Positions 1 to 64,000 of a stretch of 64,000 nt of DNA are shown here, in pieces. This DNA comes from a virus. The stretch is taken from IMG/VR virus record IMGVR_UViG_3300044641_004147, positions 1 through 64,000 of that record; one strand, given 5' to 3'. Within the stretch, counting starts at the first letter, position 1; each line of letters opens with the position of its first letter. The notes beneath the pieces were generated by a model. That model was not told the origin of the DNA. It made no database searches and was given only the letters and a program-made list of their open reading frames with translations. The translations under genes and the position numbers were made by a program.

Positions 1-2
1 CC

Positions 3-860
3 GCAGTTGAAAGCAGTCAGAATCTAGTAGCACAACAAAAGTCTACTACAGATACTTTAACTGCTCAGACCATAGCCGCTGCCGAAGCAGCACAAAAACT
101 AAAAACAGCACTTGAAGAAACACTAACTCCGGCAATTGCAAAATTTGCTGATATATCTGCTGAAATGTTAAAAGCAGTACAGAAGCAACTGGCTGAGTTA
201 GGTATTGGCGGTGCCAGCGGCAAAAAAGAAGGCCCTTCTACTTGGGAAAAAATAAAATCTGCAGGTGCAGGCGCAATTAGTGGAGCCACTAGTGGAGCCA
301 TGATCGGTGGGCTTTATGCGGGCACAGTGGGTACGGCTGTTGCTCCATTAGCCGGTACAGTCGTTGGTGGATTAAGTGGCGCAACAGCCGGCGGCATTAT
401 TGGCGGCGTAACTGGTGCAATTAAAGGGTGGTTTGACGCCAAGGAAGGTAAAGCTCGCGGCGGCATTGCCGAAGGCCCTACTTCTGGGTATCTAGAAAAA
501 CTTCATGGTAACGAAGCAGTTATTCCATTGGATGGCGGAAGATCTGTGCCAGTAAGTTTAGATTTAAATGGCATCGGCAAAAGTCTAGCCGAGATGGTCA
601 GTAGTATGGCTAAGGGATCATCGAACTCTTCTGTGATGTCTAAAGATACCGATGTGTCACTTGGATCAGCATTTCCTCGACTTAATATGGCAGCTGGTAT
701 GGCAGCTGGTGCATTAGGAAACTTGTTTGGATCGGGTTCTAAGTCTACAGATTCTACAAATATAATGCAGGAGCAGATATCATTGTTAAATGAAATTAAA
801 GAAATACTTGCATCCAGTAAAGACATACAGCAACAATATGTTTACAATACATATTCTTGA
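3..860 (+). CDS. Tail tape-measure-like protein, C-terminal part (5' truncated by window)
   Basis: The reading frame is open from base 3, so only the C-terminal 285 residues are present. The upstream part is rich in Ala, Gln and Glu and looks helical. Then comes a long Gly/Ala hydrophobic stretch (about nt 260-430) with many small-xxx-small motifs. After it, around nt 450-530, is the segment ARGGIAEGPTSGYLEKLHG followed by NEAVIPL. This 'LHGNEAVIPL' motif is typical of phage tail tape-measure proteins, which set tail length inside the tube and are ejected on infection. The C-terminus is Ser-rich and ends with a short helical segment. It directly precedes the portal gene. Tape measure is the best reading, but another large tail or virion protein with the same motif is possible. 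Confidence 0.6.
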   Translation, partial: AVESSQNLVAQQKSTTDTLTAQTIAAAEAAQKLKTALEETLTPAIAKFADISAEMLKAVQKQLAELGIGGASGKKEGPSTWEKIKSAGAGAISGATSGAMIGGLYAGTVGTAVAPLAGTVVGGLSGATAGGIIGGVTGAIKGWFDAKEGKARGGIAEGPTSGYLEKLHGNEAVIPLDGGRSVPVSLDLNGIGKSLAEMVSSMAKGSSNSSVMSKDTDVSLGSAFPRLNMAAGMAAGALGNLFGSGSKSTDSTNIMQEQISLLNEIKEILASSKDIQQQYVYNTYS

Positions 861-867
861 TTAAATA
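860..867 (+). promoter_or_regulatory. Possible T4-type late promoter box ATTAAATA upstream of portal
   Basis: The TAAATA core is in the 28-bp gap before the portal gene, at a distance that would leave a leader of roughly 15 nt. No second box element or strong ribosome binding site is visible. It is a weaker match than the CATAAATA boxes elsewhere in the window. Confidence 0.4.
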
Positions 868-888
868 GTAAACTATGAGTACTAAACC

Positions 889-2592
889 ATGAGTTGGAAA
901 AAATATTTTAGGACAGCTAACCCATCTGGCGTAGCCAGTCCCGTTGGCAGCACCAGTAACAACGGTCAGCCGGCATACCGCAACTACCAAAGCAACTTGC
1001 CTGAAATTTATCTAGGGCATCCTAATCGTACAGAAAGATATAACCAGTACGAGCAAATGGACATGGACAGTGAAGTCAATGCCGCATTGGATATTCTTGC
1101 TGAATTTAGCACACAGCCGGATAAAGAAACGCAAATGCCGTTTATGGTCCACTATAAGGATAAGCCAACGGATAGCGAAATTAAAATTGTCAAAGAACAG
1201 CTACAGCAGTGGGTAGCATTAAACGAATTTCATAAGCGCATATTCAAAGTTATGCGTAATACTTTAAAATACGGTGACCAGGTTTTTATTCGCGACCCAG
1301 AAAACTTTAAATTGTACTGGGTTGAAATGAGCAAGGTTGTAAAGTGTATTGTCAATGAAGCCGATGGCAAAAAGCCCGAGCAGTATGTAATCAAAGACTT
1401 ACAACCAAACTTTGAAAATCTAACAGCTACGGCCGTGACTACCACAGACAGTTATGCAAATCACCCACAGGTTGGTGGAGCCAGCGGTAGTTATGTACAG
1501 CCCGGGTCTCCATACTCTGGCGGCAGTAGATTTAGCCATACTCAGAACGAAAGCGTTATCAACGCCGAACACATTGTACATTTAAGTTTAACCGAAGGTT
1601 TAGATTTGTTCTGGCCGTTTGGCAACAGTGTATTAGAAAATGTATTCAAAGTATTCAAGCAAAAAGAATTGCTAGAAGATGCTATTATTATCTATCGTGT
1701 GCAGCGAGCACCAGAACGCAGAATCTTTAAAATTGATGTAGGTAACATGCCAGCACACATGGCCATGGCTTTTGTGGAGCGTATCAAGAACGAAATTGCA
1801 CAGCGCCGCATTCCTACACAGACCGGTGGCGGCACTAATATGATGGATGCCACTTATAACCCACTGAGCACCAACGAAGACTTTTTCTTTCCTGTGACCG
1901 CAGACGGTCGCGGAAGTAGTGTTGACACACTGCAAGGTGGTAGCAATCTAGGTGAGATCACAGACTTAAAGTTTTTTACTAATAAACTGTTCCGTGGTCT
2001 GCGTATTCCTAGCAGTTACCTGCCCACAGGTATGGATGATGGTTCACAGGCAGTGTCAGATGGTCGTGTTGGTACAGCACTAATTCAAGAATGGCGCTTT
2101 AACCAGTACTGCCTGCGCTTACAGCGTATGGTAGTAGACAAGCTAGATCAAGAATTTAAGATGTTCATGCGCTGGCGCGGTATTAACATTGATGGGCAGT
2201 TATTTGATCTACAGTTTAACGAGCCGCAAAACTTTGCTAACTATCGTCAAGCTGAGATCGACGGTGCTAGAATTGGTACATTTACACAGCTAGAAGCATT
2301 CCCTTACTTTAGTAAGCGTTTCCTAATGCAACGATACTTAGGTATGACTGAGCAGGAAATGAGTGAAAACGAGCGTATGTGGATGGAAGAAAAAGGCGAA
2401 TCTGAAGAAGCACCTGCAGAAGATGTGGGCCTGCGTAGTGTAGGTGTAACACCGGGCGGCTTAGATGCTGACCTAGCTTCTGCAGAGATGCCGGCACCGG
2501 AAGGTGGTGAGATGGGAGCCGAAGCTCCTCCGGCGGGCCCCGAAGGCGGTGCCCCTGGAGTCCCGGCACCAGCGGCCGCACCAGCCGTTTAA
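889..2592 (+). CDS. 20: Portal vertex protein of head (T4 gp20 family)
   Basis: 567 aa; T4 gp20 is of similar size (524 aa). The portal is the dodecameric ring at the unique capsid vertex through which DNA is packaged and ejected, and on which prohead assembly starts. Family-typical stretches are visible: MDMDSEVNAALDILAEFS near the N-terminus, the segment around DAIIIYRVQRAPERRIFKID, and GEITDLKFFTNKLFRGLRIP followed by SYLP. The C-terminal ~60 residues are a Glu/Pro/Ala/Gly-rich tail unlike the folded core. The start is the ATG at 889, which overlaps the stop of a 5-codon ATG frame (875-892) in an ATGA junction. The order portal, core proteins, protease, scaffold, capsid matches T4-like head modules. 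Confidence 0.93.
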   Translation: MSWKKYFRTANPSGVASPVGSTSNNGQPAYRNYQSNLPEIYLGHPNRTERYNQYEQMDMDSEVNAALDILAEFSTQPDKETQMPFMVHYKDKPTDSEIKIVKEQLQQWVALNEFHKRIFKVMRNTLKYGDQVFIRDPENFKLYWVEMSKVVKCIVNEADGKKPEQYVIKDLQPNFENLTATAVTTTDSYANHPQVGGASGSYVQPGSPYSGGSRFSHTQNESVINAEHIVHLSLTEGLDLFWPFGNSVLENVFKVFKQKELLEDAIIIYRVQRAPERRIFKIDVGNMPAHMAMAFVERIKNEIAQRRIPTQTGGGTNMMDATYNPLSTNEDFFFPVTADGRGSSVDTLQGGSNLGEITDLKFFTNKLFRGLRIPSSYLPTGMDDGSQAVSDGRVGTALIQEWRFNQYCLRLQRMVVDKLDQEFKMFMRWRGINIDGQLFDLQFNEPQNFANYRQAEIDGARIGTFTQLEAFPYFSKRFLMQRYLGMTEQEMSENERMWMEEKGESEEAPAEDVGLRSVGVTPGGLDADLASAEMPAPEGGEMGAEAPPAGPEGGAPGVPAPAAAPAV

Positions 2593-2617
2593 TTACCGTT
2601 TGGATTAAATAACATAT

Positions 2618-2845
2618 ATGTTTATAGCTGAACTTTTTGAGCCAACGCCCACTGGCTATCGTGACGAAAAAGACGACAATTCTGTACAGAAATTGTCTGA
2701 TGTGCGTAAGACTAGACTTAGTCTAGCACAGATTAACCGCTTACGAGTCATGAATGATGTTCGTAAATACGAGCACGAGAAAAAGTTAGGCAGTATCACA
2801 AAACAGTATAAACCGCCAGCAGAAGCCGCTGCTCCGGCGATGTAA
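2618..2845 (+). CDS. Small basic protein between portal and protease genes, function unknown
   Basis: 75 aa, mostly polar, with a charged central helix-like region (about residues 15-60, KLSDVRKTRLSLAQINRLR) and an Ala/Pro-rich tail. I do not recognise a family. In T4 the space between genes 20 and 21 holds small prohead core genes 67 and 68, so position suggests a core or head-assembly role, but sequence alone does not prove it. It is followed by a hairpin at 2874-2894, so it may end the portal transcript. Confidence 0.7.
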   Translation: MFIAELFEPTPTGYRDEKDDNSVQKLSDVRKTRLSLAQINRLRVMNDVRKYEHEKKLGSITKQYKPPAEAAAPAM

Positions 2846-2873
2846 TTTCAAAAACACGCAAAAAAACACCATT

Positions 2874-2897
2874 ATAACGGTAATATTCCGTTATTTT
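2874..2897 (+). terminator. Probable intrinsic terminator
   Basis: A 7-bp perfect stem (ATAACGG / CCGTTAT) with a 7-nt loop is followed by a short T run (TTTTG). It lies 29 nt after the preceding stop codon. The short U tract makes it a moderate terminator. Confidence 0.5.
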
Positions 2898-2904
2898 GTA
2901 AATA
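2897..2904 (+). promoter_or_regulatory. Possible late promoter box TGTAAATA
   Basis: The TAAATA core lies immediately after the hairpin at 2874-2894 and 33 nt before the next ATG, which has a strong AAGGAG ribosome binding site. Terminator then promoter is the usual order at a transcription-unit boundary. Confidence 0.4.
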
Positions 2905-2936
2905 ATACACAGCGTTTATCATTTTAAGGAGTTCAC

Positions 2937-3830
2937 ATGAACAAGTATGAACAGCTAATTGAATATATTATCAATGAGCAAGAAGACAAAGCCCGCGATC
3001 TTTTCCACCAAATCGTTGTAGAAAAGAGCCGCGATATTTACGAATCCCTCATTGACGAAGAGGATTTTGATGAAGCCGCAGTTGGTGGTAATCAAGTTGA
3101 CAGCTTAGTCGATGAAATTGAAGCCGACGAGCAAGGCATGCAGGAAGCCGACGATGACCTAGGTATGGACGACATGGGCAGCGATGCCGACATGGGCGAC
3201 GACATGGGCGACATGGGCGGTGATGCAGATATGCCTGGAGATCTAGGCGGCGACATGGGCAGCGAAGGTGGTGTTGAAGGAAAAATTCAAGACCTAGAAG
3301 CTGCTCTAGACGAATTAAAAGCCGAATTTGACGCACTAATGGGCGGAGAAGAAGGTGACGATATGGGCGGCGACATGGATGACATGGGCGACGGCGAAGC
3401 CGAATTTGACATGGAAGAGCCAGCCGACGAAGGCATGGTTCGTGAGTATGTTGAAAAAGTAGGCAAAGATTGGCCCAAGGGCGAGTCCGAAGGCACAGCA
3501 GTAGGAGCCAGAGGCGAAACTACAGCTATTAACAAGCAAAGCATTGTAGCCGGCAAGAACAACATGGGTGGTACTGCTGGTAACATTGTTAAGGGTGGTA
3601 CAGAGCAAGCTGCCGATGGTAAGCCAACTCCAACACCGAGCAACCAGTACACCAAAGGCCGCGGCGATCTAAAAGGCGCTGGCAACTTTGAAAATGTACC
3701 TGGCGCTAAGACCAAAGGTTACACAACCAAAGCAACCAGCTACGAAAAGCAACACGGCAAAGAAGGTCAAACCACAGACGGTAAGATGGGTGTTGACACA
3801 AAGAGCCTAGTTGGTGGTAAAGTACGCTAA
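2937..3830 (+). CDS. Acidic prohead core / internal head protein candidate
   Basis: 297 aa. The N-terminal ~45 residues form a helical segment with KARDLFHQIVVEKSRDIYES, a pattern I associate with prohead core proteins of several myophages. Residues ~50-160 are extremely acidic, with repeated GDMGxDMG units. A short coiled-coil-like segment follows (KIQDLEAALDELKAEFDALM). The C-terminal third is Gly/Thr/Lys-rich and turns basic. It has a strong AAGGAG site 8 nt before the ATG. It lies between portal and protease genes, the place of T4 core genes 67/68. An acidic core component processed by the protease is the likely role; direct homology is not shown here. Confidence 0.6.
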   Translation: MNKYEQLIEYIINEQEDKARDLFHQIVVEKSRDIYESLIDEEDFDEAAVGGNQVDSLVDEIEADEQGMQEADDDLGMDDMGSDADMGDDMGDMGGDADMPGDLGGDMGSEGGVEGKIQDLEAALDELKAEFDALMGGEEGDDMGGDMDDMGDGEAEFDMEEPADEGMVREYVEKVGKDWPKGESEGTAVGARGETTAINKQSIVAGKNNMGGTAGNIVKGGTEQAADGKPTPTPSNQYTKGRGDLKGAGNFENVPGAKTKGYTTKATSYEKQHGKEGQTTDGKMGVDTKSLVGGKVR

Positions 3831-3843
3831 TTGGTAACCAGTA

Positions 3844-4482
3844 ATGGCACAGTATCTTAAAGAAAATCTTACTTTTGACCATGCCCGCATGGAAGTCATC
3901 ATGGAAGATGACGCTACGGGCAAAGGTAAGAACCTTTTCATGAAGGGTGTATTCATCGAAGGCGGAGTTCGCAATGCCAACGAGCGAGTATATCCTGTAA
4001 ACGAGATTGCTAAAGCCGTACAAACTATTAATGAACAAATCAAGGGTGGCTACAGCGTCTTAGGCGAAGTAGATCATCCTGATGATTTGAAAATTAACTT
4101 AGACCGCGTTAGCCACATGATTGAACAAATGTGGATGGACGGTCCAACCGGCCAAGGCAAGTTAAAGATTCTACCAACACCTATGGGTAAATTAGTTGAG
4201 ACTATGCTATCCAGTGGGGTTAAGTTAGGAGTGTCCAGTCGCGGTAGCGGAAACGTTAACGAAAGTAATGGACATGTTAGTGACTTTGAGATAGTCACTG
4301 TAGATGTTGTTGCACAACCCAGTGCGCCTCATGCGTATCCAACTCCGATTTACGAAGGGTTGATGAACATGCGGCACGGTCACCGGGCTCTAGAAATAGC
4401 CAAAGAGGCTCAGGAAAATCAAAAAGTGCAAAAGTATCTAAAAGAGCAAGTAACTCGCTTAATTAGAGACTTAAAATTATAA
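3844..4482 (+). CDS. 21: Prohead core protein protease (T4 gp21 family)
   Basis: 212 aa, matching T4 gp21 length. This serine protease matures the prohead by cutting scaffold, core and capsid proteins after Leu/Ile-x-Glu. The fold and catalytic logic resemble herpesvirus assemblins (MEROPS S77 type). Visible motifs are GEVDHPDD with the candidate catalytic His78, KLGVSSRGSG with Ser131/Ser132 as the candidate nucleophile, and VTVDVVAQPSAP near residue 155. The gene starts 13 nt after the acidic core gene and is followed 12 nt later by the scaffold gene, so all three are probably co-transcribed. Confidence 0.9.
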   Translation: MAQYLKENLTFDHARMEVIMEDDATGKGKNLFMKGVFIEGGVRNANERVYPVNEIAKAVQTINEQIKGGYSVLGEVDHPDDLKINLDRVSHMIEQMWMDGPTGQGKLKILPTPMGKLVETMLSSGVKLGVSSRGSGNVNESNGHVSDFEIVTVDVVAQPSAPHAYPTPIYEGLMNMRHGHRALEIAKEAQENQKVQKYLKEQVTRLIRDLKL

Positions 4483-4494
4483 AGGGGAAAACCA

Positions 4495-5589
4495 ATGTTT
4501 GATGCTATCAAGCCATTATTGGATAGCGGCATCATTAACGAAGAAACTCGTAATGCCATTAACGAAGCCTGGGAAACCAAGTTAGTTGAGGCTCGCGAGC
4601 AAGTTCGTGCAGAACTTCGTGAGGAGTTTGCAGGCCGCTATGAACACGATAAAAAGGTAATGGTTGAGGCTTTAGATAAGATGGTAACAGAAAATCTTGC
4701 TGCTGAACTACAAGAGTTTGCCAGCGAGAAAAAGGCTGTTGTTGAAGATCGTGTGAAGATTCGTTCTCACATGATGGAAAGCGCCGGCCGTTTTAATGAA
4801 TTCCTGGTTAAGAAATTAGCCGAAGAAATGCAAGAGCTACGCAAGGATCGCAAGAATTATGCCGAGAACGTTGAGCGTTTAGAGCAATTTGTAATCCGTG
4901 CTCTTTCTGAAGAGATCAAGGAATTCTCACAAGACAAGCAGGCAGTAGTCGAAACTAAGGTTCGTCTAGTTGCCAATGCTAAGGACAAACTTGCTGAACT
5001 ACAACAGAAGTTCATCAAGCGCAGTTCTGTTCTTGTACAAGAAGCTGTTACTACCAAGCTAAAGTCGGAACTAACACAATTGAAAGAAGACATCCAATCT
5101 GCTCGCGAGAACATGTTTGGTCGTCGTATTTTTGAAGCGTTTGCCAGTGAGTTCGGTGTTACTCATCTTAATGAGAACAAAGAAATCCGCAAATTGCAAG
5201 CCAAACTGGAAGAGCAATCTGGTCTACTAGAATCTGCTCAGAAAGTTGTTGAGCAAAAGGAACAGATCGTAGAAAGCAAAGAACGCGAACTACGCATCAT
5301 CAAGGAATCAGCTGATCGCAAGGAAAAACTTGTTGAAATGTTGAAGCCATTGAATAAAGAGAAGGCCACAGTAATGCGTGAACTTCTTGAAAACGTACAG
5401 ACTGACAAACTACAGAGTGCGTTTGAAAAGTATCTACCTGCAGTCTTGAATAACAGTGTAGTTAAGAAAAGCGAAAAAGCAATTCTTAGCGAGAGCCGTG
5501 TTGAGATTACTGGAGATAAGTCTGCTAAATCCGCAGCTAAGGAAAATGACACCAATGTCATTGAACTAAAGCGTTTAGCAGGGCTATAA
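4495..5589 (+). CDS. 22: Prohead scaffolding core protein (T4 gp22 family)
   Basis: 364 aa, almost entirely charged and helical, with long Glu/Lys/Gln heptad-like stretches (about residues 20-280), as expected for the coiled-coil scaffold around which the capsid assembles and which gp21 then degrades. The C-terminus ends VIELKRLAGL, similar in style to gp22 tails. A strong site (AAAGGGG) precedes the ATG. Placement directly between protease and capsid genes supports the call more than any single motif. Several LxE sites are present that the protease could cut. Confidence 0.87.
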   Translation: MFDAIKPLLDSGIINEETRNAINEAWETKLVEAREQVRAELREEFAGRYEHDKKVMVEALDKMVTENLAAELQEFASEKKAVVEDRVKIRSHMMESAGRFNEFLVKKLAEEMQELRKDRKNYAENVERLEQFVIRALSEEIKEFSQDKQAVVETKVRLVANAKDKLAELQQKFIKRSSVLVQEAVTTKLKSELTQLKEDIQSARENMFGRRIFEAFASEFGVTHLNENKEIRKLQAKLEEQSGLLESAQKVVEQKEQIVESKERELRIIKESADRKEKLVEMLKPLNKEKATVMRELLENVQTDKLQSAFEKYLPAVLNNSVVKKSEKAILSESRVEITGDKSAKSAAKENDTNVIELKRLAGL

Positions 5590-5623
5590 AAAAAATAGTT
5601 TAACCTTAAAGGAAAGAAAAGAA

Positions 5624-6802
5624 ATGACACAAGAACTATTAGAAAGCCGTTGGGGCGAAACTAAAGATGCCCTGTTAGAAGGTCTACAAGGCTCTCGCCG
5701 TACCTCCATGGCTGTTGTTTTAGAGAACACACGCAAGTACCTTGCAGAAAATGCAACCGCTGGCGCTACACAAGCTGCTAACGTTGCTTCGCTTAACCGC
5801 GTAATTCTGCCAGTTATCCGTCGTGTAATGCCTACAGTTATCGCTAACGAAATCATTGGTGTTCAGCCAATGACTGGACCTGTTGCACAGATCCACACTC
5901 TACGTGTTCGTTATGCAGAAAGCATGACAGACAGCAGTGGTTATGCTACTAGCACAACCGCTGGTGACGAAGCACTAAGCCCATTCAAGATTGCTGTTGC
6001 TTACTCTGGTGATGCAGCCACTGGCCGCGCTGCTGGTACAAGCGCTCTTGAAGGCGTTCCTGGCCGCAAGATTAACGTTCAAATCGTTAAGCAAGTTGTT
6101 GAAGCCAAGACCCGTAAGATGAGTGCTCGTTGGACATTCGAAGCCGCTCAAGACGCACAAGCCATGCACGGTTTGGATGTCGAGGCTGAGATCATGGCCG
6201 CTCTAGCACAAGAAATCACAGTTGAAATTGATCAGGAAATCCTAGGCTCGTTACGTGCTCTAGCTGCTACTGAAGCCACTTTCAACCAAGCTACCGTATC
6301 TGGTACTGCTACATTCGTTGGTGACGAACACGCTGCTCTAGCTGTTCTAGTTAACCGTGTTGCTAACTTGATCGCTCAGCGTACACGCCGTGGTGCTGCC
6401 AACTGGGCCGTTGTAAGTCCAGCTGCTCTAACAGTACTACAGAGTGCTACAACATCTGCTTTTGCTCGTACCACAGAAGGTACTTTCGAAGCTCCTACCA
6501 ACACCAAGTTTGTTGGTACACTAAACGGCGCAATGCGTGTTTATGTTGACAGCTATGCTAGCGACAGCACACCTGTTCTAGTTGGTTATAAGGGTTCTAG
6601 CGAGGCTGATGCAGCCGCGTTCTACTGCCCATATATCCCTCTAATGAGCTCTGGCGTTGTTCTAGATCCAGCTACTTTCGAACCAGTAGTTGGTTTCATG
6701 ACTCGTTATGGTTACATTGAGTTAACCAACACAGCATCGTCTCTAGGTAACGCTGGTGACTATGTTGGCGAGATCGCTGTTCAAAACTTGAGCTTCCAGT
6801 AA
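5624..6802 (+). CDS. 23: Major capsid protein (T4 gp23 family)
   Basis: 392 aa, shorter than T4 gp23 (521 aa) but typical of marine T4-like capsids. The segment RVILPVIRRVMPTVIANEII followed by GVQPMTGP is the hallmark of the family (HK97 fold). Ala/Thr/Val-rich beta segments and GYIELTNTASS near the end also fit. An N-terminal propeptide is expected; Leu40-Ala41-Glu42 fits the LxE cleavage rule and is the best candidate, although earlier LxE sites at E7 and E19 exist. A strong AAAGGA site precedes the ATG, and a strong terminator follows the gene at 6841-6863, consistent with high expression. Confidence 0.95.
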   Translation: MTQELLESRWGETKDALLEGLQGSRRTSMAVVLENTRKYLAENATAGATQAANVASLNRVILPVIRRVMPTVIANEIIGVQPMTGPVAQIHTLRVRYAESMTDSSGYATSTTAGDEALSPFKIAVAYSGDAATGRAAGTSALEGVPGRKINVQIVKQVVEAKTRKMSARWTFEAAQDAQAMHGLDVEAEIMAALAQEITVEIDQEILGSLRALAATEATFNQATVSGTATFVGDEHAALAVLVNRVANLIAQRTRRGAANWAVVSPAALTVLQSATTSAFARTTEGTFEAPTNTKFVGTLNGAMRVYVDSYASDSTPVLVGYKGSSEADAAAFYCPYIPLMSSGVVLDPATFEPVVGFMTRYGYIELTNTASSLGNAGDYVGEIAVQNLSFQ

Positions 6803-6840
6803 GCATTAGTTTATCTTACCACTTGGGATGGGAAGACACT

Positions 6841-6863
6841 AAAGGGCCGCAAGGCCCTTTTTT
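6841..6863 (+). terminator. Strong intrinsic terminator after capsid gene
   Basis: A perfect 8-bp stem AAAGGGCC / GGCCCTTT is capped by a GCAA (GNRA) tetraloop and runs into TTTTTT. It sits 38 nt after the capsid stop. It should end most capsid transcripts before the desaturase gene. Confidence 0.88.
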
Positions 6864-6881
6864 GTTGGCCATAAGTATTAT

Positions 6882-7586
6882 ATGATAGAAATAATTTACA
6901 CTCTAGTAGTTACACACATTACTATAATCTGCGTAACACTATTCTTGCACAGAGGGCAAGCACACAAAGGCATAGAATTTCATCCTATTGCTGGACATTT
7001 TATGCGTTTTTGGTTATGGTTGACTACAGGCATGGTTACCAAGCAATGGGTAGCAATTCATAGAAAACATCACAGACATAGCGACCAACCAGGCGATCCT
7101 CATACTCCTCATGTTTACGGTCTTTGGCGTGTGTTGTTTGGTGGCGCAGGGTTGTATCACGCAGCCAGTAAAGATACTGAAATGGTACAGCAATATGGTG
7201 TAGGCACACCCAACGACTGGGTAGAACAAAATGTTTATGCTAGACACAGTCGTATAGGTATTATGATCATGTTAGCCATTGATATTGCATTGTTTGGCTG
7301 GATTGGATTTGTTATTTGGGGGATTCAAATGATTTGGATTCCATTTTGGGCCGCTGGGGTGATTAACGGCCTAGCCCATTGGTGGGGATATCGTAATGGT
7401 GAAACTAAAGATAACAGTAGAAACATTAGTCCTTGGGGTATTATTATTGGTGGGGAATGCTTGCATAATAACCATCATTTGGATCCTGCTAACCCTAAAC
7501 TGAGTCGCCGCTGGTTTGAATTTGACATTGGTTGGATGTGGCTAACACTCTTAAGATTTTGCGGGCTGGCAAAACTTAGAACCTAA
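6882..7586 (+). CDS. Membrane fatty-acid (acyl) desaturase, stearoyl-CoA desaturase-like
   Basis: 234 aa integral membrane diiron desaturase. All histidine boxes are present: H23-RGQA-H28, H60-RKHH (H60, H63, H64) and H195-NNHH (H195, H198, H199), plus N163-GLA-H167, matching the NxxxH ligand pair known in stearoyl-CoA desaturase. Hydrophobic segments at about residues 5-22, 38-52, 125-165 and 183-192 fit a short version of the fold. It would insert a double bond, typically delta-9, into an acyl chain using O2 and an electron donor from the host. It is an auxiliary metabolic gene among structural genes. Only 18 nt separate the capsid terminator from the ATG, and neither a ribosome binding site nor a usable promoter is visible there, so expression may depend on terminator read-through. 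Confidence 0.9.
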   Translation: MIEIIYTLVVTHITIICVTLFLHRGQAHKGIEFHPIAGHFMRFWLWLTTGMVTKQWVAIHRKHHRHSDQPGDPHTPHVYGLWRVLFGGAGLYHAASKDTEMVQQYGVGTPNDWVEQNVYARHSRIGIMIMLAIDIALFGWIGFVIWGIQMIWIPFWAAGVINGLAHWWGYRNGETKDNSRNISPWGIIIGGECLHNNHHLDPANPKLSRRWFEFDIGWMWLTLLRFCGLAKLRT

Positions 7587-7592
7587 TAAATA
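7585..7592 (+). promoter_or_regulatory. T4-type late promoter box AATAAATA
   Basis: The box overlaps the desaturase stop codon and lies 72 nt upstream of the next ATG. The predicted leader of about 65 nt carries two small hairpins. Confidence 0.6.
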
Positions 7593-7600
7593 TATAGTTC

Positions 7601-7630
7601 ACTCAAAAGAGTTTATGCGGTACCCACCGC
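7601..7630 (+). promoter_or_regulatory. Two small hairpins in the 5' leader
   Basis: ACTC-AAAA-GAGT (7601-7612) and GCGGT-ACCC-ACCGC (7617-7630) are perfect stems of 4 and 5 bp. They lie between the late promoter and an AAGGAG site at 7651. They may stabilise the message of an abundant small protein; this role is inference. Confidence 0.4.
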
Positions 7631-7664
7631 GTAGGCCTAGAACGCTAACCAAGGAGAAAAACAA

Positions 7665-8054
7665 ATGGGACGCCCTTTAAATAAAAGAAATTTTGGCGCA
7701 AATGCCGCCAGCAATCTTCGTGTTCGTTTTCACAACGGCACAGCCAGTGTTGATGGAGCAATTGTAAGCCAGCGCGGTAGCAAGAAGTTTAAATGTGTAG
7801 ACAGTGCTGGTACAACAGCCGTTTGCACATTAGTCAGCGTTGCTGATGGATCACTGGCCGCCGGCGAAATGAGCATTAAAGTAGCTAACGATGCTGGCAC
7901 AGTTTTATATGTAACCAAAATTACAGCTCGTAAAGTTACAGCCAGCGACGGTAACACCTACCCATGGAACTTCAGTGCAAGTACCAGTGACGCCGCTGTA
8001 CAAGTTGAAGAAGCTGGATCGGATGCTGTATTCACAGGCAATGTAGATCTGTAA
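7665..8054 (+). CDS. Small probable virion protein
   Basis: 129 aa, beta-rich, Ala/Ser/Thr/Val-rich, no membrane segment. The N-terminus MGRPLNKRNFG is a start I associate with small proteins of aquatic T4-like phages. There are two Cys (KFKCVDS and AVCTLV) in the middle. It has its own late promoter, a structured leader, a very good AAGGAG site and its own terminator, the arrangement expected of an abundant virion component such as a capsid decoration or tail accessory protein. The specific role is not shown by sequence. Confidence 0.7.
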   Translation: MGRPLNKRNFGANAASNLRVRFHNGTASVDGAIVSQRGSKKFKCVDSAGTTAVCTLVSVADGSLAAGEMSIKVANDAGTVLYVTKITARKVTASDGNTYPWNFSASTSDAAVQVEEAGSDAVFTGNVDL

Positions 8055-8070
8055 TTAACTACAGACAAAC

Positions 8071-8100
8071 AAAAATAGCCGCACTAGCGGCTATTTTTTT
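8071..8100 (+). terminator. Strong intrinsic terminator
   Basis: An extended stem with core TAGCCGC / GCGGCTA (flanked by A/T pairs), loop ACTA and a T7 run lies 17 nt after the stop of the 129-aa gene. It cleanly separates that single-gene unit from the following structural region. Confidence 0.9.
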
Positions 8101-8101
8101 A

Positions 8102-8135
8102 TCCTTTAGTTTGACATAAATATGTTTAAATAGGA
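8102..8135 (+). promoter_or_regulatory. Late promoter CATAAATA (8115-8122) inside a weak hairpin covering the ribosome binding site
   Basis: CATAAATA at 8115-8122 is followed by AGGA at 8132-8135, 6 nt before the ATG at 8142. Upstream TCC+TTTA (8102-8108) can pair with TAAA (8127-8130) and GGA (8133-8135), leaving 2 nt bulged, so a read-through RNA could hide the ribosome binding site. An RNA started from the late promoter (about 8128) lacks the left arm. The promoter call is good; the pairing is short and less certain. Confidence 0.55.
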
Positions 8136-8141
8136 ACTTAA

Positions 8142-8714
8142 ATGAAAACGGTAAAACGAGTTTCCACAGATTGGGATATCTACGCTGGAAAAGTTACCAT
8201 CAACGGTAACTTAGTAGTAGTCGGTACATCCACACAAGTTGAGTCGGTGAACACTTTTGTCACAGATAGTTTTATTACATTGGCAGCTGGGCAAGGTGGT
8301 CTGGTAAATGCTGGTATTGAAATTGACAGAGGTACAAATCCTCCAGTTGGATTGCGTTGGAATGCAACTTCAGAAAAATGGCAATATACCAACGACGGTA
8401 TCCTTTGGAAAACTTTCAGCATCACAGTTGTCGAAGAAGACAAAGCTCCTAGACTGGGAGGAAATCTTTTTGTACAAGATTCCAATGGCAACGATTTTTG
8501 GATCACACACAACCCAGGCAAAGATGTAACCATTGGGCCAGTGATTAGATTACCACAGATCACCAGTGATCCGGGTCCAAAAACTGGATTCAGTACTATC
8601 TACGCAAAAGCTACCAAGGCCGGAGACACGGGATTTTATGTAGCCAATGAAAGAGTAGATAAAGCAGAATTAATTACTAAACGCAAAGCGTTTATTTTCT
8701 CAATAATATTTTAA
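8142..8714 (+). CDS. Tail-fibre-like structural protein
   Basis: 190 aa. The N-terminal half carries VTINGNLVVVGTSTQVESVN, the 'NGNLxVxGTxTxVxS' pattern that recurs in fibre proteins of aquatic T4-like phages and again at 24965 in this window. It is followed by NPPVGLRWNATSEKWQYTND, a beta segment typical of fibre shafts. The C-terminus after about residue 150 is unremarkable and ends with a hydrophobic FIFSIIF. It opens the structural region after the terminator at 8071-8100. Whether it is a long-fibre, baseplate or neck component cannot be told. Confidence 0.7.
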   Translation: MKTVKRVSTDWDIYAGKVTINGNLVVVGTSTQVESVNTFVTDSFITLAAGQGGLVNAGIEIDRGTNPPVGLRWNATSEKWQYTNDGILWKTFSITVVEEDKAPRLGGNLFVQDSNGNDFWITHNPGKDVTIGPVIRLPQITSDPGPKTGFSTIYAKATKAGDTGFYVANERVDKAELITKRKAFIFSIIF

Positions 8715-8722
8715 GGTATACC

Positions 8723-9031
8723 ATGGCAATCAAAAGCACAACAATTAACACAGCACTACAGCCTATATACACCAGTGTTGGCACCAATGCTGTGGTAGTA
8801 GCATATTTTTGTAACACATCAACTAACCCTGCATTGTTTAGCGTACATGCAGTACCCAATGGACAAAGTGCAGGTGGTAATAACATCATCTACAGCAATG
8901 TGAATATTACATCTGAAGACACTTATGTTATTGAAAATGAAAAACTAATCTTAGACGACGGCGACAGTTTACATGCCGTGGCTTCTGAGGATGATGTAGT
9001 CATTGTAACAGTTTGTAGCGTAGAAGTCTAA
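8723..9031 (+). CDS. Small beta-rich structural protein, member of a four-gene paralogous family
   Basis: 102 aa, beta-strand-rich. It shares a pattern with the proteins at 20072, 28333 and 34235: a hydrophobic strand with an Asn (YFCNTSTNP), a central strand pair, then LILDDGDSLHAVASEDD, which matches 'L.L..GD.L.A.A' in the relatives. Each of the four lies immediately before a fibre or structural gene; here the next ATG is 1 nt after the stop. It is probably a small virion subunit or capping/adaptor protein paired with its neighbour. No named family was recognised. Confidence 0.68.
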   Translation: MAIKSTTINTALQPIYTSVGTNAVVVAYFCNTSTNPALFSVHAVPNGQSAGGNNIIYSNVNITSEDTYVIENEKLILDDGDSLHAVASEDDVVIVTVCSVEV

Positions 9032-9032
9032 C

Positions 9033-9455
9033 ATGGGACGATACATTAAAAACACGGAACTAAAGACCGGTAGCTATAGTATCCGTACACCATTTGCTCC
9101 GGGCGCAGTTGGTCCTAATGCACCAGTTAATGGATTGGTCAGATTTAATACCACGATCAACAAAATGCAATATTACAGTCAAGGTGCTTGGCGTAATTTT
9201 GCCATTGAAGGTCGTGTAGAGTTGTTTAAAGATAGCTTTATGGGCGATGGTGTTAATAGAACTTTTGGACCAATGCAACAAACTTATCTGCCAGGCGAAG
9301 AAATTTATATGTTGGTCTTTGTCGGCAATGTGTTTCAAAATCCCGGAGTTGCTTATACTGTGCTCAATGATCAAGTTACTTTTACCGGTACCCCAAACGA
9401 TCAACAACCAATTATTATTCTTCACGGATACGGATCTACCGCGGTGTCTGTCTAA
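9033..9455 (+). CDS. Small fibre-like structural protein
   Basis: 140 aa. Residues ~30-55 (PVNGLVRFNTTINKMQYYSQ followed by GAWRNF) match the 'NGxxRFNTTxxxMxYY...W' segment found in many phage fibres. Residues ~70-135 (a GVNRTF segment, then VFVGNVFQNPGVAYTVLNDQ) resemble the beta domain that appears once in the gene at 28667 and three times in the gene at 60122. Its ATG is 1 nt after the stop of the small upstream gene, with no clear ribosome binding site, so translation is probably coupled. Confidence 0.65.
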   Translation: MGRYIKNTELKTGSYSIRTPFAPGAVGPNAPVNGLVRFNTTINKMQYYSQGAWRNFAIEGRVELFKDSFMGDGVNRTFGPMQQTYLPGEEIYMLVFVGNVFQNPGVAYTVLNDQVTFTGTPNDQQPIIILHGYGSTAVSV

Positions 9456-9467
9456 TAGGAAACTGAG

Positions 9468-10301
9468 ATGGCAATAGGACGCATATCAGGACCAATGCTT
9501 TTTGCCAACCTTGAGCGTCAAGGTGTGGATCTTTCCATTGAAGGTAATTTAATTTACTTTGATGTAAATCGTAAACGAATTGGTATTAACACTAACAACC
9601 CTGAGTTTGATGTACACATAACTGGGTATGAAAACACGCAGGCTAATTTATTTGTCAATGGCAACATCATTGCCAGTGAAGTTACAATTACTGACGAATA
9701 CACACTGCCTACTATTAAAGGGCCAGCTGGTACAGTAATTACCAGCGATGGCTCGGGTCAAACCTATTGGGGTGAGGCCGGTGGTGGTGCCCAAATTGAA
9801 AGAAAACAGTGGAGTTATCAAATTTCTGATTTACCAGCTGGTGCTTTTGCTGAGTTTGACATAGATATTGGCATTGCCAGTATTGTTTACAATCTTACTG
9901 TTAACAGGCCTGTGCTAGTTGAAGTTTATGCCACCGCGTTAAAAAACGAAACTAATCCCTATACTTTTTTATCTACACTTGGGCATTTAACTGATGATGG
10001 TACAGTTCTGCTCAACGATGGCAGTGTAATACAGCAAAGACAGTACAGTATATTTGCAAATCAAGAAACACCGGCGCAAAACAGAGTATACGGGCGTATC
10101 ACTAACATCGATGGAGTAGCAGGACCTGTTACTTTAGATTTAACTTACTTTAGCGCAGTTACAGACAATGTTGCTGGGAACTACGAAACTAATGTAGTTA
10201 ATACACTACCACCATATGGCTACACTGGGGAAACAGTACTTTTAGTACCTGCAAACAACATGTATGTCTGGTACAATAACACTTGGAACCAAGTTACTTG
10301 A
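9468..10301 (+). CDS. Structural protein, fibre-associated
   Basis: 277 aa, beta-rich. The N-terminus (ISGPMLFANLERQGVDLSIE) and the NRKRIGINTNNPEFDVHI segment resemble N-terminal regions of fibre-type proteins in T4-like phages of marine bacteria. A Gly-rich linker at about residues 100-107 leads to a larger C-terminal beta domain. The end, NMYVWYNNTWNQVT, is like the 'W....W' ends of fibre domains. It has a reasonable site (TAGGAAACTGAG) before its start. Role in the virion is inferred from similarity of style and from context. Confidence 0.62.
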   Translation: MAIGRISGPMLFANLERQGVDLSIEGNLIYFDVNRKRIGINTNNPEFDVHITGYENTQANLFVNGNIIASEVTITDEYTLPTIKGPAGTVITSDGSGQTYWGEAGGGAQIERKQWSYQISDLPAGAFAEFDIDIGIASIVYNLTVNRPVLVEVYATALKNETNPYTFLSTLGHLTDDGTVLLNDGSVIQQRQYSIFANQETPAQNRVYGRITNIDGVAGPVTLDLTYFSAVTDNVAGNYETNVVNTLPPYGYTGETVLLVPANNMYVWYNNTWNQVT

Positions 10302-10321
10302 GTTTAGAGTTTTTCTAAGTT

Positions 10322-10329
10322 GATAAATA
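10322..10329 (+). promoter_or_regulatory. T4-type late promoter box GATAAATA
   Basis: The box sits in the 74-bp gap after the 277-aa gene. A weak 8-bp hairpin with G-T pairs (10301-10321, no T run) precedes it, and a strong GCGAGGAG ribosome binding site follows before the ATG at 10376. Confidence 0.6.
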
Positions 10330-10375
10330 ACATTATGAGTTTACACAAAACACGCAGGCGCGAGGAGAATAATTA

Positions 10376-12370
10376 ATGGCTATCCCAAATTTTTTCTCAG
10401 TTGAAAGAACAGGCTATACTAAGATTTCTGATCTTTTCACTGATGTAATGAAGGACATGATTGAAAACGGATTTACGCTAGTCAATGCTTCAAACGGTTT
10501 TCCAATGACTTCATGGAAGACTACAGTTGTAACTGGGGGCACCGGTCAAGCTGTAGGTAATAAATTATACATCAATGATGGTTCCAGACCAATCTATCAA
10601 GGCAGTCCCCGTCCTAGCCCATATGTAGAAGTTACCAAAGTATCTACCATTGGTAGTAGCTCGGGAGTAGTAACTGGATTATCTGAAGTCAAGGCTGATT
10701 ATGATTTTCCAATTTGGCAAACTCCGCCAACAAATCCAGTTAATTTGTATGCAACAGCATCTAGTACAACACCGCTGACTGTTACAGCGAACCTTGCTAA
10801 TACCGCAGTTACATATTCTTCTGTAGGATTCCCTGATAATGCACCAGTGTATTTTTCTTTTACACTAGAAGCTAGCGGCGATGTTGATCCGCTCAACGAA
10901 AGTCGCCCAGCACCAACACATCCATTTGTTGATGAAGTCAAGCGTCAGCCATGGCGTGTACAATTTGTAGTCGCTGACGAACAAAAAGTGTCAGGATCGA
11001 TTGCAACACCATTGCAGATGCGCTACGACGATGCTGCTGGCAAAGTTATTATCAGTAGAATTACCGACGACTTTGGAGTAGTTATTGACAATGTTGGAGC
11101 CATTGGGGCAGCACAGCCCGGTGGCATTTTCACAGACAGCGATTTAAACCAAGGTCTTTACAATAGAAAAATTCGAGTTGCACAAGAAGAAAAAACTTTT
11201 CCTTTGACTTATATTTTAAGTATCACAGACCGTGGTTTCTTCTTAGGAATTTATGAAGGCTCTTGGTCTACAATTCGTGCGGCTACTACAGTGAACAGTA
11301 ATTATTTTAACTGGGTTCTGTGCCAGCGCCCGGTTGACCGCGGTACCGGAGTTACACTAACTCGTGGCAAGGCTCCGGTGTTCCATATTAACAGCGTAAA
11401 CTACAAATACTACAAATCTGTAGTTCGCGAAGCAGATATTTTACACCCAACCAGTGGACCAAGTCCTACACCGGCTTCGGGCAATATTAATATTGCATCA
11501 TCCGCAGTGTCTGGCAATACTCCAAGTAGCTGGGTTGTCACTGGAACTCCAGATACTAGAACTGGAGAAGCTTCTCAATTCTTAGTAAATTTAGAGCCAG
11601 GTAGCACATTATATGACACTACTGGATATACCATTGGTACAGTTAAATCTATTGTCAATGATGCTAGTTTACTATTAACAAGCAAGCCCGGTAAGATTAT
11701 TACTAATCAAGACTTTTTCTATACACCCCCTAACATCTTAGCATTAAGAGTATTAGCAGATGTACACAGTCCTGATAGTCATGCAATTTTTAATGCAGCT
11801 GAACAAATTGCACTCACTGAGGATAAAACATATTTGTTAAGTTTCCCACACAACTTGACTACTCCTCGTTTCCGTTATACTGAAGAATTAGATATGGTTG
11901 GTATGACCAGTTCTGATGTTGTTATGGCTGGTCAGGACATTCAGTTCACTACCTACGGTGAGTGGGGCCCACGAACATATCGTGCGTTGCCGGCAAATGC
12001 CGCATTAAATACCGGACTAAGATTAGCAGTAATTTGGAAGCCAATGGGACCAAAATGGATTAGTCCAAACGAAGGTTCTCTAGGAGAGATATCAGCTGGT
12101 GACACTATTGATGTTGATTTTATCGCCGAAGAAGCACCAGTACCAGCTGGCGAAACACCAAGAGCAGATCCAACATTTGAAATCGTTCGCGGAAGCATAC
12201 CAAAAGGCCTAGTATTTTATACATCAGGCAAGGTCGCTGGCACAGTTGAACTGTCGGAGTACACAGAAGCAACAATGATTAAATTTACAGTGGCAGCTAA
12301 ACACATCGAAGAAGGTGTTCATGCAGGTTATGCTCTAAGAGATTTCTGGTTCACTTATGTTCCAGCTTAA
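10376..12370 (+). CDS. Large virion structural protein, paralogue of the next gene
   Basis: 664 aa, no signal peptide, beta-rich. It shares conserved blocks with the 478-aa neighbour: FNWVLCQRPVDRGTG, a HINSVNYKYYKSVVREAD block, and a RFRYTEELDMVGMTSSDVV block after LTEDKTYLLSFPHNL. It has extra regions the neighbour lacks, notably a Ser/Pro-rich insert at about residues 360-400 and a C-terminal domain after residue 560 that reads like an Ig-type putative domain (PTFEIVRGSIPKGLVFYTSG). Strong late promoter and ribosome binding site upstream. The family is not one I can name; a tail or baseplate-periphery protein is likely. Confidence 0.7.
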   Translation: MAIPNFFSVERTGYTKISDLFTDVMKDMIENGFTLVNASNGFPMTSWKTTVVTGGTGQAVGNKLYINDGSRPIYQGSPRPSPYVEVTKVSTIGSSSGVVTGLSEVKADYDFPIWQTPPTNPVNLYATASSTTPLTVTANLANTAVTYSSVGFPDNAPVYFSFTLEASGDVDPLNESRPAPTHPFVDEVKRQPWRVQFVVADEQKVSGSIATPLQMRYDDAAGKVIISRITDDFGVVIDNVGAIGAAQPGGIFTDSDLNQGLYNRKIRVAQEEKTFPLTYILSITDRGFFLGIYEGSWSTIRAATTVNSNYFNWVLCQRPVDRGTGVTLTRGKAPVFHINSVNYKYYKSVVREADILHPTSGPSPTPASGNINIASSAVSGNTPSSWVVTGTPDTRTGEASQFLVNLEPGSTLYDTTGYTIGTVKSIVNDASLLLTSKPGKIITNQDFFYTPPNILALRVLADVHSPDSHAIFNAAEQIALTEDKTYLLSFPHNLTTPRFRYTEELDMVGMTSSDVVMAGQDIQFTTYGEWGPRTYRALPANAALNTGLRLAVIWKPMGPKWISPNEGSLGEISAGDTIDVDFIAEEAPVPAGETPRADPTFEIVRGSIPKGLVFYTSGKVAGTVELSEYTEATMIKFTVAAKHIEEGVHAGYALRDFWFTYVPA

Positions 12371-12388
12371 TAAGTTTAAGGAAATAGA

Positions 12389-13825
12389 ATGTCAGTAACA
12401 ACATATACTAAAGATGGAATTGGGAGCGTAAAACATTTAATTTGTTCTCTGGTCCTTGATTTAACCAGTGCCGGCACACCAGTTACCGGTACAGCCGCAG
12501 AGCATATGAAAGTTGTTTACCCAGTTGGATTTGATGCTACTGTAGATCCTAGTTCGCTGCCCGATGATACATTGGTTATTTTAGAATCTACAACTAACAT
12601 AGATCCATTTGCTAGAACAGATCCAGCAGTTGAGGATCCAACTAAGGATCCCTGGAGAATAGCTTTTCACACTAGTCAATGGAAAAACAGATCTTCTGTA
12701 TCTAGAAATGTTTCAGAGAACTGGGATACCCCTGTACTAGACCCTGTACCGGGGGTAAACAGTTTAGCAGTGTATGTAGGAACTCCATCAACATTGTACG
12801 TTGATCCAGGGTCGGGGGATCCGGTGATTGGATGGAACACCAGTTCAGTTCAGAAACTTCCTTATTTTTACGGGTATCCCATTGGCAACGTTTATAATGG
12901 CTATTTAGATTCCCAAGGGAATCCGATATTAGGTGGTCCTGCACCAGAAGCCTCCTGGAAATATAAATCATCCTATAAGGGTTTAGATCTAGTAGAACCA
13001 GTTGGAAATCTTGGAGCACAGTGGACAAACACTTTTGATCCTACATCAAATGCAATTAAATTTAATCCTACATCAACCGGTGTTGTTCCTAGTGTAATAC
13101 CCGCTCCATCTGGTTATACAGCGTCGCCGACTAAATGGGACGGTCCGGATGTTACAGATGCAGGACAACTGTTTATTAATCGCTGGGTTACTTCTGGAAG
13201 AAAAGCTAACGCCTTCGGTGGTTTCGCCGCAGACAGCAGTTACGCTAACCCTATCAGCTATCGTTTAGTTCTCAGTGATCATGGCGTATTTTTAGGATGC
13301 TGGGGACCCGATCCTGAAGAAAGTGGTCGTAGTTTTAGCTGGGTCTTGGTACAGCGCCCGGTTGATAAAAAGTTTGGTGTTGTGCGTGGTCTACCAGAAG
13401 ATCCTGCCAACCCAGGAAATCGTCCGCTGTTCTGTGTAAACAGTGTCAATGGTAAGTTTTTTAAGTTTGTAGTTCGCGAGCACGATAATGCAGTGCCTAG
13501 CAGCCGTAAAGATGCTACAAAGAGTTCCGCAGACAGTGGACAAGTTATTAACCCATACCAACAACAGAGTTTAACTGAAAACGGTGAGTATGTTATTACT
13601 TTCTTGAACAACTTAAACAGCAGTCGTTTCAAGTACAGCGATGAACTGGATATGTTAGGCACAGTCAGTTCTGATGTAGTAGGCGGCGGCAGTGAAATTG
13701 ATGTTAGCGTATACAACGAAGATGACAAGCGTACCTATCACGCTCTGTGGAGCTCTGGTTCTTATGGAACTAAAATGCGTATTATGGTTGTCAAGGATAT
13801 TCCTACACCTAACACACCAGTATAA
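12389..13825 (+). CDS. Virion structural protein, paralogue of the preceding gene
   Basis: 478 aa. It shares with the 664-aa protein the blocks FSWVLVQRPVDKKFG, FCVNSVNGKFFKFVVREHD, SLTENGEYVITFLNNLNSSR and KYSDELDMLGTVSSDVV, in the same order, so the two arose by duplication. It is shorter because it lacks the Ser/Pro insert and the C-terminal Ig-like part. It starts 18 nt after its paralogue behind a TTTAAGGAAA site, so the pair is one transcription unit. Function is unknown; a hetero-oligomeric virion part would fit. Confidence 0.7.
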   Translation: MSVTTYTKDGIGSVKHLICSLVLDLTSAGTPVTGTAAEHMKVVYPVGFDATVDPSSLPDDTLVILESTTNIDPFARTDPAVEDPTKDPWRIAFHTSQWKNRSSVSRNVSENWDTPVLDPVPGVNSLAVYVGTPSTLYVDPGSGDPVIGWNTSSVQKLPYFYGYPIGNVYNGYLDSQGNPILGGPAPEASWKYKSSYKGLDLVEPVGNLGAQWTNTFDPTSNAIKFNPTSTGVVPSVIPAPSGYTASPTKWDGPDVTDAGQLFINRWVTSGRKANAFGGFAADSSYANPISYRLVLSDHGVFLGCWGPDPEESGRSFSWVLVQRPVDKKFGVVRGLPEDPANPGNRPLFCVNSVNGKFFKFVVREHDNAVPSSRKDATKSSADSGQVINPYQQQSLTENGEYVITFLNNLNSSRFKYSDELDMLGTVSSDVVGGGSEIDVSVYNEDDKRTYHALWSSGSYGTKMRIMVVKDIPTPNTPV

Positions 13826-13832
13826 TGTACGC

Positions 13833-13892
13833 ATGGTGCCGCTGTCAACGCTGGAGGAGTTGCCTGTAAGATTGAATTTTGTGGAGTGGTAA
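13833..13892 (+). CDS. Possible 19-aa micro-ORF ending at the next start codon
   Basis: An ATG at 13833 opens a 19-codon frame whose TAA ends exactly one base before the ATG of the 1745-aa gene. It has no convincing ribosome binding site. It may couple translation between the two large genes or be chance. Confidence 0.15.
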   Translation: MVPLSTLEELPVRLNFVEW

Positions 13893-16800
13893 ATGTTTTC
13901 GTCGATATCAAAAGCCACTCCACAAACCCAACGATCCACAGGATTCATTGCCAGTCGTGCAATGACCATTGTTCCAATAACTCCATTTACAATCACAGTA
14001 AATGGAGTTGCACCACCAAACCCAAATAGCGTTTCTGTTTCTGCCGGCGCCATTGTAAGCGCATCCATTATTACGCCTGATGACTGGCTTTGGCACCAGT
14101 TCTATCATTATGAAATTGATGGAGTACCATCTAGTTTTGCTGTAGTAAACAAAAGCAATTATACAATCAGCGTTAAACCCGAAGACGCCATTAAGCGTTG
14201 GTACATGTATGAGCCTGCTACACATACCGGTACATACAAATCTGTAGGCGGTACAAACTATCCAATTAATTTTGGAACCAACTACGAGCTAATCCCTGCA
14301 AACTTCCATATTGTTTTAAATCCGTTAGACAACGGAGTTTACTTTTTTGATATCAATGGAGTGCAAGTTAGTAAAGTAAACTTGCCAGCCGATCCTTTAG
14401 ACTATGTAAAAATTCCCGACAGGCAAAGTGTAGTGGTATTAGTTCGCGGCGGTGAAGCCTATGAAATATATTTGAACAATACTACATTTGGTATAGCACC
14501 ATTTTATGCCAGATTAAACTACAGCGAATTTACAGACAATGCTTTTGTTTTTCAACTGCCCGGAGAAGACTTAATTACATATCTTCGCCGAGCTCGAGTT
14601 AAGACCGCGATTCCTCCAGCCACTTGCATAACCTATGATGGCATGTTTCTCTTTGCCGGCGGCAACGGTTCAGTTTGGGTAGTAGACCCGTATGCAGATT
14701 TTTCCTTAGTCAATGAATTTGAGATTGACGAATTTGTAATGAACATTACAACATTGCCAAATAATTCTGGTGTGGTGTTTGTTACACAAAGTCAAAAAGT
14801 TTATAAGATGGACTATGCCGGTAACTTTACCGAGTTGTATCAAGGAACCGCACTATGGCAACCAGCGTTGTTTAACGGTAAGGTTTACATACCTGAAGGT
14901 CAAGGCGGCCTTTTAAAAGTTTATAATCCTGCAACAAACAGCTTTGAAGCAGACATATTGTTAGATGATTTTAGCCCTAGTTACATAACTGTAGACAGTG
15001 GAAAAATGTATGTAGCCGGACACGACAGTGAGCGTGTGCTGGTGTTTGATTCTGCACTAAACATCACAGAAAAGACATTCCCTGACAAAGTTACATTAGT
15101 CAGCGCATTAAACGGAACATTGGTAGCATCTCATTGGATGAAATCTTTTAAGGTTTTAAACTTAGGTGATCTCAGAAGAATTGTTGCGGTTGAATTTTTA
15201 AAACGGCAAGGACCAGTTAGCCATATTGGTACCAGTGCAGTTACAGTGAAAACACTGGGCAACGACGAAGTATATGCTAGAACGCCCGACGGTGCGTGGC
15301 TATGGATTAATGGCCAACGAGCTTACACCGAAGATGTGAGAGGCTCGCTGTTAGCTGACGGAGATATTATCAGTATAAATCGTGCCTGCAGAGTCGCTGG
15401 CCTGCAGAGAACAAATTGTATCATAGGTGATGTTGTTTATGATTACGATGTTGAAGCAGTGGCACAAACATACTTTCCTCGGCACATTGATTTGCCAATA
15501 CAGCCACCGGGTGAGTTTGGAATCCACACAAGAACTATTACTTTACCGCGAGCATTTACTCCTTGTTTAATGAGTATTGAGTACGGAGTAGTTAAAGTCA
15601 ACGGTGCTTACTATTACGGTGACACCAATGTCACCGCTGGCGACATAGTGTCAATTGAGATGGAAACTGCCAACAACAGTATACTACCAGTGTTCACTGT
15701 TGGCGCAAGACAATTTGTAGTGCCAGTGTCAACTAACCCAACATACACTCCGTTAGTCTACGCACAAACAAATACAGCACCAGCAACATCTATCACTGAA
15801 GAAATTATTTTTACAGAATTTGAAAGTTTGTTTGACTATATTGTGCCGGGATACTATACCGCAACAATTAAGAAAAACATTGTTGATATCACTGGCAATT
15901 ATTTTCAGCAATTTGGTGCTGGCGATAAACTTTCTGTGATTTATACTACCAGTCCTAAACTATACGATGTTACAGACATTTATATTTTAGGTCCTGTTAA
16001 TTATAAATTTACTGCACAAAATACCTTAGGCAACCCACTTAATTTTTTAGATTATGGAAATTTGCAGTATCCTTACACTAGACTACTCGACCCATACGCA
16101 CTAAGCACCAGTTCGAGTTTTCTTAGTTCTTGGTACGGTAATGTAGTTCAATATTCTACTCCTATGATTCAGTATATCACAGGAAACCTAACAATAGCAG
16201 GATTAACGACTCCATCGGCTGGCTACCAAGTATTCGATGTAACATCAACTACACTATACCAAGGAATTGAATCTACACCTGATAACAGTTCATTTACATC
16301 CAATTCAGATGTGCCAAGTGATACTCCTATTATAGTGTTTAATCGAGGCACCATTTTTACTATAACACCAGACGGCTGGAGAAATTATTTTAGATCGGCG
16401 ACCAGTAATTCAAAAATTAACTTATTCAATGTTTATCGATTGATGTTTTATGCGTACCAGTCTATCATACAGCCGCCGGAAGAAAGTTTAAACGTCGAAT
16501 ACAGCACTGACGGATTTACCTGGATACTCATGGTTGCATTTCCACCAGGTACACCCTATAACCAATGGACTCGGAAGATGTTTATTGTGCCGATTGGAGC
16601 CAAGTTACAATCGGGGGTATATATCAGATTATCGCAAATCGCTAGAGCAGCGTCACCGCCCTCGGGCGAATTTGATATTTGGGCATTTACTTCGATTGTT
16701 GCCGAAAGCCTAGACGGAGTTTTTGCCAACATTAGCATTACTGGAGGAGATTCTTATTTTGTTCTCGATGGCGAAATACAATCAAGTACCACACTATCTG

Positions 16801-19130
16801 TTACAAATGGTGATAAATTAGCACTGGCAAGAAACATAGTATCATACTTTGATTCAAATGTAACTATTGTTCAACATTTACCAACTGGCGACGATGATGG
16901 CACGGCGGACGTAGTAATTGGTCATTGGGGATTAGTTAATAGAGATATTGACAGTATTACTGGGCCAGAGCCGCAGGGCAGTGCAACTACCAATAATGGC
17001 AGTGTTGGAATTTTTGATGTTAATAAAAATATAAAAGTTATTGATTCAGCAGCAGAGCTGTCAAGGCCTACACAGAGAACTGTACACAGTATCAAAGAAA
17101 AATTAGAACTGGAGCAAGTGGTATCTGGGTTGGCCAATAACACCGAGCTTGACACAGCATTTTTAGTAAATGTTCCAGCATCAAAAGAAAATGTAGATTA
17201 CATTCATATTTTGTCAACACCGCGTAGCGACATTAAACTAACTATGCCTAATAGCATTGATCAAAATTCAATGAGTTCAGATTACTATCAGCCTCGGATC
17301 TCTAAAATTAAGGCATCCACTGAGAGCAAAGATATTGGGTCACAACGAAGAATAAATGCGCCAACTATTAAATTTGACAAGTATCTGTACAGAGTAGAAC
17401 CTGGTTACAAACAGCAGTTTAATGCATCAAAAGAGATCAAAGAGTTAGGTTATACTGCTAGTTTTTTTGAAACAGGACAAATTGATATACCAGCTAGCAC
17501 AGTTCGTTTACAAGGAACGGGTACACAATTTAAAATTCAAAGTTATGCAGAGCGGTTAACATATAATTTTAGATTAGCACTAACATATTTAAATGTTAGA
17601 GATCTTCCTAAATTTTTAGTATTCATTGACTTGATTGGTAAAAATAATAAAATAGACGAACCAGTTATGGCTGGTCCTGCAATATCAGTTCGCAACGAAG
17701 ATAATGTAGAGATAATCTCTGCGTCTACAGTAGACCGGCCAAGTGAGGAAATCTTACCTGACACAAAAGCAGCAACAGTAGAAATTCAGACTGATAAAAA
17801 TATATTTCAGAACAAAACTTACACTGCCACAGTAGATGAAAGCAGTAAATTTTTATCAAACATGTCATTGGCCAGCTCTTCCGGAGCACCAATATTCATG
17901 ACAGATTATTTGTCAGTGGGTAGAACAGAAATTAATAATTGGGTCGACAAAGACACAAGTTGGCAAACCAATGCGTTTTTTATTAACCCTGTTGCTGGAA
18001 TGTCTGCAGACAATAATGAAGTGCAGTACTATCTCGTTGACGATATTATTGCCAGTAAATTTGGAATTGAATTCTTTGATGGAGTTACCGGACAGACTCA
18101 AAAAAGTGATAACTCCTATACAGAAATAGACCCTTCCTTGCCCAACACAGAGACACCCAGTGGTACTACAGCCAGGAGCGAATTTACAAAATTAGAATTT
18201 CTCAGGTCCAGCTACGATCTAATAGAAATAGTGCCAGACCCACTAGACGCTAATAATTATATAGAAGTTGACATGACACCGCTGGTTGCTCATGCGTCAG
18301 ACACCAAGGCTGAACAAGTTTTTATAAAAATTGATGTCAATGATACGCTGGCCCATTTGCCAATTGATCGTTACAGTAACGGTCTTCCGGCCATGGTTAA
18401 ACCAATAGTGGAAAAATATACCATTGGCGCCGGCAGCAATGTTGAAATGGATTTGGAAAAATTAACAACGCCATTTGTACCAGTTAAATTAACATACGAA
18501 AAGTTTCAACTTACTGAAAGAAAGTTTGATCCGTTTACCTGGACCAAAGATCCTTTACTACATTTGATTTTTGTTAAACCCACAGCCGAGATAGAGCCTT
18601 CAATTCTACCACTGTTTTTAAAGCCTATATACCAGAAAGATAATACCCAACGGGGCGGCACAGTTAAGGCAACTCCAAGCAGAGATGCATTGGAATATAA
18701 AATACAGTCGGGTATGAGTATACAGGTAAGTTCTCAAACTTCTGAGATATACATCAAACCACAGTGGGGTCCGGATGATTATGGAATTGACCCTATAGTA
18801 GTTTATAGACTAGAACACGAACAACAAAAAATAATATCTCCGCTGGTAAAAACAGTTATGGAAAGAAATAGGCCCGAGTTTTATTTTACAGCTATTACCT
18901 TACCAGAAATAGATCGCGGTATAGTCTGGGACAACGATGTCAGTGTGGAATACGGTGCTTTTGCCACAGAAAACGATGCGTACCTAGCAGCCAGCAGTTA
19001 TACAAGTTTTAGACCGCAGTTGATATTAGATACTAATTTGTGGACTTATCGAGTGCTACTCGAAACTGGATTAGTTTGCCCATTACCGTCAGGAAGATAT
19101 GCAATAGCATGGTTGATCAGAGGCGGTTAA
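13893..19130 (+). CDS. Very large structural protein with a propeller-like segment
   Basis: 1745 aa, the longest uninterrupted frame of the window. Residues ~237-425 contain successive four-strand-like units of the form 'GxVYIPEGxGGxLKVYNPATNSF' and 'GKMYVAGHDSERVLVFDSAL', which read as blades of an NHL/YVTN-type beta-propeller. The remainder is beta-rich with many Thr/Ser/Asn and no collagen or polyglycine tract. The C-terminal third (after ~1000) is more charged and lacks recognisable repeats. The ATG at 13893 has a GTGGAG site. A tail or baseplate-linked adhesin or hub component is possible, but no family can be named. Confidence 0.7.
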   Translation: MFSSISKATPQTQRSTGFIASRAMTIVPITPFTITVNGVAPPNPNSVSVSAGAIVSASIITPDDWLWHQFYHYEIDGVPSSFAVVNKSNYTISVKPEDAIKRWYMYEPATHTGTYKSVGGTNYPINFGTNYELIPANFHIVLNPLDNGVYFFDINGVQVSKVNLPADPLDYVKIPDRQSVVVLVRGGEAYEIYLNNTTFGIAPFYARLNYSEFTDNAFVFQLPGEDLITYLRRARVKTAIPPATCITYDGMFLFAGGNGSVWVVDPYADFSLVNEFEIDEFVMNITTLPNNSGVVFVTQSQKVYKMDYAGNFTELYQGTALWQPALFNGKVYIPEGQGGLLKVYNPATNSFEADILLDDFSPSYITVDSGKMYVAGHDSERVLVFDSALNITEKTFPDKVTLVSALNGTLVASHWMKSFKVLNLGDLRRIVAVEFLKRQGPVSHIGTSAVTVKTLGNDEVYARTPDGAWLWINGQRAYTEDVRGSLLADGDIISINRACRVAGLQRTNCIIGDVVYDYDVEAVAQTYFPRHIDLPIQPPGEFGIHTRTITLPRAFTPCLMSIEYGVVKVNGAYYYGDTNVTAGDIVSIEMETANNSILPVFTVGARQFVVPVSTNPTYTPLVYAQTNTAPATSITEEIIFTEFESLFDYIVPGYYTATIKKNIVDITGNYFQQFGAGDKLSVIYTTSPKLYDVTDIYILGPVNYKFTAQNTLGNPLNFLDYGNLQYPYTRLLDPYALSTSSSFLSSWYGNVVQYSTPMIQYITGNLTIAGLTTPSAGYQVFDVTSTTLYQGIESTPDNSSFTSNSDVPSDTPIIVFNRGTIFTITPDGWRNYFRSATSNSKINLFNVYRLMFYAYQSIIQPPEESLNVEYSTDGFTWILMVAFPPGTPYNQWTRKMFIVPIGAKLQSGVYIRLSQIARAASPPSGEFDIWAFTSIVAESLDGVFANISITGGDSYFVLDGEIQSSTTLSVTNGDKLALARNIVSYFDSNVTIVQHLPTGDDDGTADVVIGHWGLVNRDIDSITGPEPQGSATTNNGSVGIFDVNKNIKVIDSAAELSRPTQRTVHSIKEKLELEQVVSGLANNTELDTAFLVNVPASKENVDYIHILSTPRSDIKLTMPNSIDQNSMSSDYYQPRISKIKASTESKDIGSQRRINAPTIKFDKYLYRVEPGYKQQFNASKEIKELGYTASFFETGQIDIPASTVRLQGTGTQFKIQSYAERLTYNFRLALTYLNVRDLPKFLVFIDLIGKNNKIDEPVMAGPAISVRNEDNVEIISASTVDRPSEEILPDTKAATVEIQTDKNIFQNKTYTATVDESSKFLSNMSLASSSGAPIFMTDYLSVGRTEINNWVDKDTSWQTNAFFINPVAGMSADNNEVQYYLVDDIIASKFGIEFFDGVTGQTQKSDNSYTEIDPSLPNTETPSGTTARSEFTKLEFLRSSYDLIEIVPDPLDANNYIEVDMTPLVAHASDTKAEQVFIKIDVNDTLAHLPIDRYSNGLPAMVKPIVEKYTIGAGSNVEMDLEKLTTPFVPVKLTYEKFQLTERKFDPFTWTKDPLLHLIFVKPTAEIEPSILPLFLKPIYQKDNTQRGGTVKATPSRDALEYKIQSGMSIQVSSQTSEIYIKPQWGPDDYGIDPIVVYRLEHEQQKIISPLVKTVMERNRPEFYFTAITLPEIDRGIVWDNDVSVEYGAFATENDAYLAASSYTSFRPQLILDTNLWTYRVLLETGLVCPLPSGRYAIAWLIRGG

Positions 19131-19131
19131 A

Positions 19132-20004
19132 ATGATAAAGATACCAAACTACAATGTTATAGTGCCCAATATACCAGATCTTCGATTAATAACAAAAAGA
19201 AGAACAGATTTAACTGGGGAACGCGGAGAATTATCATTTAATTACACCGCAAGTGGAACAACTTTTTTCAGATTGCCCTGGGTGCCTACGGCCACAGAAT
19301 GGGTAGAAATTTATATTGACGGAATACGACTAATTAATCCCAGAGTGACCAGCGCCGTTGGCGGCAGTCAATTTGAAGTTTTTAACATAGTTGACAGCAC
19401 AGGTGTACTGTTTAATACTCCCATCAGCGGTGAACTTACAGTAATCTGTGATACCAAAGCCACGCCCTGGTATGGAGCACTGAAAATTGATCCAAGAAAT
19501 GTGCAGGCCATTGACCAATATAAAAATTTGCATGATTTTAACTTTTATAGTTGGCCAGTGGTAGGTGGATCAATTAACGGGCTAAACTATAGAGTCTACT
19601 ATGACCCGGGACCAATATTTGAACCCAACAGTTATGTAATTGTCACAGGTTGTAAGCCTTCAAAATTTAACGGTAATTTTCAAGTAATTGCCAGTACAGC
19701 CGACACTGTGGTATTCAGAGGAAATGTAGTTTCACAGGCCGGTACCGGTATGGATGCCCCTGGCAAAATCTCAGGATTTGGCAATGGCATAATTAAACAA
19801 ACCACCAGCATTGGCCTATATTCTGAACCTGTGATTATCACACAACCCCAACACGGATATGCAAGGTTAACCACTGATAGGCAGGGCATTGCTTATATCC
19901 CAAATATAAATTACATAGGCAATGATGCTTTTAGTTGGGCATTAATTAATCAGCACGGACAAATTGGCGATCCTAAGTGCGTTAATATTAGGGTACGAGC
20001 CTAA
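19132..20004 (+). CDS. Structural protein with C-terminal cadherin/VCBS-like Ig domain
   Basis: 290 aa. The C-terminal ~60 residues (QPQHGYARLTTDRQGIAYIP, then NYIGNDAFSW) follow the consensus of bacterial cadherin-like/VCBS-type Ig domains (HGxxxxxxxGxxxYxPxxxYxGxDxFxW), which are common in surface adhesins. The N-terminal part is beta-rich and contains FRLPWVPTATEWVEIYIDGI, similar to fibre 'xVxVxVDGxRL' segments. Its ATG is 1 nt after the stop of the 1745-aa gene without a clear ribosome binding site, so translation is likely coupled and the two products may work together. Confidence 0.66.
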   Translation: MIKIPNYNVIVPNIPDLRLITKRRTDLTGERGELSFNYTASGTTFFRLPWVPTATEWVEIYIDGIRLINPRVTSAVGGSQFEVFNIVDSTGVLFNTPISGELTVICDTKATPWYGALKIDPRNVQAIDQYKNLHDFNFYSWPVVGGSINGLNYRVYYDPGPIFEPNSYVIVTGCKPSKFNGNFQVIASTADTVVFRGNVVSQAGTGMDAPGKISGFGNGIIKQTTSIGLYSEPVIITQPQHGYARLTTDRQGIAYIPNINYIGNDAFSWALINQHGQIGDPKCVNIRVRA

Positions 20005-20033
20005 GCTAAACACCAAACGGGCCCAACGGATTG

Positions 20034-20063
20034 CCTAGCATAAATATACAATAAAGAGCTAGG
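20034..20063 (+). promoter_or_regulatory. Late promoter CATAAATA (20039-20046) in an inverted repeat that covers the ribosome binding site
   Basis: CCTAGC (20034-20039) and GCTAGG (20058-20063) form a perfect 6-bp stem with an 18-nt loop holding the late promoter. The right arm contains most of the AGGA site (20061-20064) for the ATG at 20072. A transcript started from this promoter (about 20052) lacks the left arm, whereas read-through RNA could fold and hide the site. Confidence 0.6.
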
Positions 20064-20071
20064 ATAACCGC

Positions 20072-20431
20072 ATGGCAGCACCGAATTTAATCCAAGTAAC
20101 CTCAGTTTATGGTAGAACCACTAGTACCAGTATAGGTACAGCGGTAACCACTGTGGTTAGTAACCCAACTAGCAGTAACAAATCTTATAAAATTAATTCT
20201 TTGTACATAGCTAATATCGACTCCGCTAGCGAAGTCAAAGTCAGTGTAGACTTTTTTAGATCCGGTACAAGTATTAGAATAGTTGATAGAATGCCCATTG
20301 CCGCAGGCGATAGTTTAGTAGCATTGGGCAGAGATACCAGCATTTATCTCGAGGAAGGCGACAGCCTCAGAGCCTATGCCGATGTGGCAGGCAGAACACA
20401 TTTAGTTTGTAGCTTCGAAATTAACACCTAA
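20072..20431 (+). CDS. Small beta-rich structural protein, family member 2
   Basis: 119 aa. It shares the layout of the proteins at 8723, 28333 and 34235: a hydrophobic strand with an Asn (KINSLYIANIDSASE), a strand with RSGTS, then IYLEEGDSLRAYADVAGRTH, the 'L.L..GD.L.A.A' core. It precedes the 1220-aa fibre gene by 11 nt. It has its own late promoter and a translationally relevant hairpin upstream. It is likely a small virion or assembly partner of the following fibre; no name is known to me. Confidence 0.7.
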   Translation: MAAPNLIQVTSVYGRTTSTSIGTAVTTVVSNPTSSNKSYKINSLYIANIDSASEVKVSVDFFRSGTSIRIVDRMPIAAGDSLVALGRDTSIYLEEGDSLRAYADVAGRTHLVCSFEINT

Positions 20432-20442
20432 GCTAGTACAGT

Positions 20443-23400
20443 ATGACTATTAAGTACCTAAAATCTACCGCCGGATCCAGTGCAATTAATGTTGGCACAA
20501 TCAGCGGGCTGATTGGTAATATAACCACTTTTTACAAAGCAATAACCATAGCCAACAGTACTGTTACTTCTAGCAGTACTACTGGAGCATTGGTAGTTCA
20601 GGGCGGCGTTGGAATTGGTGGCAGTTTAAGTATTGCCGGTGGTGCAGTTGTAAACGGTACACTTCGTGCATTTAGTGCCAATTTTACCACTAACGCAGTT
20701 ATCGCTGGTACACTAACCAGCACAAATATAAACAACAGTGGCCTAATTACCAGCAGTAGCGGTAACATTGGCATTATCAATTCTACAACAGTTACAGCCA
20801 CCGGACAAGGAACTTTTGGTAGTTTACAAGTTAGTGGATTGGTCAATGCAGGACAAGTTACTGCCAGTTCTGGAACCATATCTACATTTACTGCCACTAG
20901 TATTGGCACTGGTTCATTAAGTGCATCGGGAACAATAGCTGCCGCAACCGTGAGTGCGGAAAATATACAACCCAGGACCGGTCTACAGATTAACTTTGGC
21001 AATGCGGATAAAGTTAGAATTACTGGTGGATCCAACGGGCAAGTTCTTGGCACAGATGGTAATGGTAACTTAACCTGGATCGACGGTCCAGGACAATTAA
21101 ATGTAGGCACAGGGTTAGTTCGCGTTGGCAACACTATTAGTCTTGCTGGCACAGGATTCGCACCCGGAGTATACAACCAAGTCACTGTAGACAACTATGG
21201 TAGAGTGGTAAATGGTTTGTCTGTGACAGAAACATTAGATTCTGTTGTTACCAGAGGATCTTCTACTAATCAAATAATTAGTCTGACCAATACTACTGAC
21301 AGTAATAGTGTAGTATCAGGCGCATTGATAATCACTGGTGGCCTAGGTGTTGCCAAAACTATTACAGCAAATCAGTTAGTAAGTAAAACTAGCATTACAG
21401 CTGAACAGACATTATTTGCACAAGACATTTCTCAGTTTGCCAAGACGGCATTTTTCAATGGCGTAGATAACGGCACCGTACCAATTAAGATCAAAGCTGG
21501 AAGTTTAATTCCTGGGGCTGGGTCTGGCAGTGTTGAATTCGACGGCGACTATCTGTATATTACTACCAGTGCCGGTAGACAAATTTTAGCAGCCAGAGAC
21601 ATTAATGCACCTTCTAGTCCAGTGGCTGCAACCAAGGCAGTGGCCACAAGAAATATTAATATCAGTGCAGCCACTCAAACAGTGGTCAGTGGTATTGATG
21701 TAGTAGACTGTTGGGATGATGTAACTTTATCGGCATTTGATAGAGTTTTACTAACACAGCAAACTAATCCATCAGAAAACGGTGTTTGGGTATTCCAAGG
21801 CGAAGGACAACCGCTACAGCGTGCCTTAGACTTTAACGCACTAACAGGCATATACAACGGTACAATTATATTTGTATCCAAAGGTACAGCCAACGCTGGA
21901 TCATATTTTAAGATTGACACCGACAATCCAATTGCAGTTGGCACAGATAGTATCAGCATAGTTCAGCTATTCAATAAAAACAATATCTCTATAGCCAACT
22001 TTCCAAAAGACACTACTGGTGGATTGATTGCTAGAACAGAGTATGGTGTATCTGCTCTAAGAAGCTTAACATCTGCTACTACTTGGATAACTGTTGTCAA
22101 CGCCGACGGTAAATTAGGTAATCCTACTATCAGTGCTGGCACAGTACCAGTTACCAGTGGTGGTACAGGACGCACCAATATTATTGGATGGATGCGCGGC
22201 ACTGGCACTAGTATTGTAAGTAGCCAAACTATTCCATTGGCAAACATTGCCGGCGCCGGCACAATGGCCAGTCAGAATGCCAATGCTGTCAGCATCACTG
22301 GCGGCAACATTTCGGTAACTAATGTAACAGCGTCTACAATCACTGCTACTTCTGATTTAACAGTTGGTTCGGCTACAGTATCTGGCGCAGTTGCAGCCAA
22401 CACACTGACTGCCAATGCAGCTACAATTGGCAATTTAACAGTCAGTGGCCCGATAAACATTCCAAATTTATTTGGAAATTCGTTGGCACTTGGAGCCAAT
22501 ACCACTGGTAGCTTGAGTACCGCGGCGGTGAGTGTTTCTACTACACAAACGGTAACAGATACTATTGCATTAATGAATGTGGTCTTAGGAAAACTAGTAC
22601 CTCCACCACCACCAACATTCCCTAACAGTCAAAGTTTAAGCGTCAGTTCTTTGACCACTGCTAGGATGACTAATTTTACTCAAACTGATAACACAGCTAC
22701 ACAGGGTCGTAGTGTTGCCGGTGGAACTACAGTAGCATCTATTAGAAGGTCCGGCAGTTATCAAACTAATAATATCACTGGCAGTGGCCCAGGTGACACC
22801 GGAACGGTAACAGTATTCAAGAACGGCACTGCCACTGGATCTAAGGCAATGGTCGGCGGCGAGAACGGAACTTTTAGTGATTTGGTTATTTTTAACAACC
22901 AGGATTACAGTATTGTTAATCCTGCGGTGTCTGCAAACTTTTGGTATAGCTTTGATGCACGAGCTGCTGGTTCTGTGTCGGCTGGCTGGAATGAAGTTAG
23001 AATAGCACATACCGCATCGACTACAACTAACACAGTATATTGGTATTACGACTCAAGCAGCCCTGGTACACCACAATTTACCAACACAATGATCACAGAA
23101 GATGTGGCATCATTGTCCTATAGCAGTACTGTACCACATTATACTTCTAACAGTAGATTTGATATTAGTTTTGATATTAACAAACTCAGTGGCGATACCT
23201 ATCCTACAACCAACGATTTTGTATCTGGCACAGCAGGTGGAGCGTTTAATACTCCGGCAACATTGTCTTACTCTGCTGCCGGCGTTACCACACCACTGGC
23301 TAGAAATTTGTATGCCAGTTCCGGCAGTGTAAACTTAACAACCACAGCAAATATTCGTTCTGGATTTGGATCAAGCAGTTTAGGTCCAAGTCTTACTGTA

Positions 23401-24105
23401 GATAACAGCTATGCCACAGGGTCGCACACATTTGCACCTGGCGTAACAATACTTTATAAAACTGGCACCGGAACACAAATTGAAGAAACCAGTATTCCTG
23501 TAAACAGTGTAGGTGCTGGTTCTGGCAATGGGTACAGAATTGCAAATCCAGGTAGCAGTGACACTCCTGCTTACACTGCCAATGCTACGGCATTTGACAG
23601 CCAATTATCTGTGCTAAACAGCTATGATGCCACAGTAGTTGGCGCAGTGGTAAAACATGATCAAACAAATTACAGCACTGGCTATTTGCCAATAGGTCCT
23701 AATCTAAGCACAGGGCGCAATGGCTCACAGTATTTTACTTTTAAGTTTGTGCGTAGTGTGGTTAGTAAGTTTGACATTAAGTACACCGGTACAATTTCTG
23801 GATTGTATGTAGCACTACCGGGTAGTACTATAGATACAACATCTACACTAAATGGCTGGGTTGACGCGGGCATTGCTTATAATGGTGCTGGCGTACCGGG
23901 TGCTGGTGCCGGTGGTAACGGCAGCAACGGCGCGGCCATTGGCGGTGTGGCAGCAGTTAATTCTGCACAGACCAACCGTCGTGTAACAGTTACTTTTGGT
24001 ACAGTCAGCAGTAGTGCCACTGCAACCAACGAAATTTATGTACGAGTCAGACTCAGTGCAGGACAGAGTTTAACCGCACTAAGCATAGAAACAGCATCGA
24101 ATTAA
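20443..24105 (+). CDS. Large tail fibre-like protein
   Basis: 1220 aa. Residues ~43-60 are TSSSTTGALVVQGGVGIGG, the STTGALxVxGGxGxxG module shared with many genes in this array; a second copy is near residue 290. Residues ~402-466 match the widespread fibre segment 'TQTVxxGIxVxxxDRVLLxxQTxPxENGVW'. Around residue 565 is GTVPVTSGGTGRTN, the 'PVxxGGTGxT' motif typical of phage fibres. A run PPPPPTFP near residue 720 separates this shaft from a C-terminal half of about 500 aa with unique Ser/Thr-rich beta sequence, a candidate receptor-binding part. Confidence 0.82.
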   Translation: MTIKYLKSTAGSSAINVGTISGLIGNITTFYKAITIANSTVTSSSTTGALVVQGGVGIGGSLSIAGGAVVNGTLRAFSANFTTNAVIAGTLTSTNINNSGLITSSSGNIGIINSTTVTATGQGTFGSLQVSGLVNAGQVTASSGTISTFTATSIGTGSLSASGTIAAATVSAENIQPRTGLQINFGNADKVRITGGSNGQVLGTDGNGNLTWIDGPGQLNVGTGLVRVGNTISLAGTGFAPGVYNQVTVDNYGRVVNGLSVTETLDSVVTRGSSTNQIISLTNTTDSNSVVSGALIITGGLGVAKTITANQLVSKTSITAEQTLFAQDISQFAKTAFFNGVDNGTVPIKIKAGSLIPGAGSGSVEFDGDYLYITTSAGRQILAARDINAPSSPVAATKAVATRNINISAATQTVVSGIDVVDCWDDVTLSAFDRVLLTQQTNPSENGVWVFQGEGQPLQRALDFNALTGIYNGTIIFVSKGTANAGSYFKIDTDNPIAVGTDSISIVQLFNKNNISIANFPKDTTGGLIARTEYGVSALRSLTSATTWITVVNADGKLGNPTISAGTVPVTSGGTGRTNIIGWMRGTGTSIVSSQTIPLANIAGAGTMASQNANAVSITGGNISVTNVTASTITATSDLTVGSATVSGAVAANTLTANAATIGNLTVSGPINIPNLFGNSLALGANTTGSLSTAAVSVSTTQTVTDTIALMNVVLGKLVPPPPPTFPNSQSLSVSSLTTARMTNFTQTDNTATQGRSVAGGTTVASIRRSGSYQTNNITGSGPGDTGTVTVFKNGTATGSKAMVGGENGTFSDLVIFNNQDYSIVNPAVSANFWYSFDARAAGSVSAGWNEVRIAHTASTTTNTVYWYYDSSSPGTPQFTNTMITEDVASLSYSSTVPHYTSNSRFDISFDINKLSGDTYPTTNDFVSGTAGGAFNTPATLSYSAAGVTTPLARNLYASSGSVNLTTTANIRSGFGSSSLGPSLTVDNSYATGSHTFAPGVTILYKTGTGTQIEETSIPVNSVGAGSGNGYRIANPGSSDTPAYTANATAFDSQLSVLNSYDATVVGAVVKHDQTNYSTGYLPIGPNLSTGRNGSQYFTFKFVRSVVSKFDIKYTGTISGLYVALPGSTIDTTSTLNGWVDAGIAYNGAGVPGAGAGGNGSNGAAIGGVAAVNSAQTNRRVTVTFGTVSSSATATNEIYVRVRLSAGQSLTALSIETASN

Positions 24106-24106
24106 T

Positions 24107-24946
24107 ATGGCAATATCTGAACAACAAAAAGTCGACCTGCTGCTCAAGAAACTGAGTTTTGGTGTATCCAAGACAGATACAGCCACGGTTAAAAGCGCCA
24201 GTAACGAAAGCATTCCTAGCCCTTTACTAGTCCGCGGCGACTTAATTTGGGTCAAAGCTGGGGATATTACACAAACACCGCCACTGGGCAACACTGAAAT
24301 TATACAGGTAAAGATAGGTAGTAGCAGTGCAGAATTCAGTCCTGATATAACTAGTACTACAAATCGTACCTGGTTGGCTAATTTAACTGATTGGATTCCT
24401 CCTGAATTTGGATCAGGATATCAGGTGCGTGTGTGGACTGCACCTGCCGGAACAGCTAATCCTACATCCAGTGGCACAAGATTATATCCTGATGGCTCTG
24501 GCAACAACGATAGTTGGTATTTTGATTACCAAGCAGGAGTACTAAATTTCCCAGACACTAACATTCCTGCCAGCGTAACAGGAAATCGTGTTTTTATCGA
24601 GGGTTATAGGTACATTGGCCTAAAAGGGTTTGATGCTGGTTCAAGTCAGGGGTTTGTTAGCAAAGGCCCAGACCCGAGTAATTGGGACACAAACACCATA
24701 TTTGGGCTGTATAATGTAAATAGAGTAAGCTGGTCGGGAACGGTTGGAACACCAACGGAAGCTAACACAGTTGGTCTTTTAACCGTTTATGTTAGTGAAA
24801 ATACAGTAGTACAAAAGTACCAACCAAATGATACAACTAGTCTGTACGGAGCTGAGTACGTGAGAATTAAAGCAATTGCTGGCGCTTGGTCGTCATGGTC
24901 TCGCGTAGTAGCAGATGCAAGTTTAGTTGATGGCGGAACATTTTAA
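24107..24946 (+). CDS. Virion structural protein of a T4-like phage family
   Basis: 279 aa. The N-terminus MAISEQQKVDLLLKKLSFGV, NESIPSPLLVRGDLIWVKAG and the segment TDWIPPEFGSGYQVRVW with SGNNDSWYFDYQAGVLNFPD look like a structural protein recurrent in T4-like phages of marine bacteria. It ends VDGGTF; the next gene ends IDGGTY, so the two C-termini share a signature. The ATG is 1 nt after the fibre stop (TAATATG) with no ribosome binding site. It is probably a fibre-attachment or tail-periphery protein translated by coupling. Confidence 0.75.
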   Translation: MAISEQQKVDLLLKKLSFGVSKTDTATVKSASNESIPSPLLVRGDLIWVKAGDITQTPPLGNTEIIQVKIGSSSAEFSPDITSTTNRTWLANLTDWIPPEFGSGYQVRVWTAPAGTANPTSSGTRLYPDGSGNNDSWYFDYQAGVLNFPDTNIPASVTGNRVFIEGYRYIGLKGFDAGSSQGFVSKGPDPSNWDTNTIFGLYNVNRVSWSGTVGTPTEANTVGLLTVYVSENTVVQKYQPNDTTSLYGAEYVRIKAIAGAWSSWSRVVADASLVDGGTF

Positions 24947-24964
24947 TAAAAATAGGAAAAGAAA

Positions 24965-26698
24965 ATGGCAAATAAGATCTTAATTAAGCGTTCAAGTAAT
25001 CAGGGCGGAGTACCATCAACCGCACAGCTTGACTATGCTGAATTGGCTATTAATACATATGATGGCAGACTGTTTGCCAAGACAAATTCTGGGTCACCTG
25101 CTGTGGTTGACCTTACTCGCAATGATCCTATTAGGGTCCTTGGCGACGCCAGCAGCACTTATGCCTGGGATCAAAGTACCTATACCAGTAATGTTACTGT
25201 ATCCCTTAACACTGTTAATTCTAATATAGGATCATTTGGCGGCAAAGCTTCTGGTGTCTTGACTATTCCTATTGTTACAGTTAACGCCAAAGGTCTAGTT
25301 ACCGGTGTAACTACTACAACATTCAGTGCCGCAGGTGATTTTGGCAACATGAGCACCCAAAATTCTGACAATGTTAATATCATTGGCGGAAATATCGATG
25401 GTACTGTAATTGGCGGAACCACTCGTGCTGCTGGTAGTTTTACCAGCGTAACTACAACCAATGATGTTGTAGTTGGCGGCAACCTAGTAGTTCAAGGTAC
25501 AACTACCACAGTTAATTCTAGTACAGTGGCCGTTGGCGATTTGAATATTGAATTAGCCAAGGATGCTACCACAGCAGCACAGGCCAATGGAGCAGGTATC
25601 ACTATAGTTGGACCGGCTACTCCTGCTACAATTAACTATGCCAGCGCCGACGATAGCTGGAATTTTAACAAAAAGGTAAATCTTGGCGCATTGAATTTAA
25701 GCAGTGCCACAGCGTCTGGGTCAATCTCAGCTGATAGCTTTTCTGGTACATTAAATGCCACAGCCGGTTCTGGCAATGCTGGTATTGTTTGGCCAAATAA
25801 CATCGGTGGTGGCACAGGTGATTTGGCCAGTATCAAGTATTATGTACACAGCAATCAAGAAGCTACCGTACTGGAAATTAAAGTAGCCAATGACTCGGGC
25901 CCAGCAGCATCTGGCCCAGATTACATTAGATTAAATGCCACTGGCGGAACTGTTGTTGACAACACTCTAACTGCAGATGCTGTAACAGTTAATAATGCCT
26001 TAGCCGCTGGATCGATTAGTACCGCCGGCACATTGGCCGCAGGTACATCTACATTAGGTTTAACATCTGCTACTGCTATTAATGCTACGCCGATTGGCAA
26101 TGCTACTCCGAGCACCGGTTCGTTTACCACAGGTAATTTCAGTGGAATTACAAATTTTGCCTCCAATGTTACTGTTAACACAGATAAAATTGTACTAAGA
26201 TCCAGCAATGGCGACATTATTACCCAGGGTAATTTACTCATTACTCAGGGTAAGATTGTTGTACAAGATTTAGAAATTACTGGAAGTACCACATTAGGTA
26301 GTGTAAGCGCCACTGGTGTTACCAGCACACAAGTTGTTTATGCTAACTCTAGTAATGCACTAACCGGCGAAAGCACATTCACCTATAACGACAGTACCAA
26401 AGTTCTAAGTTTAACTAATTTAGCCACAACTGGTTGGGCCAATATCGCAGGCGTTTTAGTAGTCGGCGGTGCCGTGACACTATCCAGCACATTAAATGTC
26501 ACAGGGTTAACTACATTAACAGCCGCAACACAGATAACCAGCAATGTAACTTATACCGCAGGATCTTACAATACTGGAGCGTTTGGTGTAACCGGAGATG
26601 TTAGCATAGCCGGAAAAATGCAAGTTCAAGGTGCAATCTACAAAGGCGGAAACGAAGTTTTAAGTACCGCAGACACCATTGATGGAGGCACTTACTAA
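24965..26698 (+). CDS. Tail fibre-like protein
   Basis: 577 aa. The N-terminus has IKRSSNQGGVPSTAQLDYAE then LAINTYDGRLFAK, the 'IKRSxxxGxxPxxxxLxxGExAxNTxDGxLFxK' module found at many fibre N-termini and again in the next gene. Residues ~170-235 hold VGGNLVVQGTTTTVNSSTVA and the LNIELAKDATTAAQANGAG segment, a hallmark fibre domain. The rest is Ser/Thr/Ala-rich shaft-like beta sequence. The C-terminus is STADTIDGGTY. It has an AGGAAAAG site. A hairpin after the gene (26736-26765) may end the unit. Confidence 0.8.
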   Translation: MANKILIKRSSNQGGVPSTAQLDYAELAINTYDGRLFAKTNSGSPAVVDLTRNDPIRVLGDASSTYAWDQSTYTSNVTVSLNTVNSNIGSFGGKASGVLTIPIVTVNAKGLVTGVTTTTFSAAGDFGNMSTQNSDNVNIIGGNIDGTVIGGTTRAAGSFTSVTTTNDVVVGGNLVVQGTTTTVNSSTVAVGDLNIELAKDATTAAQANGAGITIVGPATPATINYASADDSWNFNKKVNLGALNLSSATASGSISADSFSGTLNATAGSGNAGIVWPNNIGGGTGDLASIKYYVHSNQEATVLEIKVANDSGPAASGPDYIRLNATGGTVVDNTLTADAVTVNNALAAGSISTAGTLAAGTSTLGLTSATAINATPIGNATPSTGSFTTGNFSGITNFASNVTVNTDKIVLRSSNGDIITQGNLLITQGKIVVQDLEITGSTTLGSVSATGVTSTQVVYANSSNALTGESTFTYNDSTKVLSLTNLATTGWANIAGVLVVGGAVTLSSTLNVTGLTTLTAATQITSNVTYTAGSYNTGAFGVTGDVSIAGKMQVQGAIYKGGNEVLSTADTIDGGTY

Positions 26699-26702
26699 AT
26701 CG

Positions 26703-26710
26703 GCTAAATA
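26703..26710 (+). promoter_or_regulatory. Late-promoter-like box GCTAAATA
   Basis: It is one of three GGCTAAATAC boxes in the window. It is 5 nt after the preceding stop but upstream of the terminator-like hairpin at 26736-26765, so it could make a short RNA, or the hairpin could be a stable leader. Confidence 0.4.
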
Positions 26711-26735
26711 CTTAAGAAGTTTTTTAAGCATAGGC

Positions 26736-26765
26736 AAGGCTAGGACTTCAAACTCCTAGCCTTTT
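26736..26765 (+). terminator. Terminator-like hairpin
   Basis: A perfect 10-bp stem AAGGCTAGGA / TCCTAGCCTT with an 8-nt loop runs into only TT after the stem. The stem is strong but the T run is short, so it may act as a terminator or as a leader or RNA-stabilising hairpin. Confidence 0.6.
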
Positions 26766-26807
26766 GCGTATGTGTCCTGCTATATAGCACTTGTTTAGGA
26801 AAGCCAC

Positions 26808-28322
26808 ATGGCCAATGTTATTAAGTTAAAAAGATCAACCGTCCCGGGTAGAATTCCCGACGCAAATGACCTGCAGGTTGGCGAAATTGCAGTTAACACC
26901 GCAGATGGTTTAATATACACTAAACACAGTGACAACTCCATTAGAACAATTTCTAACGTTAACTCGTTTATCAGTAACGTTAGTTTTGATACCGTAACTC
27001 TCACAGGCAACTTTACATATCAGCCAATCGAATTTCGCAGTAATGTTGTCAGTACCAGTACAACCACTGGTGCAGTAATTGTACAAGGTGGCCTGGGTGT
27101 AAGTGGCAATGTTGTAACCACAGCAGTCTACACAGACGGATTATTTTACAGCAATGGATCATCGTTACTGGGCACCGGGGGACTGCAAAAAATGTTGTAT
27201 GTTGCCAAAAATGGCAACGACAGTAACCCCGGATCATTTAACGCTCCGTTCCTTACCATAAAATCAGCATTGGCAGCAGCCACTTCGGGTAGTACAGTTT
27301 TTGTTGCACCTGGCACTTACACAGAAAACAATCCTGTAACTATTCCGGCAAATGTCAGCTTAAAAGGTGACGATCTTCGTACAGTGTTTATAGCACCACA
27401 AAACCCTAACAGCGATCTGTTCTATGTATCCAATGGCTGCTATGCCTGGGGATTCACAATCAGAGACTATTTGGCCAACGGCTTTGCTTACAATCCTGCA
27501 ACACCTAATCAAAATGTTTTTGTAAGTCCTTATATACAAAACATTACCAGCAGTACTACCACTGGCACAGCAGTTTACATTGACGGTAGCAAGACCAGTG
27601 CAATCAGTACCAAAGCCATGATTCTTGGTTTCTTTACAATTATTAATCGTGGCGGCAAAGGTGTACACCTGGTTAACAAAGCCTATAGTCAGGCTGTTAA
27701 CATTTATACAATTGCCACTGACATTGGAGTTTTAGCCGAATCTGGATCGTTTATTACACTTAACGGATCAGACAACGGTATTGGTAATTACGGATTAAAG
27801 GCAGTGGGCACCGGCCCAGAAGAATTAACTGGCACAACTTTTGGTGATACACAAATTGGTATTTTTGAAATTCGAAATTTGGCAGCACAGCCCAAGGTCA
27901 ATCAAACTTTGAAAATTGATGGTGATGCTAATTATTACAGCATTGACCAAGTTGAACTGGTAGATGGACTGACCTGGCGTGTTATCATACAAGAAGTTTT
28001 TACAGATCTTGTACCTTCGGGCACCACAGTAAGATTCTATCAGCGTAGTGCTATCATTGCATCAGCACACACATTTGAATATGTAGGTGCCGGTACTAAT
28101 CCTGCTACAGCACTGCCGCAATATGGCGGATTGCCAATTGAAGCAAATGAAGTCATTGAACAAAGCGGTGGTCGGGTAACATTCACCAGTACCGACCACA
28201 AAGGTAATTTTAAAATTGGTGCAAATTTAGTTATTAACCAAGCTACCGGTATTATCAACGGTGACAGTTTTAATAGAAGTATGTTTGCGCTAATGACACC
28301 ATACATACTAGCACTGAATTAA
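26808..28322 (+). CDS. Tailspike/fibre-like protein with DUF1565-type right-handed beta-helix
   Basis: 504 aa. Residues ~1-45 carry the fibre N-terminal module (IKLKRSTVPGRIPDANDLQV, then GEIAVNTADGLIYTK). Residues ~85-105 are [20 protein letters not shown]. From residue ~130, LYVAKNGNDSNPGSFNAPFL followed by TIKSALAAATSGSTVFVAPG and TYTE is the start of a DUF1565/pectate-lyase-type parallel beta-helix, and short hydrophobic rungs continue to about residue 330. Such folds occur in tailspikes that bind or cut polysaccharide. No catalytic residues can be assigned, so binding without cleavage is equally possible. Confidence 0.82.
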   Translation: MANVIKLKRSTVPGRIPDANDLQVGEIAVNTADGLIYTKHSDNSIRTISNVNSFISNVSFDTVTLTGNFTYQPIEFRSNVVSTSTTTGAVIVQGGLGVSGNVVTTAVYTDGLFYSNGSSLLGTGGLQKMLYVAKNGNDSNPGSFNAPFLTIKSALAAATSGSTVFVAPGTYTENNPVTIPANVSLKGDDLRTVFIAPQNPNSDLFYVSNGCYAWGFTIRDYLANGFAYNPATPNQNVFVSPYIQNITSSTTTGTAVYIDGSKTSAISTKAMILGFFTIINRGGKGVHLVNKAYSQAVNIYTIATDIGVLAESGSFITLNGSDNGIGNYGLKAVGTGPEELTGTTFGDTQIGIFEIRNLAAQPKVNQTLKIDGDANYYSIDQVELVDGLTWRVIIQEVFTDLVPSGTTVRFYQRSAIIASAHTFEYVGAGTNPATALPQYGGLPIEANEVIEQSGGRVTFTSTDHKGNFKIGANLVINQATGIINGDSFNRSMFALMTPYILALN

Positions 28323-28332
28323 AGGTTAACAA

Positions 28333-28665
28333 ATGGCAATAGCAATTAACGTTTTCAAAACTGTAACCGCAAACTTAACCACAGTTAGCAGTGAAATTTA
28401 CACAGCACCATCGGGCTATACTGCCGTTGTGTTATTGGCACATGTCAGTAACACTGGCAACAGTATAGTTACTGTTACTAGTAATCATGTGCGTTCTGGA
28501 GTCCAGACTAACATACTTACTAATGCACCGTTACCACCCAGTGATGCAATGACCTTGCTATCTGGCAAATTAATATTACAGACTGGCGATAAAGTAAATA
28601 TTCGCGCCAGCGCCAATGCTGCCGCACAAATTGTATTAAGCATACTAGAAACTGCAAACCCATAA
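28333..28665 (+). CDS. Small beta-rich structural protein, family member 3
   Basis: 110 aa. It aligns by eye best with the protein at 8723 and also with those at 20072 and 34235: YTAVVLLAHVSNTGNSIVTV, NHVRSGVQTNILTNAPLPPS and KLILQTGDKVNIRASANAAA, which contains the 'L.L..GD.x.x.A' core. The following 897-aa fibre gene begins 1 nt after its stop (TAATATG) without a ribosome binding site. This strengthens the view of a small-protein plus fibre cassette. Confidence 0.7.
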   Translation: MAIAINVFKTVTANLTTVSSEIYTAPSGYTAVVLLAHVSNTGNSIVTVTSNHVRSGVQTNILTNAPLPPSDAMTLLSGKLILQTGDKVNIRASANAAAQIVLSILETANP

Positions 28666-28666
28666 T

Positions 28667-31360
28667 ATGAAGCAAACTCGTCTAGTCAGCGGTCGTGTAG
28701 TAGTCAAAAATCCCGGCGAGGTTGCACAGGATAGGTATCAGTTTCTAGACCTATCAAGTTCAGAACCAAATCTAGGAACGGCTAGCAACGGATCGATATT
28801 AACAACAAATACCAGTGGCGAGAGAATCTTTACCACTAATGTTGCCATTGACAATGCTACATTGTCGGGTAACCTAATAGCCAATGCTGTTTATACAGAA
28901 AATTTATTTTACGCAAACGGTGAGCCATATGTGACCGGGGGCGCTGGCCCAACAGTATCTAGCAATATTTTTAATGGCAGAGTAACCGTTACAAATGCTC
29001 AGACACTCATTGACAGTTTTGATTTAACTGGAATTACATCGGTTCGTTGGGTATTAAGTGCCACAGACACAGTCAACGATGCTTATAAGACCAGTACTGT
29101 TGACAGTAGCAATGATACTGTTAATATCTACTACAATGAATTTGGTATTGTATTAAGTAATCCTAATATTGAAGTAGCCAACTATTATGCTGAAATTGAT
29201 GGCAGTACTATTAAGCTGTACGGTACAGGTACTAGTATAAGTGTACCGGTTACATTTCAAAGAACAACACTGGGATCCAGTACAACCTTGGGTAACATTC
29301 AAGCAGTATCGTATATTGCTGGTACGGTGGGCTCAGGTACAGCCACAGTAGTAAATGTTGATAACTTTGTCGGTACAGGATCTGACACAGCATTTACACT
29401 GTCTGTGACTCCCGGCGCCAAGAATCAAACACTGATTGCCATTGGTGGTATTGTACAACCTAAGTCAACTTATACTCTTGCTGGCAATGTAATTACATTT
29501 AGTTCGGCACCTCCAACTGGCGCACCAATCGAAATTCAAACGTTTGTTACAACCACTGTAACAGGATATACTGGTAGCCGTGGAACTGATGGAGTAGTTG
29601 GGTATACTGGCAGCGCAGGGGCATTAACTAATTGGTCTAAAAAGACGACAAATTACACAGCAGTCTCTGGTGATAGAATAATTGCTGACACAACAGGCGG
29701 AACTTTTACTATTAATTTACCTGCCACACCATTGCTAGGTTCCGCAATCAAAGTCACAGATGGCGGAAATTTTAGCCTAACTCCTTTAACAATAGGAGCC
29801 AATGGTAGTACTATTGAATCACAATCCAACGATGTATTAGTTAATATTGGAAAAGTTGACTTAGAATTTATCTATGACGGCTCAACCTGGCAAATTATTT
29901 CTACCATTGGGCCCCGAGGATATACCGGAAGTGCAAGTGGAGGTGCAGGAGTAGGATTTACAGGCAGTGCTGGGGCACAAGGAGCCTCTGGCTTTACAGG
30001 CAGTGCTGGGGCACAAGGAGCCTCTGGCTTTACAGGCAGTGTCGGTACCTTTACTGGAACTACAACCGAAGTAATAAAAACTTCAAATACAACAGTTAGT
30101 ACAAGTACTTCCACAGGTGCTTTAGTTGTTGCTGGGGGTGCAGGTATTGCCGGCGAATTGTACGTTGGCGGAACAACATACGTCAGCGGTAGTATTATAC
30201 CTACTTCAAACAATACAATTAATATTGGTAGTCCTACTGCACGTTTTGGTACAATTTATGTTTCTGCAAATACCATTGATATTGGTGGCGCAACAATTTC
30301 TACAACTCCATCGGGCGACTTAGAATTTGAGACGGCATCGGGTACGATACCAATTACAGCAAACACAGTAAACTTTTTAAATACAGTATCAACTACTTCA
30401 ATTGCACAAGGTGACTTTTCTGCTCTGGCTCCGGTGAGCCCATTAATTAACCAAGTTTTTGTAACCAATAGTTCATATCAAAATCTTGACGACACCGCAG
30501 TTGATGTTGCAGGTGGATATATTAAAATTACAGGATCGGGGTTTGTTGAGAATAGTACAATATTGATTGGCAATACTCCAGCAATATCAACAACATTTAT
30601 AAGCTCAACCGAAATTCGAGCTCAAATTCCTACAATGTCTGCAGGTACTTATGTTATATTTTTAGTCAACGGAAATGGCCAATTGGCCATAAAGTTAGCA
30701 GGCATTACATATAGTGGATTTCCAACTTGGGTCACTGGAAGTACATTGACCAGTAGAACATCTGGAACAGCGTTTAGTCAACAACTGTCTGCCACCGGGG
30801 CAACTCAGTATTCGTTAGCCGCTGGATCTGTTTTACCAACTGGATTAACATTGTCTAGTAGCGGTTTGTTGTCTGGTAATATCACTGTTGCATCTAATAC
30901 AAACTTTACCTTTACAGTCAATGCAGATGATGCAGAAAATCAAACCAGTCCACGTACATTTAGTTTGCTAGTAAATGTAGAAGTATTGTTGCAGTATCTG
31001 GTAACATGGAGTAACAATGGTGTTGGGGAAATGGCATGGGACTATGGTAGAACACCAGGCGGACTTATTTTCAACACCATTGATAGAAACGGTGTTAGTA
31101 TGAACACAGCCCGCTGGCCAACTGCACCAGGATCTGTCAGAATAACCTTTATTGGAACTAGTACCAATATAAACGGAACATACAATTTCTCGAGTGTAAT
31201 TTTACCTGGTCAAAGTGGCGGTTTTGCTGGAGTTACAAATAATGCTTATCAGGTATTAAGATCTTCGGTATCAGGGGGCTGGACTAATGTCTCTGATCCG
31301 TTTATGGCGGCATTAAACGGCGAAACAGTAATTGCTACTGTGTACTTGCTACCAAACTGA
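28667..31360 (+). CDS. Modular tail fibre-like protein with collagen-like, TIG and He_PIG domains
   Basis: 897 aa. Order of modules: N-terminal shaft-like part (1-230); a 'GTGSDTAFTLSVTPG...GGIVQPKSTYT' beta domain (~235-293), also seen at 9033 and 60122; short collagen-like tracts GYTGSRGTDGVVGYTGS (~301-318) and GFTGSAGAQGASGFTGS (~418-461), the latter from a 36-bp tandem DNA repeat; STSTGALVVAGG plus the INIGSPTARFGTIYVSANTI module (~472-575); an IPT/TIG-type Ig domain (~590-682); a He_PIG-type domain (TQYSLAAGSVLPTGLTLSSS, ~685-775); a unique C-terminus. The Ig and PIG parts suggest surface adhesion. Confidence 0.82.
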   Translation: MKQTRLVSGRVVVKNPGEVAQDRYQFLDLSSSEPNLGTASNGSILTTNTSGERIFTTNVAIDNATLSGNLIANAVYTENLFYANGEPYVTGGAGPTVSSNIFNGRVTVTNAQTLIDSFDLTGITSVRWVLSATDTVNDAYKTSTVDSSNDTVNIYYNEFGIVLSNPNIEVANYYAEIDGSTIKLYGTGTSISVPVTFQRTTLGSSTTLGNIQAVSYIAGTVGSGTATVVNVDNFVGTGSDTAFTLSVTPGAKNQTLIAIGGIVQPKSTYTLAGNVITFSSAPPTGAPIEIQTFVTTTVTGYTGSRGTDGVVGYTGSAGALTNWSKKTTNYTAVSGDRIIADTTGGTFTINLPATPLLGSAIKVTDGGNFSLTPLTIGANGSTIESQSNDVLVNIGKVDLEFIYDGSTWQIISTIGPRGYTGSASGGAGVGFTGSAGAQGASGFTGSAGAQGASGFTGSVGTFTGTTTEVIKTSNTTVSTSTSTGALVVAGGAGIAGELYVGGTTYVSGSIIPTSNNTINIGSPTARFGTIYVSANTIDIGGATISTTPSGDLEFETASGTIPITANTVNFLNTVSTTSIAQGDFSALAPVSPLINQVFVTNSSYQNLDDTAVDVAGGYIKITGSGFVENSTILIGNTPAISTTFISSTEIRAQIPTMSAGTYVIFLVNGNGQLAIKLAGITYSGFPTWVTGSTLTSRTSGTAFSQQLSATGATQYSLAAGSVLPTGLTLSSSGLLSGNITVASNTNFTFTVNADDAENQTSPRTFSLLVNVEVLLQYLVTWSNNGVGEMAWDYGRTPGGLIFNTIDRNGVSMNTARWPTAPGSVRITFIGTSTNINGTYNFSSVILPGQSGGFAGVTNNAYQVLRSSVSGGWTNVSDPFMAALNGETVIATVYLLPN
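29957..30041 (+). repeat. 36-bp tandem repeat in collagen-like coding region
   Basis: Two exact 36-nt copies (29957-29992 and 29993-30028) and a 13-nt partial third copy encode GFTGSAGAQGAS units. The exact identity suggests a recent slippage duplication, a place where the collagen tract could change length. Confidence 0.9.
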
Positions 31361-31380
31361 CCTTTGTAGTATTCTGCAAT

Positions 31381-31407
31381 TTGCGGACACCACGACTGCA
31401 ATTTTTT
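31381..31407 (+). terminator. Possible intrinsic terminator
   Basis: TTGCGG (31381-31386) can pair with CTGCAA (31396-31401, one G-T pair) and is followed by TTTTTT. The stem is short but the T run is good. It lies 20 nt after the 897-aa fibre stop and directly before a late promoter. Confidence 0.5.
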
Positions 31408-31408
31408 G

Positions 31409-31416
31409 GCTAAATA
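31409..31416 (+). promoter_or_regulatory. Late promoter box GCTAAATA
   Basis: A second GGCTAAATAC-type box, 42 nt before the ATG at 31459. GGCT (31408-31411) and AGCC (31424-31427) flank it as a 4-bp inverted repeat, and GCCG/CGGC (31425-31428, 31438-31441) can form a small leader hairpin. No strong ribosome binding site is seen before the ATG. Confidence 0.5.
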
Positions 31417-31458
31417 CTATATAAGCCGCGAATATTTCGGCGAAAATACAAGTACAAT

Positions 31459-33342
31459 ATGCCTACAGTAAATCTTACTACTCTTTTAGCAAGCGGCGAT
31501 TTTCTCGGATACACTGGCAGTGCCGGTGCCACCCCTGCAGGGTATTATGGCAGCACTGGCGGCGCCAGTATTGCGCCCAATCTTTATGTTGCAGGAACAT
31601 TAACAGTTAATAGTTCAATTGTACCCACAGGCAACGGAACAGTCAATCTAGGAAGCCCTTTAAACAGATTTGGCACACTATATATTTCCGCAAATACTAT
31701 CGACATAGGCGGATCACAAATTACCACAACCGGAACTGGCGACATTTCTTTTTCGACAGCATCCGGTAATGTTGCATTAAACGCAAACACAGTTAGTTTC
31801 TTGAGTGGTGTTAGTGAAACTGGTGGCGCAATAGGTTTCACCGGAAGTCGCGGAGATTTAGGTTTTACTGGCAGTATAGGCTTCACGGGCAGTATTGGCA
31901 TTGGTTTTACTGGTAGTCAGGGTATACCTGGCGCAGCCGCAGACAAAGGCTTTACGGGCAGTCAGGGCAACTTGGGTTATACAGGTAGTATTGGCCCGAC
32001 AGGCTCGCAAGGTATTCCTGGAACAGCCGCAGCAGTTGGCTTCACTGGTAGCGCAGGAGTAGGATTTACCGGCAGTACTGGTTTTACTGGTAGTCAGGGT
32101 ATTTCGGGCGCAGCCGCAGACAAAGGATTTACGGGCAGTCAGGGCAGTATTGGATTTGCTGGAAGCCAAGGTATACAAGGTGTAATTGGATTTACGGGTA
32201 GTCGCGGTGCATTTGATGCCATTGGTTTCACAGGTAGTCGGGGCGATACAGGTTTTATAGGTAGTCACGGCAATGCTGGGTTTGTAGGCAGCACTGGTTT
32301 CACTGGTAGCACCGGGGTAGGATACACGGGAAGCGCAGGTGGCGAATTGTTTACCACAGGTAATACCGCACCAGTGTCTCCAAAGGTTGGAGATTGGTGG
32401 TATTACACTAACGGCAATACGTTGTTGAGATATATGAATGTCGGTGCCGGTACATTTTGGATTGACATAACCGGTTCAACTCATAATTTCGGTCTAAGTG
32501 CAAACACCCAATTGGCAATTATACAATCATCAATGGTGGCACCATTGATGGAATATCTTGTGGTTGCTGGTGGTGGCGGAACTGACGGAGGCACACATGG
32601 CGGTGGTGGCGGTGCTGGCGGACTACTACAAGGATCAGTATCAATTGGAATAAATTACACTTACACTATTGTTGTTGGCGCCGGCGGAGTTAATCAATCC
32701 AATGGATCTAATAGCAGTATTTCTAGCATCAACTTTGAGAACTTGATTGCAATTGGCGGAGGCTTTGGCGCCGGTCCGTCGAGTACAAGTGCAGGTGGCA
32801 GTGGTGGTAGTGGCGGTGGAGCAACAATGTATTTTGCTAGCTCGTTTGGTACCGGAACAGCAGGTCAAGGTAACAACGGTGGCGCAAATGGTGATTATAA
32901 TAATATTACCACTGGTCGTGCTGGCGGTGGTGGTGGAGCCGGCGGCGCAGGATATGCAGGAAACGAAGCAACTACATCATTACGCGGCCAGGGCGGAATT
33001 GGCGTAGAATCGTCTATATCAGGCGTATCTACCTATTATGCCGGTGGTGGTGGCGGCGCAAGTTGGCAAGGTGCAACAACAGGATTTGCAGCCGGGGGCC
33101 TAGGTGGTGGCGGAGCCGGTGGAAGACAAAATAATGCCTTTAGTCCAACAAATGGTAGCGAAAATACTGGCGGAGGCGCAGGTGCAGAATTTGGTATTGG
33201 AAGATCTGGAGGATCTGGTATTGTTATTATACGATACCCCGATACTTACCTTATAGCCACTACTACTGGCAGTCCGACTATTACAGTGTCTGGTGGATAT
33301 AGAATATACAAATTTACCAGTTCCGGAACCATAACATTTTAA
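31459..33342 (+). CDS. Collagen-like and polyglycine tail fibre protein
   Basis: 627 aa. Modules: N-terminal SIVPTGNGTVNLGSPLNRFG and [13 protein letters not shown] region (~45-120); a long collagen-like GxTGSxG tract (~126-290) with GIPGAAADKGFTGSQG-type interruptions where Ala replaces Gly; a WWYYTNGNTLLRYMNVGAGT segment (~310-340); a polyglycine domain starting MEYLVVAGGGG (~363-594); the C-terminal cap GGYRIYKFTSSGTITF. The same arrangement of collagen tract, 'MNVG' segment, polyglycine domain and 'YKFTSSGTITF' cap is found at 56075 and, in shorter form, at 58733. A trimeric adhesive fibre is the likely structure. Confidence 0.85.
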   Translation: MPTVNLTTLLASGDFLGYTGSAGATPAGYYGSTGGASIAPNLYVAGTLTVNSSIVPTGNGTVNLGSPLNRFGTLYISANTIDIGGSQITTTGTGDISFSTASGNVALNANTVSFLSGVSETGGAIGFTGSRGDLGFTGSIGFTGSIGIGFTGSQGIPGAAADKGFTGSQGNLGYTGSIGPTGSQGIPGTAAAVGFTGSAGVGFTGSTGFTGSQGISGAAADKGFTGSQGSIGFAGSQGIQGVIGFTGSRGAFDAIGFTGSRGDTGFIGSHGNAGFVGSTGFTGSTGVGYTGSAGGELFTTGNTAPVSPKVGDWWYYTNGNTLLRYMNVGAGTFWIDITGSTHNFGLSANTQLAIIQSSMVAPLMEYLVVAGGGGTDGGTHGGGGGAGGLLQGSVSIGINYTYTIVVGAGGVNQSNGSNSSISSINFENLIAIGGGFGAGPSSTSAGGSGGSGGGATMYFASSFGTGTAGQGNNGGANGDYNNITTGRAGGGGGAGGAGYAGNEATTSLRGQGGIGVESSISGVSTYYAGGGGGASWQGATTGFAAGGLGGGGAGGRQNNAFSPTNGSENTGGGAGAEFGIGRSGGSGIVIIRYPDTYLIATTTGSPTITVSGGYRIYKFTSSGTITF

Positions 33343-33354
33343 GAAAAAAATATC

Positions 33355-33948
33355 ATGACATTTGTTGCTACGCCAATTGATAATCAACTTGTTACTGTTA
33401 ACGGTATTGTTTATCGTTATAATTCTTCTCTGAATGCTTGGTTTAAGTATCAAATAACTTCGGCAAATGTTATCGTCACAGACACTGCTAATATTGTCTC
33501 TAATACATCAAGTACCAGTACCACAACCGGAGCATTGACAGTTGCCGGCGGTATTGGGGTACAGGGCAATATATTTGCTGGTGCAGTATATACCAATAGT
33601 TATTTTTATGCCAACGGGTCTGTATTAAGTAGAGATGTTGGTTATACTGGCAGTGCTGGAGCGGGCTTTACTGGCAGCAGTGGTTATACCGGATCAATTG
33701 GCTATACAGGCAGCAGCGGCACAAATGGCTTTACTGGTAGTGCAGGAGCGGGCTTTACTGGCAGCGTAGGAGTAGGCTTTACCGGCAGTCAAGGTATAAT
33801 TGGTTATACCGGTAGTGCAAGCAGCGGTGGCGGTGCAACATTCTTGACAGTGGGCACAAGAACTACAGCAATAAATGTTGGTGTAGCCACAAGCAGTTCA
33901 TTGAATGTTGTGGGCCGCGCTGGAAACGTAGCAGTAAACTTTACATAA
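33355..33948 (+). CDS. Short collagen-like fibre protein
   Basis: 197 aa. The N-terminal ~95 residues (VNGIVYRYNSSLNAWFKYQI and then [20 protein letters not shown] and AGAVYTNSYFYANGS) are nearly the same module as in the genes at 58733 and 60122. A collagen-like GYTGSxG/GFTGSxG tract follows (~97-160). It ends with VGTRTTAINVGVATSSSLNV instead of a polyglycine or beta domain, so it is a much shorter version of those genes. It may be a natural short fibre or a shortened derivative after loss of a distal domain. Confidence 0.75.
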   Translation: MTFVATPIDNQLVTVNGIVYRYNSSLNAWFKYQITSANVIVTDTANIVSNTSSTSTTTGALTVAGGIGVQGNIFAGAVYTNSYFYANGSVLSRDVGYTGSAGAGFTGSSGYTGSIGYTGSSGTNGFTGSAGAGFTGSVGVGFTGSQGIIGYTGSASSGGGATFLTVGTRTTAINVGVATSSSLNVVGRAGNVAVNFT

Positions 33949-33951
33949 ATA
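33944..33951 (+). promoter_or_regulatory. T4-type late promoter box CATAAATA
   Basis: The box overlaps the stop codon of the 197-aa gene (TAA at 33946-33948). It lies 17 nt before the ATG at 33968, giving a very short leader with no clear ribosome binding site. Confidence 0.5.
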
Positions 33952-33967
33952 TTAAAACGAGCATAAT

Positions 33968-34231
33968 ATGGCTAATAGAATACCTTTAATAGTTAACCCC
34001 AGTTCTAATCAAATTCAGGAACTGCCTGCTATTGACAACTTAGATCTTGCAAACAGTAGCATTGTTGGCATCGACAATCTATCTGCAACTACCGCTACTA
34101 TATCAGGAAATTTAGTAGTCACTGGAACCATTGTAGGCAATGTTGCCGGCATAGTCAGTGGAGGCAGTGGCAGTGGCAGCAGTGGTGTTAGTTCAAATGC
34201 TCGAATAATGGCAATAATTTTTGGAAGATAA
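33968..34231 (+). CDS. Short fibre N-terminal-module protein
   Basis: 87 aa. The sequence MANRIPLIVNPSSNQIQELP then DLANSSIVGIDNLSATTATI is the N-terminal attachment-like module known from fibres of aquatic T4-like phages, where it normally leads to a long shaft. Here it stops after ISGNLVVTGTIVGNVAGIVS and a Gly/Ser linker. It may be a trimmed fibre remnant or an independent cap or adaptor. It lies 3 nt before the small family gene at 34235. Confidence 0.65.
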   Translation: MANRIPLIVNPSSNQIQELPAIDNLDLANSSIVGIDNLSATTATISGNLVVTGTIVGNVAGIVSGGSGSGSSGVSSNARIMAIIFGR

Positions 34232-34234
34232 AAC

Positions 34235-34591
34235 ATGGCTAATCCTAATATTTCTAATGTTAACAGTATAATAGGCGATACAGCCTATTTGAATGCCGGG
34301 ACTAGTCCTGGCACAGTAGTCTCCGGCGAAGCAGACAAAGTTAAAAAAATTGGAGCCATTGTTGCAGCCAATTATGCTAACACTGATCAAACAGTTACAG
34401 TATTTGTACTGCGTTCAGCTACCAGTTTCTTTATCGCTAATCAAATCACAGTACCGGCAAAAGCCACAGTGTTGTTGCTAGGCAGGGAACACAGTTTCTA
34501 TCTATTAGAAGCTGACGCACTAAGAGCACAGGCCAGTGCATCGGCATCTATTACAGTCACCATAAGTTACGAAACATTATCAATAGTTTGA
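34235..34591 (+). CDS. Small beta-rich structural protein, family member 4
   Basis: 118 aa. It matches the family layout of 8723, 20072 and 28333, closest by eye to 20072: KVKKIGAIVAANYANTDQTV, FVLRSATSFFIANQITVPAK and FYLLEADALRAQASASASIT (the core Gly of 'GD' is Ala here). It has a GGAAGA site inside the end of the previous gene and stands 11 nt before the 1268-aa LamG protein gene, repeating the small-protein plus large-adhesin pattern. Confidence 0.7.
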   Translation: MANPNISNVNSIIGDTAYLNAGTSPGTVVSGEADKVKKIGAIVAANYANTDQTVTVFVLRSATSFFIANQITVPAKATVLLLGREHSFYLLEADALRAQASASASITVTISYETLSIV

Positions 34592-34602
34592 TTTAGTCTA
34601 AT

Positions 34603-37600
34603 ATGAGCAAAAGAAAATTAATTGGCAAATCAAGGTTACTTAATCCCTATGACAAAAGTGGTGTTTACACCACGGATGAAATAACCAACATTGAATTAGA
34701 AAATAAAAATCTATTACTAACAGGCGTAAAGCATCGCCGTCACGATGTCTACACTGAATTTACTGGTAATGTTGATCCTTACTACAATCATGTGGTCTGT
34801 CATATTCCAGGTGCAACCTACGACACCCATGTGCTTAAAGATCAGTCCGGTAACAACTTTGATGAATTTTTATACGCCAACGACTATAGAATTGAAGCAG
34901 GCATCAATGAGTCGGGTCCAAAAGAATATCACTCGATATATTTTTGGGATCAGGCATATCATGTAACAGATGCAGCCAGTTTGCGATTAGGAACAAATAA
35001 TTTTACCATTGAATTCTGGATGAAAACTGGACGAGCATTTGGCGCAGAATCGTACATCATGGGCAAAGGTTCCGGTGGCGGCCGCGCCAGTGGTGGCACC
35101 GGATGGGTAATCTATCTCACCTCAGGAAACCTAATAGGATTTTACGACGGCTTAGGAAATACTTCAACACAGAGCACCACAGCAATTACGCACGATACTT
35201 GGACGCACATTGCTATAGTGAGATCTGCTGGTGCAGTGACCATTTATCAAAATGGTGTTAGTGTGGGCACTGGCACTAGTTCGGGTAATTTTACAGATAC
35301 TGCAACCATGGTCATTGGCAGAGACAGAGACACTGGTGCTAATTATTATGGTGGGTACTTGTTTGATCTTCGTATTCGTACATCTGTAGTATATTCGGCT
35401 AATTTCACACCGCCCACAGATCTACTGGATATGAGCAATTCTATTCTTAGTATATCTGGTTCAGAACCATATCACCCTTATCACACAGGCATTCAACGAG
35501 AAGGTCGTACTGTCACTAACTGGGGCGGCTATAACAGCGTTAGAAAATATCCAGATCATCCGTTCATTGTTAAGTTTCCTAGACCCACTGGCAGCGGTAT
35601 GAGCTGTTCTGTTCGGGCAAACGACCGAGGGTACCAAATTGCAGACAGTAAACCTGGGCGAAGTTTACAATTTGGTACAGGAGCATTTACTATAGAGTGC
35701 TGGGTTTTCGTATCATATGCTGGAAGAGCCTCTCAATTTGGTATAGCAGGCAAAGGCACAGGTGATGCAGCCGCTGCTGGAGCCACTGGCTGGAGTTTTA
35801 TCTGTAACGGAAGTCAACTTCAATGGAGTGATGGCACCAGTGCTTTGGTAACTGGCACCAACGCAGTTTTAGGCGGCAGTGCTTGGAACCATGTGGCAGC
35901 AGTAAGAGAAGGCACCGGTACAAATCAGTTTAAGATGTATGTCAATGGTCAATTGGCCTATACTGGAACGCTGGCCTCTAACTATAATCAAACTAGTCCG
36001 CTAGTACTCTGTGCTAGTAGAAACCATCAATATCAACCGCAAGGTGTCAGATTCTTTGGGATGAAAATTAGTAATGTTGCCAGATACACTGCACCATTTA
36101 CTATTACACGATCTACTTTTTACGACACAGTGGCCACTAACGATGCTAACACCTTGCTTTATATGTTTGATACCAAAGACAAACGAGCAAGACCATTTAA
36201 GGCACAGTATATCAGCGACGGCTACGAACCGCTGTCGGCTAGAGCCAGAGGCACCACAGGGCAGCATAGACTAGGAAGCCGAGGATTGTACACTGGCAAT
36301 CACAGTGTTTCAAATATAGCTGGTGGCGCCAGTAGTACATTGTTTACATCCACTACGCAAGGAAGTTATAGCTTTGGCACCAGCGATTTCTCTATAGAAT
36401 TTTGGATATGTAATCAGTACGAATGGGAGCCTATTATGAATGCTGCTCCTAGATTTTTATTTGACTGTCGAGCTAACTTCAACGATGGTACTGGATTTGC
36501 AATGAGATATAATTTCAGAGCATTGCAGATTATAACCGGAGGTATGGTTATATTAGCTGACTCATCGGCCTATTTTCCACAGCGAGCATGGTCTCATATT
36601 TGTTTGCAAAGAACTGCGGGACAATTGGCATTGTATGTCAATGGAGAAAAAAGAGCAGAAACATTTTATGCCGGCACCATGGCAGCGGCCAGCAATAAAA
36701 TGTATTTTATGAACGGTGCCTTTAATGTACGCAACGATCAGCGTTGGTACGGATGGATGTCTGACATCAGAATTTTAAATGGCTCCGGAGCTTACAGTGT
36801 CGGAACTTCAAATCCGGAGCGTATTCGTGTTCCCACTCAGCCGCTAACGGCTATTACAAATACAGTTCTGTTAACAGCAGGACAACCAACACTGAGAGAT
36901 TATTCCAGTGTTGATAATCTTGTTTGGGCAGGTAATAGACCAGATGCAACTCATACTAGTTCTTGGGATGTTTATATCAGCGGGTTTGGACCTTATACCA
37001 GTCAAGATAAATCCTTAGGAATGACCACTGATTTTTGGGACGGTAGTTATTCTGGTGGTCACTCAGAGCCGGACTATAACACTGGCAATGACGCAATGAT
37101 AGAGATGACTTGGATGACTAGGTTAGCCAAACCTTGGACTTTAGAAACATGGTTCTATCAACCTCAAACCGATCCTAATGCCATTGCAACAGTACCGACT
37201 GCGGTATACACTGCAACGTCCAACAATGAAAACGGTTGGCAACTTATAACAAACTATGCTGCCGGAGCTAACAGCTACAATGATGTGTCATTTGTTTGGC
37301 GCTCACCGAGACTGGCCGCCGGAGCCAATGAGTTTTTGAACACTACTACCGGTAATGGAAATATACGTCCACACAGTTGGAACCATGTAGCAGTGGTCTA
37401 TGATCCTAGCAAAACTACTAAAGCTGCACTTTTTGTTAATGGAAAAAGAGTAGCCACACGGGCATCGTTTACACAAAGTTATTCATTGGCCTATACCTAT
37501 AGAATACAACACAGTGGATATCACGGCGCTGGTGATGTTAAAATAAGTGACATTGCCAGGTATGATGTTGATCAAACTACATATACCGTTCCGACTGTGG

Positions 37601-38409
37601 CGTCATGGACTAGAGATGCTAATACAGCGTATCTTCTACGCATAGACAATGGTCTATTAGACAGGTCGCAAAATATGACTTATATGCTCGATGGTCTAAT
37701 TAGACCCAGTTATCAGTACTCCAAGTGGGGTTCTGGTAGTATGGGCATGAATAATTTAAACAGCACTGCAAATTACGACAGAATTTATATGAACCCAACC
37801 GCTGGTGGTTGGGCCGAAAGAGTCTGGGACTACCGTTACGGAGACTATACTGTTGAAGGGTGGGCTCAGTGGAAAGATGCCACAGCCGGCGGAAAAGCTA
37901 CGCCTACTAGTGCCCCTGGAGCCTGCATGTACCATCAAGGTAATTATATATGGGTAGGTATTAATGCCAGCGGTAACTGGACTTTGCTGCACAGGGCCGG
38001 AGCAACTACTAACTTTACACCCACAATTATTAACTCAGTTGCAGTGGCCACTTCAACTGCTGGAACTTGGAATCACTGGGCCCTGGTGCGTAAGGATGGA
38101 GATTATCATTTATATGTTGATGGGCTGTTAGTAGCCAGGCATCTAGATGGAAACCATGGAACTTACACCAGCAATGGCCCTACATCGGATGCTCAAAGCA
38201 GTCATAATGATTTTTACAATGTCAATGATGCTCGTGTAGGCTACGAGTATAACGAGACTACCGGAACTTGGTGGTGTGGGCACTTAGAAGATTTTAGAAT
38301 GACTGCATTAGCAAGATATAGTCCGGGAGTAGTCAATGGAATATGGGCTATGTGTCATAATGGCACCAATATTTCAGCACTGCCAACTGGACCATTTCCT
38401 ATTAGGTAA
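34603..38409 (+). CDS. Adhesin with five LamG/concanavalin A-like domains
   Basis: 1268 aa made mainly of five jelly-roll LamG-type (Laminin_G_3-like) domains at about residues 107-276, 346-502, 585-729, 836-989 and 1075-1240. Each shows the pattern 'F(T/S)IE(F/C/T)W' early, 'W(T/N/S)H(I/V/W)A(I/V/L)' and '(Y/F)(V/Q)(N/D)G' in the middle, and a final '(S/E)D(I/F)R(I/M)xxxARY' type segment. Such domains bind carbohydrates or glycoproteins. No collagen or polyglycine tract is present. The product probably recognises host surface glycans. The ATG follows the small family gene by 11 nt without a clear ribosome binding site. Confidence 0.83.
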   Translation: MSKRKLIGKSRLLNPYDKSGVYTTDEITNIELENKNLLLTGVKHRRHDVYTEFTGNVDPYYNHVVCHIPGATYDTHVLKDQSGNNFDEFLYANDYRIEAGINESGPKEYHSIYFWDQAYHVTDAASLRLGTNNFTIEFWMKTGRAFGAESYIMGKGSGGGRASGGTGWVIYLTSGNLIGFYDGLGNTSTQSTTAITHDTWTHIAIVRSAGAVTIYQNGVSVGTGTSSGNFTDTATMVIGRDRDTGANYYGGYLFDLRIRTSVVYSANFTPPTDLLDMSNSILSISGSEPYHPYHTGIQREGRTVTNWGGYNSVRKYPDHPFIVKFPRPTGSGMSCSVRANDRGYQIADSKPGRSLQFGTGAFTIECWVFVSYAGRASQFGIAGKGTGDAAAAGATGWSFICNGSQLQWSDGTSALVTGTNAVLGGSAWNHVAAVREGTGTNQFKMYVNGQLAYTGTLASNYNQTSPLVLCASRNHQYQPQGVRFFGMKISNVARYTAPFTITRSTFYDTVATNDANTLLYMFDTKDKRARPFKAQYISDGYEPLSARARGTTGQHRLGSRGLYTGNHSVSNIAGGASSTLFTSTTQGSYSFGTSDFSIEFWICNQYEWEPIMNAAPRFLFDCRANFNDGTGFAMRYNFRALQIITGGMVILADSSAYFPQRAWSHICLQRTAGQLALYVNGEKRAETFYAGTMAAASNKMYFMNGAFNVRNDQRWYGWMSDIRILNGSGAYSVGTSNPERIRVPTQPLTAITNTVLLTAGQPTLRDYSSVDNLVWAGNRPDATHTSSWDVYISGFGPYTSQDKSLGMTTDFWDGSYSGGHSEPDYNTGNDAMIEMTWMTRLAKPWTLETWFYQPQTDPNAIATVPTAVYTATSNNENGWQLITNYAAGANSYNDVSFVWRSPRLAAGANEFLNTTTGNGNIRPHSWNHVAVVYDPSKTTKAALFVNGKRVATRASFTQSYSLAYTYRIQHSGYHGAGDVKISDIARYDVDQTTYTVPTVASWTRDANTAYLLRIDNGLLDRSQNMTYMLDGLIRPSYQYSKWGSGSMGMNNLNSTANYDRIYMNPTAGGWAERVWDYRYGDYTVEGWAQWKDATAGGKATPTSAPGACMYHQGNYIWVGINASGNWTLLHRAGATTNFTPTIINSVAVATSTAGTWNHWALVRKDGDYHLYVDGLLVARHLDGNHGTYTSNGPTSDAQSSHNDFYNVNDARVGYEYNETTGTWWCGHLEDFRMTALARYSPGVVNGIWAMCHNGTNISALPTGPFPIR

Positions 38410-38412
38410 CTT

Positions 38413-38643
38413 ATGCTAGATTTTCCCATTGAACCCAAAGACCTTGATGTGCATATATTTGAAACACAAAATTTTGTGTTCCATAGTAATGCCAATGCTT
38501 GGTGGCCTGAAGGCATAACTGAAGCTGTAAACACTGCAATTGATAGGAATTATGTTAATTACTATCTTTCTTCGGGCATATATGTGACCTTAGATAAAGC
38601 AGTTTTAGCAAATTATCAAGCACCACTACACCCTAGTAGTTAA
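38413..38643 (+). CDS. Small protein of unknown function after the LamG adhesin
   Basis: 76 aa, acidic, with FETQNFVFHSNANAWWPEGI and ITEAVNTAIDRNYVNYYLSS; no signal or membrane segment. The start is 3 nt after the LamG gene stop, so it is translated in the same message. A small chaperone or assembly factor for the adhesin is one possibility by position, as T4 fibres have dedicated helpers, but nothing in the sequence proves this. Confidence 0.6.
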   Translation: MLDFPIEPKDLDVHIFETQNFVFHSNANAWWPEGITEAVNTAIDRNYVNYYLSSGIYVTLDKAVLANYQAPLHPSS

Positions 38644-38658
38644 CAACCCGTTACCAAA

Positions 38659-38696
38659 ATCTCTCTGGGCTAAATACACTAACGCCTAAGGGAGAT
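38659..38696 (+). promoter_or_regulatory. Late promoter GCTAAATA (38669-38676) in an inverted repeat that covers the ribosome binding site
   Basis: ATCTCTCT (38659-38666) pairs with AGGGAGAT (38689-38696, one G-T pair). After a bulged A, GGGC (38667-38670) pairs with GCCT (38684-38687, one G-T pair), leaving a 13-nt loop. The right arm contains the AAGGGAGA ribosome binding site for the GTG start at 38705. Late transcripts starting near 38682 would lack the left arm and stay open; read-through RNA could be closed. Confidence 0.65.
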
Positions 38697-38704
38697 ATGG
38701 AACT

Positions 38705-40663
38705 GTGGCAAATAAGAACTTTGTAGTTAAGAACGGCCTTACGGTCGGCAATTTAGACATCGTAGCAGATTCTGGTGACTTAACCACCAGCGGCAATGTC
38801 ACAGTCAATACACTCTACGCAGACACTCTGGTTAAAACCGGTGGCGGAACATTTACAGGATTTTCGGGCTCTGCAGGATCTGCAGGCTACACAGGTAGCT
38901 CAGGTAACCCGGGCGGCTACACTGGCAGTCGTGGCGACACTGGATTTACAGGCAGCACAGGCAATTTAGGCTACACTGGTAGTCAAGGTGCTGGTTTTGT
39001 AGGTAGCCAAGGTACTACAGGTTTTGTAGGCAGCAGTGGGCAATTTGGTTACACCGGCAGCGATGGTGCCACAGGTCCACAGGGCTACAGTGGTAGTCAG
39101 GGACAATCAGGCGCTACAGGCCCTACAGGTGTGGCCGGCGTTCCTGGAACTCAAGGCGCATCGGGCGTAACAGGTCCAACTGGTCCAACTGGTCCAACCG
39201 GAGCCACAGGTGCTCCAGGCCTGGGTATTAACATCAAGGGCTCAGTTGCTACAACAGGTAATTTACCCAGCACAGGCAATTTAAACAACGATTCCTATAT
39301 TGTACAAGCAGATGGACACATCTGGGTTTGGAGCGGGTCTGCTTGGTTTGATGCTGGTTTAATCTTAGGCCCAACGGGTGCCACAGGAGCCACAGGTGCT
39401 GTAGGAGCCACAGGAGCCACAGGGCCAATTGGTTTTACAGGTAGCTTTGGAGCCACAGGTGCCACAGGTGCCGTGGGCGCCACAGGTTTCACAGGATTCA
39501 TTGGTAGTCGCGGCCTGCAAGGCTTTGTGGGCAGTGTGGGTTTTGTGGGCAGTCAAGGCACAGGCTTTGTAGGTAGCCGAGGTACACTAGGATTCACAGG
39601 TAGCCAAGGCGCCGGATTTACTGGCAGTCGTGGCGAAAAAGGATTTACTGGCAGCGAAGGTAGTTTGGGTTACACTGGTAGCTCTGGCGCCACAGGACCT
39701 TCGGGTATCGCTGGCTTTTCTGGCAGTGTTGGAGCAGGTTATACAGGCAGTGAAGGAACAATAGGCTACACTGGTAGTATTGGTTACGCAGGTAGTTCTG
39801 GTGCAGGTTTTACAGGTAGTCAAGGCACCGAAGGACCATCTGGTCCGCAGGGTTTACAGGGCTTACAGGGCGTTGCTGGATTTGTAGGCAGTGTTGGCGG
39901 CCCTGGGCCATCTGGCCCATCTGGTCCAGCTGGTCCAGTTGGATACACTGGTAGTTCAGCTGAAGGCGCTGGAATAAATCCAAGTTTGGCCATTATTAAT
40001 GCCAACACCTGGACTTCGACTAGCACAACCACCGGAGCGTTACAGTTAGCCGGCGGCGCTGGCATACAGGGTAATGTTTATGTAGGCGAATCACTGTATG
40101 TTACTGGTAATATATTACCAACCAGCAATAACTTAGTAAACTTAGGTAGTCCTACACGCAGATTTAATACCCTATATGTGTCAGCTAACACCATTGACAT
40201 TGGTGGCGGCACTATTAGCCTGGATAATCTGGGTCAGTTTAACATCAAAGGTGTTCATGGTAATCTAGTCATTGGTGCAAATACAGTTAGCTTTCTGAGT
40301 AATGTAGCCAGCACTGGTTACGGCATCATGCCGCCTAATACAATTAATTTGTATCAAGCAGGTCCGTTAAAGATTATTAATGGCACTATGCGTTGGTATG
40401 CGCCATACAATTGTTTGGTAACCAAGGTCTATCCAAGAGTGGTCAGCAGTGCTGATGCAGCAGTGCATATTAGGTTGAAGAAAAATGACAATACATTAAT
40501 TACGCTGGTCATTGGCGCTAATCAATTTGATTCAGCACCATATATTGCCGGCATTAATATGTTGGCCGGAGACTATTTTACAGTAGATGTAATACAAATT
40601 GGCAGCAGTGCCAAGCCTGGTGCAGAATTGTATGTTCAGTTTCAGTACCAATTTGTGGTATAA
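38705..40663 (+). CDS. Collagen-like tail fibre protein (GTG start)
   Basis: 652 aa. The GTG start is chosen because AAGGGAGA lies 9-16 nt upstream and the nearby ATG (38697) opens only a 9-codon frame. N-terminal [20 protein letters not shown] is a fibre attachment-like module. A very long collagen-like tract (about residues 55-420) uses GYTGSxG, GFVGSxG and GATGPTG triplets and is split by a small domain with [20 protein letters not shown] (~195-220). Then come [20 protein letters not shown], the [20 protein letters not shown] module (~438-530) and a unique C-terminal beta domain (~545-652) with [20 protein letters not shown], the candidate receptor-binding tip. Confidence 0.85.
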
Positions 40664-40669
40664 TAAATA
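40662..40669 (+). promoter_or_regulatory. T4-type late promoter box AATAAATA
   Basis: The box overlaps the stop of the collagen-like gene and is followed by a GGGGA site 6-10 nt before the ATG at 40689. A weak 5-bp pairing between CCAAT (40648-40652) and GTTGG (40676-40680) would again enclose the promoter and touch the ribosome binding site. Confidence 0.6.
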
Positions 40670-40688
40670 TAAAATGTTGGGGATTTAA

Positions 40689-42509
40689 ATGGCTATTATT
40701 AAAGTAAATGGAACAAGTATGCAGACCTGTGCAGTCTTCGAAGACACACGGCCTACAGGTAACAGGTTTTATTTTTGGCAAGACGCACACAAGGAAACAA
40801 ACTTAGAATATGTACTAACTGGCTTATTGATTCACAATACTGCCGCTACTACTATTTCAGGGTATGGATTTCCTAGTTTTAGTCCAAATACCACTGATTG
40901 GCGTCATACTGGTATATTAATGCTAGGTGGCGAAGTTGTACATTGCAGTCATCAAATTACCACTAATAACGATCGCAGAAATAACTTAGATTTCACTATG
41001 TTAACCAGCATGGATCCTGCAAATCCTACTCGCAATCATAGATATGTCACAGACACAACCGGCAACAATGCTTTATTCAGTCAGTTCAACCATATGCAGG
41101 TTCCGGCCGCTGCCCCTAGTGTTACATACCAAACAAGATATAATGTAGTTGGCGAAATAGATTCTCAACCTCCAACTAAGGCTAGCTCAGTAAACTATTA
41201 TCAAAGTTGGGCAGTTTTCTGGAGACAGAGCACCGGTAACATGATTCAAATTACCAACAACTATAACAGTTCAAGTGATACTAACTGGCCAAACCATCTC
41301 TGCCCAGGTCGTATTCAAAGTGTATTAACTGGTCCTGGTACTACTACATTAACCTATGCTGCCCCGACTACTTATCAAAACGTTATGTTCCAGTTTTTAG
41401 GAATAGCCACAAACGGTCAGGCTATATTTTTAAACAACTCTCTGGATAACGATCACACGCAATTATTGATGCGTTATAATGATGTTGACAATACTATAAC
41501 AACATTGGCAACATTTAACGCAGCCGTGACCGCAGCCGGGACCAGTGCTGGTGGCAGTCGCGGAACAGCACATGGAAATACACTGACTAAATTTAGCAGT
41601 AAAACATTTACAGATCCTACCAGCGCCGGTAATACTGCATGGTACACACCATTTGTTGATAGCTCGGGTAACTTCCATCCGCACTTTTTCCAGTGGAATA
41701 GAACTGCTGATACATTTACTCGTAACAGTAATATCACAGTTAACTGGGGTGCTGGTACTAACCAAAGTACAAACTGGTTACCGGACACCCTGAGTGCAGC
41801 CAGCTCGTCGACTGTGCATATGATTCAGCGTTTCTGGTATAACGAAACATTTACAGTATCTGGCACCAGATACTTAACATTGATTCAATGTCACGGGTCC
41901 GGTGCAGTCTATGACAGTGAACCTAAATATAGAACATTTATAACTTTCAGCATTGATGCAGCTGATCCAAAGATCTTAAACTATCACAGTCGTGCAATTA
42001 TTCCTGTGACACCTAAGAATATTATCTGGCTCAATGACGATCGTACACAGATGGGTGTGTTTACCTGGAATAACTTCTACATCTATACATTTACAGCAGG
42101 CAGTGGCTGGAGTCAAACTGCCAACTTACCATTTAGATTCGAAGCAGTGGGCCGAGACCAACTTGGAAGAATCTGGGCCGTGGACGGTGGACAATACACT
42201 TTTGGCAGATTGCACTTGATTACACCAGCTGTGCCAACCACAGTGTCTGTGGTCATGGCTCAAAGCAATTATAATTATCAAGGTTCAGTGGTTAATACCA
42301 CTGCTACAGTAAATGCCTATGACCAATCTGGCAATAGAATAGCCGCAGTGGTTACACTGAAGATCGAAGGCAGTTCAATGCGTTTGGTCAGCGGCGGCAC
42401 AGAATACACAGAGCTAGCAGTGACTACATCTAACAGTGCAGATACCACTGTTAATATCAGAGTAGTTGCAGCCGGAACCAGCAACATTGTTGCTTCCGTT
42501 AACATTTAA
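40689..42509 (+). CDS. Structural protein, paralogue of the gene at 42782, with C-terminal Ig-like domain
   Basis: 606 aa. It shares with the 636-aa protein downstream the blocks DPTSAGNTAWYTPFVDSSG, HFFQWNRTADTFTRNSNITV, RTQMGVF and LGRIWAV, in one order. The central ~400 residues have regularly spaced Trp/Asp/Gly strands and could be a propeller. The C-terminal ~95 residues (YNYQGSVVNTTATVNAYDQS, IEGSSMRL) look like a bacterial Ig-like domain. There is no collagen or polyglycine tract. It is probably a virion surface protein; family not recognised. Confidence 0.72.
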   Translation: MAIIKVNGTSMQTCAVFEDTRPTGNRFYFWQDAHKETNLEYVLTGLLIHNTAATTISGYGFPSFSPNTTDWRHTGILMLGGEVVHCSHQITTNNDRRNNLDFTMLTSMDPANPTRNHRYVTDTTGNNALFSQFNHMQVPAAAPSVTYQTRYNVVGEIDSQPPTKASSVNYYQSWAVFWRQSTGNMIQITNNYNSSSDTNWPNHLCPGRIQSVLTGPGTTTLTYAAPTTYQNVMFQFLGIATNGQAIFLNNSLDNDHTQLLMRYNDVDNTITTLATFNAAVTAAGTSAGGSRGTAHGNTLTKFSSKTFTDPTSAGNTAWYTPFVDSSGNFHPHFFQWNRTADTFTRNSNITVNWGAGTNQSTNWLPDTLSAASSSTVHMIQRFWYNETFTVSGTRYLTLIQCHGSGAVYDSEPKYRTFITFSIDAADPKILNYHSRAIIPVTPKNIIWLNDDRTQMGVFTWNNFYIYTFTAGSGWSQTANLPFRFEAVGRDQLGRIWAVDGGQYTFGRLHLITPAVPTTVSVVMAQSNYNYQGSVVNTTATVNAYDQSGNRIAAVVTLKIEGSSMRLVSGGTEYTELAVTTSNSADTTVNIRVVAAGTSNIVASVNI

Positions 42510-42520
42510 GAGAGAGTAAC

Positions 42521-42772
42521 ATGGGAACTAAAATTGTAGAGAAAAAAGGCCAGGGAGCCGACGGAAACGAAATCACTGTGAAAAAGATTCAATTGAGTTT
42601 TGACGGTACTAATCTCAATGCATCGGAGCTTAGAAACGACGAATCCGGTACCGAAGTTGCAACACTGTACTTGGTACAGCCGTGGAAATGTTTTTCGGAT
42701 GGTACCATTGGTAATTTTACTTCAGAAGAAGATGCATTTAACTGGGCAGAAGATAATCTGTACCTGTTCTAA
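42521..42772 (+). CDS. Small acidic protein between the two paralogous structural genes
   Basis: 83 aa, acidic and soluble, with KKIQLSFDGTNLNASELRND and YLVQPWKCFSDGTIGNFTSE; one Cys. It has a GAGAGAG site, starts 11 nt after the 606-aa gene and ends 9 nt before its 636-aa paralogue, so the three form one transcription unit. It could link or help assemble the two. No family recognised. Confidence 0.62.
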   Translation: MGTKIVEKKGQGADGNEITVKKIQLSFDGTNLNASELRNDESGTEVATLYLVQPWKCFSDGTIGNFTSEEDAFNWAEDNLYLF

Positions 42773-42781
42773 GGACTAACC

Positions 42782-44692
42782 ATGGCAATTTTAAAAAATA
42801 TATACTATCCAGTTATAACCGCAGCAGTCACTGAAGATCCTACTCCGGGCAGCAGCAAAATTTATATGCAATTTGAAGCATATGATCGTGTGACACTGTC
42901 ACCGCTGTTTAATCAAGGATTGAATCACAGTACCACTGGAGTTGATTTTGCTGGGTTTGGCTCCAGTTATGTAAGAAATGATAGCTGGCAAGCCGGGCAG
43001 ATGGGAAAACTATTGCTCAATGGACCGGTAACTGAAGTGAACATATCTAACACCAGTAACAACAGTATTTGGAACATGGTCGATCCTACCATGTGGCACA
43101 GCATGGACCCTACTAGGCCTATTCGTAAGGTCAGATATGACACCAACGGAACGACTTCAGTCATAGGAATGTACGCTCCAAAGATTGTAGGACCCGACGA
43201 CGGTCGTGGCGCCGCCAACGGTACCTGGGCAGAAGCCGGTGACGGCCATTGTTGGACACAGACCTGCTTGCGTTACAATCCAGTAAACATGGAAAGTTCG
43301 TTGCCTTACTCAAATCTCCGCCGAGGCAATCAAGGTGCAGGTACTCACGGTATGCGAGCCGGCATGTGTTTTTACCCAGTGTATTTTAACACCAGCACCG
43401 GTAACATGGTTATGTTGCAGTGGGCTGGCGCAAGAACTAGTCCCGACAACGACAACAACAACACTCCTGGTTATAACAGAGCACCATCCACTGGTTATGG
43501 AGCTAGATTCACTAACTACCTGAGTACTTCCTACGGCTGGTCAGGAAATACATCAACTTATTTCCAAAATAGAAATTCACAGTTCTTAGGCGTCGACACC
43601 GGTGGCCGCGCTATATTTTTAATCAACGATGTAGCATCTGATTTCACCCAACAAGTTATCAGATATTTTGATGTGGATAATACCACTTCGGTGTTGTTTA
43701 CTAATACCACTGCTCCTTCGGCTGCTGGTACTAATGCCGGTGGCAACAGAGATACTGCATATGGCAGTTATTTTGCAAAATACAGTACCTTGACTTTTAG
43801 CGACCCTACCAGTGCTGGTAATGTAGCATGGTATACTCCTTATTTTGACAGCTCGGGTAAATTCCATCCATTTTTCTTTCAATGGAATAGAACCACAGAT
43901 ACATTTACTCGAAACAATGACATAACTGTTAACTGGGCTGGTGCAACAAACCAAGAAAATATTTGGAGTCCTGACACAATTACGGGTAGTATGAATAACT
44001 CAGCCTTTGGGTTACAGAGATTTGTGTTTACTGATACATGGACTGTAAGCTCTACTAGATATCTAATGTTTGGTCAAGTCCACGGAACCGGAACTGTTTA
44101 CGATAACATACCCAAGGCAAGAACTTTTGTAGTGTTTACAGTAGATGCGGCTAACCCAAAACTGTTAACATATCATAGCTCTATAACAATTCCTACAACA
44201 CCTAGAAATATAATCTACTTTAACGAAAACACTAGGACACAAATGGGAGTGTTTTCTGCATCGGCCTTTTACACATATAACTTTGCGCCAGGAACTGGCT
44301 GGGTATTAACTGGCACATTGCCGTTTACTTTTGCTGCCTGCGGTGTAGACAGCCTGGGTAGAATTTGGGCCATGGCACCAGGTCCGCATGGCTACGGTGA
44401 AATACACATGATTACATTGAATGTACCAGTGACCATTTCTGTGACTTCTCCACAGATCAGTTACAATTTTACTGGTACAAATATTAATTCTTCATTAACT
44501 GTCAATGCCTATGATACCGCAGGAGCAAGAATAGCTGTGGCTGTCAAACTGGTCATCGATGGAGGTTCAATGACCTTTGCCGGCAGCACATTGACTACTA
44601 CTATAAATACTTCGGCTTCTGCTGATACTACTGTTCCGGTTGTTATTACAGGTTCGGGCATCAGTAACGTTATTGCCAGCGTAGTGTTGTAA
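42782..44692 (+). CDS. Structural protein, paralogue of the gene at 40689, with C-terminal Ig-like domain
   Basis: 636 aa. It aligns by eye with the 606-aa protein over most of its length (FSDPTSAGNVAWYTPYFDSS, FFFQWNRTTDTFTRNNDITV, RTQMGVF, LGRIWAM), including the same C-terminal Ig-like domain (YNFTGTNINSSLTVNAYDTA, VIDGGSMTF). Differences concentrate in the N-terminal third, where it has MVDPTMWHSMDPTRPIRKVR. The two could form a hetero-oligomer or give alternative binding specificities after duplication. Confidence 0.72.
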   Translation: MAILKNIYYPVITAAVTEDPTPGSSKIYMQFEAYDRVTLSPLFNQGLNHSTTGVDFAGFGSSYVRNDSWQAGQMGKLLLNGPVTEVNISNTSNNSIWNMVDPTMWHSMDPTRPIRKVRYDTNGTTSVIGMYAPKIVGPDDGRGAANGTWAEAGDGHCWTQTCLRYNPVNMESSLPYSNLRRGNQGAGTHGMRAGMCFYPVYFNTSTGNMVMLQWAGARTSPDNDNNNTPGYNRAPSTGYGARFTNYLSTSYGWSGNTSTYFQNRNSQFLGVDTGGRAIFLINDVASDFTQQVIRYFDVDNTTSVLFTNTTAPSAAGTNAGGNRDTAYGSYFAKYSTLTFSDPTSAGNVAWYTPYFDSSGKFHPFFFQWNRTTDTFTRNNDITVNWAGATNQENIWSPDTITGSMNNSAFGLQRFVFTDTWTVSSTRYLMFGQVHGTGTVYDNIPKARTFVVFTVDAANPKLLTYHSSITIPTTPRNIIYFNENTRTQMGVFSASAFYTYNFAPGTGWVLTGTLPFTFAACGVDSLGRIWAMAPGPHGYGEIHMITLNVPVTISVTSPQISYNFTGTNINSSLTVNAYDTAGARIAVAVKLVIDGGSMTFAGSTLTTTINTSASADTTVPVVITGSGISNVIASVVL

Positions 44693-44708
44693 TCAAAGGA
44701 TAAGAACA

Positions 44709-47700
44709 GTGACTCAAGCCACCGGCGGTACAATATCGTACTATATTAGAAACAATGTTGCTTACAAAGTACATACATTTACTACCAGCAGTACTTTAAC
44801 TGTAACCGAAACAGGCAACATTGACATTTTAGCTGTAGCCGGCGGTGGTGCCGGGCATGGCTATGTTGGCGGTGGAGGTGGTGCTGGTGGACTACTGTAT
44901 CAAACAAACTTATCAATTGCCAGTAATTTAACTATTACCATTGGTGCTGGATCCACTGGTGCTCAATACGGAACTACACAAGACGCTGCCAATTCGGCCG
45001 CCGGTGGGAACACCACTGTAACAGGCACTGGCGTAAGTTTAACTGCTGTTGGCGGAGGTAGTGGCGGTGGATATTCGGACTCCAATGGCAGTGCTGGTGG
45101 ATCTGGCGGTGGTGTTGGTGGCGAGCAAACCGGCGGCGGTACTGGCGGTGCTGCCACTGGCAGTCAGGGTAACCGAGGCGGAAATAGCGTAAGTGGGCGC
45201 AGTGGTAATGCTACCGGAGGTGGTGGTGGCGGTGGTGCAGGTGCTGTTGGTGGCAACAGCATAGGAGCAGGTACAACCACAGCTGGATCAGGTGGTGCAG
45301 GTAAACGCGAAGGTGTGGACTTTTTCATTGATGGCTCTGGGCTATGGTATGCAGGCGGTGGTGGTGGTGGCATGTTCAATGCTGGAACTGCTGTGGCCAC
45401 CGGTGGCAATGGCGGAGCTGGTGGAGGTGGCGGTGGTGGCGCTTTTGGCAGTGTAAGCACTCCCGGTGCCGGAGGAATTGGCCGCAACACTGGCGGAATT
45501 GGTCAAGGCAGTGATACTGCTGGACGAGGTGGCGACGGCGGAGCCAATACCGGTGGCGGCGGCGGCGGAGTAGGTCACTATAGCACAGGAACTAACGGCA
45601 GAGCCGGATCTGGTGGATCCGGTATTGTTATTGTTCGGTATTCATTTACACCCACAGGATTAACTGCTACACGAAATTCTGCAACACTGACACTAAACAA
45701 ATACGCAACCAATACCAGTACAGCACCAGTGACTGGCACCAGTGGCTCTAATGTTTACTCGTATTCTATTAGCCCTGCACTGCCAACGGGTTTATCTATT
45801 AACACCAGTACCGGTGCCATTGTTGGACAACCGCAGACTGCGGTCACTGGTGTTACCTATACGGTTACAGTCAATGATGGATTTATTTCCGAAAGCAATA
45901 CATTTAGTCTAACTACCACTACAAATTTGGCAACATCTATTGAAGCTGCCGGAGGTAGTTTAGGTTATTACTATAACAGTACTAGAAATACAATTTACAA
46001 AACACACACATTTACTTCAGCAGGAAATCTAGTGGTAACCACTCCGGGTACTATTACCATTTCTGCCTGGGGTGGAGGTGGTGGTGGTGGTTGGACCGCA
46101 GGATCCGGTGCAGGTGGCGCTGGAGCTTTTGTACAGGGCGATTTTGCAGCCAGTGTAGCATCTTACGGCATTGTAGCCGGAGGTGGTGGTTTGTCAAGAG
46201 CCAACGATGTTGGCCCCGGCGCAGCCCCAACTGGTGGCGGTGGCTTGCCAGGTAACGCAGGTTACGGTGGCCAAGGTGGTGGATACAGTGGATTTTTTGC
46301 AACCACTACTATTAATCAAGCTGGAGCATTATTGATTGCCGGTGGTGGTGGTGGTGGTGGCTGGGAAGGCAGGGCCGGCGGTGCTGCCGGAATTGCCGTA
46401 GGAAGCCCGGGGCAAGACGGAACAACATATGGCGGCCGCGGTGGCAGTCAAACAGCCGGTGGCTATTCGGCCAGTGGAGCCGGCAGCGCACTACAAGGTG
46501 GTAATATTGCTGCTCAAGGTGACGGAGGTGGTGGCGGAGGCGGCGGCGCTGGCTACTTTGGCGGAGGCGGTGGAACCAGTGACGGTACCGGATCTGGCGG
46601 CGGAGGTGGCAGCAGCTATTTTGCCGGCAACATAACCACTACTACAGGCGAAGCCGGCTCGGGAACGATATCTGGCGGAACTACCAGTGCATTATATCGT
46701 GGTTGGGGTATAGGAGGAGCGTCCGGGGCAAATAACGGAAATCCTGGCGCAGTGATTGTATCTTATCCGTTTGAGCCTTCGCCGTTGATAACAACAGTTG
46801 CAACTCCTAGTGTAACTTTAAATCGTTGGACCAATAACGGCGGCGTGACACCAATTACAGTCACTGGTGGACTGGCACCATATTATTACACAGTAAGTCC
46901 TGCAGTACCAGCAGGGCTACATTTTAATACATCAACTGGACAAATAACCGGTCAACCAATTACGGCCACTGCATCAACTGTTTATACTGTTACTGTAAGA
47001 GATTCTACTATTACTCTACTTGGAGCACCAGTTAATAGCGCCATCGATACTTTTACGCTGACAACTACTATAACATTACCCGGTGCCCAAACAGTCACTG
47101 GAGGCAGTACATCTACTACTTCTGCTAACGGACTAAACTATCAAGTACATACATTTACATCTTCGGGCAATTTAACTCTAGGTCAAACAACTACACTAGA
47201 GTATCTTGCAGTAGCCGGTGGTGGAGGTGGTGGCGGACGACATGGTGGAGGTGGTGGCGGTGGCGGATTAGTTACCGGCACCATAGCTTTACCTGCTGGT
47301 ACATATCCAATTATTGTAGGAGCCGGTGGCTCGGGAGCACAAACTGACACACAGGGTATCGATGGTGTTGATTCGGGTATAATTCAAAGTCTGCAACACG
47401 GCTCTGGTGAGTTTGATGGCAGATCAAGCTATATACAGTTGGCTAATAGTACAGCACTGGCATTAAATGGAGTGTCTTGGACTATAGAATGTTGGGTAAT
47501 GCCAACTGGTGATTACTCAGGACAAGGTAGAACTATTTTCAGTAAGCGAGTGTCTGGCGCTACAACTACTGCATATTATGGATATTTACAGGCAACAACT
47601 GGATTTGTAGGATACTACAACGGAACAACAGAATTAACATCATCGACTGTGCTTACTCCTAGAGTATGGAGTCATATTGCATGGGTTTACAACGGTACTA

Positions 47701-48704
47701 ACATAAGAATTTTTGTAAACGGAGTATCTGTATTAAACACTGCAACAGCAGTTAGTGAAATCAATGAGCCATTGGTAATTGGTGGAACACGGGGATACAA
47801 TGCTTGGTTCCATGGATACATAAGTAACCTTAGAATTGTTAAGGGTACAACACTGTACACAGCAGACTTTACACCGCCTATAGGCCCATTAACAGCTATC
47901 AGCGGAACAAGTTTGCTAACACTACAACATCCAACTGCTTGGGTAGATAGTTCAACCAATGCGGCTGCTATCACTACCAGCGGCACTCCAGTACAGAGTC
48001 CGTTTAACCCATTTAACAATCTGGATGCATCCGGGGGCGGTGGTGGCGGTTCTTATTCTAGTAACGCACCAACTGCGGGTCGTGTTGGAGGATCTGGTGG
48101 CGGCGGCGGTACCAGCGGGGCAGCTGGCGGCGCAGCCTGGATAGGACAGGGCAACGCAGGTGGACAAGGTAACAACGACGAAGGTGGTGGCGGTGGTGGC
48201 GCCGGCACTCCTGGTCAAACTGCTGTAGGCAGTGTTTATGCTGGTGCTGGTGGTACGGGCGCAATATCAAACATTGACGGTCTAAACTATTACTATGCAG
48301 GTGGCGGTGGCGGTGGATCTTGGCAACAAATTGCCGGCGCCGGCGGACTTGGCGGTGGTGGCGGTGGTGGTGGTGGCGATACGGCAACAACCAATGCTGG
48401 TGCAGGTGGCACCGGCGGCCGCACCAATGGTGCTGCTGGTGTAGCAGGATTTAGTGGAAATGTCAACGGCGGTGCTGGCGGAGCCAACACTGGTGGCGGT
48501 GGCGGATCCAGCGGTCAGCGTGACTTCCAAAGCTATACTGGCGTAGGCGGCAATGGTGGTTCGGGTATTATAATCGTTAGATACATTACCGGTCCTGGGC
48601 AGTTGTTAACTTCAAAAGTAATACCAGAAGTATTATTTGGAAAGTACGATAATACACCACAGATTCCGGTCGCTCCAATTGGTGGAACAGCACCATACAC
48701 TTAG
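44709..48704 (+). CDS. Giant polyglycine/LamG/He_PIG adhesin, part before in-frame TAG (GTG start)
   Basis: 1331 codons from a GTG start (AAAGGA site 10-15 nt upstream) to a TAG. Modules: polyglycine domain 1 (~36-314), He_PIG-type Ig domain 1 (SYSISPALPTGLSINTSTGA, ~314-407), polyglycine domain 2 (~411-687), He_PIG 2 (YYYTVSPAVPAGLHFNTSTG, ~688-788), polyglycine domain 3 with a LamG domain inserted (LamG ~896-1094), and the start of He_PIG 3, cut after APYT by the TAG. The reading frame continues without another stop for 627 codons to 50588 with more of the same domains, so the intact product would be about 1959 aa. Confidence 0.8.
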   Translation: MTQATGGTISYYIRNNVAYKVHTFTTSSTLTVTETGNIDILAVAGGGAGHGYVGGGGGAGGLLYQTNLSIASNLTITIGAGSTGAQYGTTQDAANSAAGGNTTVTGTGVSLTAVGGGSGGGYSDSNGSAGGSGGGVGGEQTGGGTGGAATGSQGNRGGNSVSGRSGNATGGGGGGGAGAVGGNSIGAGTTTAGSGGAGKREGVDFFIDGSGLWYAGGGGGGMFNAGTAVATGGNGGAGGGGGGGAFGSVSTPGAGGIGRNTGGIGQGSDTAGRGGDGGANTGGGGGGVGHYSTGTNGRAGSGGSGIVIVRYSFTPTGLTATRNSATLTLNKYATNTSTAPVTGTSGSNVYSYSISPALPTGLSINTSTGAIVGQPQTAVTGVTYTVTVNDGFISESNTFSLTTTTNLATSIEAAGGSLGYYYNSTRNTIYKTHTFTSAGNLVVTTPGTITISAWGGGGGGGWTAGSGAGGAGAFVQGDFAASVASYGIVAGGGGLSRANDVGPGAAPTGGGGLPGNAGYGGQGGGYSGFFATTTINQAGALLIAGGGGGGGWEGRAGGAAGIAVGSPGQDGTTYGGRGGSQTAGGYSASGAGSALQGGNIAAQGDGGGGGGGGAGYFGGGGGTSDGTGSGGGGGSSYFAGNITTTTGEAGSGTISGGTTSALYRGWGIGGASGANNGNPGAVIVSYPFEPSPLITTVATPSVTLNRWTNNGGVTPITVTGGLAPYYYTVSPAVPAGLHFNTSTGQITGQPITATASTVYTVTVRDSTITLLGAPVNSAIDTFTLTTTITLPGAQTVTGGSTSTTSANGLNYQVHTFTSSGNLTLGQTTTLEYLAVAGGGGGGGRHGGGGGGGGLVTGTIALPAGTYPIIVGAGGSGAQTDTQGIDGVDSGIIQSLQHGSGEFDGRSSYIQLANSTALALNGVSWTIECWVMPTGDYSGQGRTIFSKRVSGATTTAYYGYLQATTGFVGYYNGTTELTSSTVLTPRVWSHIAWVYNGTNIRIFVNGVSVLNTATAVSEINEPLVIGGTRGYNAWFHGYISNLRIVKGTTLYTADFTPPIGPLTAISGTSLLTLQHPTAWVDSSTNAAAITTSGTPVQSPFNPFNNLDASGGGGGGSYSSNAPTAGRVGGSGGGGGTSGAAGGAAWIGQGNAGGQGNNDEGGGGGGAGTPGQTAVGSVYAGAGGTGAISNIDGLNYYYAGGGGGGSWQQIAGAGGLGGGGGGGGGDTATTNAGAGGTGGRTNGAAGVAGFSGNVNGGAGGANTGGGGGSSGQRDFQSYTGVGGNGGSGIIIVRYITGPGQLLTSKVIPEVLFGKYDNTPQIPVAPIGGTAPYT
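48702..48704 (+). other. In-frame amber codon interrupting an adhesin domain
   Basis: TAG at codon 1332. The flanking reading is APYT-TAG-SISPSLPDG. The equivalent positions in the two earlier domains of the same protein have Tyr (VYSYSISPALPTG and PYYYTVSPAVPAG). One base change from TAT or TAC explains it. Confidence 0.9.
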
Positions 48705-50588
48705 TCTATTAGTCCCAGCTTACCTGATGGCGTGTTATTTTCCTCTGGTAACGGTGCGGTGTACGGTACACCATCTGTGGCAGTATACGATGCTACTTAT
48801 ACTGTTTCTATCACAGACTCATCAGCAACACCGGTTACTGCAACAAATACCTTTGTATTGAGCACCAGCGTTAGCTATCAATATGCCATAGATTTAGTGG
48901 CAAATAGGCTGTTAAAAATTACCACTGAATATGGAATTTCAGACACCGACAGACGATCGGCTTATATCGAAAGTCCGGGCGCACAGATCATTACAAATAA
49001 CTTACAGTCTAATAACAAATCTTTGATATACGGCAATGTGTTGTCTGTGTCTAGTCTGGCTAATGTTACATATGGAATTGGCCCGGATATAGTAACCACA
49101 GTCACAGTGCCCACTACATTTAATAACTATGTCAATGTCGGTGGAAACCTAAAGACATATTACGGTAATATTGTGGCCAATGTCAGTGGATTCTTTTTAT
49201 CTAATGCATTTTATGGCACAGCGGGCTCATACACCTGGACTGTGCCTGCTGGAGTATCTAGTATCAGTGTTGCCGGAGTTGGTGGCGGTGGTGGTGGAAG
49301 CCAAAAAACTACCGGAGGTTCTGGTGGCGGTGGTGGTCAGTTAACCTATATCAACAATGTACCAGTTACTCCCGGGGATACTTATACCATTGTTATTGGT
49401 ACCGGGGGCAACACTGGCAGTAACTTTGGTGTCAGTGGTGGTGATACCTACATGTTCAAAAACACAGGAAATACTGTGCCAATATTATTGGCCACCGGCG
49501 GTCGTGGTGGAGACAGCATGTACTGGACAGACACTTCTAGTTTTGTTTCGGTATCTAGCTCTCCGGCATCAATGTCATTTTACACATTTCGGGCCACGAG
49601 TCCGTTGAATCAAACTATAACCTATAGTTTTTCTGGACCATTACCCGGTAATGTTACTGTAAATTCTTCTACTGGTGTATTGGGCGGAGTGCCCGAAACA
49701 GTAGGAAATGTAACCAATTATCCAATCACTGTGTCGGCAGTGACCACAGCACAAACAATTACAAAGCCATTTACTTTGACAGTTAGACCATTAACTGAAG
49801 TTACTTATGTTGCAATCGGTGGAAATACATTAGGAACTGCTACCACAGGATCCTTTACAGTGTTAAACACACCTTTTGTTGATGTTTGGGGATGTGCCGG
49901 CGGTGGTTCTACAATTGCGCCAGGAGCTGAACCGGGAGCCGGCGGTGGTGGCGGTGGCGCTAGCCAACTGAATGGTTATAGACTGACCGTGACTCCCGGG
50001 GAAACACTTACTTATAGTATTGGAAGTTATGGTCAGCCTACTACTATCAGTCGTGGCGGTACGGTCATCTTCCAATTAAATGCTGGTAGTAGTACTACCA
50101 ATTCTACTGGTGGTGCCGGCGGCACTGCTAACAGTTATTCAAGTCATGCGGGTGGTGCAGGCGCCAACGGAGGTGGAAGATTCACCGGAGGCAGCACCGC
50201 ATCCAATGTGACTGGTTGTGCCGGCGGAGGTGGTGGCGGCGGCTACGGTGATAATAGTCCTTATACCCTTGGCGGGGCAGGCGGCAATGGCGGCACTAGC
50301 AGCGTTCCGGCTGGATCAATTTGTATCGGCAGCATAGGGGGCACAGGTGGTGCTAGAACCAATCCACCAACAAGAGGTGGAAACATACTATTGGCTGAAG
50401 GCGGTAGAGTCACCAACGAAGGCTGGCAAGGCATGGGCGGTGGAGCAGGAGGAGGAATTAAGATAAATGCTATCAGCACTACCAATTTCTACGGAGGTGG
50501 CGCTGGTGGCGCTGGTGCTGTATATACAGCTAACCAAACACCCGGTGGACCTGGTTGCCTCTACGTATATTGGAATGCTAACAGTTAA
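48705..50588 (+). CDS. Same giant adhesin, part after the in-frame TAG
   Basis: 627 codons in the same frame as 44709-48704. It opens with the second half of He_PIG 3, then unique beta sequence, polyglycine domain 4 (from SYTWTVPAGVSSISVAGVGG), a fourth He_PIG-like domain (NQTITYSFSGPLPGNVTVNS) and polyglycine domain 5, ending PGCLYVYWNANS. The first possible internal start is a GTG at 48732 without any ribosome binding site, so independent translation is unlikely. Codon use and domain integrity after the TAG are as good as before it, which argues against an old pseudogene. Confidence 0.7.
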   Translation, partial: SISPSLPDGVLFSSGNGAVYGTPSVAVYDATYTVSITDSSATPVTATNTFVLSTSVSYQYAIDLVANRLLKITTEYGISDTDRRSAYIESPGAQIITNNLQSNNKSLIYGNVLSVSSLANVTYGIGPDIVTTVTVPTTFNNYVNVGGNLKTYYGNIVANVSGFFLSNAFYGTAGSYTWTVPAGVSSISVAGVGGGGGGSQKTTGGSGGGGGQLTYINNVPVTPGDTYTIVIGTGGNTGSNFGVSGGDTYMFKNTGNTVPILLATGGRGGDSMYWTDTSSFVSVSSSPASMSFYTFRATSPLNQTITYSFSGPLPGNVTVNSSTGVLGGVPETVGNVTNYPITVSAVTTAQTITKPFTLTVRPLTEVTYVAIGGNTLGTATTGSFTVLNTPFVDVWGCAGGGSTIAPGAEPGAGGGGGGASQLNGYRLTVTPGETLTYSIGSYGQPTTISRGGTVIFQLNAGSSTTNSTGGAGGTANSYSSHAGGAGANGGGRFTGGSTASNVTGCAGGGGGGGYGDNSPYTLGGAGGNGGTSSVPAGSICIGSIGGTGGARTNPPTRGGNILLAEGGRVTNEGWQGMGGGAGGGIKINAISTTNFYGGGAGGAGAVYTANQTPGGPGCLYVYWNANS

Positions 50589-50591
50589 ATA
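50584..50591 (+). promoter_or_regulatory. Possible late promoter box GTTAAATA
   Basis: It overlaps the stop codon of the giant adhesin and stands 29 nt before the next ATG, which has an AAGGAAA site. The first two bases differ from the better boxes. Confidence 0.4.
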
Positions 50592-50619
50592 CTGACATAA
50601 AGAATTTAAGGAAATATAA

Positions 50620-53600
50620 ATGCCATTAGCAACTGGTGGAACTTTAACAACCATTACAGTAGGATCAACTACCTACAATGTTCATACATTTACCAGCAGT
50701 GGAACCTTGACTTTTACTTCGGGCGGATCTATAGAATATCTTGTAGTTGCCGGTGGAGGCAGCGGAGGTGGCGATGCAGGCGCAGATGGTGGAGGCGGTG
50801 GAGGCGGATTTTTAAGTGGTACTGCGTCTGCTACAGTATCTCCTTATACAATTACCGTTGGAGCCGGCGGCGCTGCTAATACATCTGGATCGGACTCAAG
50901 TTTTTCGCTGGCAGGCACTGCCATTGGTGGTGGCCGTGGCGGCAGATTTATTGCTTGGAATGCAGGCGAAGCAGGACAAAATGGCGGATCCGGCGGTGGC
51001 GGTTCTGGAAACTATTTTGGTGGCCAAGCAGGCGGTACTGGAACAGCTGGCCAAGGTAACAACGGCGGCAGCGGCGCCGTGTTTAGTAATGGCAGCTACA
51101 AAGGTGGTGGCGGCGGAGGTGCCGGTAGCGTTGGTGGCGCTGCAGGTGCAACTTCGGCCGGAAACGGTGGCAGTGGTGCCGTCAGTTCAATAACTGGTGT
51201 TAATATAACTTACGCCGGCGGCGGTGGTGGCGGATCAATTCAAGAATCTGGGGCCACCACCGGTGGCGATGCCGGTGCTGGCGGCGGCGGAGAAGGCCAA
51301 AGATCGGGTAGCAGATCTGCCACTTCTGGTCTGACAAACACAGGTGGTGGCGGTGGCGGTGGTGCCGGTGCCGGCGGCTCGGGTATCGTTATTGTTCGAT
51401 ATATACCAGATGCTGGATCGGGCGCTCCAGTACCAGTTTCATACCCTGTAGCCACAGGAGGAACTTCGACTACCCAAGAAGTAAATTCTATAGGAACAAA
51501 GCAAGTATACAATATACATGCTTTTACAACCAGCGGAAATTTAACGGTAACACAAGGCGGTACTTTTGAATATATGGTTGCAGCCGGGGGCGGTGGTGGT
51601 GGGTCTGACATGGGCGGCGGAGGTGGTGGCGGAGGCTTCTTAACCGGCAATATTACATTAAATCCTGGTACTTACACTGTTACTGTTGGCGCTGGAGGCA
51701 CTGGAGCTACTGCCGGTACTGATCAGCCTAGAGCCATTTCTGGCGGTAGTTCGGCTATAACTCCATTTGGATTTAAAGGACACAGTTATAGTTTTGACGG
51801 TATCGGTGATGGTGTGAACTGTGGAACACAGAGCGCATACGCAATTGGATCAGGGGCCTTCTGCCTAGAGGGTTGGATATATAACCATGTAGTAAAAGAC
51901 TATAGTACATTATGGACTACACGACCCGACAACGGTGCCTATGGTGATGCGTATCATATCGGCTGGAGTGCTGTCGGCGGCATAAGTTTATATGTAGGCA
52001 GTGCAGCAGTAGTTGGCGGTGCGTCGGGTACAATTAGAGCTGGTCAGTGGCAACATATTGCAGCCTGTCGTAATTCTTCTGGCAATACTGCATTTTTTGT
52101 TGATGGCGTGCGTGTCGGTTATGTAGCCAGCTATACTAATAATTTTACAAGATCATTATTGGGACTAGGGGATTTTCCAACTACCAAAGTTGAAAGCATC
52201 AACGGTTATATTTCAAATGCTCGTATTGTTGTTGGCAATGCAGTCTATAACCCTACACAAACAACTTACACTGTACCAACTGCTCCGTTGACAGCAATTT
52301 CTGGCACTGTTATATTAACAGCACAGGACAATTCATTTATAGACAATTCTCCTAATAATTTTACTTTGACTGCACAGGGAAATAGTCAGACCAGTCACTT
52401 TACACCTTTTACCGGTATGGCCATTGGCGCAGCCGGTGGTGGAGGTGGTGCGTCGGATCATACTAGTCCTGCTGCTACCAGTGCTGCTGCATCTGGTGGC
52501 TCCGGTGGTGGAGCCGCAGGAAATAATGCCAACAGAGGTATAGGAATCACAGGACAAGGTAGTGCTGGCTCCAACAGTGCCGGATCTTGGTATCCTGGTG
52601 GTGGCGGTGGCGCTGGCGGAGCTGGCGCAACTAATCCTGCCAATGGTGGTGTTGGTCGAGAAAGTACTATTTTAGGAACTAGTTATTATTGGTCTGGCGG
52701 CGGCGCCGGGGCAGGATACACCGGAATTTCGGGCAATGGCGGCATTGGCGGTGGTGGCGGTGGTGCTCCTAAGAGTACTAATGGTGGTGGTAGTCCAGGC
52801 GCAGGTACTTACGCACAGGGTCAAGTTCCTTATATGCTGGTAGGAAACCACGGAGCATACGGAACATTGAACGCACAAACTAATGTGCCCGGAGGCCCCG
52901 GAATTATCAACTCTGGTGGTGGCGGTGGTGGTGGTTCTCACATCGGCACTTCGAATCCTGGTGGCAATGGTGGTTCGGGCATGGTAGTAATAAAATATCT
53001 GGCCAGTGCTAATGCGTCGGGCAGTGGTGGAGCTGGTGGACCAAATGCTGGTGGTGGCGGTGGTGCCGGCAACGACGGATATCTAGGACGAGTAGTACCT
53101 AGTGTAATAACAGTGTTTACCAGTTCGGGTAATTTAACAGTCACCGGTGCCGGCACCGTTGAATATCTTGTTGTTGGTGGTGGCGGAGGTGGCGGATCTG
53201 ACATGGGTGGTGGTGGCGGAGGTGGCGGTTACCTAGCAGGATTTACCACTCTTAGTTCTGGAACATATTTGGTTACAGTAGGAGCCGGAGGCGCAGGAGC
53301 GCCAGCTGGTATCAGTCAACCTCCGGGATCAAACGGTGGAGACAGTGCCATTCAAACTTATGCGTCTGGCATTGGAAACAACTACAGCTACTACTTTGAT
53401 ACCTATAACGACTTTATAAGTTTTCCTTCTAATGCAGCTTTTGATATTGGCAGCAATGACGCTTGTAAAGAGCTATGGTTCTGGATGTACAAAGATGATG
53501 GTACATATCATACATTCTGCGGACAAAACTCTGGTACGGGCAGTACAATACGACTTGCTTACAATAATGGTCAACTTTATTACAGTATTAATAACGATAC

Positions 53601-55524
53601 AGGTAGAGGTATTACCTCAGTTGAAGCACAAACTTGGTATCATGTGGTACTGACCTATACCAGTGGCACAGCCAAATTCTTTGTAAACGGACAACTACGA
53701 GATGTTACCACAGGCTTAGGCAGTATTACTGCCAGAGCAGAAACATATGTTATTGGACAGGAAGATAGTATATGGATGGATGGTTACATCAGTAACTTTA
53801 GATTCTGTAATGGCAGTATACCTACTCTGTATCAAACTGCTAGTACCACAATTGGCGCACAAATTTTTACGCCGCCAACTGCATCATTGACCACTACCAG
53901 TCAAGGAGCCACAGCGGCACATGTAAGATTACTAACTTGCCAAAGCTCTACAGTAGTTGATAATTCTACTAATAACTTTACGCCAACTAAAACTGGTGAG
54001 GTTATTTCTGTAAGATTTAATCCGTTTGAGAGATTGACCTCAGTGGGTGGCGGTGGTGGTGCCAGCGAATATAGTAACAACAACAGCCCGGGTCGCTCTG
54101 GTGGCAGTGGCGGTGGCACAGCCGGTGATAGTAGTACCACTTTTGGCCGAGGAATTCGGCCTAATTTACAAGGCTTACTGGGGCAAGGATTTGCTGGCGG
54201 TGCCAGTGGGGGCAGGTACTATCCTAGTGGTGGTGGCGGTGCCGGGGGCGCAGGTTCTAATAGTCCCGGCAACGGTGGCAACGGTGTACTAAATTCTATT
54301 TTGGGCGTAGGCTATTACTGGGCTGCTGGCGGCGGTGGTGCTGGTTATAGCAGTAATCCTGGTAACGGCGGACTAGGTGGTGGCGGAGGCGGAGCTCCAA
54401 AACAAAGTAGTGCATTTGGTGTTGCCGGCACCGGTGGTTATCAACCGGGCACAGATGGTACAGTTGGTAGCTTAAATAGCCAAACTAACGTTCCTGGAGG
54501 CCGTGGGGGCACAAACACCGGATCTGGTGGCGGTGGTGGTGCTCATTATAATAGTAATAATAATGGCGGAGCCGGTGGGTCTGGCATTGTAATTCTTAAA
54601 TATCGTCCAGACCAAGTTACTTTGTCGGGCGGTAGTCTTAGTTTAACTCTTACTACCTTGGATAATATCTATGGTGGAGGGTTCGGTGCCACTGGCAGCT
54701 CGTTGGCTGCTGGCAATAGAGGTAGCTTATTTGGCGGTGGTGGCGGTGGATCTGGCTCAGCCAAAGGTGGCGGTGGCGGTGGTATCAGCGTTATTGGTGT
54801 TCGTGATGGCTTGGCCTTAGGAGGCACTGCGGGCGGAACTGACGGCGGCAACGGACAAGCAGGTATTTTTGGAGAACCTGGTAGCAACGGTAACGGTGGA
54901 TTATACGGCGGGGGTGGTGGTGGTACTACTTACAGCGTACTAGATCCTGCGGTAGGAAACGGTGCCCGTGGTGCATTGGCAATTTTCTGGCAAGGAAATA
55001 TTTTACAGTATCCTACAGTAATACAGGCCAATAATGTGTCTGCTTTTGGTACGCCATGGGCATTGGCTCCTGGCGGAAATATTGCCCAGGGCTATTTACT
55101 TTCTAATGTAACCATTGAAAGTTTAGAAGCCGGAATAAGCGGAAACACCAGCACATTATTGGAACTAGAAGTGCGGTCCGAATCTAGGCCCACTGCCAAC
55201 AGTAATTTGGGTATTCTCACTGATACTATAGCAAATGCTAATATTAGAGCTGTGCTCAGTGTGAATTCTGTAACTGCAACTACTCCAATTACCGCGGTAA
55301 ATAACATTGCAGTCCAAGAACTTCAAATTATTACTTATAGAACCGATGACGAAATGATGTTGGTCACTGTGCAAAATACTGGTGGTTACACCAATTCTGC
55401 ACAGCGTATTGATCGTATCACAGAAGAAAACGATCCACGCAGAGTTAAGGCATATCTATTAAACTATATTGTTGGAGTTACTGGAGAAGACAACGATATT
55501 ATCCAGACACAAATCTGGTTCTAA
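50620..55524 (+). CDS. Giant polyglycine adhesin with two inserted LamG domains
   Basis: 1634 aa. Polyglycine domain A (~39-260) starts SIEYLVVAGGGSGGG and shows the module without insertion. Domains B and C begin TFEYMVAAGGGGGGS and TVEYLVVGGGGGGGS, and each is interrupted after its TVTVGAGG strand by a LamG-type domain (~387-600 and ~922-1137) before the glycine-rich lattice resumes. A further glycine-rich stretch follows (~1350-1460). The C-terminal ~170 residues are non-repetitive (LLELEVRSESRPTANSNLGI, YRTDDEMMLVTVQNTGGYTN) and may be a folding or attachment domain. It has an AAGGAAA site. It is a probable surface-binding adhesin. Confidence 0.83.
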   Translation: MPLATGGTLTTITVGSTTYNVHTFTSSGTLTFTSGGSIEYLVVAGGGSGGGDAGADGGGGGGGFLSGTASATVSPYTITVGAGGAANTSGSDSSFSLAGTAIGGGRGGRFIAWNAGEAGQNGGSGGGGSGNYFGGQAGGTGTAGQGNNGGSGAVFSNGSYKGGGGGGAGSVGGAAGATSAGNGGSGAVSSITGVNITYAGGGGGGSIQESGATTGGDAGAGGGGEGQRSGSRSATSGLTNTGGGGGGGAGAGGSGIVIVRYIPDAGSGAPVPVSYPVATGGTSTTQEVNSIGTKQVYNIHAFTTSGNLTVTQGGTFEYMVAAGGGGGGSDMGGGGGGGGFLTGNITLNPGTYTVTVGAGGTGATAGTDQPRAISGGSSAITPFGFKGHSYSFDGIGDGVNCGTQSAYAIGSGAFCLEGWIYNHVVKDYSTLWTTRPDNGAYGDAYHIGWSAVGGISLYVGSAAVVGGASGTIRAGQWQHIAACRNSSGNTAFFVDGVRVGYVASYTNNFTRSLLGLGDFPTTKVESINGYISNARIVVGNAVYNPTQTTYTVPTAPLTAISGTVILTAQDNSFIDNSPNNFTLTAQGNSQTSHFTPFTGMAIGAAGGGGGASDHTSPAATSAAASGGSGGGAAGNNANRGIGITGQGSAGSNSAGSWYPGGGGGAGGAGATNPANGGVGRESTILGTSYYWSGGGAGAGYTGISGNGGIGGGGGGAPKSTNGGGSPGAGTYAQGQVPYMLVGNHGAYGTLNAQTNVPGGPGIINSGGGGGGGSHIGTSNPGGNGGSGMVVIKYLASANASGSGGAGGPNAGGGGGAGNDGYLGRVVPSVITVFTSSGNLTVTGAGTVEYLVVGGGGGGGSDMGGGGGGGGYLAGFTTLSSGTYLVTVGAGGAGAPAGISQPPGSNGGDSAIQTYASGIGNNYSYYFDTYNDFISFPSNAAFDIGSNDACKELWFWMYKDDGTYHTFCGQNSGTGSTIRLAYNNGQLYYSINNDTGRGITSVEAQTWYHVVLTYTSGTAKFFVNGQLRDVTTGLGSITARAETYVIGQEDSIWMDGYISNFRFCNGSIPTLYQTASTTIGAQIFTPPTASLTTTSQGATAAHVRLLTCQSSTVVDNSTNNFTPTKTGEVISVRFNPFERLTSVGGGGGASEYSNNNSPGRSGGSGGGTAGDSSTTFGRGIRPNLQGLLGQGFAGGASGGRYYPSGGGGAGGAGSNSPGNGGNGVLNSILGVGYYWAAGGGGAGYSSNPGNGGLGGGGGGAPKQSSAFGVAGTGGYQPGTDGTVGSLNSQTNVPGGRGGTNTGSGGGGGAHYNSNNNGGAGGSGIVILKYRPDQVTLSGGSLSLTLTTLDNIYGGGFGATGSSLAAGNRGSLFGGGGGGSGSAKGGGGGGISVIGVRDGLALGGTAGGTDGGNGQAGIFGEPGSNGNGGLYGGGGGGTTYSVLDPAVGNGARGALAIFWQGNILQYPTVIQANNVSAFGTPWALAPGGNIAQGYLLSNVTIESLEAGISGNTSTLLELEVRSESRPTANSNLGILTDTIANANIRAVLSVNSVTATTPITAVNNIAVQELQIITYRTDDEMMLVTVQNTGGYTNSAQRIDRITEENDPRRVKAYLLNYIVGVTGEDNDIIQTQIWF

Positions 55525-55543
55525 CAAATTAAAGAGGAAAAAA

Positions 55544-55921
55544 ATGGCACATTTTGCTAAAGTAGAAAACGGTACAGTTACACAGGTTATTGTAGCAGAA
55601 CAAGATTTTATCGATTCTGGTGCAGTAGGAGATCCTGCAAGTTGGTTACAAACTAGCTATAATACACGCGGCGGTGTACACTATGGTCAAAATGGTGAAC
55701 CCGATGGCAGCGCAGGACTACGCAAAAATTATGCAGGAATTGGTTACACTTACGATACCGGCAGAGATGCGTTTATTCCGCCTAAGCCCTTTGACAGTTG
55801 GGTACTCAACGAGAGCACTTGTCTTTGGGAAGCGCCGGTGGAAATGCCGCATGATGGTCAGCGTTATACCTGGGATGAACCCACAACCAGCTGGGTTTTA
55901 TTACCCGAAATGAACCCTTAA
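55544..55921 (+). CDS. Conserved small protein of aquatic T4-like phages
   Basis: 125 aa. The ATG at 55544 is preferred because AAAGAGGAAA lies just upstream and the frame upstream overlaps the previous gene. The sequence MAHFAKVENGTVTQVIVAEQ, then TSYNTRGGVHYGQ, LRKNYAGIGYTYD, DAFIPPKPFDSW and STCLWEAP, is a layout I recognise as a recurrent small protein of cyanophage-type genomes, usually of unknown function. It is soluble and Trp/Pro-rich at the C-terminus. It is the last gene of its unit before the promoter/inverted-repeat region at 55948. Confidence 0.8.
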   Translation: MAHFAKVENGTVTQVIVAEQDFIDSGAVGDPASWLQTSYNTRGGVHYGQNGEPDGSAGLRKNYAGIGYTYDTGRDAFIPPKPFDSWVLNESTCLWEAPVEMPHDGQRYTWDEPTTSWVLLPEMNP

Positions 55922-55947
55922 TCGGTTCATTTACCGGGCATAGCAGC

Positions 55948-56009
55948 TAGACTGCGCTTGACCATAAATATGTTAACGAGGACAAATTATGGTCGTTGAG
56001 CGCAGTCTA
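55948..56009 (+). promoter_or_regulatory. Large inverted repeat enclosing late promoter CATAAATA (55963-55970) and a start codon
   Basis: TAGACTGCGCT (55948-55958) pairs perfectly with AGCGCAGTCTA (55999-56009), and GACCATAA (55960-55967) with TTATGGTC (55987-55994). The internal loop is 1 nt on the left and 4 on the right, and the apical loop is 19 nt. The promoter spans the left arm and loop, GAGG (55978-55981) is in the loop, and an ATG (55989) is in the right arm. Late transcripts starting near 55976 would lack the left arm. Confidence 0.75.
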
Positions 56010-56075
56010 TTTCTTTGTGTGCAAAATCAAAGATCAGTCCTACATACCCAAGATAATAATAAAAAGGTTGTGTAA
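55989..56075 (+). CDS. Small leader-type ORF, 28 aa, stop overlaps next start
   Basis: ATG at 55989 with GAGG 7 nt upstream and a late promoter just before. The 28-residue frame starts MVVERSLFLCVQNQ and is Lys/Asn-rich at the end. Its TAA (56073-56075) overlaps the ATG of the 881-aa fibre gene as TAATG, which suggests translational coupling. It is otherwise unrecognised, and its first codons also form the right arm of the inverted repeat, so part of its sequence is constrained by RNA folding. It may be a coupling or leader peptide. Confidence 0.5.
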   Translation: MVVERSLFLCVQNQRSVLHTQDNNKKVV

Positions 56076-58720
56076 TGGCAATTCTAAGAGTTGAACCCAA
56101 TATAATTAACAGTAACGGAGCCTATACCATGGACTCTGTTACTGCCAACACTGTTGTGGTCAGTGGCACTATACTGCCCACAGTTAGCAATGTAATTAAT
56201 ATTGGTAGCCCTACACAGCGTTTTGGTACAATTTATCTAGCTGGAAACACCATTGACTTAGGTGGTGCACAGATTAACAGCACTGAAGGCAACATTAGTT
56301 TTGCTACTACAGCAGGTAATATTGAACTTACTTCACTGCTTATTGACTTTTTGTCCAATGTTGCAGTACAAGGTTCGCCGGGAGCACAGGGAAATATTGG
56401 CTATACAGGCTCTTCGGGCACCGCAGGAACCGCAGGTTTTACAGGTAGTCAGGGTATACCGGGTAACCCAGGCGGATATACAGGTAGTACAGGTTTCGTA
56501 GGCAGTCAAGGCGACCCTGGCGGATATACAGGTAGTCGTGGATTTACTGGTAGTTCTGGATCCGATGGTGCCGCAGGATCACCGGGCACAGCAGGTTTTA
56601 CAGGCAGTGCCGGCCCTGCCGGCGGGTATACCGGTAGTCGAGGCAACACTGGATTCTCTGGTAGTATTGGCAATACTGGTAGTACAGGTTTTACAGGTAG
56701 TCAGGGCATCCCTGGTGCAGCCGCAGATAAAGGATACACAGGTAGCCAAGGCGATACAGGTACTCCAGGGGCCACGGGCGGTCTAGGATACACTGGTAGT
56801 CAGGGCATTCCCGGTGAAGCTGCCGCAGTAGGATATACAGGTAGTCTAGGTTTTGTAGGCAGTGCTGGCACCACAGGAGGACTGGGATTTACTGGTAGTC
56901 AGGGTATTGCTGGTGCAGCCGCAGATAAAGGATACACAGGTAGTCAAGGCGATCTAGGTTACACTGGTAGTGTAGGATCAATTGGCGTCACCGGATTCAC
57001 AGGTAGTCGGGGAGCTTTTGATGCAGTAGGATTTACTGGTAGCCAGGGCACAACTGGGTTTGTCGGTAGTCAAGGCAATTTAGGATACAGTGGTAGTAAA
57101 GGCGACACCGGCTTAGGATTTACAATTGCTAAATCATATGTTAGCGTAGCCGCACTGACAGCAGATACAAGCCCAACAAGTATCGCAGCAGGACAATTTG
57201 CCATAATTGAAACTGGCAACGTTAACGATGCCGAAAACAGTAGATTATATTTGTGGACTGGTAGCGCATACAATTATGTAAATGACTTATCTGGTGCAAT
57301 CGGTCTAACAGGTCCGCAAGGATCTACTGGCTTTGTGGGTAGTCAAGGAACTACTGGATTTGTAGGAAGCCAAGGTGGCAGTGGTTACACAGGTAGCCTA
57401 GGAGTAGCTGGTGGCATAAATTATGCAGTTACTAATTCTGGAGCCAGCAGTTATACCATTGCTGGGTCTAGCAATCCTACACTGACACTGATCAAAGGGT
57501 TTACTTACTATTTTACAGTTTCAGCTAGTGGACATCCTTTCTGGATTAAAACAGCACAGGCCACAGGCACAGGTAGTGCTTATACTAGCGGTGTAACCAA
57601 CAACGGTGTTGAGTCTGGTACAGTGACATTTACGGTACCATTTGATGCCCCGGCTACTCTTTACTATATTTGCCAACACCATGGCTCAATGGTTGGTACG
57701 CTGAATATAGTAGAATCTATGCAGGGGTATGTAGGTAGCCAAGGCGTTGGCTACACCGGATCAAAGGGCACTGGTGCAATAACAACAGCATCTTCTGCTC
57801 CTGCTACACCCAACACTGGTGATTTGTGGTACAACACAGTACGAGATGTTCTACTGCGATATATGAATGTGGGCACTGGGTCGTTCTGGATTGATATGTC
57901 AGGACCGGTATACAATTTTGGCATCAGTGCTGTAACTTCAACAGCTATCTATCTTTCTGCACAAGGACCAACGGTTGAATATTTAATGGTAGCCGGTGGC
58001 GGAGGCGGTGGTGGAGGCGTATCTGCTGCATACAATTCTGGATCGGGAGGAGCCGGCGGCCTGTTAACTAGTTCTGCGGTATTTACACCTGGTACAACAT
58101 ATACCATTACAGTGGGTGCTGGCGGAGCAGGTGGCGCTACTGTGGCCGGTACCACTGGATCAAATACAACATTAAGTGGTTTAAACATCACAGCGTACGG
58201 CGGTGGTGGAGGCGGTGGTTCGGGCAATGGACTCAATGGTGGTTCAGGTGGGGGTGGCGGCGGCCCAGCTGGAGCCACTACAGGTGGTAAAGGTGTTTAC
58301 CCTGGATCAACCTATATTGATGGACCTCGACAAGGATACGATGGTGGCAACGGACCCGGTGGTTATGGTGGCGGTGGTGGCGGTGGTGCCGGCGGAGCAG
58401 GCAGCGGCGGAACTGCAGGAATTGGAGTGTCCAGTTCTATTAGCGGAACATCAGTTGGATATGCCGGAGGTGGTGGCAGTTCGGGCTATGGTGCTGGTAC
58501 CGGCAATGGCGGAGCAGCAACAAGTAATTCTGGTAGCGGTGGAGCAGCAGGATGGGCATCTCCTCAGAATGCTGGAGGTGCTGGCGGATCTGGAATTGTA
58601 ATATTACGATACCTTGACACATATTCCGCACCATCACTGACCACCGGAAGCCCAACGGTTACTGTTGCCGGCGGGTATAGAATATACAAATTTACCACTA
58701 GTGGTAGTATAACATTTTAA
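56075..58720 (+). CDS. Collagen-like fibre with cupredoxin-like and polyglycine domains
   Basis: 881 aa. Modules: SGTILPTVSNVINIGSPTQR and the NTIDLGG module (~28-95); a long collagen-like GxTGSxG tract (~105-345) with GIPGAAADKGYTGSQG interruptions; a small beta domain (~350-405); a second short tract (~408-448); a cupredoxin-like domain (~450-550) with GHPFWIK (His487) and YYICQHHGSMVGTLNIV (Cys533, His536, Met539), the C-x2-H-x2-M spacing of amicyanin-type copper loops; LLRYMNVGTGSFWIDMSG; a polyglycine domain (~630-845); cap GGYRIYKFTTSGSITF. Whether copper is bound is unknown. It follows the 28-aa ORF with a TAATG overlap. Confidence 0.85.
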   Translation: MAILRVEPNIINSNGAYTMDSVTANTVVVSGTILPTVSNVINIGSPTQRFGTIYLAGNTIDLGGAQINSTEGNISFATTAGNIELTSLLIDFLSNVAVQGSPGAQGNIGYTGSSGTAGTAGFTGSQGIPGNPGGYTGSTGFVGSQGDPGGYTGSRGFTGSSGSDGAAGSPGTAGFTGSAGPAGGYTGSRGNTGFSGSIGNTGSTGFTGSQGIPGAAADKGYTGSQGDTGTPGATGGLGYTGSQGIPGEAAAVGYTGSLGFVGSAGTTGGLGFTGSQGIAGAAADKGYTGSQGDLGYTGSVGSIGVTGFTGSRGAFDAVGFTGSQGTTGFVGSQGNLGYSGSKGDTGLGFTIAKSYVSVAALTADTSPTSIAAGQFAIIETGNVNDAENSRLYLWTGSAYNYVNDLSGAIGLTGPQGSTGFVGSQGTTGFVGSQGGSGYTGSLGVAGGINYAVTNSGASSYTIAGSSNPTLTLIKGFTYYFTVSASGHPFWIKTAQATGTGSAYTSGVTNNGVESGTVTFTVPFDAPATLYYICQHHGSMVGTLNIVESMQGYVGSQGVGYTGSKGTGAITTASSAPATPNTGDLWYNTVRDVLLRYMNVGTGSFWIDMSGPVYNFGISAVTSTAIYLSAQGPTVEYLMVAGGGGGGGGVSAAYNSGSGGAGGLLTSSAVFTPGTTYTITVGAGGAGGATVAGTTGSNTTLSGLNITAYGGGGGGGSGNGLNGGSGGGGGGPAGATTGGKGVYPGSTYIDGPRQGYDGGNGPGGYGGGGGGGAGGAGSGGTAGIGVSSSISGTSVGYAGGGGSSGYGAGTGNGGAATSNSGSGGAAGWASPQNAGGAGGSGIVILRYLDTYSAPSLTTGSPTVTVAGGYRIYKFTTSGSITF

Positions 58721-58732
58721 ACGGAATTTATA

Positions 58733-60109
58733 ATGGCATTTCCAGGATCACCGATTAATGGACAAATAACTGTAGTTAACAATATTAGCTACACTTACGA
58801 AGCGGCATCAAATGCTTGGTATAGAACTGGAGAAACTTCGGCTAATCTAATAACCGTAGACACAGTTTCAATATCATCAAATGCCACTAGCACCAGCACT
58901 ACCACAGGAGTATTAACGGTTGCCGGTGGCGCAGGTATTGCGGGTAATGTATTTGCTGGTGCAGTGTATACTAACAGTTATTTTTATGCCAATGGCTCAG
59001 CATTTGCCGGAGGTACTGGTGGAGTTGGATTTACCGGATCTGCTGGTGCAGGTTTCACTGGCAGCGCAGGATTTGTTGGATCTGCTGGAACGGTAGGATT
59101 TACTGGTAGCACCGGAGTAGGATATACAGGAAGCGCAGGTGGTGGATCATTTACCACTGGCAATACTGCACCAGGTTCTCCTGCAACTGGAGCATTCTGG
59201 TTTAATACCAATGATGATACTTTGTACCAGTATATGAATACTGGGTTAGCGTCTTATTGGATTGATATAACAGGATCAGAATATAATTTTGGTGTAAGTG
59301 CAGTTACTCAAGGAGCCATAGCTTCAACCGCTGCTTCAACACCGTCAATTGAATATTTGGTTGTGGCTGGCGGCGGTAGTGGAGCCAAAGGGCAGTCAAG
59401 TGTAGGAACTGGTGGTGGTGGTGCAGGTGGCCTGTTAACTGGTACCGTAGTTCCAGCTGTTGGAACTAGCTACACTATTACAATAGGTGCGGGTGGCGCA
59501 GAGCAACCTACAATGAATATGCCTGGTAATGCAGGCAGCAACTCTTCCATTGGTGCTTTAGTTTTAACTTATGGTGGCGGCCGTGGCGGATTCTGGAGCA
59601 CTAACTTTGCTGGTGGCGGCGCTGGCAACGGCGGATCAGGTGGCGGCCGTGGAGGTAGTACCTCTTTTATAGGTTATGGAGTATACCCTGGATCTCCATA
59701 CATAGATGCTCCTAGACAAGGTTACGATGGCGGCAATGGTACTGGAACAGTAGGCGGTGGTGGAACCACTGGCGGAGGTGGTGGCGGTGCTGGAGGCGCA
59801 GGCACTGGTTCAACAGGCGGTATAGGGTTGAGTAGCAGTATATCAGGATCGGCTGTTACATATGCTGCTGGTGGAGCCGGCGGCGCTGGTACTGCTGGTG
59901 GATTGACAGGAGCAGCCAATACCGGAAACGGTGGCGCTGGCGGAAGTGGTGTTGATGCAGGCGCAGGTAAAGCCGGAGGATCTGGCGTGGTTATTATAAG
60001 ATACCCTTCGCAGTATTCGACTGCAACAACAACCGGATCACCTTCCTATACTAATGTAAATAATTACAAAACATTCATATTTACAAGCTCCGGCACAATA
60101 ACATTTTAA
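58733..60109 (+). CDS. Collagen-like and polyglycine fibre protein
   Basis: 458 aa. The N-terminal module (~1-95: INGQITVVNNISYTYEAASN, STSTTTGVLTVAGGAGIAGN, AGAVYTNSYFYANGS) is shared with 33355 and 60122. A short collagen-like tract (~100-140), the SFTTGNTAPGSPATGAFWFN segment, YQYMNTGLASYWIDITGS and a polyglycine domain (from SIEYLVVAGGGS, ~203-425) follow, ending YKTFIFTSSGTITF as in the genes at 31459 and 56075. It therefore combines the N-terminus of one fibre group with the C-terminus of another, which points to module exchange. Confidence 0.82.
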   Translation: MAFPGSPINGQITVVNNISYTYEAASNAWYRTGETSANLITVDTVSISSNATSTSTTTGVLTVAGGAGIAGNVFAGAVYTNSYFYANGSAFAGGTGGVGFTGSAGAGFTGSAGFVGSAGTVGFTGSTGVGYTGSAGGGSFTTGNTAPGSPATGAFWFNTNDDTLYQYMNTGLASYWIDITGSEYNFGVSAVTQGAIASTAASTPSIEYLVVAGGGSGAKGQSSVGTGGGGAGGLLTGTVVPAVGTSYTITIGAGGAEQPTMNMPGNAGSNSSIGALVLTYGGGRGGFWSTNFAGGGAGNGGSGGGRGGSTSFIGYGVYPGSPYIDAPRQGYDGGNGTGTVGGGGTTGGGGGGAGGAGTGSTGGIGLSSSISGSAVTYAAGGAGGAGTAGGLTGAANTGNGGAGGSGVDAGAGKAGGSGVVIIRYPSQYSTATTTGSPSYTNVNNYKTFIFTSSGTITF

Positions 60110-60121
60110 AGAGATATAACA

Positions 60122-61510
60122 ATGGCATTTCCATCATCTGCAGCAAATGGTCAAATAATTTCAAATAATGGCATTGCATATATCTACAACCTTTCCACAA
60201 ATTCTTGGAAAAAATACGCCTCTACAAGTGCTAATATTATTACCACTGACACAGCCAATGTAACATCAAATACTTCAAGTACTAGTACCACAACTGGCGC
60301 CTTACAAGTTACCGGCGGTATAGGTGTGCAAGGTAATGTCTTTGCCAGTGCAGTGTATACCAACAGTTATTTTTATGCAAATGGAACAGTATTCAGCGGT
60401 GGCGCAGGTTCTACTGGTTTCACTGGTAGTGCTGGCTCAGTTGGGTTTACTGGTAGTTTGGGTACAACTGGTTTTGTGGGTAGTCAAGGATCCTCAGGAT
60501 TTACAGGTAGTTTTGGATCAACTGGTTTCACTGGTAGTACTGGCGTAGGCTTTGCTGGCAGTGCCGGGTTTACAGGTAGCACCGGTACAGGATTTACTGG
60601 TAGCACCGGCGCACAAGGTATAATTGGATTTACTGGCAGTTCCGGAACTGGTGGCGGAGGTGGTGGTGGCTATACAGGCAGTGCCGGAACACCAGGCACC
60701 TTAGCGTCTGGTCAAGCAACTAATACATTCACGGGCAACGGATCTACCACAGCGTTTACTCTGTCAGTGGCACCTGTTAGCAAAGATGCAGTTACTGTTA
60801 ACATTGACGGTGTTACACAACAGCGCAGTGGTTACACAGTTAATGGCTTTGTTCTTACCTTAGATGAAGCTCCATTATCGGGTGAAGTCGTTGAAGTTAC
60901 TGTGGCCACATATGGCACCACAAATTTTGTAACTAGAACTTATACTGGCAATGGTAGCACAGCCAATTATGCAGTTACACTAGGCGCCACAGTTGATTCA
61001 GTGATTGTCACAGAAAATGGCGTGGTACAGACTCCAACATCAGATTATACTATCACAGGCAATGTACTGTCATTTGTAGGAGGAGCGCCAGCAGCTGGCA
61101 CAGCCATTGGCGTTAGAGAAATTCCTGCAGGCTCTGTTGGTGGTAACAGTGTTTACAGTAGAACAGCAATCACTGCCACAGCCGGACAGATTAGTTTTGC
61201 TGTGGCATACAATGTAGGATTCTTAGAAGTATACTTCAACGGTGCTTTGTTAAATGCCATTGACTACACAGCCACAAACGGATCCACTGTAGTATTAACC
61301 GATTCGGCTGCTGTCGGAGACATTGTAGAGTTTATTACATACAATGTAGTGCCAGTTACACAAGTACCCACAGCTACATTTAACAGTACTAACTTAACAG
61401 CTAATTTAGCTATTACCGCTGGCTACAGTGCGGTCAGTGTGGGTCCAATAAATATTGCTGACGGAGTATCTATTAGCATTGCAGATGGACAGAAATGGGT
61501 GATATTATAA
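60122..61510 (+). CDS. Collagen-like fibre with three tandem beta domains
   Basis: 462 aa. The N-terminal ~95 residues match 33355 and 58733 (NGIAYIYNLSTNSWKKYAST, ASAVYTNSYFYANGT). A collagen-like tract covers ~97-190. Then come three related beta domains at ~201-263, ~274-335 and ~342-410 with the pattern 'xTxxxxxFxxxxxxxxVxVxxNGVxxxxxDYTxxxxxVxLxxxPxxGxxVEV', also seen once each at 9033 and 28667. The C-terminal end (YSAVSVGPINIADGVSISIA) is a common closing segment of phage fibres. Confidence 0.82.
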   Translation: MAFPSSAANGQIISNNGIAYIYNLSTNSWKKYASTSANIITTDTANVTSNTSSTSTTTGALQVTGGIGVQGNVFASAVYTNSYFYANGTVFSGGAGSTGFTGSAGSVGFTGSLGTTGFVGSQGSSGFTGSFGSTGFTGSTGVGFAGSAGFTGSTGTGFTGSTGAQGIIGFTGSSGTGGGGGGGYTGSAGTPGTLASGQATNTFTGNGSTTAFTLSVAPVSKDAVTVNIDGVTQQRSGYTVNGFVLTLDEAPLSGEVVEVTVATYGTTNFVTRTYTGNGSTANYAVTLGATVDSVIVTENGVVQTPTSDYTITGNVLSFVGGAPAAGTAIGVREIPAGSVGGNSVYSRTAITATAGQISFAVAYNVGFLEVYFNGALLNAIDYTATNGSTVVLTDSAAVGDIVEFITYNVVPVTQVPTATFNSTNLTANLAITAGYSAVSVGPINIADGVSISIADGQKWVIL

Positions 61511-61511
61511 T

Positions 61512-62540
61512 ATGCCAAGTAAAGCAAGACAATTAGGATCGGCAATTAGCACAGGAGGTGCACTGAGCGGGGGCGCCGGGGCTACACTCACAGTAGGAAA
61601 CACAGCACAGCGGCCAGCAAGCCCTGTCAATGGCCAGATGTATCTGAATAGTACAACAAGTTACGTACAAGTTTACTACAACAACACATGGAATAATTTG
61701 AACTTTGTTGGCGGAATAGTTGCAACCGGTGGAACTGTAAGCATCGTTGGTGGCTACAAATATCACACTTTTACTTCGTCTGGCACTTTTGTTGTAACAC
61801 AAACCGGTCCTGCATCAACTATCGATATTATAGTCGTAGGTGGCGGTGGCGCAGGTGGCGGCGGCGGATATTCCCAGGTCCGAGGTGGCGGCGGCGGCGC
61901 AGGTGGCGTATTAGAAAACATTGGAATTTCTGTTTCAACAACAAGTTATGCTATAGTAATTGGTGCAGGTGGAGCTGGAGTTGCTGGACTTGGTGGCACA
62001 GGTGGTGCAGGAACTAATACTACAGCATTGGGATTTACAGCATCGGGCGGCGGCGGCGGTGGCTCTTACCTTACAGGGCCTACCGCAGGCGCATCAGGTG
62101 GCGGTGGCGGAACAGGAGAAGTATCTGGTAGGTTACCGGGTGCAAGTGCCACACAAGGATTTGCCGGTGGCAACGGTGTTGCATACGCTAATAGTACCGC
62201 AGCAAGCGGTGGCGGCGGCGGTGGAGCCGGTTCTTTGGGATTAAATGCGTCCGGTGGCACTGGCGGTAACGGCGGCGCCGGAAAAACAGCCGCAATATTT
62301 ACAACGTTTGGTGTCGCCGGTGTGTTTGCAGGCGGCGGCGCCGGCGGCGGTGGCGTTACTTCTGGAATTGCTGGCTCAGGCGGTGGCGGTGCTGGTGCAG
62401 CAGGTAGCGGTGCTGGCGGCGCAGCAACAATAAATTCTGGTTCGGGCGGCGGTGGTGGCGCATCGGGCGGCGGCAACCCCGATGATCGAGCAGGCGGTGC
62501 CGGTGGTTCGGGTATAGTTATCATAAGGTACGCAATATAA
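61512..62540 (+). CDS. Polyglycine fibre/adhesin protein
   Basis: 342 aa. The N-terminal ~60 residues contain NTAQRPASPVNGQMYLNSTT and VQVYYNNTWNNL, the 'RPxxPxxGxxYxNxxxxxxxxY..xxW' module common at fibre N-termini. Residues ~75-342 are one polyglycine domain beginning TIDIIVVGGGGAGGG and ending GGSGIVIIRYAI, the same end as in the genes at 31459 and 58733, without the extra C-terminal cap. The ATG is 1 nt after the previous stop (TAATATG) with no ribosome binding site. Confidence 0.8.
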   Translation: MPSKARQLGSAISTGGALSGGAGATLTVGNTAQRPASPVNGQMYLNSTTSYVQVYYNNTWNNLNFVGGIVATGGTVSIVGGYKYHTFTSSGTFVVTQTGPASTIDIIVVGGGGAGGGGGYSQVRGGGGGAGGVLENIGISVSTTSYAIVIGAGGAGVAGLGGTGGAGTNTTALGFTASGGGGGGSYLTGPTAGASGGGGGTGEVSGRLPGASATQGFAGGNGVAYANSTAASGGGGGGAGSLGLNASGGTGGNGGAGKTAAIFTTFGVAGVFAGGGAGGGGVTSGIAGSGGGGAGAAGSGAGGAATINSGSGGGGGASGGGNPDDRAGGAGGSGIVIIRYAI

Positions 62541-62541
62541 T

Positions 62542-63180
62542 ATGGCAAGCACAATAAACGCATCAACAACTTCAACCGCAGGTTTGGTCTACAACGCAGA
62601 CGCCAGCGGTATACTACAGTTACAAAGCAACGGCGTCACCGGATTGACAGTAGAAGCCAATGCCAGTGTAACTGTTAATACAACTTTGCAAACACCTAAT
62701 GGTCGTGTAGAACCATTGGTGTTGGGTACTGCACAAACAACAACCAGTGGAACAAATATAGATTTTACTGGAATTCCCGTATGGGCCAAGAGAATCACAG
62801 TGATGCTAAATGGTGTTTCGACCAACGGAACAAGCGGACTGATAGCACAGTTAATAGTGGCCGGTACTCCTGTTACTAGTGGATATATTGGAGCCAGTGA
62901 TCACGCGATTTCTGGCATAGGCCCGGCCGCACACACCACTGGTTTTGGATTATCGGATGTAAGCACACTGGCAGCATACGCAATGAATGGCTGTTTGACA
63001 TTTATTAAATTTTCGGATACTGTCTGGAATGGGTCGTTTGTTGGATCTAGTATTACTGCTGGCTTTGTATTAGGAGCAGGATATGTGCCGGTCACTGGTG
63101 ATGTAACTGGTGTTCGTATAACTACGCTAGGTGGAGCAAACACCTTTGACGCCGGCACAGTAAACATCATGTACGAATAA
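62542..63180 (+). CDS. Fibre/structural protein
   Basis: 212 aa. The N-terminus (LVYNADASGILQLQSNGVTG, then LTVEANASVTVN) is a fibre-type module. The C-terminal ~140 residues (NIDFTGIPVWAKRITVMLNG, VSTNGTSGLIAQL) form a beta domain recurrent in fibres of aquatic phages ('FTGIPxWxKRITVMxxGVSTNG'). The ATG is 1 nt after the previous stop (TAATATG), so translation is probably coupled. It is likely a short fibre or a cap carried with its neighbours. Confidence 0.75.
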   Translation: MASTINASTTSTAGLVYNADASGILQLQSNGVTGLTVEANASVTVNTTLQTPNGRVEPLVLGTAQTTTSGTNIDFTGIPVWAKRITVMLNGVSTNGTSGLIAQLIVAGTPVTSGYIGASDHAISGIGPAAHTTGFGLSDVSTLAAYAMNGCLTFIKFSDTVWNGSFVGSSITAGFVLGAGYVPVTGDVTGVRITTLGGANTFDAGTVNIMYE

Positions 63181-63192
63181 CAGGAATAAACA

Positions 63193-64000
63193 ATGCCATA
63201 CGGAAAATTAGCATTAGATCAAATTGAAACTTCTGGCAGCTTGGCTGTCACTGGAAATGTCACAGTGTCTGGCAACTTGTCGGCTGCAAACATGTCAGGT
63301 CAAAATAGAATTATCAATGGAGCTATGGTAGTAGATCAACGCAATACCGGAGCCAGTCAAACCATCACTGCTGCCGCTGCACTAGCCTATACAGTTGACC
63401 GTTGGTATGCTTATTCAACTGGGGCTAACGTAACCGGGCAACAAATAGCTGGTAGCGGATTCAATTTGTTTGCTTATAGATTTACAGGCGCTGCCAGTGT
63501 GACTGCAATAGGATTTGGGCAACGTATTGAATCACTCAATTCAGGTGACATGGCAGGAACTACAGCCACACTCAGCGTAGAACTTGCCAACACATTGTTG
63601 ACCTCTGTGTCATGGACTGCATTTTATGCCAACACCACTGACACGTTTGGCACATTGGCCAGCCCAACTAGAACACAAATAGCCACAGGCACATTCACTG
63701 TAAACTCAACATTAGCTCGTTACAGCACAAGAATAAATATTCCCAGTGCAGCCACTACCGGTATTGAAATTTTGTTCACGGTAGGGGCACAAACTTCAGG
63801 TACTTGGACCATAGACAACGTTCAACTTGAGCCCGGTACACTGGCTACACCATTTAAGCGTAGGCAGGTTGGAGAAGAATTGTTATTGTGTCAACGCTAT
63901 TACGAAGTAAAAACAGCATATTCTGTCACCAAAGGTGCTCAATATGACAGTGCTTCTTGGATTTTTGTTCCGCAATATGTGACTAAAAGAGTTATTCCTA
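63193..64000 (+). CDS. Tail fibre/tailspike-type protein, 3' truncated by window
   Basis: 269 codons are present and the frame is still open at the window end. The ATG at 63193 follows a CAGGAATAAACA site. N-terminal QIETSGSLAVTGNVTVSGNL leads to NRIINGAMVVDQRNTGASQT and YTVDRWYAYSTGAN, then a jelly-roll-like region ending TWTIDNVQLEPGTLATPFKR and VGEELLLCQRYYE. This 'NxIINGxMxxxQR...DRW...VQLEPGxxATPFxxRxxxxELxLCQRYY' layout is a widespread phage fibre/tailspike carbohydrate-binding domain. It continues the fibre array beyond the window. Confidence 0.8.
   Translation, partial: MPYGKLALDQIETSGSLAVTGNVTVSGNLSAANMSGQNRIINGAMVVDQRNTGASQTITAAAALAYTVDRWYAYSTGANVTGQQIAGSGFNLFAYRFTGAASVTAIGFGQRIESLNSGDMAGTTATLSVELANTLLTSVSWTAFYANTTDTFGTLASPTRTQIATGTFTVNSTLARYSTRINIPSAATTGIEILFTVGAQTSGTWTIDNVQLEPGTLATPFKRRQVGEELLLCQRYYEVKTAYSVTKGAQYDSASWIFVPQYVTKRVIP

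Follow-up and report, generated by a model that had tools for sequence, protein, structure and literature searches.

An in-frame TAG at a conserved tyrosine position interrupts a putative giant phage adhesin gene

The putative adhesin gene and its phage

The window, by which we mean the whole stretch of DNA analysed, comprises the first 64,000 nucleotides of a 93,346-base virus record (IMGVR_UViG_3300044641_004147). On its forward strand, the frame 44709–50588 is open for 1959 codons save for a single internal stop, a TAG at codon 1332 (48702–48704), and translation bears out what the first-pass annotation had read there. A Shine-Dalgarno-like AAAGGA (44695–44700) lies upstream of the GTG start at 44709. 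The 5′ part of the gene, 1331 codons up to the TAG (44709–48704), encodes Gly-rich and He_PIG modules, with He_PIG domains 1 and 2 at 45678–45920 and 46809–47069, and a Laminin_G_3 (concanavalin A-like lectin) domain at 47415–47843 (Pfam PF13385, 2.5e-18). The third He_PIG domain (48660–48863) contains the TAG. Past it, the 627 codons of the 3′ part (48705–50588) are intact; the remainder of He_PIG 3, Gly_rich_2, He_PIG 4 (49539–49784) and a Gly-rich C-terminus are kept before the final TAA, in agreement with the earlier claim that the domain structure continues unharmed beyond the stop. The one stop in 1960 codons aside, no damage was found 3′ of the TAG. Since codon usage downstream favours the TAG’s own frame (log-likelihood per codon −1.157) over the shifted frames (−1.353 and −1.224), the 627-codon tail is coding sequence. 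When the entire 93,346-base record was scanned for stops flanked on each side by 80 or more open codons of the same frame, the only TAG returned was the one at 48702.

The source is a T4-like myophage, as its portal, major capsid and sheath proteins match PHROGs families. The major capsid protein is 66–67% identical to those of jumbo phages, PA5oct and MIJ3 among them, and the phage is probably a jumbo phage itself; because its capsid kin are jumbo phages, the record is probably a fragment. Two separate tail-sheath family matches occur in the record, one at 10376–12370 (phrog_12249) and one outside the window at record positions 81511–84720 (phrog_10581). Just before the interrupted gene stand two genes (40689–42509 and 42782–44692; 606 and 636 aa) whose C-terminal parts both match phrog_20698 and phrog_22549, and which look like tandem paralogues. 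The place of the interrupted gene in a row of fibre-like genes, together with its Gly-rich, He_PIG and Laminin_G modules, suggests that it encodes a host-binding adhesin or tail fibre. No decayed, frameshifted or otherwise broken gene was seen elsewhere in the record; a frameshift suspected at 55469–55524 was rejected, as a separate gene begins with an ATG at 55544. The record holds no reverse transcriptase that would point to a diversity-generating retroelement. Outside the window, record positions 70401–74519 form one open frame of 1372 codons, which, judged by eye, may encode glycosyltransferase domains and, after them, a methyltransferase of the FkbM type.

The tyrosine column of the interrupted domain

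The Pfam He_PIG profile (PF05345) spans the TAG with a score of 30.8 bits (cut-off 24) and a single TAG inside the match. In the column occupied by the TAG, the frame’s three other He_PIG domains all carry tyrosine, encoded by TAT in domain 1, TAC in domain 2 and TAT in domain 4. The first-pass annotation had pointed to tyrosine in the two earlier domains, and the pattern is thus stronger than it had claimed. Either tyrosine codon becomes TAG by one base change. In other He_PIG domains of the record and of its relatives, this column is filled by Tyr, Phe, Leu or Ile, and tyrosine stands at the same position in two Ig-like PDB chains to which the domain matched. In an AlphaFold2 model that reads the TAG as tyrosine (built on an alignment of four sequences; pLDDT 74), the residue lies in a predicted beta strand (36–41) with four more strands after it, so a product ending at the TAG would stop inside the domain.

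Searches for relatives of the gene returned little. Among the viral contigs scanned there was no close relative of either half; a 4.3-kb contig gave a short local match only (71% over a small portion of the adhesin, at contig positions 1174–1284) and was the sole relative from that scan. An exact DNA pattern spanning the TAG codon found no match in its search, the neighbouring gene used as a query found no relative, and the genome contigs searched for relatives of the adhesin yielded nothing. In a phage collection, the matches listed were mostly to the lectin domain, and a query with the He_PIG domain produced one weak match. No orthologue of the adhesin, and no relative with the same TAG codon, was found in the collections searched.

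TAG as a stop codon in the phage and its relatives

Stop codon usage in the window is strongly skewed: 36 of 41 genes end in TAA, TGA is used only at 860, 10301, 31360 and 34591, and TAG only at 48704. The statement in the first-pass annotation that genes stop at TAA or TGA and at no other TAG therefore stands for the window’s gene list, but it fails beyond the window, where at least two genes end in TAG (88490–88492 on the forward strand and 91874–91876 on the reverse strand); past each of these the frame is soon closed by other stops. Each of the ten relatives examined also has genes that stop at TAG. The orthologue of a conserved head gene (3844–4482) ends in TAG in 7/10 of them, at positions that agree to within one residue, and in TAA here; this gene is a handy marker that TAG acts as a stop in the phage group. 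Pairs of frames joined by an in-frame TAG in the relatives themselves were rejected as candidates, three being antisense to longer frames and two being ordinary gene junctions of the 3844–4482 orthologue.

The 93,346-base record, itself probably a fragment, contains no tRNA gene and hence no amber suppressor, tRNA(CUA). In one relative, 15 tRNA genes form a cluster that lacks an amber suppressor, and scans of nine other relatives found none in the parts available. For the capsid-related jumbo phage MIJ3, 12 tRNAs are listed, again without a suppressor (PMC6892783). The earlier judgement that TAG is unlikely to be recoded in general is upheld by TAG ending genes in the phage and its relatives, with no other in-frame TAG.

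Origin of the in-frame stop

One stop codon interrupts the gene; it differs by a single base from the tyrosine codon to be expected there, and the frame is intact, with coding signal, to either side. We lean, with modest confidence, towards a real and recent point mutation that truncates the adhesin in the sampled phage population; the likelihoods given here and below are our judgement and were not computed. Originally there would have been one adhesin or tail-fibre gene of about 1959 codons, in which a single transversion would have turned the core-strand tyrosine of the third He_PIG domain into TAG. Read as a stop, the TAG would leave a 1331-residue adhesin that breaks off in the middle of an Ig-like domain and lacks the last 627 residues. 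Against this reading, the record shows no decayed genes elsewhere, and the adhesin’s loss of function is an assumption. Such a mutation would resemble those seen in the fibre genes of phages whose host range is under selection. We infer that the base is real, that the change is recent and that truncation results.

Comparable cases are on record. In kayvirus 812K1/420, a premature stop likewise divides a large myophage tail-fibre gene, orf119, into two ORFs; the stop there results from a 77-bp deletion, and the phage is a host-range mutant that was isolated, whereas here it would stem from one substitution in an uncultured phage known from sequence alone. A nonsense mutation also splits the ribonuclease H gene of 812K1/420 in frame (PMC6445280). 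Among prokaryotic genes, in-frame stops are commonest in the phage/transposon category, and in bacterial genes most of them are short-lived; the TAG studied here resembles them as a single stop between intact flanks, most likely recent, but the evidence in that work consists of orthologous stops and dN/dS (PMC7918605), whereas the searches here found no orthologue of the adhesin.

The most serious rival to a recent nonsense mutation is that the TAG arose as an error in sequencing or assembly, or from a path through mixed strains, a possibility that we hold tentatively and at a clearly lower likelihood. The true codon would then encode tyrosine and the gene a single 1959-residue adhesin. One wrong base would explain everything: both flanks are wholly intact, all sister domains have TAT or TAC, and the TAG is the sole one of its kind in the record. 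As the searches found no close relative of the gene, a wrong base call or a fault of assembly would look just like a mutation. Against an error, no exact repeat longer than 11 bases that could misjoin strains was found at the positions sampled near the TAG, and the record has no frameshift or other broken gene. A stop is moreover an unlikely outcome of an error a priori, as ~3% of random substitutions in the adhesin gene would give one, though the site was chosen for its oddity.

Programmed or leaky amber read-through, by which the majority of fibres would bear the 1331-residue adhesin and a minority the 1959-residue form, we regard as improbable, and slightly more improbable still a DNA phage that displays mixed short and long host-binding fibres through amber read-through at one adhesin codon. 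The downstream half is open and its domains are kept, as read-through would have it, and with about two thirds of the likely jumbo genome lying outside the record a suppressor tRNA could be encoded there or in the host. However, the 93 kb at hand contain no tRNA gene, the 12 tRNAs of capsid-related MIJ3 include no suppressor (PMC6892783), and no relative with the same TAG was found. The base that follows the TAG is T, an unfavourable context, since a T at +4 is reported to lower read-through in E. coli, an effect described mainly for UAA (PMC5289835). The RNA 3′ of the TAG folds no better than shuffled sequences (z −0.35), and thus shows no stimulatory structure. CARYYA is a read-through motif 3′ of stop codons, and the bases after the TAG, TCTATT, do not fit it. 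In the modelled fold, the short form would also end inside a domain, directly after the interrupted strand. The leaky UGA of phage Q-beta, whose read-through produces the minor coat protein A1 with a conserved and needed extension, offers a likeness in that the long form of a virion protein would depend on reading through a stop; the adhesin differs in having a TAG and in being known from one sequence. Thus, among the options raised in the first-pass annotation, a nonsense mutation and a sequence error are supported, whereas read-through is left without positive support (no tRNA gene, T at +4, no excess structure).

Fission into two cistrons, the second translated by coupling from a GTG at 48732–48734, is about as doubtful as such mixed fibres. 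This GTG is the first possible start past the TAG, 28 bases downstream on the same strand and in the same frame, near enough for re-initiation; but no Shine-Dalgarno-like sequence precedes it, as AAAGGA does 44709, and it lies within He_PIG 3, so that each product would carry half of one Ig-like domain. We do not think it a real start.

General reassignment of TAG (code 15 or similar), to which the scarcity of TAG stops in the window might point, is to our minds vanishingly unlikely and, unless confined to the adhesin gene, is refuted by the use of TAG as a stop, at 88492 and 91874 (reverse strand) here, in 7/10 relatives at the conserved head gene and at the ends of genes in each of the ten relatives examined; moreover, one gene only in 93 kb has an in-frame TAG, and glutamine would break the tyrosine column. 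In recoded phages, by comparison, many genes contain TAGs, as do 41 ORFs of phAss-1 (PMC10607447). Phages that recode TAG (code 15, Crassvirales, Lak phages) share with the present case an in-frame TAG in a structural gene and have low apparent coding density (PMC11210395); the adhesin gene differs from them in its single TAG, with TAG stops elsewhere and no suppressor tRNA found.

Taken together, the findings are what a recent point mutation of an ordinary kind, or an error in one base, would produce, and do not point to a novel reading of the genetic code. The initial observation is correct and careful, and its explanation is ordinary; only read-through would be a surprise, and nothing that we found favours it. 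Should the TAG prove an error, it would warn those who annotate metagenomes that a single base is enough to break a giant gene in two. If the TAG is real, it adds a further natural example of a point mutation that cuts short a host-binding gene of a phage, and host range may shift in this way.
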